From an uncultured Clostridia bacterium (lineage in GTDB: Bacteria > Bacillota > Clostridia > Christensenellales > Aristaeellaceae): a stretch of 32,941 nt of DNA. Within the stretch, counting starts at the first letter, position 1; the number at the start of each line of letters is the position of its first letter. Below, piece after piece: positions 1 to 32,941 of this stretch. The stretch is taken from contig CAMHSI010000016.1 of NCBI GenBank assembly GCA_946187775.1, positions 1 to 32,941 of the forward strand, written 5' to 3'. Position numbers and translations under genes: made by a program. Under the pieces are notes generated by a model, which was not told the DNA's origin, did not search any database, and worked only from the letters and a program-made list of their open reading frames with translations.

Positions 1-10
1 TGGGGTTTCT

Positions 11-87
11 TGGTGAGCCCGGCGGGATTCGAACCCACGACCTTTTGATTCGTAGTCAAACACTCTATCCAGCTGAGCTACGAGCCC
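11..87 (-). tRNA. tRNA-Arg (ACG)
   Basis: On the minus strand the sequence folds into a full cloverleaf. The 7-bp acceptor stem (GGGCTCG with CGGGCTC, two G-U pairs) ends in discriminator A and an encoded CCA at 11-13. The anticodon loop CTACGAA gives anticodon ACG (Arg, CGN box, normally deaminated to ICG). The T-loop is TTCGAAT. A strong promoter lies directly upstream at 112-140. Confidence 0.97.
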
Positions 88-111
88 ACATGCTGTCTTG
101 ACAGCTCTAGT

Positions 112-140
112 ATATTATCACAGCCTGCGGAGTGTGTCAA
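112..140 (-). promoter_or_regulatory. Promoter of tRNA-Arg
   Basis: On the minus strand a perfect -35 TTGACA (135-140) is followed after 17 bases by -10 TAATAT (112-117). The tRNA begins at 87, which is the usual distance for a short 5' precursor. Confidence 0.85.
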
Positions 141-166
141 ATCTTTTTTTCCTTTTTTTTGCAGGG

Positions 167-172
167 TATAAT
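167..172 (+). promoter_or_regulatory. Candidate -10 box for the mnmM operon
   Basis: A perfect TATAAT sits 28 bases before the mnmM start codon. The matching -35 position falls in a T-rich run (144-149) and is a poor match, so activity may need a UP-like element or an activator. It is divergent from the tRNA-Arg promoter. Confidence 0.45.
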
Positions 173-199
173 GGAATAAACTGAGACCGGAGGGTACGC

Positions 200-766
200 A
201 TGGCCTACGAACTGAAATCCGCCCGTTTTCTTGCCCGGGACGCGCTGCAGCGCGCGGTGCAGCCGGGGGACACCGTTGTGGACGCTACGATGGGAAACGG
301 GCATGATACGCTTTTTCTTGCGGAGCAGGTTGGCCCTGCGGGCCATGTATACGCCTTTGACATCCAGGAAAGCGCGGTGGAATCCACCGGGAAGCTCCTG
401 GAGGAGCATCACCTGGCGGACAGGGTGACGCTTTGCTGCATGAGCCACAGCGAAATGAAGCGCGTTGTTTCGGGACCTGTGGCGGCGGCGGTTTTCAACC
501 TGGGCTGGCTGCCGGGCGGGGATCATGCCATTACCACGCGGTGCGAAACTACCCGGGCGGCCGTGGAGAGCGCGCTGGGGCTGCTGAAATCGGGAGGAAT
601 CCTGACGGTGTGCGCCTATCCCGGGCATCCGGAGGGGGACCGGGAGCGGGAGATGCTGAAGGAATTCTTTTCCTCGCTTTCAAACAGGGCATACAATGTG
701 CTGCACCAGGTTTTCCTCAACGCGGGGGAGGGCGCCCCGGAATGTTTTATCGTACAGAAGCTGTGA
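200..766 (+). CDS. mnmM: Class I SAM-dependent methyltransferase, MnmM (YtqB) family
   Basis: The 188-residue product matches the YtqB/MnmM family, which in Bacillus methylates the aminomethyl group of nm5(s2)U at the tRNA wobble position (established for the family, not shown here). The SAM-binding motif I is DATMGNG (28-34), an acidic residue after strand 2 is D54 in FDIQ, and the family signature NLGWLPGGD is at 100-108. The length fits the whole single-domain family. GGAGGG at 189-194 supports the ATG start. It is first in a run with the small acidic gene and the glycosyltransferase. Older databases call the family a putative rRNA methylase; the tRNA role is inferred by homology. Confidence 0.88.
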   Translation: MAYELKSARFLARDALQRAVQPGDTVVDATMGNGHDTLFLAEQVGPAGHVYAFDIQESAVESTGKLLEEHHLADRVTLCCMSHSEMKRVVSGPVAAAVFNLGWLPGGDHAITTRCETTRAAVESALGLLKSGGILTVCAYPGHPEGDREREMLKEFFSSLSNRAYNVLHQVFLNAGEGAPECFIVQKL

Positions 767-795
767 CGCGCTGATCATGCTGAAAGGAAGTGTGA

Positions 796-1005
796 GTGCC
801 TATGCCTTTTGACCTTTCCGACCTGCCGGATCCGAAGACCCTGGATCCGGAAAGCCTCCGGAGCCTGTACGGGCAGCTGGAGGAGCTCTACCACGAGGTG
901 GAGGCCGCGGAGCCGGACGAAGAAGCCGAGGATTACGAGGACTGGCTGGATGAGCTGGAAGAGGTGGAGGACCTCATGGACGAGATTGAGGACCTGCTGG
1001 AATGA
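796..1005 (+). CDS. Small acidic hypothetical protein
   Basis: This is a 69-residue protein that I do not recognise. It is strikingly acidic: from about residue 29 most positions are Glu or Asp with regularly spaced Leu, Tyr and Trp, which suggests a helical or coiled-coil surface. There is no signal peptide or membrane segment. The start could be GTG at 796 (5 bases after AGGAAG) or ATG at 802 (11 bases after it). Its stop overlaps the next gene's start as ATGA at 1002-1005, so the two are probably translationally coupled. The sequence alone does not assign a function. Confidence 0.7.
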   Translation: MPMPFDLSDLPDPKTLDPESLRSLYGQLEELYHEVEAAEPDEEAEDYEDWLDELEEVEDLMDEIEDLLE

Positions 1006-2282
1006 TCCCTGCTGAAAAGGAGACTGGAATCCGGGTGACAGGGGAAAAGGAGCGGAAGGCGGAAAACCGGCAGCGGTGGCTGGTGTTCCTGACGGCAGGG
1101 CTGTGCGTTCTCGGCGCCATGGCGGTACTGGCTTCCTTCACGGGGATGTGGCCGTGGAAGAAGAACAGCTACAACACCTACACCCTCCAGGCCCTTTCGT
1201 GGCTGCAGGGGCGGCTGGACCTGGGACGGAACTACACCTGGCTGGAGCTGGCCATCTATGAGGGGAAGTACTACGTGAGCTTCCCGCCTTTTCCTTCGGT
1301 GCTGATGCTTCCTTTCGCAGCGGTTTTCGGGGAGCGGACGCCGGATGGGTGGATCGCCCTGGCCGTTGCCCTGGTTGGCGTATGGCACATCTGCGCCCTG
1401 TGCCGGGAGGAGGGACGTTCCCGGAACACCGCGGTGGCCGGGGCCCTGTTCCTGACGCTGTGCAACGGATGGCTCTGGATCACCCTGAACGGATATGTAT
1501 GGTTTTTTGCCCAGAACTGCTGCTTCACCCTGTGCTGCATGTCGCTGTACCACGCAGTGCGGGGCAGGGGATGCCTGAGCCTGGGGCTCTGGGCCTGCGC
1601 GGTGGGATGCCGGCCGATGACGGCGGTGTTCCTTCCGGTGCTCCTCTGGTTCCTGCTGCGGAAGGAGCGGGAAGCCCATCCGGATACGTCCTGGATCCGG
1701 CTCCTTATCCGGAAGGCGTACTGGCTGGCGCCGGCGGCGGTGATCGGGGCGGGATATATGCTGCTCAACGCCCTCCGGTTCGGAAATCCGCTGGAATTCG
1801 GCCACAACTACCTGCCGGAATTCGTGCGGGCGGAGCAGGGGCAGTTCGATCTCAGCTACCTGGGGAAGAACCTGCTGAAGCTGATCCGGTTCCCGGTGTT
1901 CCAGGACGGGAATCCGGAGAGCTACCTGCTGTGGTATCCCATTGACGGGGTGGGGGTTTACCTGGTGAACCCGATTTTCCTGATAGCGCCGGTCGCCTGG
2001 ATCCATGGGCTGCGGCAACGGCGGAAGGAGCTTCGGGGACTGCTGGTCCTGCTGCCGCTGTGCACGGCGGCCTATGTGACCATCGTCTGCATGCACCGGA
2101 CCATGGGGGGCTGGGCCTTCGGAAACCGGTACCTGCTGGAAACCATGCCCTTCGTCTTCGCGGGGATGCTGGCGGAGAAGCCGGAAAGCGAACGGATGAT
2201 CCGGATCTGCCTGCCCTACGCGCTGCTGTGCATGATGATCAACCTGCTGGGAACGGTGACAACCTACAATCACTGGATCTGA
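1002..2282 (+). CDS. Polytopic GT-C type membrane glycosyltransferase (GT39-like)
   Basis: The product is 426 residues with a charged cytoplasmic N-terminus of about 25 residues and then roughly ten hydrophobic segments. The first extracytoplasmic loop has the pattern YNTYTLQALSWLQGRLDLG, then ELAIYEGKYYV and FPPFPS, as seen in bacterial GT-C proteins related to dolichyl-phosphate-mannose mannosyltransferases. These use polyprenyl-phosphate sugars to glycosylate lipids or envelope polymers outside the membrane; donor and acceptor here are unknown. Its ATG overlaps the preceding stop (ATGA). An alternative start is the GTG at 1035. The family assignment is moderately sure, the substrate is not known. 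Confidence 0.8.
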   Translation: MIPAEKETGIRVTGEKERKAENRQRWLVFLTAGLCVLGAMAVLASFTGMWPWKKNSYNTYTLQALSWLQGRLDLGRNYTWLELAIYEGKYYVSFPPFPSVLMLPFAAVFGERTPDGWIALAVALVGVWHICALCREEGRSRNTAVAGALFLTLCNGWLWITLNGYVWFFAQNCCFTLCCMSLYHAVRGRGCLSLGLWACAVGCRPMTAVFLPVLLWFLLRKEREAHPDTSWIRLLIRKAYWLAPAAVIGAGYMLLNALRFGNPLEFGHNYLPEFVRAEQGQFDLSYLGKNLLKLIRFPVFQDGNPESYLLWYPIDGVGVYLVNPIFLIAPVAWIHGLRQRRKELRGLLVLLPLCTAAYVTIVCMHRTMGGWAFGNRYLLETMPFVFAGMLAEKPESERMIRICLPYALLCMMINLLGTVTTYNHWI

Positions 2283-2383
2283 GCGGGGACAGTGCCTGGA
2301 ATCCGGAAAGATTCTGGAAAAACGCGATATGGATCCATGAAATATGACAGGATAAATCAAATACAGATCAGGAGGCGGCACTC

Positions 2384-3802
2384 ATGCTGAGGAAGACAAA
2401 AATCATCTGTACCATCGGTCCGGCCTGCGAAAACGAAGAGACCCTGACAGCCATGTGCCAGGCGGGAATGAATGTGGCGCGGCTGAATTTTTCCCACGGG
2501 ACCCATGCGGACCACCTGAAGCGGATTGAGCTGATCCGGAAGGTGCGGGAAAAGCTGAACCTTCCCATTGCCATCATGCTGGACACCAAGGGACCGGAAT
2601 ACCGGATCAAAACCTTTGCCAATGGGCCGGTGACCCTGCGGGACGGGGAGGTTTTCACCCTGACCACCGAGGATATCCAGGGGGATGAGACCCGGGTTTC
2701 CGTGACCTACGCCAACCTGACGGCGGAGCTGGCCCCCGGGGACACGGTGCTGATCAACAACGGCCTGGTGATCCTGAAGGTGGAGGAGATCCGGGGGAAG
2801 GACGTGATCTGCCGGGTGCAGAACGGCGGCGTGCTGTCCGACCGGAAGAGCATGAACTTCCCGGGAAAGGTGCTGCAGCAGGATTTCCTGTCCGAGCAGG
2901 ACAAGGCCGACCTGCTTTTCGGCATTGAGAACGAGGTGGATTTCGTGGCCGCGTCCTTCGTTTCCACGAAGCAGGACGTGCAGGCCATCCGGGACCTGCT
3001 GGACGCCAACGGCGGCAAGGATATCGACATCATCGCGAAGATTGAGAACCGCAGCGGCGTGGACCATGTGGAGGAAATCTGCGAGGTGGCGGACGGGGTG
3101 ATGGTAGCCCGGGGCGACCTGGGGGTGGAAATCCCCTTCATGGAGGTGCCCGCCCTGCAGAAATACCTGATCAGCAAATGCCGGATGCTGGGGAAGCGCG
3201 TGATTACCGCCACGGAGATGCTGGAGAGCATGATCCAGAATCCCCGGCCGACCCGGGCGGAGATCTCCGACGTGGCCAACGCCGTGTATGACGGATCCTC
3301 GGCCATCATGCTGAGCGGGGAGACCGCCGCCGGGAAGTTCCCGGTGCAGGCGGTGCAGACCATGGCGGATACGGCGAAATTCGCGGAGGCGGGGATCGAT
3401 TACGCGGAGCGCTTCCGCACGATGGAGTTCACGATCCACAGCAACCTGGACGCGGTTTCCCACGCCACCTGCTCCATGGCGGTGGACGTGGACGCGAAGG
3501 CGATTGTGGTCAACTCCCTTTCCGGCCGGACGGCCCGGATGGTTTCCCGGTTCCGCTGCCCGGTGAACATTATCGGAACCACCACCGACGAGCGGGCCTG
3601 GCGCAAGCTGAATATGTCCTGGGGTGTTACGCCGCTGCTGATGGAGAATTACACCTCCATGGACGTGATGTTCTGGCAGGACCTGAAGATGGCCCGGGAG
3701 GTGCTGGGACTGAGCAAGGGAGACAACGTGGTGCTGACCGGCGGCCAGATGAACGGGGAGCCGGGGAACACCAACACCATCAAGGTGGAACGCATCAAAT
3801 AA
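2384..3802 (+). CDS. pyk: Pyruvate kinase
   Basis: It converts phosphoenolpyruvate and ADP to pyruvate and ATP in the last step of glycolysis. Visible active-site motifs are RLNFSH (33-38), LDTKGPE (66-72), the catalytic lysine K219 with metal ligand E221 in AKIEN, ARGDLGVE (242-249) and TATEML (275-280). At 472 residues it is a plain three-domain enzyme and lacks the extra C-terminal PEP-utiliser-like domain of Bacillus Pyk. Variants such as KGPEYR and INNGLV in the lid region, instead of KGPEIR and DDGLI, resemble a second clostridial Pyk lineage as I recall it. GGAGG at 2371-2375 supports the start. It lies 101 bases after the glycosyltransferase and may share its transcript. Confidence 0.97.
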   Translation: MLRKTKIICTIGPACENEETLTAMCQAGMNVARLNFSHGTHADHLKRIELIRKVREKLNLPIAIMLDTKGPEYRIKTFANGPVTLRDGEVFTLTTEDIQGDETRVSVTYANLTAELAPGDTVLINNGLVILKVEEIRGKDVICRVQNGGVLSDRKSMNFPGKVLQQDFLSEQDKADLLFGIENEVDFVAASFVSTKQDVQAIRDLLDANGGKDIDIIAKIENRSGVDHVEEICEVADGVMVARGDLGVEIPFMEVPALQKYLISKCRMLGKRVITATEMLESMIQNPRPTRAEISDVANAVYDGSSAIMLSGETAAGKFPVQAVQTMADTAKFAEAGIDYAERFRTMEFTIHSNLDAVSHATCSMAVDVDAKAIVVNSLSGRTARMVSRFRCPVNIIGTTTDERAWRKLNMSWGVTPLLMENYTSMDVMFWQDLKMAREVLGLSKGDNVVLTGGQMNGEPGNTNTIKVERIK

Positions 3803-3812
3803 GAAAACAGGG

Positions 3813-3846
3813 AAAAGAAACAGGGGCTGCCGGAAGGCAGCCCCTG
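3813..3846 (-). terminator. Intrinsic terminator of putP-like gene
   Basis: A perfect 11-bp stem (3821-3831 with 3836-3846) with a 4-base loop lies between the convergent pyk and symporter genes. On the minus strand it is followed by TTTCTTTT, so it best serves the minus-strand gene. On the plus strand the T-run is absent, although the hairpin may still slow pyk read-through. Confidence 0.85.
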
Positions 3847-3862
3847 TAATGTTGATTCGGGA

Positions 3863-5350
3863 TCAGTCCGCGTCCTTGGCGGCCACGGCCCGGTCAAAGA
3901 GATCCTCCACCTCTTTGGCGGGAGCCTTGTCCAGCAGGGTCACCACGATGGCGGCGATGAGCCCGCAGACGAAGCCGGGGAGGATTTCATACAGGGTGAA
4001 GATGCCGCTGTAGGAGGCGTTGGCCGCCGTCATCCGGCCATGGATGATGAGCCAGGCGATATCCACCAGGGCACCCACGGAGATACCGGCGATGGCGCCC
4101 TTGAAGGTGAACCGCTTCCAGAAGAGGCTCAGCAGGATGGCGGGGCCGAAGGCGGCGCCGAAGACGCCCCAGGCGTTGGAAACCAGCGCCATGATGGAGC
4201 CGGCGTTGGGGTTGGAGGCCAGGATCAGCGCCAGCAGCGCAATGACCAGCACCACGATACGCCCGGTCCAGAGCATTTCGTTGTCCGTGGTCTTGTTCTT
4301 GCGGAGAACCGGCTTGTACACATCGCTGGAGAAGGCGGAAGCCGCAGAGAGCAGCTGGCTGTCCGCCGTGGACATGGCTGCGGCCAGGATGGCGGAAAGC
4401 AGGATGCCGGAGAACAGGGCGGGGAACAGCCGGCGCACCATGGTGATGAAGACCAGCTCCTTGGACGCGATCTCTGCGTCAAAGCCCAGGTACATCCTGC
4501 CCAGCACGCCCACGGCGACGGCAAAGATCAGGATCAGGGTGGTCCAGGTGATGCCGATCTTCGCGGAGCGCTTCAGGGATTTCTGGCTTTCCACGGACAT
4601 GAAGCGGATGATGATATGGGGCATGCCGAAATAGCCGAGGCCCCAGGCCAGCCCGGAGAGGATATCATTCCAGGAGGTGAACACGGTGAAGTAGCCAGGG
4701 ACATCCACGCTGCTGTTGGCCGGCAGGTTCGCCGCGGCGAAGATCGGCGCCAGCAGCAGGGCGCCCAGCATGAGCATGCCCTGGAAGAAGTCGGTCCAGC
4801 AGACGGCGGAGAAGCCGCCCAGGAAGGTGTAGAGGATGATGATGGCGGCGGCAATGTACATGGCCACCGTGGCGTCAATGCCCAGCACGGTATGGAACAG
4901 GGTGCCGGCAGCCTTGATGCTGGAAGCCGCGTAAATGGTGTAGGCCACCAGGAAGATGACGGCGCAGACCACCTGCAGGGCGTGGGATTTGGACTTGAAC
5001 CGGTTGGTCAGGTACTGGGGGATGGTGATGGAGTCGTCCGCCGCCAGGGAGAAGGCCCGGAGGCGGGGCGCCTCAAAGATCCAGCTGAGGGCGTAGCCGA
5101 TGGCCAGGCCCACAGCGATCCAGATCTGGCCGAGACCCTGGGCATAGATGGAGGCGGGAAGCCCCATCAGCACCCAGGCGCTCATATCGGAGGCACCGGC
5201 GGACAGGGCGGAAACCCAGGGCCCCATTTTCCGGCCGCCCAGGAAGTATTCCTTTTCCCCGGCGCCCCGGGAGCGGAGAAAGAAGAATACGCCGATCCCG
5301 ATCATAAACAAAAGGTAGACAATGAAGACAATCATTTCCGTAACGTTCAA
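3863..5350 (-). CDS. putP: Sodium/solute symporter, PutP (proline) type
   Basis: This is a member of the SSSF family that imports proline or a related solute with Na+. About 13 membrane helices can be seen. Family hallmarks are GGFSAVCWTDFFQG and the Na+-site stretch AAAMSTADSQLLSAASAF in helix 8. I chose the TTG at 5348-5350: it lies just downstream of GCGGTGAT, which matches the extended anti-SD complement, and starts the protein two residues from the usual membrane start, giving 495 residues, the family length. The longer frame begins at 5434, upstream of the transcription start implied by the promoter. Proline as substrate is inferred from family similarity. Confidence 0.88.
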   Translation of the reverse strand: MNVTEMIVFIVYLLFMIGIGVFFFLRSRGAGEKEYFLGGRKMGPWVSALSAGASDMSAWVLMGLPASIYAQGLGQIWIAVGLAIGYALSWIFEAPRLRAFSLAADDSITIPQYLTNRFKSKSHALQVVCAVIFLVAYTIYAASSIKAAGTLFHTVLGIDATVAMYIAAAIIILYTFLGGFSAVCWTDFFQGMLMLGALLLAPIFAAANLPANSSVDVPGYFTVFTSWNDILSGLAWGLGYFGMPHIIIRFMSVESQKSLKRSAKIGITWTTLILIFAVAVGVLGRMYLGFDAEIASKELVFITMVRRLFPALFSGILLSAILAAAMSTADSQLLSAASAFSSDVYKPVLRKNKTTDNEMLWTGRIVVLVIALLALILASNPNAGSIMALVSNAWGVFGAAFGPAILLSLFWKRFTFKGAIAGISVGALVDIAWLIIHGRMTAANASYSGIFTLYEILPGFVCGLIAAIVVTLLDKAPAKEVEDLFDRAVAAKDAD

Positions 5351-5405
5351 ACAAATCACCGCTTTCACAAATCTTTCACGTGAATCCTGTATACGGACAG
5401 GTTCC

Positions 5406-5434
5406 ATTATAGGCGGCGGGAAAGGGCCTCGCAA
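5406..5434 (-). promoter_or_regulatory. Promoter of the PutP-type symporter
   Basis: On the minus strand, -35 TTGCGA (5429-5434), a 17-base spacer and a perfect -10 TATAAT (5406-5411). It places the transcript start near 5399 and so argues for the TTG start at 5350. Confidence 0.75.
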
Positions 5435-5487
5435 GGCTTCCTTCGTTCTTCTTTTGTTTATTATGATAAAGCACGAAAGATGAAGGC

Positions 5488-5518
5488 AAAAAAACGGAAC
5501 CGGCGGGTGCCGGTTCCG
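5488..5518 (-). terminator. Intrinsic terminator of GPH symporter gene
   Basis: A perfect 10-bp stem (5495-5504 with 5509-5518), loop of 4, followed on the minus strand by seven T. It stands just after the stop codon at 5540. Confidence 0.93.
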
Positions 5519-5539
5519 GAAGGGGCGGGGGGAAGGCGG

Positions 5540-6958
5540 TCAGGCCTTGTTTTCCGCGCTGCCGAGGGTTTTCATGACTTTCTTTTCATCATAGGAGGCC
5601 AGGATCACAGCTCCCAGGACGCAGAAGCAGACAGCCGCGACGGCCACGATCCGCAGACCCGTGGGGGAAGCAGTGAGGTCGTTGCTGCTGGTGTTCTGGG
5701 TGGTTCCCAGCACCGCCAGGGAGGTGAACACCAGCATGGCGATGGACTGGCCGAACTTCATGGCGAAGGTGCGGGCGGCGAAGAACATGCCTTCCCGCTT
5801 CTCCCCGGTGAGGATGGCGTCCTCTTCCGCCACATCCGCCACGATGGCCTGGGGGATAATGCCCAGCAGGGCCATGGGGAAGGCGGCGATGATCACGATG
5901 AGGATGCCGGGCAGCATGCCGGTGAGGAAGGGAACGACGCCGATGAGGGCGGTGACGGCGTAGGCCAGGGCCAGGCCCAGGAAGCCGGCGATGACCAGCT
6001 TCTTCTTTCCGTGGCGGGCCACCAGCTTCGAAACGAAGGGATAGAAGCAGGCGGACAGGACGGTCATGCCGCCCATGAAGAGCATGGTGTTGGACTCATT
6101 GAGCCCCATGGATACCGTGACGAAGAAGGGCAAGCCGGTCTGGAAAAGGGTGAGGCCGATCCAGTAGGCGATATCGGAGAGGGAGAACTTCCGGAATTCC
6201 TTGTTGCGGAAGGTCTTCATCAGGCTCTTCATGGCGTCGCTCTCGCTGGGCTTGGCGTCCACAAAGTCCTTCTCATTGAGCTTGAACACGGGAACCAGCA
6301 TGCAGATGAGGGCGAAGACCGCCAGGACGATGAACCAGATCCGGTAGCTCCAGGCGTAGGGAACCATTCCCTGCAGGGGGCCGGCCAGGGCAAAGGGCAG
6401 GTAGGCCAGCAGGGTTCCGAAGAAGAAGGTCAGGGAGATGGCGGTGGAGATGAACATCCGGTCCTCCTGGGTTTTGCCGAACTCCGAGATCAGCGCGTTA
6501 TAGGGCGTGCAGTACATGGTCATGAACAGGTAGAAGAGCAAAAGGGTCACCAGGATCCAGACGATGTTCCAGGCGCTGGTGGGCTGGCCCTTCTCCACAC
6601 CGAAGGGAGCGAAGAAAACCAGCACGGTGACAATGGCAAAGGGGATGGCGGCGCGCTTCATAAAGGGAATGCGGCGGCCCTTCGGGTTGGTGCTCCTGTC
6701 GGACAGGGAGGCGATCCAGGGGTCCGTGACGGCGTCAAAGATCCGGCAGATGAAGGTGATCAGGCCGAGGATCGTCAGCACGCCGAGGATGATCAGCCCG
6801 GTGGGTACATAAAATTTCGCCCCGGCGGCGACGGAGGAATCTGTCGGGAGGTAGAAGGTGACCAGCCAGGTGGTGATGATTCCGCTGAGAATGGACCAGC
6901 CCAGCTGGCCGATGGCAAAGATCCACATTTCCTTTTTGGTAAGGCGTCTGGTTTTCAT
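5540..6958 (-). CDS. GPH-family (MelB-like) sugar:cation symporter
   Basis: The product is 472 residues with 12 predicted helices of the glycoside-pentoside-hexuronide:cation family (MFS_2). The N-terminal half carries the DAVTDPWIASLSDR stretch, whose acidic residues correspond to the cation-site aspartates of MelB, followed by the GRRIPFM loop. The start at ATG 6958 (MKTRRLTKKEMW) is preceded by AGCAGGA. The frame runs on to 7039, but that overlaps the -35 box, so it is not the real start. The substrate is unknown. A cytoplasmic alpha-galactosidase exists 14 kb away, so an alpha-galactoside is possible, but the genes are not linked. It appears monocistronic. Confidence 0.9.
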   Translation of the reverse strand: MKTRRLTKKEMWIFAIGQLGWSILSGIITTWLVTFYLPTDSSVAAGAKFYVPTGLIILGVLTILGLITFICRIFDAVTDPWIASLSDRSTNPKGRRIPFMKRAAIPFAIVTVLVFFAPFGVEKGQPTSAWNIVWILVTLLLFYLFMTMYCTPYNALISEFGKTQEDRMFISTAISLTFFFGTLLAYLPFALAGPLQGMVPYAWSYRIWFIVLAVFALICMLVPVFKLNEKDFVDAKPSESDAMKSLMKTFRNKEFRKFSLSDIAYWIGLTLFQTGLPFFVTVSMGLNESNTMLFMGGMTVLSACFYPFVSKLVARHGKKKLVIAGFLGLALAYAVTALIGVVPFLTGMLPGILIVIIAAFPMALLGIIPQAIVADVAEEDAILTGEKREGMFFAARTFAMKFGQSIAMLVFTSLAVLGTTQNTSSNDLTASPTGLRIVAVAAVCFCVLGAVILASYDEKKVMKTLGSAENKA

Positions 6959-7009
6959 GGCGTTTTCCTGCTTTCTGTTTTCAGCTGATGACAGCCATTT
7001 TCTCCGGCC

Positions 7010-7039
7010 ATTATCCCATGGGTTGGAAGGATTTGTCAA
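7010..7039 (-). promoter_or_regulatory. Promoter of the GPH symporter
   Basis: On the minus strand, perfect -35 TTGACA (7034-7039), 18-base spacer, -10 GATAAT (7010-7015). The start codon follows about 50 bases downstream. Confidence 0.8.
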
Positions 7040-7091
7040 CGGTTAACCTCCGGAAAGGGCGCAGAAACCGGAAAGAACGGGGAATTCAGAA

Positions 7092-7120
7092 TTGCAATCC
7101 GGGAACCTGCATGGTATACT
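7092..7120 (+). promoter_or_regulatory. Promoter of the Na/Pi cotransporter gene
   Basis: -35 TTGCAA (7092-7097), 17-base spacer, -10 TATACT (7115-7120). The leader of about 70 bases contains a short reading frame and a small GC hairpin (7154-7159 with 7163-7168). Confidence 0.8.
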
Positions 7121-7149
7121 TTACCCGTAAATAAAGAAGGAGAAGAGGC

Positions 7150-7200
7150 ATGGGCGCTCCGGGAGCGCAGGGAAGGAAACATGCCGCGGAGGTAAGATGA
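7150..7200 (+). CDS. Possible 16-residue leader peptide coupled to the Na/Pi gene
   Basis: AAGGAGA at 7137-7143 lies 6 bases before an ATG at 7150. The frame encodes MGAPGAQGRKHAAEVR and stops with TGA at 7198-7200, overlapping the next gene's ATG (7197-7199) as ATGA. A 6-bp hairpin lies inside it. The geometry fits translational coupling or a leader peptide; the residues themselves suggest nothing specific. No comparative evidence is available. Confidence 0.4.
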   Translation: MGAPGAQGRKHAAEVR

Positions 7201-8978
7201 ATATTTCGGATGTGATTATGCTCCTGGGCGGAGTGGCGATGTTCCTCTACGGAATGTCGCTGATGGGGGACAGCCTGAAGAAGGTGGCGGGCAATAAGCT
7301 TGAGCTGATTCTTTACAGGCTCTCCGGAACAACGCTGAGGGGCATTTTGCTTGGAACCGGGGTTACGGCGGTGATCCAGTCCTCTTCCGCCACCAGCGTG
7401 ATGGTGGTGGGCTTTGTGAACTCCATGATGATGAAGCTGCGGCAGGCCATCGCCGTGATCATGGGCGCCGTGGTGGGCACCAGCATTACCGGCTGGCTGA
7501 TCTGCCTGGGCAGCGTGGGCGGAAGCGGAACCTCCGCCGTGCTGGAGCTGCTGAGCACCGAGACCCTCAGCGCCGTGGCGGCCATTGCCGGCATCCTGAT
7601 GCATATGATCTGCAAAAAGAAAACCCTGGTTCATACGGGGGATATCCTGATGGGCTTCGCCGTGCTGATGTTCGGTATGAAGGCCATGAGCGGCGCGGTG
7701 TCCGGACTGAAGGAGGATCCCGGGTTTGTCAGCTTCCTGACGCATTTCAGCAATCCGCTGGTGGGTATCCTGGTGGGCCTGGTGTTTACCGCGATCCTGC
7801 AGAGCGCCAGCGCGGCCGTCGGTATCCTGCAGGCCATGAGCAGCACGGGGATCATGACCTTCTCCGAAACGCTTCCGATCATCCTGGGTATCGCCATCGG
7901 CGCCTCCGTTCCGGTGATCCTGTCCGGACTGGGCTCCTCCCGGGAAGGGAAAAGGGCTGCCTTCTCCTATCCGGTGATTGAGATCCTGCGGGTGATCCTC
8001 TTCGCGGGCGTGTTCTACGGGCTGAACGCCTTCATGCATTTCTCCTTCATGGACGACAAGGTCAACACCTTCAGCATCGCCCTGATCAACACCCTTTTCC
8101 GGGTGGTTACGATCTTCGTGCTGGCCTGGTTCGTTCCGCTGATTGAGAAGCTGATGAACCGCCTGGTGAAGGGCAAGCCGGAGGAGGGCGAGGAAACCGA
8201 GGATATGAACCGCCTGGAGGAACGCTTCCTCTCTTATCCCACCCTGGCAGTTGAGCAGACCCGGCTGACCATGAACAAGATGGCCGAGCTGACAAAGAAA
8301 TCCCTGGTTTCCGCCATGGACCTGCTGAAAAGCTATTCCCAGAAGGGAATGCAGGAGGTTGTGGGGCTGGAATCCGTTGTGGACCGGTATGAGGACAAGA
8401 TCGGCAGTTACCTGATGAAGCTGACGGGACGTGAAATGACGGAGACCCAGAACAAGGCCGTAAGCCAGTACCTGCGGACGATTACGGACCTGGAGCGGAT
8501 CAGCGACCACGCCCTGAACATTGCCCAGCGGGCGGAGGAGATCAACGAAAAGAACATCCAGTTCTCCGACAAGGGAGAAAAGGAGATGGACCGGCTGAAG
8601 GAAGCTATCGGGGAGATCACGGGGCTGGCCATCGACAGCTTCATGACCAACGACACGGAATCGGCCTACCGGGTGGAGCCGCTGGAGCAGGTGATCGACG
8701 CCATGTGCCGGAGGATGCGGGAGAAGCATACGGCCCGGCTGCAGAAGGGCAAGTGCACCATCGCCAACGGCTATGTGTTCAACGACCTGATTTCAGACCT
8801 GGAGCGGGTTTCGGACCACTGCTCCAACATCGCCATCGTGCAGGTGGAGCTGGAAGACAACGCCCTGGACGTGCACGAGATGAGCGAAAACCTGAAGCAG
8901 GAGCATACCCACCAGTTCGACCTGTACTTCGAGGAGTACGGAAAGAAGTACCTGAAGGTGAAAAACGAGCCGGCCTGA
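7197..8978 (+). CDS. Na+/phosphate cotransporter family protein with PhoU domain
   Basis: The product has 593 residues. The N-terminal part is a duplicated Na/Pi cotransporter (NptA/YjbB type) with the QSSSATS motif at 61-67 and its second copy QSASAAV near residue 201. From about residue 345 to 560 there is a cytoplasmic PhoU-like four-helix region, with the paired ISDHALNIA and VSDHCSNIA motifs. Such proteins move inorganic phosphate with Na+, in either direction depending on the organism. The ATG follows GGAGG (7188-7192). A terminator closes the gene, so it seems to be a single-gene unit apart from the possible leader peptide. Confidence 0.93.
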   Translation: MNISDVIMLLGGVAMFLYGMSLMGDSLKKVAGNKLELILYRLSGTTLRGILLGTGVTAVIQSSSATSVMVVGFVNSMMMKLRQAIAVIMGAVVGTSITGWLICLGSVGGSGTSAVLELLSTETLSAVAAIAGILMHMICKKKTLVHTGDILMGFAVLMFGMKAMSGAVSGLKEDPGFVSFLTHFSNPLVGILVGLVFTAILQSASAAVGILQAMSSTGIMTFSETLPIILGIAIGASVPVILSGLGSSREGKRAAFSYPVIEILRVILFAGVFYGLNAFMHFSFMDDKVNTFSIALINTLFRVVTIFVLAWFVPLIEKLMNRLVKGKPEEGEETEDMNRLEERFLSYPTLAVEQTRLTMNKMAELTKKSLVSAMDLLKSYSQKGMQEVVGLESVVDRYEDKIGSYLMKLTGREMTETQNKAVSQYLRTITDLERISDHALNIAQRAEEINEKNIQFSDKGEKEMDRLKEAIGEITGLAIDSFMTNDTESAYRVEPLEQVIDAMCRRMREKHTARLQKGKCTIANGYVFNDLISDLERVSDHCSNIAIVQVELEDNALDVHEMSENLKQEHTHQFDLYFEEYGKKYLKVKNEPA

Positions 8979-8998
8979 CGCAGTGCCGGACGGCTTTG

Positions 8999-9026
8999 AA
9001 AAGCGTTCTTCGGAACGCTTTTTTCC
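8999..9026 (+). terminator. Intrinsic terminator after the Na/Pi gene
   Basis: A perfect 10-bp stem (8999-9008 with 9013-9022) with a stable TTCG loop and a run of six T (9019-9024). Confidence 0.93.
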
Positions 9027-9061
9027 GTTGGAGAAAGGGCCGGCGAAAAAACCGGCGAGGG

Positions 9062-9091
9062 TTGACTTTGCTTCCGGGCTGAGGGTATAAT
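9062..9091 (+). promoter_or_regulatory. Promoter of the mgtE transcript
   Basis: -35 TTGACT (9062-9067), 18-base spacer, perfect -10 TATAAT (9086-9091). The transcript would start near 9098, leaving a leader of about 230 bases before mgtE. Confidence 0.82.
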
Positions 9092-9097
9092 AGTCAG

Positions 9098-9330
9098 GTG
9101 GCCCGGCTCCGGAATCGGCCGGAAGGGCATCGAACGTTCAACATAATAAGGAGGGAATGTCATGGACGCTGGGAGTAGCAGCGGCATACCGGTCGGGCGA
9201 AGCGTGCGGAACCCGGACGCCGTGGCGTTCCTGTTCCGAATTCATTAAATCATAACACGGGATTCGCCCTCCCGTATGCATCGTGTGCTTACTGCTGGCT
9301 TCAACATCCTGGAAATGGGAGGGAGCAAGC
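9098..9330 (+). promoter_or_regulatory. Long foldable mgtE leader, candidate regulatory RNA
   Basis: Between the promoter and mgtE there is a leader of about 230 bases. Its centre can pair as 9164-9169 with 9225-9230, 9183-9185 with 9219-9221, and 9189-9192 with 9213-9216, leaving the unpaired strand TGGGAGTAGCA (9170-9180) as a large internal loop. A further hairpin is ACGGGA/TCCCGT (about 9257-9275). I could not match it to the M-box Mg2+ riboswitch. GGGAGTAG recalls one conserved strand of yybP-ykoY, but its partner segments are missing. A 28-codon frame overlaps the structure. Confidence 0.5.
9162..9248 (+). CDS. Possible 28-residue leader peptide upstream of mgtE
   Basis: A very strong ribosome site, AAGGAGGG (9148-9154), stands 7 bases before an ATG at 9162. 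The frame has 28 codons and ends with TAA at 9246. The peptide begins MDAGSSSGIPVGRSV and ends FLFRIH; it has no membrane segment. Magnesium transporter genes in enteric bacteria use leader peptides (mgtL), which makes a regulatory role plausible, but the same bases also fold into RNA structure, so the frame may be incidental. Confidence 0.4.
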   Translation: MDAGSSSGIPVGRSVRNPDAVAFLFRIH

Positions 9331-10722
9331 ATGGCGGATCATTCTGTCACGATGGAAAACACTTTATCCACTCTTTTGCAAGAAAAAAAGTATACAACCA
9401 TCCGGGACGTGCTGGTGACCATGAACCCGGCGGATATTGCCGCGGTGTTTTCCGGCGTTGAGCGGGAGAAGCTGCCGCTGCTTTTCCGGCTGCTGCCGAA
9501 GGAGCTGGCGGCGGAGAGCTTCGTGGAAATGGAGAGCGACGAGCAGGAAGCCCTGATCCGGGGCATCAGCGACAGCGAGCTGCGCCAGGTCATGGACGAG
9601 CTGTACGTGGACGACGCGGTGGACATTGTTGAGGAAATGCCCGCCAACGTGGTGCAGCGGATCCTGGCCCAGTCGGATCCGGAAATGCGCAAGGAAATCA
9701 ACGAGATCCTGCAGTATCCGGAAAACTCCGCCGGATCCGTGATGACCACGGAGTATGTGAAGCTGTCCCCGGACATGACGGTGGGGGACGCGATCCTGCG
9801 TATCCGCCGCACCGGCGTGGACAAGGAGACGATTTACACCTGCTATGTGCTGCAGAACCGGATCCTGGTGGGCACGGTTTCGGTGAAGAGCCTGCTGCTG
9901 GCGCCCAGCGACCTGCAGACCATTGACAGCATCATGGAGTCGAACCTGATTACGGTAACCACCCATACCGACCAGGAAGAAGTTGCCCACATGATGAGCA
10001 AGTACAACCTGCTGGCGATCCCCGTGGTGGACGGGGACAACCGGATGGTGGGAATCGTCACCTTCGACGACGCCATGGACGTTATGGAAGACGAGGCTAC
10101 CGAGGACATGGAAATCATGGCCGGTATGACGCCCAGCGACAAGACCTACCTGCGGTCTTCGCCCTTCGAGCTGTTCAAGCACCGGATTCCGTGGCTTTCC
10201 CTGCTGATGATTTCCGCCACCTTCACCGGCCTGATCCTGACCAGCTTCGAGGAAAAGCTGGCGGCCATGGTGTGCCTGACCGCCTTCATCCCCATGCTGA
10301 TGGATACGGGCGGAAACTCCGGATCCCAGTCCTCCGTGACCGTGATCCGCGCCCTGAGCCTGAATGAGCTGGAGTTCAAGGATATCCTGAAGGTGATCTG
10401 GAAGGAAATCCGGACGGCGGTGCTCTGCGGCGCCGCGCTGTCGGTTTTGTGCTTCGGGAAGATCATGCTGGTGGACAACCTGCTGCTGCGGACGGAGGAC
10501 GTGAACGCCACGGTGGCCCTGGTGGTCAGCCTGACGATGTTTGTGACGGTGCTGTGCGCCAAGGTGGTGGGCTGCACGCTGCCCATGCTGGCCAAGAAGC
10601 TGGGCTTTGATCCGGCGGTGATGGCCAGCCCCTTCATCACCACCATCGTGGACGCCCTGTCCCTGCTGGTGTATTTCGGCATCGCGACCCTGATCCTGCC
10701 GCAGCTGCAGGCAATCGTCTGA
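9331..10722 (+). CDS. mgtE: Magnesium transporter MgtE
   Basis: The product is 463 residues in the standard MgtE layout: a helical N domain (about 8-130), two CBS domains (about 135-255) that sense cytoplasmic Mg2+ and gate the pore, and five C-terminal membrane helices. The pore signature PMLMDTGGNSGSQ and the late DPAVMASPFITTIVDALS stretch, holding the conserved pore aspartate, are both present. I start it at ATG 9331 because GGGAGGGAG lies just upstream; an in-frame ATG at 9283 would add 16 unlikely residues. It is followed after 54 bases by a flippase gene without a visible terminator. Confidence 0.96.
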   Translation: MADHSVTMENTLSTLLQEKKYTTIRDVLVTMNPADIAAVFSGVEREKLPLLFRLLPKELAAESFVEMESDEQEALIRGISDSELRQVMDELYVDDAVDIVEEMPANVVQRILAQSDPEMRKEINEILQYPENSAGSVMTTEYVKLSPDMTVGDAILRIRRTGVDKETIYTCYVLQNRILVGTVSVKSLLLAPSDLQTIDSIMESNLITVTTHTDQEEVAHMMSKYNLLAIPVVDGDNRMVGIVTFDDAMDVMEDEATEDMEIMAGMTPSDKTYLRSSPFELFKHRIPWLSLLMISATFTGLILTSFEEKLAAMVCLTAFIPMLMDTGGNSGSQSSVTVIRALSLNELEFKDILKVIWKEIRTAVLCGAALSVLCFGKIMLVDNLLLRTEDVNATVALVVSLTMFVTVLCAKVVGCTLPMLAKKLGFDPAVMASPFITTIVDALSLLVYFGIATLILPQLQAIV

Positions 10723-10776
10723 GCCCGGCGAGCCTGACGGAGAAGGAATTTTACGCAAGATAACCGGAGGTCTGGC

Positions 10777-12195
10777 ATGAGTACGAAGAAGAACGCGGCC
10801 TACAATGTGGCCTACCGCATGTTCTCCGTATTCCTGCCGCTGGTGACAGCCCCATACCTGTCCCGCACGGTCGGAAGGGAAGGTGTGGGGCTGTATTCGC
10901 TTGCCTGGAGCGTTTCCTATGTATTCTGCCTGGTGGGCATGCTGGGGCTCAACGACTACGGCGTGCGGACCGTGGCCCAGGCCCGGGACGACCGGACGGC
11001 CCTGGACCGCACCTTTTCCGCCATCTGGCAGATGCAGCTGCTGGTGGCGGGAGCCACGCTGTGCGCCTGGTTCGGATACGTATTCCTTGTGGCGGGGGAG
11101 GAAAAGCCCATCGCCCTGCACCTGACCCTGATGAGCGTCAGCTGCCTGTGCAGCCTGGACTGGTGCCTGATGGGACTGGATATCTTCAAGCCCATCGCCC
11201 TGCGGAACACCTTTGTGAAGCTGGCGGCGGCCGCGTGCGTTTTCCTCTTTGTGAAGGGGAAGGAGGACCTGTGGATCTACGCCTTCGTGTGGAGCGCTTC
11301 GACGCTGGCGGGCAACCTGATGAGCGCCGCCTCCCTGCGGGGGAAGGTGCGCTATACGCCGGTGCCCCTGCGGGAAAGCCTGAAGCACCTGGGCCCCTGC
11401 GCGGTGCTGTTCATTTCCGTGATGGCGGTGAATGTTTACCGGACCATGGACAAGGTGATGGTGAGCACCATCGCCGGGGCGGCGGAGAACGGGCTGTATG
11501 AGAACGCGGAAAAGATTATCTACTGCCTGAGCGGATTCATTTCCGCCATCGGCACGGTGATGATGCCCAAGCTTTCCCATATGTACCAGCAGGGGGAGAA
11601 GGAGCGGATCTCCCGCCATATCGACCGGAGCATGGAGCTGATCCTTTGCATGGTAAGCGCCATGGCCTTCGGGGTTGCGGCGGTGGCGGACCGGTTTGCC
11701 CCGCTGTTCTACGGGGAGGACTTCCGGTATTCCGGAACGCTGATGGTGCCGCTGGCCTTCACGCTGATCATGATCGGCTTTGCCAACGTGATCCGCACCC
11801 AGGTGGTGCTGCCCCAGAAGCGGGATCATATCTTTGTGAAGAGCGTGTGCTGCGGGGCGGCGGTGAACCTCATCGCCAACGCCTGCCTGATTCCGCCGCT
11901 GAAGAGCATGGGCGCCGTCATCGGCACCCTGATGGCGGAGATGACGGTACCGGTGGTGCAGTACCTGATCCTGCGGAAGGAGCTGCCCTACGGGCAGTAC
12001 CTGAAATACGCCGGGATTTACGCGGCCTTCGGCGGGATCATGCTGGGCTGCGTCCGGCTGGCCGGCCGGCTGCTTCCCGGGGAAAGCTGGCTGAACCTGG
12101 GGATCCTGACGGCGGCGGGCGTGCTGGTGTACGGCGGGCTGTGCCTGGGATACTGGAAGGCGGCGAAAAAAAGCTTCCGGGAGCTGAACCGGTGA
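10777..12195 (+). CDS. Polysaccharide flippase, Wzx/RfbX family (MOP superfamily)
   Basis: The 472-residue protein has about 12-14 membrane helices and the family-typical start, with NVAYRMFSVFLPLVTAPYLSR and then GREGVGLYSLAWS. Wzx proteins flip undecaprenyl-linked oligosaccharides across the membrane for capsule, teichoic or exopolysaccharide assembly. GGAGG (10766-10770) lies 6 bases before the ATG. It may be co-transcribed with mgtE (54-base gap), an unexpected partner. No other polysaccharide genes flank it, though the convergent LCP gene is also an envelope-polymer gene. The exact glycan is unknown. Confidence 0.9.
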   Translation: MSTKKNAAYNVAYRMFSVFLPLVTAPYLSRTVGREGVGLYSLAWSVSYVFCLVGMLGLNDYGVRTVAQARDDRTALDRTFSAIWQMQLLVAGATLCAWFGYVFLVAGEEKPIALHLTLMSVSCLCSLDWCLMGLDIFKPIALRNTFVKLAAAACVFLFVKGKEDLWIYAFVWSASTLAGNLMSAASLRGKVRYTPVPLRESLKHLGPCAVLFISVMAVNVYRTMDKVMVSTIAGAAENGLYENAEKIIYCLSGFISAIGTVMMPKLSHMYQQGEKERISRHIDRSMELILCMVSAMAFGVAAVADRFAPLFYGEDFRYSGTLMVPLAFTLIMIGFANVIRTQVVLPQKRDHIFVKSVCCGAAVNLIANACLIPPLKSMGAVIGTLMAEMTVPVVQYLILRKELPYGQYLKYAGIYAAFGGIMLGCVRLAGRLLPGESWLNLGILTAAGVLVYGGLCLGYWKAAKKSFRELNR

Positions 12196-12217
12196 GGGCG
12201 GATTGTTGAGAGATAAA

Positions 12218-12245
12218 AGATGACAGCTGTCAGATGACAGCTGTC
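12218..12245 (+). repeat. 14-bp tandem repeat, self-complementary
   Basis: AGATGACAGCTGTC occurs twice back to back (12218-12231, 12232-12245). Each copy contains the palindrome GACAGCTGTC, so the pair can fold as a 10-bp hairpin with loop AGAT, followed by GTTTAC. It could act as a weak terminator for the flippase gene in this convergent gap. Confidence 0.75.
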
Positions 12246-12284
12246 GTTTACAGTTCAGGGTTGATCGTTTATCGTTCAGAATCT

Positions 12285-12310
12285 ATTCCGCTGTCAATTG
12301 TCAGCGGAAT
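12285..12310. repeat. 9-bp inverted repeat over the LCP stop codon
   Basis: ATTCCGCTG (12285-12293) and CAGCGGAAT (12302-12310) are perfectly complementary, with 8 bases between them, and include the last codons and stop of the LCP gene. No T-run follows on the minus strand, so a Rho-independent terminator role is uncertain. Confidence 0.5.
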
Positions 12311-13487
12311 AATACGCTCCGTAGATGAATTCGTGGAGCTCCTCCACGGTTTGCTGCTTGTTGGTGAGCTGCACCTTGGAGCCGTTATAGCGGAAGCCGG
12401 ACTCGCCGGGGATGCGGTTTTCCTCGATGAGGGAGGAAGCGCTGTCCAGGCTGCTCATGATGGAGCTGTCCCGCACGGCGGGCCACAGCTCGTTGAACAT
12501 GACCTGCAGGTTCATGTTGGTGACGAAATACTGGGAGAGGTCCAGCATCATGTTGACGGGATCCAGCTCGCCGTTTTTGATCTTCTCCGCCACGGGATGC
12601 AGCAGGGCTTCCAGCAGGCGGCGGGTGCGGCCGGTGCGCTGGAGGTCATTCTCGCCGGCAATGCTCCGGGTGCGGGCAAAGATCAGGCCCTGCAGGCCGT
12701 CCAGGTGCTGCACGCCGTCCTTCTTTTCCAGGGGAGTGCGATTGTCAGCATGCTGGTCGTAGGTCATGCGGGAGCGCTTCTGGCGGATGTAGGAATTGAT
12801 GTAGTTCGCTTCCGTCTTCGTCAGGTCCACATCCACGCCGCCGAAGTATTCGATGATCTCCTCCACGCCGTAGAAGTTGGTGGCGATGTAGTATTTGATG
12901 TTCAGCTCGAAATTGTGGTTCACGGTGCGCATCAGCAGGTCGGGCCTGTCCTCCGAATGATGGAAGCTGCCGTTCTTGAACTTCCGGACGGCGAAGGCCG
13001 TGTTGATGGCGCCGTCGCTGTGGCCGGGGATCTCCACCAGCAGGTCACGGGCGATGGAGGTCAGCTTCAGGGTGCCCTCGATCCTGTCCACGGAAAGGAT
13101 CATGACCACGTCGCTGCGCTTCACATGGTCATTGTTGTCGCCCAGCTGGTCCTTCAGCAGCTGGTTGGCGCTGCGCTTCTGGGTGCGGTAATCCAGGCCG
13201 ATGAGCAGGATGTTGACCACATCCTCCTCAGGGAGGTTTTCGTTGATTTCCAGCTCCTGGTCATCCACGGCGTTTTCCGCCGCCATTTCGGCGAAGGGAC
13301 CTACGTCCGCGGCGTTCAGATCGATCTCATCGTTCTCTTCGGGAAGGACAATGTTTCCTTCATCGTCCAGCTGCAGGTCCACATCCTCCGAAACCAGGTC
13401 GGCAAGGTCCACATCCTCTTCCTCCGCGAAGGCGAGGACGGGAAGGAGCAGGGTGAGGCACAGCAGCAGGGCAAGTATACGCTTCAT
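12294..13487 (-). CDS. LytR-CpsA-Psr (LCP) family protein
   Basis: The 397-residue protein has a cleavable signal peptide (about 1-21, cut after AFA) and not the usual membrane anchor, then an acidic linker and the LCP domain (about 90-290). Landmarks are NILLIGLDYR, RSDVVMILSVDR, the SIARDLLVEIP phosphate-binding strand, GGVDVDLT and LIFARTR followed by an Arg-rich QRTGRTRR. LCP enzymes transfer polyprenyl-linked glycopolymers to peptidoglycan outside the cell. AGGAGG lies 10 bases before the ATG. It follows yfbR by 35 bases and is probably in the same transcript. The substituted SIARD (commonly SIPRD) is a mild departure. Confidence 0.88.
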   Translation of the reverse strand: MKRILALLLCLTLLLPVLAFAEEEDVDLADLVSEDVDLQLDDEGNIVLPEENDEIDLNAADVGPFAEMAAENAVDDQELEINENLPEEDVVNILLIGLDYRTQKRSANQLLKDQLGDNNDHVKRSDVVMILSVDRIEGTLKLTSIARDLLVEIPGHSDGAINTAFAVRKFKNGSFHHSEDRPDLLMRTVNHNFELNIKYYIATNFYGVEEIIEYFGGVDVDLTKTEANYINSYIRQKRSRMTYDQHADNRTPLEKKDGVQHLDGLQGLIFARTRSIAGENDLQRTGRTRRLLEALLHPVAEKIKNGELDPVNMMLDLSQYFVTNMNLQVMFNELWPAVRDSSIMSSLDSASSLIEENRIPGESGFRYNGSKVQLTNKQQTVEELHEFIYGAYYSADN

Positions 13488-13522
13488 GGGTGTTGATCCT
13501 CCTGTAATTGGGTTTGGAATGA

Positions 13523-14110
13523 TTACCGGGTGGGATGATTCAGCTCATCCAGGGTCATCTCGAAGGCGGGAAGGAACTCCCGCAGGAAATCCCCGACTTC
13601 GGGCAGGGTGACCGCCTCCAGGCTTTTGCGGACGTTTTCCGCCGCGTAGTCGAACTCCCGGTTGCCGGCGCGCTTTTCTTCGAGGCATTTGATGTATGCG
13701 GAAATCCGGTCCGCCGCCTTGACCACATCCCGGTCGTACCCGCCTTCCTGCTTCAGGCAGGGGGTGAAGGCCGGGCGCAGGTCCTCCGGCAGCAGGGCCA
13801 GGAGCCGGTCTGCCGAAACATCCTCCAGCCGGTGATAGGCGGAGCGCAGCTCTTCATTATGGTACTTCACGGGGGTGGGCAGGTCGCCGGTCATGACCTC
13901 TGTGGCGTCGTGATACACCGCCAGGGCAAGCACATGCTCCGGATCCGTATCCCGGCCGTACCGGTCCCGCCCGATGACGGCGATGGCGTGGGCAATCATG
14001 GCCACCTGCAGGGAATGCTCCGCATCGTTCTCCGGCTGGGTGTTGCGCATGAGGCTCCAACGCCGGATGAGCCTGAGGCGGGAAAGATAGGCAAAAAAAG
14101 CGTAGGACAT
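13523..14110 (-). CDS. yfbR: 5'-deoxynucleotidase YfbR-type HD phosphohydrolase
   Basis: YfbR removes the phosphate from dNMPs in nucleotide salvage. All catalytic and metal residues known from the E. coli enzyme can be placed: R17 and W18, H32 in DAEHS, H67-D68 in YHDATE, and D134 in KAADR. The start at 14110 (MSYAFFAYL) has AAGGAG 6 bases upstream and gives 195 residues, close to E. coli's 199; an upstream in-frame start at 14158 lies in the -35 box. It is the first gene of a two-gene unit with the LCP gene. Confidence 0.93.
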   Translation of the reverse strand: MSYAFFAYLSRLRLIRRWSLMRNTQPENDAEHSLQVAMIAHAIAVIGRDRYGRDTDPEHVLALAVYHDATEVMTGDLPTPVKYHNEELRSAYHRLEDVSADRLLALLPEDLRPAFTPCLKQEGGYDRDVVKAADRISAYIKCLEEKRAGNREFDYAAENVRKSLEAVTLPEVGDFLREFLPAFEMTLDELNHPTR

Positions 14111-14129
14111 AGGGACTCCTTTCGCATGC

Positions 14130-14158
14130 ATTATACCCGGGAGGCAGGGACATTTCAA
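14130..14158 (-). promoter_or_regulatory. Promoter of yfbR–LCP operon
   Basis: On the minus strand, -35 TTGAAA (14153-14158), 17-base spacer, perfect -10 TATAAT (14130-14135), just after the terminator of the upstream abrB-like gene. Confidence 0.82.
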
Positions 14159-14172
14159 GACGAATCAAAACG

Positions 14173-14205
14173 AAAAAAAGCACCCGGGCGCCTGGACCCG
14201 GATGC
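14173..14205 (-). terminator. Intrinsic terminator of the AbrB-like gene
   Basis: A 9-bp GC-rich stem (14180-14188 with 14197-14205, one G-T pair), 8-base loop, then seven T on the minus strand. Confidence 0.92.
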
Positions 14206-14220
14206 CGGAGAGACGGGATA

Positions 14221-14463
14221 TCAAAGCTGCTTCAGTTCTTTCAGGCAGGATGAACAGATCATCTTCTCCTTATAGGGGGTGAGACTGCGGCTGCTGCCGC
14301 AGAAGAGACAGTCCGGCTCGTATTTCCGGAGAATGACGGAAGGACCCTCGACAAAGATCTCGATCATGTCCTTCGGCCCGATATCCAGCGTACGCCGGAG
14401 TTCAATGGGGAGAACAATACGGCCCAGGGAGTCCAGCTGGCGGATAACGCCTGTTGTCTTCAT
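14221..14463 (-). CDS. AbrB/SpoVT-family DNA-binding regulator with zinc-ribbon-like tail
   Basis: An 80-residue protein. Residues 1-48 are the swapped-hairpin AbrB DNA-binding domain (GVIRQLDSLGRIVLPIELRR is almost the AbrB consensus). The tail has two CxxC pairs (C52, C55 and C70, C73) that could bind zinc, in place of the normal AbrB multimerisation domain. Such proteins are transition-state regulators of many genes in Bacillota. GAGGAGG lies 7 bases before ATG 14463. A perfect promoter and a terminator make it a single-gene unit, divergent from cmk; it may also act on that 200-base intergenic region (inference). Confidence 0.9.
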   Translation of the reverse strand: MKTTGVIRQLDSLGRIVLPIELRRTLDIGPKDMIEIFVEGPSVILRKYEPDCLFCGSSRSLTPYKEKMICSSCLKELKQL

Positions 14464-14506
14464 GGAACAAACCTCCTCAGCGCATTCAATACACATCGCT
14501 AGGGTG

Positions 14507-14535
14507 AGTATATATTGGGCAAAATCATGTGTCAA
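14507..14535 (-). promoter_or_regulatory. Promoter of the AbrB-like gene
   Basis: On the minus strand, perfect -35 TTGACA (14530-14535), 17-base spacer, -10 TATACT (14507-14512). Confidence 0.88.
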
Positions 14536-14601
14536 GAAAAAAGCAAAGATAATTGTAAAAACCTATCGTATTTGCCAAAAAAAGGGAATCCGAGGGAAAG
14601 A

Positions 14602-14631
14602 TTGAACCGGAAGGGCGGTTTGTTGTATAAT
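14602..14631 (+). promoter_or_regulatory. Promoter of the cmk–plsC–ispH/rpsA cluster
   Basis: -35 TTGAAC (14602-14607), 18-base spacer, perfect -10 TATAAT (14626-14631), 36 bases before the cmk start. Confidence 0.78.
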
Positions 14632-14667
14632 AACCGGGACAATTCCAGGAGTATTCGGAGGGCAAAA

Positions 14668-15339
14668 ATGAGACTGAATGTTGCGATCGACGGACCGGTG
14701 GGAGCCGGGAAGTCTTCTGTTTCGGATGCGGCGGCAAAAAGGCTGGGGATCCTTCACCTGGACACCGGGGCCATGTACCGGGCGCTGGGGCTGGCCGCGG
14801 TGCGCCGGGGCATCGACACCGGGAACGAGGAGCAGGTTGTGGCCCTGTGCAGGGAAATGAAAATCTCCGTGAGCCACGGGGAGGACGGACAGCACACCTT
14901 CCTGGACGGGGAGGACGTATCCGGGCTGATCCGCACCCCGGAGGTGAGCATGGCGGCCTCCACGGTGAGCCGCTACGCCGAGGTGCGCAAGGAAATGGTG
15001 CGGGTGCAGCAGCGCCTGGCGGCGGAGACGGATATGCTGGTGGACGGAAGGGATATCTGCACCACCGTGCTACCCAACGCCACCGCCAAGATTTTCCTCA
15101 CGGCGGCGCCGGAGGAGCGGGCCCGCAGGAGATACCTTGAAATGAAGGAAAAGGGACAGGAAGAGCCCTATGAGAAGGTGCTGGAGGAGCTGAAGCAGCG
15201 GGACTGGCAGGACATGAACCGCCCCGTGGAGCCGCTGCGGCAGGCGCCGGACGCCGAGCTGGTGGATTCCACGCACCTGAGCTTTGAGGAAACGGTGGAC
15301 GCCATCGTTCGGATTGTGGAGGCGAAGCGCAATGGCTGA
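14668..15339 (+). CDS. cmk: Cytidylate kinase
   Basis: It phosphorylates CMP and dCMP with ATP for nucleotide synthesis. The 223-residue product has the P-loop GPVGAGKSS (9-17), LDTGAMYRAL (31-40), the substrate-binding DGRDI (126-130) and the lid R-x-D-W-x-D stretch around 178-185. GGAGGG (14657-14662) sets the ATG. GRDICT replaces the more usual GRDIGT, a small departure near the nucleotide. The 3' end overlaps plsC by 8 bases, and the order cmk–plsC–ispH/rpsA is a well-known clostridial cluster. Confidence 0.96.
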   Translation: MRLNVAIDGPVGAGKSSVSDAAAKRLGILHLDTGAMYRALGLAAVRRGIDTGNEEQVVALCREMKISVSHGEDGQHTFLDGEDVSGLIRTPEVSMAASTVSRYAEVRKEMVRVQQRLAAETDMLVDGRDICTTVLPNATAKIFLTAAPEERARRRYLEMKEKGQEEPYEKVLEELKQRDWQDMNRPVEPLRQAPDAELVDSTHLSFEETVDAIVRIVEAKRNG

Positions 15340-15982
15340 TCAGTCTGTGGACGCGGTTACGGAAAAGCGAAGCCTGATCTATGAAATCATCCGAGGGCTG
15401 TCCTGGCTGGTTTTCCATACGGTGATGCCGGTGAAATGCCACCATCCGGAGCGGCTGGAGGCGGAGGCGCCCTATGTGCTGATCGCAAACCACCGGCACG
15501 CCCTGGATCCTTTGGCCATCGCCGTGTTCATCCGGAAGCGGCAGGTGGTTTTCCTGGCCAAGAAGGAGCTGGGGAAGAACAAGCTGGTGAACCGGTTGCT
15601 GGCTTCCGCCCACGTGATCTTCGTGAACCGGGGGGAGACGGACATGGCCGCCATGCGCAGCTGCATGAAGGCGGTCCGGATGAAAAAGATCCTCATGATT
15701 TTCCCGGAGGGGACCCGGCACCACAAGGGCCAGATGGAGGAAATTGAAAGCGGCGCTTCCCTCATCGCCCTGCGGGGCGGCGCCCCGATCCTTCCCGTGT
15801 ATATCGACCGGAAGTTGGGCTTCTTCAGGAGGACGCACCTGTACGTTGGGGAGCCCATTGAATACGGGGACCTGAAGGCGAAGGGAATCAATACGGAAAC
15901 CTGCGGGGAGCTGAACGAACGCTTCCGGGAAACCTTCCGCCGGATGATCGCGGAGACCGGCGGAGAAAAAACCGGAAAATAA
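15332..15982 (+). CDS. plsC: 1-acylglycerol-3-phosphate O-acyltransferase (PlsC family)
   Basis: It adds the second acyl chain to lysophosphatidic acid at the membrane in phospholipid synthesis. The 216-residue protein shows the four family motifs: NHRHALD (catalytic H54 and D59), VNRGE around 98-102, FPEGTR (124-129) and PILPVYI. The ATG at 15332 has GGAGG (15318-15322) 9 bases upstream and overlaps the cmk end by 8 bases, so the two are coupled. A longer in-frame start at 15284 would sit inside cmk without a ribosome site. Confidence 0.93.
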   Translation: MADQSVDAVTEKRSLIYEIIRGLSWLVFHTVMPVKCHHPERLEAEAPYVLIANHRHALDPLAIAVFIRKRQVVFLAKKELGKNKLVNRLLASAHVIFVNRGETDMAAMRSCMKAVRMKKILMIFPEGTRHHKGQMEEIESGASLIALRGGAPILPVYIDRKLGFFRRTHLYVGEPIEYGDLKAKGINTETCGELNERFRETFRRMIAETGGEKTGK

Positions 15983-16075
15983 ATCAAAAAAATTTTTCCC
16001 GCGTGCAGGAATTTCTGCAGGGAAAGCGAAAATACTTATAGATGTAACGCAATTGAAAGCGAAAGGATACCGGTT

Positions 16076-18118
16076 ATGCCTCTTGAGGTAGCTGCCCATG
16101 CCGGGTTCTGCATGGGCGTTCGGCGAGCCGTGGAGATGGCCGAGCAGGCGGCGCAGGACGGAATACCCTCCTGCACGCTGGGGGAACTGATTCACAATCC
16201 CGCCGTGGTAGCCTCGCTTGAAGCGAAGGGGCTGTGTTCAATCCGGTCCCCGGAGGAAGCCGGAGGGCGGCGGGTGCTGATCCGCAGCCACGGGGTTTCC
16301 CGGGAGGTGCTGGAGTCCCTGCAGGACGCGGGGAACGAAGTGCTGGACCTGACCTGTCCCTTTGTGGACCGGCTGCACCGGATCGTGGAGGAGAGCTCCC
16401 GGGACGGGACGCCGATCATCCTCGTTGGAGAGCGTGAACATCCGGAGGTCAGGGGAACGGCCGGCTGGGCCCACGGAGAGGTCCGGGTGGTGGCCGAGCC
16501 GGAGGAAGCGGAGCAGCTGCCCGGGATGGAAAGGGCCGTTGCCGTAGCCCAGACCACTTTCCCGCCGGAAAGGTGGGAAGCGGTGCTGGAGGTGCTCCGG
16601 AGGAAGATCCGCGGCCTCAGCGCCCACTGCACCATCTGCAACGCCACGCAGATCCGCCAGAAAGAAGCGACGGAGCTGGCCGGGCGGATGGACGCCATGA
16701 TCGTCATCGGCGGCAGGAACAGCGCCAACACGCGGAAACTGTACGAAGCCTGCAGCAGCCGCTGCAGCAGAACAATCCTGGTGGAGAGTGCGGCGGAGAT
16801 TCCGCCCGCCTTTGCAAATAAAGGTTCCGAGAAGATTGGAATCACCGCCGGTGCATCTACGCCGACGGATTCACTTAAGGAGGTTGTCACACGCATGAGC
16901 GAACTGGAGAACAAGGACCTGACCCAATCCACGGAGGAAGAAAACCACAAGGACTTCATGGCGGAAGTCGAATCTACTCTGGTGAGGATCCGGCCCGGAC
17001 AGACGTTGACCGGAAGAGTTGTGCAGATCACCGATGACGAAGTATGCGTCAGCATCGGCTACAAGGCCGACGGCCTGATCAAGCGCGCGGACCTGGTCGA
17101 CCAGGATGTCAAACTGGACGATGAAATCGAAGTTGAAGTCGTCAAGGTGAACGACGGAGAAGGGAATGTGCTGCTGAGCCAGCGCAACATCGTCAACCGC
17201 AAGGCGTGGGACGCCCTGATGGCGAAGAACGAAGAAGGCGGTTATGTGGACGCGGTGGGCAAGGAAGCCGTCAAGGGCGGCCTGATCGCCGATATCGGCG
17301 GCGTGCGCGCCTTCGTGCCGGCCAGCCAGCTGAGCCAGCGCTATGTTGAGAAGATCAGCGACTATGTCGGCAAGGAAATGAAGCTGAAGATCATCGAAGT
17401 CGACAAGCAGAAGAAGCGCGTTGTGGCCAGCCGCAAGGCGGTTGTGGCGGAAGAGGCCGCCGCGAAGAAGAAGGAAGCCTGGGAGAAGCTGGAAGAGGGC
17501 GTCGTGGTTCACGGTATCGTCCGCCGGCTGACCGACTTCGGCGCCTTCGTGGACGTGGGCGGCGTGGACGGCCTGATCCACATCACCGACCTGAGCTGGG
17601 GCCGGATCAAGCATCCCAGCGAAATCGTGAAGCCCAACCAGGAAGTGGACGTGAAGGTCCTGTCCCTGGATCGGGAAAAGGAGCGCATCCAGCTGGGCTA
17701 CAAGCAGCTGCAGCCCCATCCGTGGGACAACGCGGTTGAGAAGTATCCGGAAGGCGCGATCGTGGACGGTAAGGTTGTGCGGATCACCGATTTCGGCGCC
17801 TTCGTGGAGCTGGAGCCCGGCCTGGACGGCCTGGTGCACATCAGCCAGTGCGCGACGACCCGGGTGGCCAAGGTGGAAGACGCCGTGAAGGTCGGCGAGG
17901 AAGTCAAGGTCAAGGTGCTGGGCGTTGATCCCGAGAAGAAGCGCATCAGCCTGAGCATCCGCCAGGTGCTGGAGCCCGAGGTTCCCGCCGTTGTGGAGCA
18001 GGCCGCGGCCCCCGAAGCCGAGTACGAGGTTGTTGCCTCTGACGACAAGATCGCCGAGGAGTTTGTACAGGCGGTGGAAGCCGTTGAGGAAGCTGCCGAG
18101 AAAAAGACCGAGGAATAA
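16076..18118 (+). CDS. ispH: Fusion of HMB-PP reductase (IspH) and S1 RNA-binding protein
   Basis: Residues 1-273 are IspH, the [4Fe-4S] enzyme that makes IPP and DMAPP in the MEP isoprenoid pathway. Cluster cysteines are C12, C94 and C188; substrate residues include H40, H72, H122 and E124, and the NSANT and GAST loops. Residues about 305-632 hold four S1 repeats (near 305-370, 390-455, 473-545, 558-632), the last two the most canonical ([20 protein letters not shown]). The tail is very acidic. Such fusions are typical of Clostridia. The two parts touch at M274, which has its own strong ribosome site (see the separate entry). It follows plsC after 93 bases and ends at a terminator. Confidence 0.96.
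16877..16897 (+). promoter_or_regulatory. Internal ribosome site and ATG at the IspH–S1 junction
   Basis: Inside the fusion, AAGGAGGT (16877-16884), a near-complete Shine-Dalgarno match, lies 10 bases before an in-frame ATG (16895-16897, M274). A protein started here ([12 protein letters not shown]) would be a free 407-residue S1 protein with all four S1 repeats. The codons also spell the last helix of IspH, so the match could be partly coincidental. Confidence 0.5.
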
Positions 18119-18135
18119 TCCCGAAGCGCACAAGG

Positions 18136-18169
18136 AAGCGCCTGCCGGTTCAGCCGGCAGGCGCTTTTT
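18136..18169 (+). terminator. Intrinsic terminator of the cmk–ispH/rpsA cluster
   Basis: A perfect 13-bp stem (18136-18148 with 18154-18166), loop of 5, and five T. It lies between convergent genes; on the minus strand a weaker TTCCTT follows, so it may also serve the F420-ligase-like gene. Confidence 0.93.
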
Positions 18170-18181
18170 CCGTTCCCGGAA

Positions 18182-19384
18182 TCAGTTGTTGGTGTAGTTG
18201 TCGAAGTATCCCTGGACCAGCACCACGGGGGTTCCCTTGTCCCCGGAGCCGCTGGTGAGGTCGCACAGGGAGCCGATGAGGTCGGTAAGCTGCCGGGGAG
18301 TGGTGCCTTCGGAGGCCATCTTTCCCTTCAGGTTGCCGTCCTTGGCGCGGATGCTGGCCTCGATAGCTTCCTTCAGGGCGTCCCCGTTCAGGTGGGCAAA
18401 ATCGTTGTCGGCCAGGTACTTCAGCTTCAGCTCATTGGGGGTGCCGATGAGGCCGGGGGTATGGGCGGGGGAGACCACCGGGTCCGCCAGCTCCCAGATC
18501 TTTCCCTTGGGATCCTTGAAGGCGCCGTCGCCGTATACCATGACCTCCACGCACTTGCCGGTGGCCTTCAGGATCCGGTTCTGGATATCGGTCACCAGGC
18601 CGCCGCAGTTCCGGGGGAAGAGCTTCACCGTGTCCTCGGTGCTCTTGTTGGAGCCCAGGAGGCCGTACTGCTCGTTGCAGCCGCTGCCGTTGACGGGAGC
18701 GTTGAGGATATCGTCCAGGCCGAGGACCACCCTTGCCCCGGCGGCCTTCAGGATCCGCTTGGTGCGGGCGCGGGTATGGATGTCGCAGGCGATGACGGTG
18801 TCGGTGTATTCCAGGATGGCACGGGGCTGGTTGGCGAAGATGATTTCCACTTCCGCCCCGGCGCCTTCCACCACTTCGGCGTAGTAAGCGACATAGTCCA
18901 CGCCGGTGAACTCATGCCGGTTCTCCCCGAAATAATCCCGGTACTGCTTCAGGGTGAGCACATCGGAATAGGGATTGACGCCGGCTTCGTCCACCTTGTC
19001 CAGGCTCACCAGCTCGTTGCCGACTTCGTCGGAGGGGTAGGAGAGCATGAGCACAACCTTCTTCACGCCCATGGCGATGCCCCGCAGGCAGATGGCGAAG
19101 CGGTTCCGGCTGAGAATCGGGAAGATGACGCCCACGGTATCACTGCCGCACTTGGCCCGGACATCGGCGGCGATATCCTGAACGGAGGCGTAATTTCCCT
19201 GGGCCCGGGCCACAACGGACTCCGTGACGGCGATGACATCCCTGTCCCGCAGGGAGAAGCCTTCCTCCCGGGAGGCGGACAGGACGCTGTCGGTGACGAT
19301 GGCGGCCAGGTCATCTCCCTTCCGGATAATGGGGCAGCGGATTCCCCGGGATACGGTGCCGACTTTTCTGGTGTTCTTTTCCAT
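18182..19384 (-). CDS. Coenzyme F420-0:L-glutamate ligase family protein (CofE-like)
   Basis: The 400-residue protein resembles the CofE/FbiB ligase family, which joins glutamate to F420-0 using GTP. Recognisable parts are the N-terminal VGTVSRGIRCPII, AVTESVVARAQGN, SRNRF and CDIHTRAR. No other F420 gene is present in the window, and many fermentative Clostridia are not known to make F420, so the protein may ligate an amino acid to another acceptor. It is longer than archaeal CofE (about 250 residues), with an extra C-terminal half. AAAGGAT precedes the ATG. It lies 60 bases after the XRE regulator gene on the same strand. Confidence 0.78.
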   Translation of the reverse strand: MEKNTRKVGTVSRGIRCPIIRKGDDLAAIVTDSVLSASREEGFSLRDRDVIAVTESVVARAQGNYASVQDIAADVRAKCGSDTVGVIFPILSRNRFAICLRGIAMGVKKVVLMLSYPSDEVGNELVSLDKVDEAGVNPYSDVLTLKQYRDYFGENRHEFTGVDYVAYYAEVVEGAGAEVEIIFANQPRAILEYTDTVIACDIHTRARTKRILKAAGARVVLGLDDILNAPVNGSGCNEQYGLLGSNKSTEDTVKLFPRNCGGLVTDIQNRILKATGKCVEVMVYGDGAFKDPKGKIWELADPVVSPAHTPGLIGTPNELKLKYLADNDFAHLNGDALKEAIEASIRAKDGNLKGKMASEGTTPRQLTDLIGSLCDLTSGSGDKGTPVVLVQGYFDNYTNN

Positions 19385-19444
19385 AGTATTGATCCTTTCC
19401 GGAGCCTTTTTGAAGGCCCGCGCTTAATAATACGATGTTATGGC

Positions 19445-19939
19445 TCAGTCCTTTTGCGGCTTTTCCAGCGCGCCTTTGGCAATCTGCTCGTCCACCCAGA
19501 GCTGCAGGTTGGAAACGCTCAGGGCGATCTTGTCCAGGGTAGCCTTGATTTCGGAAAAATCCGCGTACTCATCCGCCCGGACTTCCCCGTCCTCGACGAT
19601 TTCCAGCAGCCGGTCCCGGCTCTTGGAAAGCTTGTTCAGGGAATTGAGGGTTTCCACGGCGATCTGGGCCAGCTCCTTGGACTCGGTGCGCAGGGCGTGC
19701 ACCTGGCCGATGGGGCATTCGTTGACGCAGTAGTAGTTCCTGAGGGAGGGGGCTTTGTAGTACTCCGCCAGGAGCATCACATCCTCCGGCTGGATCTGGG
19801 TCCGGCCGTTTTCAATCTTTTCGATCCGCTCCGGGGAAAACCCGGGGATCAGCTCGCCGGCCTTTTCCCGGGTGAGCCCCAGCTCCTCCCGGGTCAGCTG
19901 CCAGACGGATTTATTCTCCTTCGTTGATCTTCTGCCCAT
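19445..19939 (-). CDS. XRE-type helix-turn-helix regulator
   Basis: This 164-residue protein has a helix-turn-helix of the XRE/Cro type near residues 12-62 (LTREKAGELI, ERIEKIENGRTQI) and then a conserved-looking NYYCVNECPIG cysteine motif and a long helical C-terminus. The motif and layout resemble a small clostridial regulator family whose target is not known to me. ATG 19939 has AGGAAG 8 bases upstream and overlaps the end of the lipoprotein gene by 29 bases; in-frame starts further upstream (to 19990) lack a better site. Probably it shares a transcript with the alpha-galactosidase and lipoprotein genes. Confidence 0.83.
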   Translation of the reverse strand: MGRRSTKENKSVWQLTREELGLTREKAGELIPGFSPERIEKIENGRTQIQPEDVMLLAEYYKAPSLRNYYCVNECPIGQVHALRTESKELAQIAVETLNSLNKLSKSRDRLLEIVEDGEVRADEYADFSEIKATLDKIALSVSNLQLWVDEQIAKGALEKPQKD

Positions 19940-21470
19940 CTTCCTGACTTCCTTCCGTTCCTTTTTCATCCGGCTGGAAATACTTCTCATGCACCCAGCC
20001 GCGGCGCCCCTTGGCCTCCATCAGGAGGTAGCTGTCCTGCTTTTCCACAACGGCCACGGGGGTGCCGGTTTTCCACACGGCGAGGCCGGTGCTCTTTTTG
20101 TCCGGGTTCAGGTGGACGGTCACCTGCAGGGCGCCGCTGGAGTTTCCGTTCATGACGATGATGCCGGTTTCAAAGGTTTCCGGCGCTTCGGGGAGGACGG
20201 TGACGTCCTCGGGATCCAGGTAGCCGAAGTCCCCGTCCCACCAGCAGTACCAGGAGTCTGCCTCATCGGAGAGGAGAAGCACCATGGAATTGCGCTTGAT
20301 GGACTGCTTGCCGGAGATGCGCTTTCCGTCGCCCCCCAGCAGCCAGGTGCCCTTCTTCGCGGTGACCAGGGCCACCCTGGGAGCGTGGGGCGTGCGGCCG
20401 GAAACCACCAGGCTTGCCGTGGGCACCCGCCAGGATTTCCCGTCCCGGACCACCTTGGTGACCAGGGCGCCGGTGTATTCCACGGAAACGCCCTTCAGGC
20501 CCTCGTCGGTTTCCGCCTTCAGCCACTGCTGCCGGATCAGGCGCATGCCCCGCTCGGCGCAGTAGTCGATATCCATCCAGTAGATCATCCCGCCGTATTC
20601 CTGGGTTTCAAAGAACCAGCGCATGCCGGGATGGGATTCCGGAAGGGGGGCTTCCGTGAAGGAGCCGTCCTCCACCCGGACAAAGATGCTTTCCGGCTTC
20701 CGGATCCGTTCATAGGTGGCCCCGGGGGCGCTGTCCACGATGCGGACCTTGGTGCCGTCCTCGCTGATGCCGTCCGCCAGGGCGATATGCCCGTCCACGA
20801 TGCTGAAGGAAAGGAGATCCCCGCGCCGCAGGGAATCGGCGATCTCCGCCGGGGAGGTGATCAGGTCCTTGACGGTCAGGAAATCGTAATCCTGGGCGGC
20901 TTTGCCGATGAGCCCGGCGTTGTAGGTTCCCCGGCCTTCCACATAGAAATAGGAGTAGGTTTTCGCCAGCTGCTCCGGGGTCACGGATTCATCGGAGATC
21001 CCCATGCGCTGCAGCGCGTGGCTCAGGGCGAAGATGGCGCAGCCGGCCTTCTGCAGGTCCCGCTTGCCGGAATACTTCTTTTTGTACCACCAGCCGTCCT
21101 TCTGGCTGTAGACCACATCCGGATCCTCCTGCGGGGGAGCGACGCCGGAGACGGGGACGGCGATTTCCGCTTTTTCGCTGTCGTCCTTCCCCCAGGTCAC
21201 TTCGGCGGACAGGGTCCAGGTGCCCTCCTGCCGGGGACGGAAGGAAACGGCATAATGCTCCACGGCCTTGCCGGAGAAAACCTCCTCCCCGTCGCAGGTG
21301 AGGGTATAGACAACGCCCTGGGGATCCGCCCGGCCGGGGGTCACCGTCACGTCCACATAATCGCCTGCCCGGGGATGCTCCGGCGTGAAGGAGATCTCCA
21401 CCTCCGCCGCAGCGCAGCCGCAGCCGGCGAGGAGGAGCAGCAGGAGGAACAGGGGAATCAGTCGCTTCAT
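19911..21470 (-). CDS. Lipoprotein with C39-like cysteine peptidase and SH3-like domains
   Basis: The 519-residue product has a lipoprotein signal with lipobox LAGC (C17). It continues with an Ig-like domain (about 22-108), a papain-fold C39_2-like domain (about 118-260) with candidate catalytic C144 (AGCAIF), H228 (DGHIAL) and D246 (RIVDSAPG), and a C-terminal half with SH3-like strands (for example near GYLDPEDV and GRRGWVHEKYF). Such exported proteins often cut peptides or peptidoglycan cross-bridges at the cell surface. The gene starts 14 bases after the alpha-galactosidase stop and overlaps the XRE gene. The catalytic assignment is inferred from motif order, and the substrate is unknown. 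Confidence 0.78.
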   Translation of the reverse strand: MKRLIPLFLLLLLLAGCGCAAAEVEISFTPEHPRAGDYVDVTVTPGRADPQGVVYTLTCDGEEVFSGKAVEHYAVSFRPRQEGTWTLSAEVTWGKDDSEKAEIAVPVSGVAPPQEDPDVVYSQKDGWWYKKKYSGKRDLQKAGCAIFALSHALQRMGISDESVTPEQLAKTYSYFYVEGRGTYNAGLIGKAAQDYDFLTVKDLITSPAEIADSLRRGDLLSFSIVDGHIALADGISEDGTKVRIVDSAPGATYERIRKPESIFVRVEDGSFTEAPLPESHPGMRWFFETQEYGGMIYWMDIDYCAERGMRLIRQQWLKAETDEGLKGVSVEYTGALVTKVVRDGKSWRVPTASLVVSGRTPHAPRVALVTAKKGTWLLGGDGKRISGKQSIKRNSMVLLLSDEADSWYCWWDGDFGYLDPEDVTVLPEAPETFETGIIVMNGNSSGALQVTVHLNPDKKSTGLAVWKTGTPVAVVEKQDSYLLMEAKGRRGWVHEKYFQPDEKGTEGSQEDGQKINEGE

Positions 21471-21484
21471 ATCAGGTACTCCGT

Positions 21485-22732
21485 TTATTTGATGAGCCAG
21501 ACGGCGGCGTCATGGGGAGCGAGGGAAGCCCGCAGGACCGCGGTTTTCCGCAGGTTCTTTCCGGACCAGAGCTCCCGGCCCCGGAAGGCGGGAAGGCCGG
21601 CCTCCTCGGCGGAAAGGGACACGGTGCGCTTCTTGTCCCCCAGGTTGAAGAGGGCCACATAGGTGCCCGCTCCGTCCGCCCGGGGAGAAATCCACACGCT
21701 CTCCTCCGGCAGGGTGCGCAGGGGATGGGCGCACCAGCCGCTGCGCAGGATCTCCAGCACGTCCCCGCAGGTCAGCAGGGACAGGGTGAAATCGTCGTTC
21801 TTCGTCAGTTCGCCGCCGATCATCAGGGGGGAGCGCATCATGCACCACAGGGTCATCATGGTGCGCTGCTCTTCCCGGGTGAACCGGGTCCAGCTGTCGG
21901 GATCCTCGCACTGGCGCAGGGCCCCCAGGGGAAGCATGTCCGCATCCGGCCAGTGGCCGGGGCCGGCGTGGACGCACCACTTTTCCGCCCGCTCGAACAT
22001 GCCCTTCAAAAGGCGCCACTCGTCCCAGAAGTCATCGGTGATCCGCCACATATTGGCGTTGGCCTTCAGGTGTTCCGCCTGCTCCAGCGGGGCAGGCCCC
22101 GGGGAAAGACTCAGCACGATGTCCCGGCCGCAGCCGCGGCAGGCTTCGGAGATCACCTCAATCTCCCGGCGGCAGCGGGGATACTCCCGGGCAATATCGT
22201 CGCACTTGACGAAATCCACCCCCCAGGAGGCGTAGAGCCGGAAGATGCTGTCGTAATAAGCCTTCGCCGCGGGCTCATCGCACCGGAGGCCGTACATATC
22301 GGGATTCCAGGCGCAGACGGAATGCGGGTCGGCAGCATCGGAGCAGAGGTATTCGCTGTCCGCAATGGGGAGATGCCGGTGGGCGGCGGCCCGGGGCATT
22401 CCGCGCATAATATGGATGCCGAACTTCAGCCCCAGGGAATGGATATAGTCCGCCAGGGGACGGAAGCCAGCTCCGCCGGCGGCGGAGGGGAAACGGTTTT
22501 CCGCGGGAACCAGCCGGCCGAACCCGTCCATGGCCAGCTCGGCGAAGGGGGCGTAGGAATGATCCCGGGCGTCGGCGCGGGACCACTGGATATCCACAAC
22601 AATATATTCCCAGCCGAAGGGCTTCAGGCGGGAAGCCATATATTCAGCGTTTTTCCGGACGGTTTCTTCCGTTACGGCGGCGCCGTAGCAGTCCCAGCTG
22701 TTCCAGCCCATGGGGGGCGTCTGCGCAATCAT
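21485..22732 (-). CDS. Alpha-galactosidase, glycoside hydrolase family 27
   Basis: It hydrolyses terminal alpha-galactose from oligosaccharides. The 415-residue TIM-barrel protein opens with TPPMGWNSWDCYG, the GH27 hallmark. The nucleophile is D178 in KCDD (the position of KYD in other members) and the acid/base is probably D234 in WRITDDF. A C-terminal beta domain ends the chain. No signal peptide is present, so it acts in the cytoplasm on imported galactosides. AAGGAGG lies 7 bases before the ATG and a strong promoter is directly upstream. It heads a minus-strand group with the lipoprotein and XRE genes. Confidence 0.93.
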   Translation of the reverse strand: MIAQTPPMGWNSWDCYGAAVTEETVRKNAEYMASRLKPFGWEYIVVDIQWSRADARDHSYAPFAELAMDGFGRLVPAENRFPSAAGGAGFRPLADYIHSLGLKFGIHIMRGMPRAAAHRHLPIADSEYLCSDAADPHSVCAWNPDMYGLRCDEPAAKAYYDSIFRLYASWGVDFVKCDDIAREYPRCRREIEVISEACRGCGRDIVLSLSPGPAPLEQAEHLKANANMWRITDDFWDEWRLLKGMFERAEKWCVHAGPGHWPDADMLPLGALRQCEDPDSWTRFTREEQRTMMTLWCMMRSPLMIGGELTKNDDFTLSLLTCGDVLEILRSGWCAHPLRTLPEESVWISPRADGAGTYVALFNLGDKKRTVSLSAEEAGLPAFRGRELWSGKNLRKTAVLRASLAPHDAAVWLIK

Positions 22733-22761
22733 GGCGGTACCTCCTTCGCATCAACCTTTAC

Positions 22762-22790
22762 ATTATATCAGACGGAAAAAGGCAATACAA
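22762..22790 (-). promoter_or_regulatory. Promoter of the alpha-galactosidase operon
   Basis: On the minus strand, -35 TTGTAT (22785-22790), 17-base spacer, perfect -10 TATAAT (22762-22767). The -35 box is directly next to the T-run of the upstream operon's terminator. Confidence 0.8.
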
Positions 22791-22791
22791 G

Positions 22792-22826
22792 AAAAAACCG
22801 CCCGGGAGGAAACCCTGGGCGGTTTT
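22792..22826 (-). terminator. Intrinsic terminator of the DUF5058–M20 operon
   Basis: A 10-bp stem AAAACCGCCC/GGGCGGTTTT (22794-22803 with 22817-22826), followed on the minus strand by a T-rich run, directly after the M20 peptidase stop. Confidence 0.87.
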
Positions 22827-22830
22827 GGGG

Positions 22831-24267
22831 TCAATGGACGGCGCGGATCAGGTTCCGGTAAAAATCCACGGCGCCGGGCAGGCAGCTGATTTCAATGTTC
22901 TCATTCAGGCCGTGCATGCCCTTCATCTGCTCCGGGCCGTAAACCACGGGAGCGAAGCGAAACACGTGGGGGCAGATTTCCTGGTAGAAGCGGGCGTCGG
23001 TGGCGCCGGTCATCACATAGGGGCTTACGGGGCAGCCGGGGAAGGTTTCCTCCGCCACGGTCCGCAGGGTCCGGAAGGCGTCCCCGGAGAGATCGGCGGA
23101 GGGGGTGTAATCGCTGGCGGAAAGGACATCCATGGACACGCCGTGGCGGGCGGCCCGCTTTTCCAGGACCCGCAGGCTTTCCTCCATTCCCTGGTGGGGA
23201 ATGAAACGCAGGTTGGCGCAGACGGTCGCCTCCTGGGGCATCACGTTGCAGGCGGCGGAGCCGGACTGCATGGTGAAGGCCACGGTGGTGCGGATCATGG
23301 CGCCGGCCTGGGCGCTGATGAGGGGAAGCACCTGCAGCAGTACGGGACGGAAAAGCCAGAGGTTGCCGAAGACCCATTTCAGCGGGAAGGAGGCGTAGGG
23401 CGCCAGGGTTTCAAACATGGCGGCCACCTCCTTCGGCATCCTCCGGCGGAACACCCGGTGGGTTTCCACATCGTTGACGAAGGCTGCCAGGCGGGCGATG
23501 GGGGAATGGGGCTTCGGGGTGCTGGCGTGGCCGCCGTCGGAGCGGGCGGTGAAGCGCACATCGGCCTTTCCCTTTTCAAAAACGCCGATCATGGCGAAGC
23601 TGCCGTGGATGCCGCCGATGGGCTCGGAGATGATGCCGCCCCCCTCGTCGCAGACGATATACGGACGCACGCCCCGGCGCTTCAGCTCCGCCACCAGCTT
23701 CGGACAGCCGTCCCCGGCCCATTCCTCGGTGCAGGAGGAGGAGAGGTACACATCATTGTCCGGGACGAAGCCTTCCGCCAGCAGCTCTTCAACCGCCTGG
23801 AAGAAGGCCATGAGGGAGCACTTCGTGTCCGAGGCCCCCCGGCCCCAGACCTTTCCCTCCGCAATTTCCCCGGAGAAGGGGGGACGGCTCCAGGTTCCCT
23901 CCGCGGGAACCACGTCCTGGTGGCTCATGAGGACCAGGGGCTTTTCGCTGCTTTTTCCCTTCCAGAAGAAAAGCAGGTTTCCGTCCAACTCCGTTTTCTC
24001 CAGCCGGGCGTGAACCAGGGGAAAAAGGGATTCCAGCTCCCGGTGGAAGGCCAGGAATTTTTCCCGCTGCTCCTCCCCGGGAACGGAAACCGTTTCGCAC
24101 CGGACCATGCGGGAAAGCTTTTCCGCAAGGGCTTCCGCCTTCTCCGGATCCGGGGCGGGCACATAAGTGGATTTCCGGGAGGGGATCAGGAGGGCGCGGA
24201 GCAGGGAAACAAGGACCAGGGCCAGCAGCAGGCCAAGGAGGCCCAGCAGGATCCACAGGATGATCAT
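22831..24267 (-). CDS. Membrane-anchored M20 family metallopeptidase
   Basis: The 478-residue protein starts with one membrane helix (about 3-25) and then an M20 peptidase of the carboxypeptidase S / PM20D1 type. Metal and catalytic residues can be placed: H116 and D118 in SHQDVVP, D147 in GRGASDTK, E181-E182 in CTEEW, an aspartate in CDEGGG and a late histidine in MHGLNENI. It probably cleaves short peptides or N-acyl amino acids. AAGGAGG precedes ATG 24267, which overlaps the stop of the upstream membrane gene (ATGA). The gene unit suggests hydrolysis of whatever the two membrane proteins carry (inference). Confidence 0.92.
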   Translation of the reverse strand: MIILWILLGLLGLLLALVLVSLLRALLIPSRKSTYVPAPDPEKAEALAEKLSRMVRCETVSVPGEEQREKFLAFHRELESLFPLVHARLEKTELDGNLLFFWKGKSSEKPLVLMSHQDVVPAEGTWSRPPFSGEIAEGKVWGRGASDTKCSLMAFFQAVEELLAEGFVPDNDVYLSSSCTEEWAGDGCPKLVAELKRRGVRPYIVCDEGGGIISEPIGGIHGSFAMIGVFEKGKADVRFTARSDGGHASTPKPHSPIARLAAFVNDVETHRVFRRRMPKEVAAMFETLAPYASFPLKWVFGNLWLFRPVLLQVLPLISAQAGAMIRTTVAFTMQSGSAACNVMPQEATVCANLRFIPHQGMEESLRVLEKRAARHGVSMDVLSASDYTPSADLSGDAFRTLRTVAEETFPGCPVSPYVMTGATDARFYQEICPHVFRFAPVVYGPEQMKGMHGLNENIEISCLPGAVDFYRNLIRAVH

Positions 24268-24947
24268 TGGGCGGCCTCCTTCTGCTCCCGGCGCCAGCGC
24301 AGCCAGCTCAGGACGATGGCGATGGCGCCGCTGGGGAGGATCATGAAGCTGGTGGAGGAGGTGAGGGAGGGCACCAGGATGAAGAGGATCACCATGGCGC
24401 ACAGGGGCACCAGCGCCAGCCGGGGATCCTTCCGGTAATACCGGCAGGCCATGGCCCCGAAGAGGGCGGGCACTACATTGTCAAAGGCGGGGCGGAGCAC
24501 CGGGCTCTGCAGCACCGGCTGCAGGGGGATCATCAGCACCACGCCCACGGCCAGGACCAGGATGGTCACCAGGGCGGAGGTGGCGATGGACAGGGTGGAG
24601 ATCACCTCGTTTTCCGCGGTGCCCGTTTTCGCTCCGGTGAGCTCCCGGGCGTTCATGGCGCAGGGGATCTTCATGTTGATCAGGTTGCCGGTGATAAAGG
24701 CCAGGTAGCTTCCGCCGGCGCCCAGCATGGGGGTGTACACCAGGTATTCCACGATGCTGGATACGGTCCAGACCAGGCCTACGGCCAGGAAGCCCTTCCC
24801 GGCGGCGGCCAGGTCCGGCATGGCCCCGAGGATTCCGCCGATGACAAAGGGCGCCCCCAGGAGCAGGATCAGCACCAGCACGGAGAAAATCCGGCCCAGC
24901 CAGTGGGTCCGGCTGAGATATGCTTCATAGGAAAAATCATTCTTCAT
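24264..24947 (-). CDS. Integral membrane protein of unknown function
   Basis: The 227-residue protein has about six hydrophobic segments and I cannot place it in a family with certainty. Polar spots are GAGGSYLAFITGN and MNARELTGAKTGTAENEV, which could line a substrate path. It lies 19 bases after the DUF5058 gene and overlaps the M20 peptidase start by 4 bases, so all three are one transcript and are probably translated together. The pairing of two membrane proteins with a peptidase suggests a two-part transporter or permease; this is inference from context. Confidence 0.78.
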   Translation of the reverse strand: MKNDFSYEAYLSRTHWLGRIFSVLVLILLLGAPFVIGGILGAMPDLAAAGKGFLAVGLVWTVSSIVEYLVYTPMLGAGGSYLAFITGNLINMKIPCAMNARELTGAKTGTAENEVISTLSIATSALVTILVLAVGVVLMIPLQPVLQSPVLRPAFDNVVPALFGAMACRYYRKDPRLALVPLCAMVILFILVPSLTSSTSFMILPSGAIAIVLSWLRWRREQKEAAQ

Positions 24948-24966
24948 TCCGACACACGCTCCTTCC

Positions 24967-25755
24967 TTACAGGCTCACCAGCACGGCGACAACCATGCCG
25001 AAGAGCATGCTGCCGGCGATGGCGAAGTTTTCCACCCATTCCTGGCCCTTCTTTTCCTTCAGCCAGATGAACACCCCCATGGCCGCGGCGGCCGCGGCGG
25101 CGGTGGCCAGGGGGATCCAGCTGCCCTGGAAGGAGAAGCGGGCGGTGACGTACTTCAGGCCTTCTGCCGTTTCAGCCGGGCGCTGGGAAACGAAGCCGCC
25201 CACGTAGCTGCCCAGGTAGGCGCTGACCATGCCGATGAACATGGCCACCATGGCCCGGTCCCCGAAGCCGGCGCCGGCTTTTTTCGCCGGGTCCCTTCCC
25301 TCCAGGCGGCGGAGGTATTTTTTGTTGAAGAGGGTGGTGAGCACCATGCCCCACATGATGCACACGCTCATGAGCAGGGCGATGGTGGAGAAGGCCTGCA
25401 CCGTCATTTCGCCGGAGCTGAGCCGGATGCCCAGCTGCTCGGCGGCGCCCTCCGCCACGGAGGTCTCATAGTGCAGGGCGCCGATGACGCTGAGCCGCAG
25501 CCAGGGCCAGGGGGTGCCCAGGCTTCCGCTCAGGGCCAGGACCCCCAGCAGGATCCCCACGCTGGGGAGCACGGAGAAGGTGGCGCTGGAGGTGACAGCC
25601 CGGCGCATGCGCACCGGATCCATGCCCAGGGCCCTGCCGGCGCGCCAGGCGCGGAGAATGAAAACGACGCAGATGGCGGCAATGACCGCCACGATGATTC
25701 CGCAGACCAGCCAGACGCTGCCGCGGTTCAGCTGCTGCAATACGGTGTTGTCCAT
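24967..25755 (-). CDS. DUF5058 family membrane protein
   Basis: The 262-residue protein has about six membrane segments and matches my memory of DUF5058 proteins: the N-terminal half has a hydrophobic helix, FILRAWRAGRALGM, SSATFSVLPSVGILLG and WPWLRLSVIGALHYE. The family's function is not known. ATG 25755 is chosen because GGAGG lies 7 bases upstream; another ATG 6 bases before is too close to it. It is the first gene of a three-gene operon with a second membrane protein and an M20 peptidase. Confidence 0.83.
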   Translation of the reverse strand: MDNTVLQQLNRGSVWLVCGIIVAVIAAICVVFILRAWRAGRALGMDPVRMRRAVTSSATFSVLPSVGILLGVLALSGSLGTPWPWLRLSVIGALHYETSVAEGAAEQLGIRLSSGEMTVQAFSTIALLMSVCIMWGMVLTTLFNKKYLRRLEGRDPAKKAGAGFGDRAMVAMFIGMVSAYLGSYVGGFVSQRPAETAEGLKYVTARFSFQGSWIPLATAAAAAAAMGVFIWLKEKKGQEWVENFAIAGSMLFGMVVAVLVSL

Positions 25756-25785
25756 GATCATCCCTCCGGAAATCAAACTGCCGGA

Positions 25786-25814
25786 ATTATAGCACAAAAC
25801 CGCGGATGGGACAA
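25786..25814 (-). promoter_or_regulatory. Promoter of the DUF5058 operon
   Basis: On the minus strand, -35 TTGTCC (25809-25814), 17-base spacer, perfect -10 TATAAT (25786-25791). Confidence 0.72.
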
Positions 25815-25869
25815 AAGGCGGAAGGCGCCGTTTTCCGGAAGCTATACGCCCGGGACAAAACAATATACC

Positions 25870-25898
25870 TTGATTTTTTCATCGCTGTAGAATATGAT
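25870..25898 (+). promoter_or_regulatory. Candidate promoter of the NHLM export operon
   Basis: -35 TTGATT (25870-25875), 17-base spacer, -10 TATGAT (25893-25898). It would give a leader of about 300 bases before the first clear gene at 26205. No nearer promoter of equal quality was seen. Confidence 0.6.
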
Positions 25899-26204
25899 AA
25901 TCAGGAACGAACCGCAACAGTGAGGGACAGCCCGGACGAGCGGCAGCCCCTGAAGGAATATACGGAGAAAACGGCCCGGGAAAGCGGAAACAGCTTCCAT
26001 TATTACGCGAGCCTGGCGGCAGGAAACAGCGTCATGGAGGAAAAGGGTACTACAAAGCCCTGGGCGAAAAAAGCCTGTATCAGAAAACGGCGCCGGATCC
26101 CCGGTGTTGAACGGACATACGGTGACTGTTCCCCTGCACCGGCGGGATTTCCGGCGCACAAGGAACGTTACCGTGTGTTTTATTGAAAGAAAGGACCGGT
26201 CGAA
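25899..26204 (+). other. Gene-less leader stretch before the NHLM operon
   Basis: No convincing gene lies here. One plus frame stays open from 25806 to 26186, but it has no ribosome site, begins upstream of the candidate promoter and has a low-quality Arg/Lys/Pro composition. I see GGAAACAGC repeated twice (about 25984 and 26020) and a modest hairpin near 26140-26160, but no riboswitch that I recognise. NHLP-type precursor leaders were looked for and not found. Confidence 0.5.
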
Positions 26205-26489
26205 ATGGAAAAGAAACCTGACGAAATGAAGAAGGAAGCTCCCGCCCCGAAGGACCGGGAGGGATCCATGAAGGGCCTGTTCAACCAGAAGAGCCTGGAG
26301 CGCATCAACGGGCCGGAGGAGCTGAACGACTATGTGCGGGTGACCTCTCCTTCGGTATGGATCGTGCTTGGAGCCATCGCGGTGCTGGTGCTGGGCCTGC
26401 TGGGATGGAGCGTCTTCGGCACGCTGCCCGTCCATGAGGCGGACGGCACCGTGAAAGAGGTACGGCCGATTTCCTTTATCATCAACTGA
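26205..26489 (+). CDS. HlyD-like stub of an NHLM secretion system (membrane anchor only)
   Basis: The 94-residue protein has a charged N-terminus, the stretch LFNQKSLERINGPEELNDYVRVTSP, and one membrane helix (about 51-73) followed by FGTLP and a short tail. It reads like the first 70 residues of the NHLM bacteriocin secretion protein (HlyD family, normally around 400 residues), with the coiled coil, lipoyl and barrel parts absent. The next gene begins 27 bases after the stop, so no remnant remains downstream. AAAGGA precedes the ATG. It may anchor the ABC exporters or dock a partner. The family link is from memory of the conserved N-terminus. Confidence 0.72.
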   Translation: MEKKPDEMKKEAPAPKDREGSMKGLFNQKSLERINGPEELNDYVRVTSPSVWIVLGAIAVLVLGLLGWSVFGTLPVHEADGTVKEVRPISFIIN

Positions 26490-26516
26490 TTGTATCAACA
26501 GGCGAGGAAAAGACAG

Positions 26517-28709
26517 ATGGCGAAGAATTCGATCCGGAAGCCGGTTGCCGGAAGGCGGGCCAGGCATGTTCCCGTGATTATGCAGATGGAGGCCACGGAA
26601 TGCGGCGCGGCCTCCCTGAGCATGGTGCTGGCGTACTACGGCAAATGGGTTACGCTGCAGCAGGCCAGGCAGGACTGCGGCGTATCCAGGGACGGCAGCA
26701 AGATGGGCAATATCATGCGGGCTGCCATCCGCTACGGCATGGAGGCAAAGGCCTACAGCATGAGCGTGGAACAGCTGCGCACGGGCGGCACCTTTCCCTG
26801 CATCCTCTACTGGGGCTTTAACCACTTCGTGGTCTGCGACGGCTTCCAGGGGGACCATGTGTGGCTGAACGACCCGGCGAAGGGGGAGGTCCGCCTCTCC
26901 ATGAAGGCCTTCGAGGAAGGCTTCACCGGCATCGTGATGATGCTGCAGCCCGGGGCGGATTTCCAGCCCTCGGGAAAGCGGCGCAGCATGGTGGGCTACG
27001 CGCTGGACAAGCTGAAGAGCAACCGGACCACGCTGTTTTTCGTCGCCCTGACCACGGCCATCATCTCCCTGCTGGGCATCCTGACCGCCGGGTTCTCCCG
27101 GGTATTCCTGGACCGTATGCTGACGGGGCTGGAGAAGGACTGGACCCGGCCCTTCCTGCTGCTTTTCGCCTGCGTGACCCTGACGCACCTGATGACAGCC
27201 TGGATCCAGGCCATCTATTCCCTGCGGCTGAAGGGGAAAATGGCCATCGAGGGCAACTGCAGCTACATGTGGAAGCTCCTGCGGCTGCCCATGGCCTTTT
27301 TCAGCCAGCACTATGCCGGCGACCTGCTCTCCCGGAAAAAGGAAAACGCGTTGATTGCGAAAAATATTACGGAAATCCTGGCGCCCATTGCCATCAACAC
27401 CATGATGATGGTGTTCTATTTCGTGGCGATGGTACGCTACTCCTGGCTGCTGACGGTGATCTGCGTGGGCGTTGTGGCGGCCCAGACAGCGTCGGCCCAG
27501 CTGATTTCCCGCCATCGGATCAACATCTCCCGGGTGATGCTCCGGGACCAGTCCAAGCTGGATTCCACCACCGTGTCTGCCGTGTCCATGATCGAGAGCA
27601 TCAAGGCCAGCGGCGCGGAGGACGGATACTTTGAACGGTGGGCAGGCTACCAGGCCGCCGCCAGCCGCCAGAACACCCGGTACCAGGAGCTGAATTATTA
27701 CATGGAGCTGATTCCGGGATTCCTTTCGGCGCTGCTGAATGTGTCGATCCTGGTGATCGGGATCCACCTGACGATCCGGGGGGATTTCACCTCCGGTATG
27801 ATCCTGGCGTTCCAGGGGCTGCTGGCTTCCTTTACCCAGCCGGCCAACACCCTGATCCGGTCCGCCCAACAGCTGCAGGAGATGCGGACCCAGATGGAGC
27901 GGGTGGACGATGTCATGAGCGCCCCCGAGGATCCGATGCTTCCCACCCGGGAGGCGGAGGCCGCGGCGGGAGCCGTGACGGAGGGCAAGCTGCGGGGCAG
28001 GATCGAGCTGCGGGACGTGAGCTTCGGCTATTCCCCGCTGGAGCCCCCGCTGATTGAGCATTTCAACATGGTGGTGGAGCCGGGAAAGAGCGTGGCCTTC
28101 GTAGGGGCCTCGGGCTGCGGCAAATCCACCATGACCCGGCTGATCACGGGACTGTACCAGCCCTGGGGCGGGGAAATCCTGCTGGACGGGAAGCCCCTGA
28201 AGGAGATTGACCACCGGGTGCTGACTGCCTCCGCCGCGGTTGTGGAGCAGGAAATCACCCTCTTTGAGGATTCGATTGAAAACAATATCCGGATGTGGGA
28301 TCCGACCCTGGAGAACTTCGAGGTGGTGCTGGCCGCCCGGGACGCCCGCATCCATGACCAGATCATGAAAAAGGAAGACGGATACCGGCACAGGATCCGG
28401 GAGGGCGGCGGAAACTTCTCCGGCGGTGAGCGGCAGCGCATCGAAATCGCCCGGGCCCTGGTGAAGGATCCCACCATCCTGATCATGGACGAGGCCACCT
28501 CCGCCCTGGACGCCCGGTCCGAGTATGAAATCACCCGGGCGATCCGGGACCGGGGCATTACCTGCGTCATCGTTGCCCACCGGCTTTCCACCATCCGGGA
28601 CTGCGACGAAATCATCGTCCTGGACCACGGAAAGATTGCGGAGCGCGGCACCCACGCGGAGCTGATGGAGGCCGGGGGCCTGTATCGGGACCTGGTAACC
28701 AGCGCCTGA
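26517..28709 (+). CDS. NHLM-type peptidase/ABC exporter (C39 peptidase, TMD, NBD)
   Basis: The 730-residue protein has three parts. Residues about 15-140 are a C39 peptidase with catalytic C29 (ATECGAAS), oxyanion Q23, H103 (FNHFVV) and D119 (NDP), so it looks active and should cut after double-glycine-type leaders. Residues about 160-450 form the six-helix transporter part. The ATPase has Walker A GASGCGKST (near 530), signature FSGGERQR (near 635) and Walker B ILIMDEATSALD (near 656). It fits the NHLM peptidase/ATP-binding exporter family. I start it at ATG 26517, 9 bases after GAGG; TTG at 26490 is less likely. The next gene is a second exporter. Confidence 0.93.
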   Translation: MAKNSIRKPVAGRRARHVPVIMQMEATECGAASLSMVLAYYGKWVTLQQARQDCGVSRDGSKMGNIMRAAIRYGMEAKAYSMSVEQLRTGGTFPCILYWGFNHFVVCDGFQGDHVWLNDPAKGEVRLSMKAFEEGFTGIVMMLQPGADFQPSGKRRSMVGYALDKLKSNRTTLFFVALTTAIISLLGILTAGFSRVFLDRMLTGLEKDWTRPFLLLFACVTLTHLMTAWIQAIYSLRLKGKMAIEGNCSYMWKLLRLPMAFFSQHYAGDLLSRKKENALIAKNITEILAPIAINTMMMVFYFVAMVRYSWLLTVICVGVVAAQTASAQLISRHRINISRVMLRDQSKLDSTTVSAVSMIESIKASGAEDGYFERWAGYQAAASRQNTRYQELNYYMELIPGFLSALLNVSILVIGIHLTIRGDFTSGMILAFQGLLASFTQPANTLIRSAQQLQEMRTQMERVDDVMSAPEDPMLPTREAEAAAGAVTEGKLRGRIELRDVSFGYSPLEPPLIEHFNMVVEPGKSVAFVGASGCGKSTMTRLITGLYQPWGGEILLDGKPLKEIDHRVLTASAAVVEQEITLFEDSIENNIRMWDPTLENFEVVLAARDARIHDQIMKKEDGYRHRIREGGGNFSGGERQRIEIARALVKDPTILIMDEATSALDARSEYEITRAIRDRGITCVIVAHRLSTIRDCDEIIVLDHGKIAERGTHAELMEAGGLYRDLVTSA

Positions 28710-28751
28710 CGCGCGGGGAAGCGGAGAAGGAAAAGCAGGGGGGATCGGCGA

Positions 28752-30932
28752 ATGAGCCTGATGAGCGACCAGATCGAAATCCGGGACGAGCTGGACCGGA
28801 AAGCGGTTTCGGACACCTTTTTTGAAATAGCCGGCACCGTTATGGGAAAGCGGACGCGGGAAGCCATGAAGCAGGACCGCGAGCATACCGAGGAGGCCGT
28901 TGAGGATATCCTGAAATACTACCATGTGAAGCCCCAGCAGGTGCCGGAGTCCGTGAAGGAATTTGACGACCTGCTGGAGTACCAGCTGCGCCCCGGCGGC
29001 ATCATGAAGCGCAAGGTCCGGCTGGAGGACAACTGGTACCGGGACGCGGCCGGGGCCATGCTGGGCACCCGGACGGACGACGGGAGCGTTGTGGCGCTGC
29101 TGCCCCTGGGTACCCGGCATTACTACATGGTGGACCACAAGCGGGGAAAGCGGATCCTCCTGACAAGGAAGACGAAGGATCTCATTGAACCGGAAGCCCT
29201 CCAGTTCTATAAGCCCTTTCCCAATGGGGAGATGACCCTGGGAAGCCTTCTCAAGTATATGCTCCAGCAGGTTGCCCCCGCCGACGTGGCCGCCCTGCTG
29301 CTGGCCGCCGTGGCGGTGATCCTGGTGGGAATGCTGATGCCGTGGCTGAACAACATGCTCTTTTCCGACGTGCTGGCCGCCGGCAGCTACCGGATGCTGC
29401 TGGGCATCGCCATCTTCATGGTGGGGGCCTCCCTGAGCGCCGTGATGTTCCGGACCATCAAATCGCTGCTGACCCTCCGGATCCAGACCCGGCTGAGCAA
29501 CAATATCTACGCCGCCACCATGATGCGGGTGCTTTCGCTGCCCGCCGGCTTTTTCAAGGACTACACCGCCGGCGAGCTGAGCAGCCGTATCCAGTATATG
29601 AACGAGCTGTGCTACCAGATCGTCAACGTCTTTTTCTCCACGGGCTTTTCCTCCCTGTTCTCCCTGATCTATGTGTTCCAGATCTCGGCCTACGCCCCGG
29701 CCCTGGTGTGGCCGGCGGTGCTGGTGGTGCTCCTGAACCTGGGGATCACCCTTCTGACGGTGGCGCTGCAGATCAGGACCGCGAAAAAGCGCATGGAGGC
29801 GGACAGCCGGGAGAGCGGCTTTGACTTCCAGCTGATCGGGGGCATGCAGAAAATCCGCCTGGCCGGCGCGGAAAAGCGGGCCTTCTCCCGGTGGGGACAT
29901 CTGTACGCCCGGGTGGCGCAGCTGACCTATGATCCGCCCTTCTTCCTGAAGATCAGCGGCGTGCTGAACCTGGCGGTTTCCCTGGTGGGAACGCTGGTGA
30001 TCTACGGCCTGGCCATCCGCAGCGGGGTCTCCGTTTCGGAGTATTTCGCCTTCAACACCGCCTACGGCACCATGAGCGGCGGCGTGATGGCGCTGGTGGG
30101 GGTGGCCCAGTCCATCGCTTCCATCCGGCCCCTGCTGGAGCTGGTGATGCCCCTGATGAAGGCCGTGCCGGAGCAGTCGGAAAACCGGAAGGTGGTTGAA
30201 TCGGTCACCGGCCGGATTGAGATGAACAACGTAACCTTCCAGTATGAGCCCGGGGGACGGAAGATCCTGGATGAAATGAACCTGACGATCCATCCCGGGG
30301 AATATGTGGCGCTGGTGGGCTCCTCCGGCTGCGGCAAGTCCACCCTGCTGCGGGTGCTGCTGGGATTCGAGGAGCCGCAGATGGGGGCGGTTTACTATGA
30401 CGGCCGGGACCTCCGGCGGATCGACGTCCGCTCCCTGCGCCGGAAGATCGGCGTTGTCATGCAGGACGGAAAGCTGTTCAGCGGCAGCATTTTCTCCAAT
30501 ATCACGGTGACGGCTCCCTGGCTGACCCAGGAGGACGCCTGGGAGGCGGCGGAGGTTTCCGGCCTGGCGGATGACATCCGCCAAATGCCCATGGGCATGC
30601 ATACCGTCATTACCGAAGGCGCGGGCGGCATCTCCGGCGGCCAGCGGCAGCGGATCCTGATTGCCCGGGCCGTGGCGGCCAAGCCGAAGATCCTGATTTT
30701 CGACGAGGCCACCAGCGCCCTGGACAACCTGACCCAGAAGAAGGTTTCCGAGGCCCTGGACAAGCTCCGGTGCACCCGGATTGTGATTGCCCATCGGCTG
30801 TCCACCATCCGCCAGTGCAGCAGGATCCTGTTCCTGGAGAACGGGAAGATCATCGAGGAAGGCACCTATGACGAGCTGATGGCGAAAAACGGCGCCTTCG
30901 CAAGGCTCGTGGAGCGGCAGCAGGTGGAATGA
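28752..30932 (+). CDS. NHLM-type ABC exporter, ATP-binding/permease protein
   Basis: The 726-residue protein has a cytoplasmic N-terminal domain of about 165 residues without a C39 triad, then six membrane helices and an ATPase with Walker A GSSGCGKST (near 523), signature ISGGQRQR (near 627) and Walker B ILIFDEATSALD (near 648). It matches the second, non-peptidase partner of NHLM bacteriocin export systems, which work as a pair with the C39 protein. A G-rich ribosome site precedes ATG 28752, 42 bases after the first exporter. No lanthionine synthase, nitrile hydratase-like precursor or other maturation gene is visible within the window. Confidence 0.93.
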   Translation: MSLMSDQIEIRDELDRKAVSDTFFEIAGTVMGKRTREAMKQDREHTEEAVEDILKYYHVKPQQVPESVKEFDDLLEYQLRPGGIMKRKVRLEDNWYRDAAGAMLGTRTDDGSVVALLPLGTRHYYMVDHKRGKRILLTRKTKDLIEPEALQFYKPFPNGEMTLGSLLKYMLQQVAPADVAALLLAAVAVILVGMLMPWLNNMLFSDVLAAGSYRMLLGIAIFMVGASLSAVMFRTIKSLLTLRIQTRLSNNIYAATMMRVLSLPAGFFKDYTAGELSSRIQYMNELCYQIVNVFFSTGFSSLFSLIYVFQISAYAPALVWPAVLVVLLNLGITLLTVALQIRTAKKRMEADSRESGFDFQLIGGMQKIRLAGAEKRAFSRWGHLYARVAQLTYDPPFFLKISGVLNLAVSLVGTLVIYGLAIRSGVSVSEYFAFNTAYGTMSGGVMALVGVAQSIASIRPLLELVMPLMKAVPEQSENRKVVESVTGRIEMNNVTFQYEPGGRKILDEMNLTIHPGEYVALVGSSGCGKSTLLRVLLGFEEPQMGAVYYDGRDLRRIDVRSLRRKIGVVMQDGKLFSGSIFSNITVTAPWLTQEDAWEAAEVSGLADDIRQMPMGMHTVITEGAGGISGGQRQRILIARAVAAKPKILIFDEATSALDNLTQKKVSEALDKLRCTRIVIAHRLSTIRQCSRILFLENGKIIEEGTYDELMAKNGAFARLVERQQVE

Positions 30933-31019
30933 CCGCCGAAAGCGAAAAGAAAGATCACACAGGGAAAGAGGCAGTGTGCAGACGGGCAGATCAAATGGAA
31001 TCCGGGAGGTGGAAAAGCG

Positions 31020-32768
31020 ATGAAAAGAAAGCTCTTCATGCTGGCTTTGGCCGTGCTGGCCGTGCTGGCGCTGGCCTGCGGGGCCGCGGCGGCCCAGGAG
31101 GCAGAGACCCCGAATACGACTGTAACCGAGCCGGCCCAGGCGGCGCCGGCAAAGGAGGCCGAAAGCCCGGACACCGGCGGCACCGGCAGCACCCAGGCGG
31201 TGCCGGCCCGGGAGGACGAAAACCCGAATACGAACGGCACCGATGCGACCCAGGAAGCGCCGGCCCAGGAGGACGAAAGCCAGAATACGAACGGTACCGA
31301 TGCGACCCAAGCGGCGCCGGCCCAGGAGAAAGTCATCCGGGAGGCGACCTGCGGGGAGGCAGGAACCAAAGAAGTTACCGACGCATCCGGAGCCGTAAAG
31401 GAAGTCACCATCCCGGCCACGGGGAACCATACCTGGGGGGACTGGCAGGCGGTCAAAGAGGCCACCTGCGCCGGGGAGGGAGAACGCACCCGGACCTGCA
31501 GCACCTGCGGGAAGACGGAAACAGAGAAGATCCCGGCGACCGACGACCACAGCTGGGGCGAGTGGGAAACCGCGAAGGAGGCCACCTGCACCTCGGATGG
31601 CAAACGCACCCGGACCTGCAGCACCTGCGGGAAGACGGAATCGGAAGCCATCCCGAAGGTGGATCACAGCTGGGGCGAATGGGAAACCGTGAAGGAACCC
31701 ACCTGCACCTATGAGGGAAAGCAGAAGCGGACCTGCGAAAGCTGCGGAAAGACCCAGAACCAGTCCGTGTCCCCGCTGGACCACAAGTGGAGTGCCTGGA
31801 AGATCATCCGGGAAGCCGGCTGCACCGAAAACGGAAAGCAGCAGCACACCTGCGAACGGTGCGACAAGCAGGAGTCCGTAACCATCCCAAAGACGGGACA
31901 CATCCCCGGGGAATGGACCGTGACGGAGGAGCCCACCTGCCGGAAGGGCGGAAAACGGGAAACCATCTGCACGGCCTGCGGCACGGTGATCAGGGAGAAG
32001 CTGGGCAGGACAGACCACGCCTTTGACGAATGGGAAACCGTAAAGGAACCCACGGAGTTCACAAGGGGAAAGGAACGTTCCGCCTGCAGGTACTGCGGGA
32101 AGAAGGAGACCCGGGATTTCTATCCGGAGGGCACCCTGGCCCGGGACCTGGAGAACGATCCCGGAAAAGTGAAGGAGCTGCAGGAGCTGCTCTCCGGTAT
32201 GTCCCTGTATTCCGGGGAGGCATCGGGAGAATTCGACAAGGATACTGCCACCGCGGTGAAGAAGCTGCAGAAATCCCTGAAGCAGAAGACGGACGGCGTT
32301 GCCTGGCCGGGGCTGCTGCGGATGCTGGGACTCTACGGCAACCTGGGGGAACCCGTTACCGACGATGTGGGCGAATACAAGCTGCAGCTGGCGGTGAAGC
32401 AGGTTTCCCCGGCGCAGGAGCGCTACGCCGCCGGGGATGAGCTGGACTATGAGTGGACCCTGACCAACGCGTCCCAAAGGAACGCCGCTAAAGACCTGAA
32501 GCTGTATTCCTTCGGCGGACTGATGCCCGCGAAGAAAACCGACCTGGAGGCCGGGACCATCAGCGACGTTGAAAGGGGAGAAAGCGCCTCCGGCACCTAC
32601 ACCTACACGGTAACGGAGGAGGACGTCCTTTCCGGGAGGTTTACCTTCGGGTTCATCGTCCGGGGGAGGCTGGGCGGCTCGAAGGTGGAATCCAACAAGG
32701 TATGCTTCGTGAACGCGGCAGAGGCCGGAGGAATCGCCGGCCGGATTTCCGATTCGGCGCTTGAATAA
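31020..32768 (+). CDS. Secreted Cys-rich repeat protein with peptidoglycan-binding domain
   Basis: The 582-residue protein has a signal peptide (about 1-25; the sequence before C20 is a poor lipobox, so cleavage after AAA is likelier). Then come three 19-residue Pro/Ala/Thr repeats (41-97) and about seven repeats of roughly 33-40 residues with H-x-W-G-E-W, a lone Cys and a CxxC pair (107-365). A PG_binding_1-like domain follows (about 382-438, LQELLSG, GEFDKDTATAVKKLQ), and a beta-rich C-terminal domain (about 445-570). It may hold or sense metal or form disulfides on the cell wall. GGGAGG lies 9 bases before the ATG. It follows the NHLM exporters by 87 bases and is likely in their operon. 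Confidence 0.8.
   Translation: MKRKLFMLALAVLAVLALACGAAAAQEAETPNTTVTEPAQAAPAKEAESPDTGGTGSTQAVPAREDENPNTNGTDATQEAPAQEDESQNTNGTDATQAAPAQEKVIREATCGEAGTKEVTDASGAVKEVTIPATGNHTWGDWQAVKEATCAGEGERTRTCSTCGKTETEKIPATDDHSWGEWETAKEATCTSDGKRTRTCSTCGKTESEAIPKVDHSWGEWETVKEPTCTYEGKQKRTCESCGKTQNQSVSPLDHKWSAWKIIREAGCTENGKQQHTCERCDKQESVTIPKTGHIPGEWTVTEEPTCRKGGKRETICTACGTVIREKLGRTDHAFDEWETVKEPTEFTRGKERSACRYCGKKETRDFYPEGTLARDLENDPGKVKELQELLSGMSLYSGEASGEFDKDTATAVKKLQKSLKQKTDGVAWPGLLRMLGLYGNLGEPVTDDVGEYKLQLAVKQVSPAQERYAAGDELDYEWTLTNASQRNAAKDLKLYSFGGLMPAKKTDLEAGTISDVERGESASGTYTYTVTEEDVLSGRFTFGFIVRGRLGGSKVESNKVCFVNAAEAGGIAGRISDSALE
31140..31310 (+). repeat. Three 57-bp coding repeats (19 residues)
   Basis: Three direct copies encode AxPAxExExxxTxGTxxTQ-type units; the last two are nearly identical in DNA (AATACGAACGG...GCGACCCA at 31227 and 31284). 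They form a flexible low-complexity linker after the signal peptide. Confidence 0.85.
31400..31760 (+). repeat. 120-bp-period Cys repeat units in DNA
   Basis: A 36-base stretch is identical at 31485-31520 and 31605-31640 (start CGCACCCGGACCTGCAGCAC), 120 bases apart, and diverged copies continue to about 32100. This suggests recent repeat duplication. Confidence 0.8.
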
Positions 32769-32789
32769 AAGCCGGCTGTGTGATATAAT
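32761..32789 (+). promoter_or_regulatory. Promoter of tRNA-Ser overlapping the upstream stop codon
   Basis: -35 TTGAAT (32761-32766), 17-base spacer, perfect -10 TATAAT (32784-32789). The -35 box overlaps the stop codon of the Cys-repeat protein. Confidence 0.85.
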
Positions 32790-32802
32790 CCGCCCGTTGC
32801 AT

Positions 32803-32891
32803 GGAGCGGTATCGAAGCGGTCATAACGGTCCTGACTCGAAATCAGGTGTACGGCAACGTACCGTGGGTTCGAATCCCACCCGCTCCGCCA
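32803..32891 (+). tRNA. tRNA-Ser (CGA)
   Basis: The 7-bp acceptor GGAGCGG pairs with CCGCTCC (32881-32887), discriminator G, and encoded CCA at 32889-32891. The anticodon arm CCTGA-CTCGAAA-TCAGG gives CGA (Ser, TCG codon). A long variable arm (TGTACGGCAACGTACC region) marks a class II tRNA. The T-loop is TTCGAAT. Confidence 0.97.
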
Positions 32892-32898
32892 GAATCAG

Positions 32899-32920
32899 GC
32901 GCCCGAAAGGGCGCTTTTCT
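32899..32920 (+). terminator. Intrinsic terminator of tRNA-Ser
   Basis: Stem GCGCCC (32899-32904), GAAA loop, GGGCGC (32909-32914), then four T and CT. The flanks GAATCAG and CTGATTC (32892-32898 and 32919-32925) can lengthen the stem around the T-run. Confidence 0.88.
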
Positions 32921-32941
32921 GATTCCGGCGGAGCTGGGTGG

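Follow-up and report, generated by a model that had tools for sequence, protein, structure and literature searches.

The closest described system is the NHLM/NHLP export triad, which the cited part of Haft et al. 2010 (PMC2887384) represents by the models TIGR03794, TIGR03796 and TIGR03797. For HlyD, the relevant text of PMC4446572 describes the N-terminal cytoplasmic helix as required to activate the HlyB ATPase. The same text describes Gram-positive adaptors as expected to be without hairpins yet having them, with extremely large ones in bacteriocin exporters. BesA is described as being without a hairpin in the passages that treat it (PMC4446572, PMC8277102). In the titles and abstracts of the open-access literature searched, there was no report of short NHLM adaptors.

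The locus compared here comes from a gut-type bacterium. The window, that is, the whole stretch of DNA that was analysed (32,941 nucleotides), is the complete contig C16 of an assembly with 111 contigs and a completeness of 63.6%. The ORF positions that a sequence-only reading had given for the stub, ABC1, ABC2 and the Cys-repeat protein were all confirmed, and the features are as follows.

25756..26204, no strand: intergenic region 5' of the stub, small ORFs all with coding score <0; the site of the peptide gene in L044 and L046
26205..26489, + strand: HlyD-like stub, 94 aa, with the likely true start at 26268 (73 aa); TIGR03794 positions 1-45 and nine-stub alignment
26517..28709, + strand: NHLM ABC1, C39 peptidase, permease and ATPase, 730 aa; open frame 26490-28709
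28752..30932, + strand: NHLM ABC2, permease and ATPase without C39 domain, 726 aa; TIGR03797, ABC_membrane and ABC_tran
31020..32768, + strand: Cys-repeat protein, signal-like N-terminus (by eye) and PG_binding_1 domain; a neighbour, only a candidate member of the unit

The Cys-repeat protein, which is probably secreted, has repeats of the form H.WG.W...TC...C..CGK. Its gene is directly followed by a tRNA-Ser at the contig end, which lies 173 bases past the gene, and a Rfam scan at gathering thresholds gave two tRNAs.

We regard it as likely that this unit is an NHLM C39 exporter with an anchor-only adaptor, and that its cargo is a leader peptide encoded elsewhere. The observed basis of this reading is the intact genes and motifs, the conserved stub, the adaptor size series, the absence of a TolC match and a lanthipeptide cluster without an exporter. 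First, the two transporters are complete and of the NHLM type, as had been read from the sequence alone. In the profile searches, ABC1 reached 898.4 bits against TIGR03796 (cut-off 853.3) and ABC2 reached 722.2 bits against TIGR03797 (cut-off 709.4). ABC1 has Peptidase_C39, ABC_membrane and ABC_tran domains, and ABC2 has the latter two without Peptidase_C39. The ATG at 26517 (730 aa) is a more likely start of ABC1 than the open-frame start at 26490. Numbered from this ATG, the C39 triad (C29, H103 and D119) is intact, as previously noted, and invariant in all ten aligned ABC1s. Residues 20-723 match the solved 4ry2, an 'ABC-type bacteriocin transporter' (E 1.4e-93), and ComA was also matched; PCAT1 and ComA are peptidase-containing ABC exporters.

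Second, the stub was correctly recognised as the N-terminal anchor part of the HlyD partner. It matches positions 1-45 alone of the 421 in TIGR03794, with 34.7 bits against a cut-off of 156.2, and no full-length HlyD partner was found with this model beside the window exporter. The 94-residue frame described earlier is present, and the protein itself is probably the 73 aa from the ATG at 26268, which stands behind GGAGGG and is the start used in relatives, with 26205 as the less likely start. The stub appears to consist of a single hydrophobic helix, preceded by an N-terminal segment and followed by a short tail at the C-terminus, with about 23 residues past the hydrophobic stretch; judged from its sequence, it is without the beta-barrel, lipoyl domain and hairpin that follow the anchor in membrane fusion proteins. 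With the stub as query, a match was obtained in 33 of the 45 genus genomes (E up to 0.01), and it extended to the last residue in five genus genomes and the window's own, as well as in three named MAG loci (L087, L088 and L141). The stub length is kept in relatives: nine stubs align without internal gaps from window position 26268 (the first residues are missing in L046); 18 of their residues are invariant, and they have the common ending P-I-(S/T) followed by N as the last residue. The class search also gave two frames of stub size that are left out of the nine, G632:C40 (cut by the contig end) and G355:C7 (without the tail, and with no NHLM ABC1 nearby). Since the longer adaptors mostly share the stub ending, the stub looks like an anchor and a tail from which the middle was removed.

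In a quick ABC1+ABC2 tree (LG+G4, 48 rows), the nine stub loci form one clade (SH-aLRT 95), and the window lies next to L044 and L045 in it. In an ABC1-only FastTree of 56 ABC1s, the window lies beside L192/L193, outside the stub clade and on a long branch. For the joint tree, L061_2, L094 (a duplicate of L193), L099, L101, L103, L104 and L143 were dropped from the 56, L141 was added, and L196 and L100 were left out for long branches. We prefer the joint tree, which puts the window inside the stub clade, and this placement is not firm.

Third, the stub is the short end of a series of adaptor sizes. Its frames range from 418-453 aa (three proteobacterial loci) through 272-330 aa (Streptomyces and some Clostridia) and 132-209 aa (27 of 37 genus loci) to the 64-76 aa of the stub group. 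In one search, an adaptor match was found in 30 of 44 loci. For an adaptor of 137 aa, the structure model predicts a barrel resembling membrane fusion proteins and no lipoyl domain or hairpin; in this comparison, MacA and BesA exceeded unrelated ATPase barrels by no more than about one Z unit, and when the adaptor profile was searched by sequence against solved structures, no match rose above chance level (best E 0.52). The TolC family (PF02321) was found in none of the 45 genus genomes and was positive in 7 of 14 controls. We tentatively propose, with the balance close to even, that the adaptor of the stub clade was stripped stepwise (hairpin, then lipoyl domain, then beta-barrel) to a segment that would dock to or activate the ABC transporter, a function separable from conduit building. 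In locus L107 (a Nitrospirales MAG, 9352-9943), a frame for an NHLP-like leader peptide, read by eye, is followed by a 64-residue anchor-only HlyD-like frame without tail (a weak match, E 0.00013) and then by ABC1; it may be a second, independent adaptor of the anchor-only kind, or else the gene may be broken. If this lineage, as a member of the Nitrospirales, has an outer membrane, the lack of one would not be the whole reason for an anchor-only adaptor.

Other arrangements of short adaptors were also seen. Tandem genes for short HlyD adaptors stand before one ABC1 in L056 (8652-9621) and L183 (8684-9601). On contig C4 of the window's own genome (L048, 9098-9583), a 161-aa short HlyD adaptor has no NHLM transporter beside it and lies near genes whose L053 relatives follow a complete NHLM set; from this context, it could be a leftover or act in trans, possibly serving the window exporter.

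The sequence-only reading had seen no precursor or maturation enzyme near the exporters, and within the window this was borne out, including for NHLP and Nif11 precursors. Among the 116 ORFs of 35-260 aa in the 22.7-32.9 kb region, there is none in which a start codon is followed by a motif of the double-glycine type, and the same scan recovers the peptides known from L044, L046 and L047. The only ORF with a positive coding score 5' of the stub is the stub itself, and a motif scan of the whole window that set conditions on coding score and ribosome site turned up two matches, each within a called gene. A stricter motif misses the peptides of L044 and L047, and a looser one was then run over the nine stub loci. 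Its four matches among 1260 ORFs are the three known peptides and a 253-aa chance match in L141, whose coding score is negative, so a hidden precursor in the window was found by neither the strict nor the looser scans.

Small genes near the exporters of relatives do include leader-type peptides, which the sequence-only reading had suggested looking for. In three of the nine stub loci an adjacent double-glycine-type peptide is present (79 aa in L044, 91 aa in L046 and 86 aa in L047), recognised by motif and in no case reaching a curated family cut-off, with no LanM or radical SAM within the stretches examined; the other six, the window included, have no adjacent precursor. In the stretches examined around 37 genus loci, ten have a precursor of the double-glycine type, in ten others a distinct conserved small peptide stands with an ECF sigma factor, and neither is present in the remaining 17, which include the window (L178 among these 17 having LanM and radical SAM); three chance motif matches (window, L056 and L059) were set aside by eye in this count. 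The leader motif occurs in 17 of 82 small genes near exporters versus 8 of 115 far from them, which is weak support, in a sample of loci chosen around exporters where seven of the eight far matches fall in two loci picked for precursors or LanM. As a separate observation, leader-type peptides adjoining exporters in L241 (11980-12654), L242 (1751-2544), L061 (2681-3647) and L047 (9392-9652) have Cys-pair cores that resemble small zinc ribbons, unlike typical lanthipeptide cores.

A search for leader-bearing proteins elsewhere in the genome led to contig C73, where a lanthipeptide cluster consists of a Nif11-like precursor (119 aa, three Cys in the core) followed by LanM and a radical SAM/SPASM protein. 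The LanM is over its cut-off (TIGR03897, 367 bits vs 304), and the Nif11 leader model matches the precursor over its full length and weakly (E 0.024; 14.9 vs a cut-off of 32.3). No exporter is present on this contig, which is 7.4 kb long and whose end lies 263 bases ahead of the precursor, and C39 domains number only two in the 64%-complete assembly, one in the window and the other on contig C13. The C73 cluster would therefore be served by the window exporter, the C13 exporter or an unassembled one. In L060, relatives of the C73 precursor lie directly behind an adaptor, ABC1 and ABC2 set. Since the exporters linked to LanM in relatives (L060, L177 and L178) fall outside the stub clade, the C13 exporter or a missing one may be the transporter of the C73 peptide. 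This peptide is the best cargo candidate in the assembly, with a putative link to the window exporter. A possible precedent for such an unlinked layout is G002 (98% complete, two contigs), in which one NHLM ABC1 was found among the best 43 of 118 candidates, the ones scored. No precursor motif occurs in the 19 kb around this ABC1 (L050) and no LanM in the genome; about 67 kb from ABC1, a single small peptide is encoded that belongs to the sigma-linked family and is the putative cargo.

This family was also observed on contig C13 (L011, 5014-5199 and 5203-5694) as a conserved peptide of 60-80 aa, often directly before an ECF sigma factor gene, and further in L197-L226 and several of L227-L238, not every copy having the ECF neighbour. 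Its motif is LFD[FY]Q[KR]... with ...AAG and a variable hydrophilic tail, AAG being present in 34 of 35 distinct copies; for the one copy scanned, that of L011, nothing in Pfam or NCBIfam was matched above cut-off. It occurs in 30 of the 45 genus genomes, together with the short HlyD adaptor in 27 (adaptor only in 6, peptide only in 3, neither in 9; p 0.0008, uncorrected for relatedness or completeness), and raises the question of a secreted signal or a sigma regulator. In addition, NHLM exporters have partner-switching genes as neighbours in L011 (7024-10741), L043 (13856-16452), L047 (14099-16971) and L055 (1865-6666); these code for STAS proteins, for phosphatases of the SpoIIE type, for RsbW-like kinases and for a MATE transporter that carries a fused HATPase domain.

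In the reading that we prefer, ABC1 and ABC2 would probably pair to form the pump, and the C39 domain of ABC1 would cut the leader at a double-glycine-type site during export, cleavage and export being assigned because of family membership. The stub would keep only the membrane part that sits with the transporter. As it retains the segment corresponding to the HlyD N-terminus and the membrane helix, it may, by analogy, dock to the ATPase or activate it. Without a TolC-type channel in the cell, the lost adaptor parts would have no partner. The cargo would be a leader-bearing peptide exported in trans, for which the C73 lanthipeptide is the best candidate. Several points stand against this reading, namely the long-branched position of the window beside L192/L193 in the ABC1-only tree, the six stub loci without an adjacent precursor together with the sub-threshold scores of the three adjacent peptides, and the C73 precursor score below the Nif11 cut-off with LanM-linked exporters outside the stub clade. 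Moreover, the orphan C4 adaptor could serve the window exporter, the likeness of the modelled barrel to MacA/BesA is about one Z unit over unrelated barrels, and an anchor-only frame occurs in the Nitrospirales locus, which counts if an outer membrane exists there.

The exporter may alternatively have its own unmodified double-glycine peptide, the gene of which is unrecognised or unassembled, while the C73 lanthipeptide leaves via another exporter. We consider this possible and clearly less probable than the preferred reading. It accords with the incomplete assembly, with the adjacent peptides of L044, L046 and L047 that have no LanM or radical SAM in the stretches examined, and with the position of the LanM-linked exporters, but the sites of the peptide gene in relatives (before the stub, and between stub and ABC1) are visible and empty in the window. 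It is unlikely that the ABC pair was repurposed for something other than a leader-bearing peptide. Such a change of function would fit the six stub loci with no precursor beside the exporter; however, the intact and invariant C39 triad and the leader-type peptides beside three of the nine stub loci make repurposing unnecessary. Of the two options raised by the sequence-only reading, an unlinked peptide is thus better supported, by the exporterless C73 cluster, and a repurposed family is not needed.

Very little speaks for a decayed HlyD gene in a unit on its way out, and we hold this to be very unlikely: the long ABC1 branch of the window and the orphan C4 adaptor could be so explained, whereas the nine gap-free stubs have shared ends and invariant residues, the coding score of the stub is positive, both transporter genes are intact, and the 27 bases from the stub stop to ABC1 leave no room for a HlyD remnant. 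The related case of a frameshifted stub among relatives with mostly full-length HlyD also failed, as the TIGR03794 cut-off was reached in none of the 45 genus genomes and both ends of the stub are conserved. Least credible of all is export of the Cys-repeat protein, earlier named the nearest cargo candidate: its gene lies on the same strand 87 bases past ABC2, but its product starts with a Sec-like signal (by eye) and is alone in its cluster, with no partner, among the 22 loci compared.

If the proposed stepwise stripping to an anchor-only adaptor is true, such exporters can serve leader peptides encoded in trans. The surprise of the sequence-only reading at the stub was justified. With practically no soluble domain, this conserved adaptor closes a graded series of sizes, and it makes testable the role of an adaptor for an ABC exporter that has no outer membrane to bridge, and genome mining by the HlyD model or by exporter-adjacent precursors would miss such units.

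Compared with known systems, the unit shares several features with the NHLM triad: a C39 ABC gene, a non-C39 ABC gene and a HlyD-like gene stand together, and a Nif11-like leader and LanM are present in the same genome. In contrast to the triad, its adaptor has 73-94 aa vs about 421 and no precursor lies beside the window copy. With HlyD, the stub has the N-terminal anchor in common, without the hairpin, lipoyl domain and barrel, and the longer 137-aa relative is modelled with a barrel similar to MacA/BesA. Like the PCAT1/ComA exporters, ABC1 contains a peptidase and matches 4ry2 and ComA, whereas in the window it is accompanied by an adaptor stub and by another ABC gene that has no peptidase. 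The C73 cluster resembles Nif11-leader class II lanthipeptides in its Nif11-like precursor (below cut-off) and its LanM (above cut-off), and is unlinked to the window exporter, with a putative functional relation. Judged by its genes, the unit belongs to the NHLM systems in its two transporters and departs from them in its adaptor.
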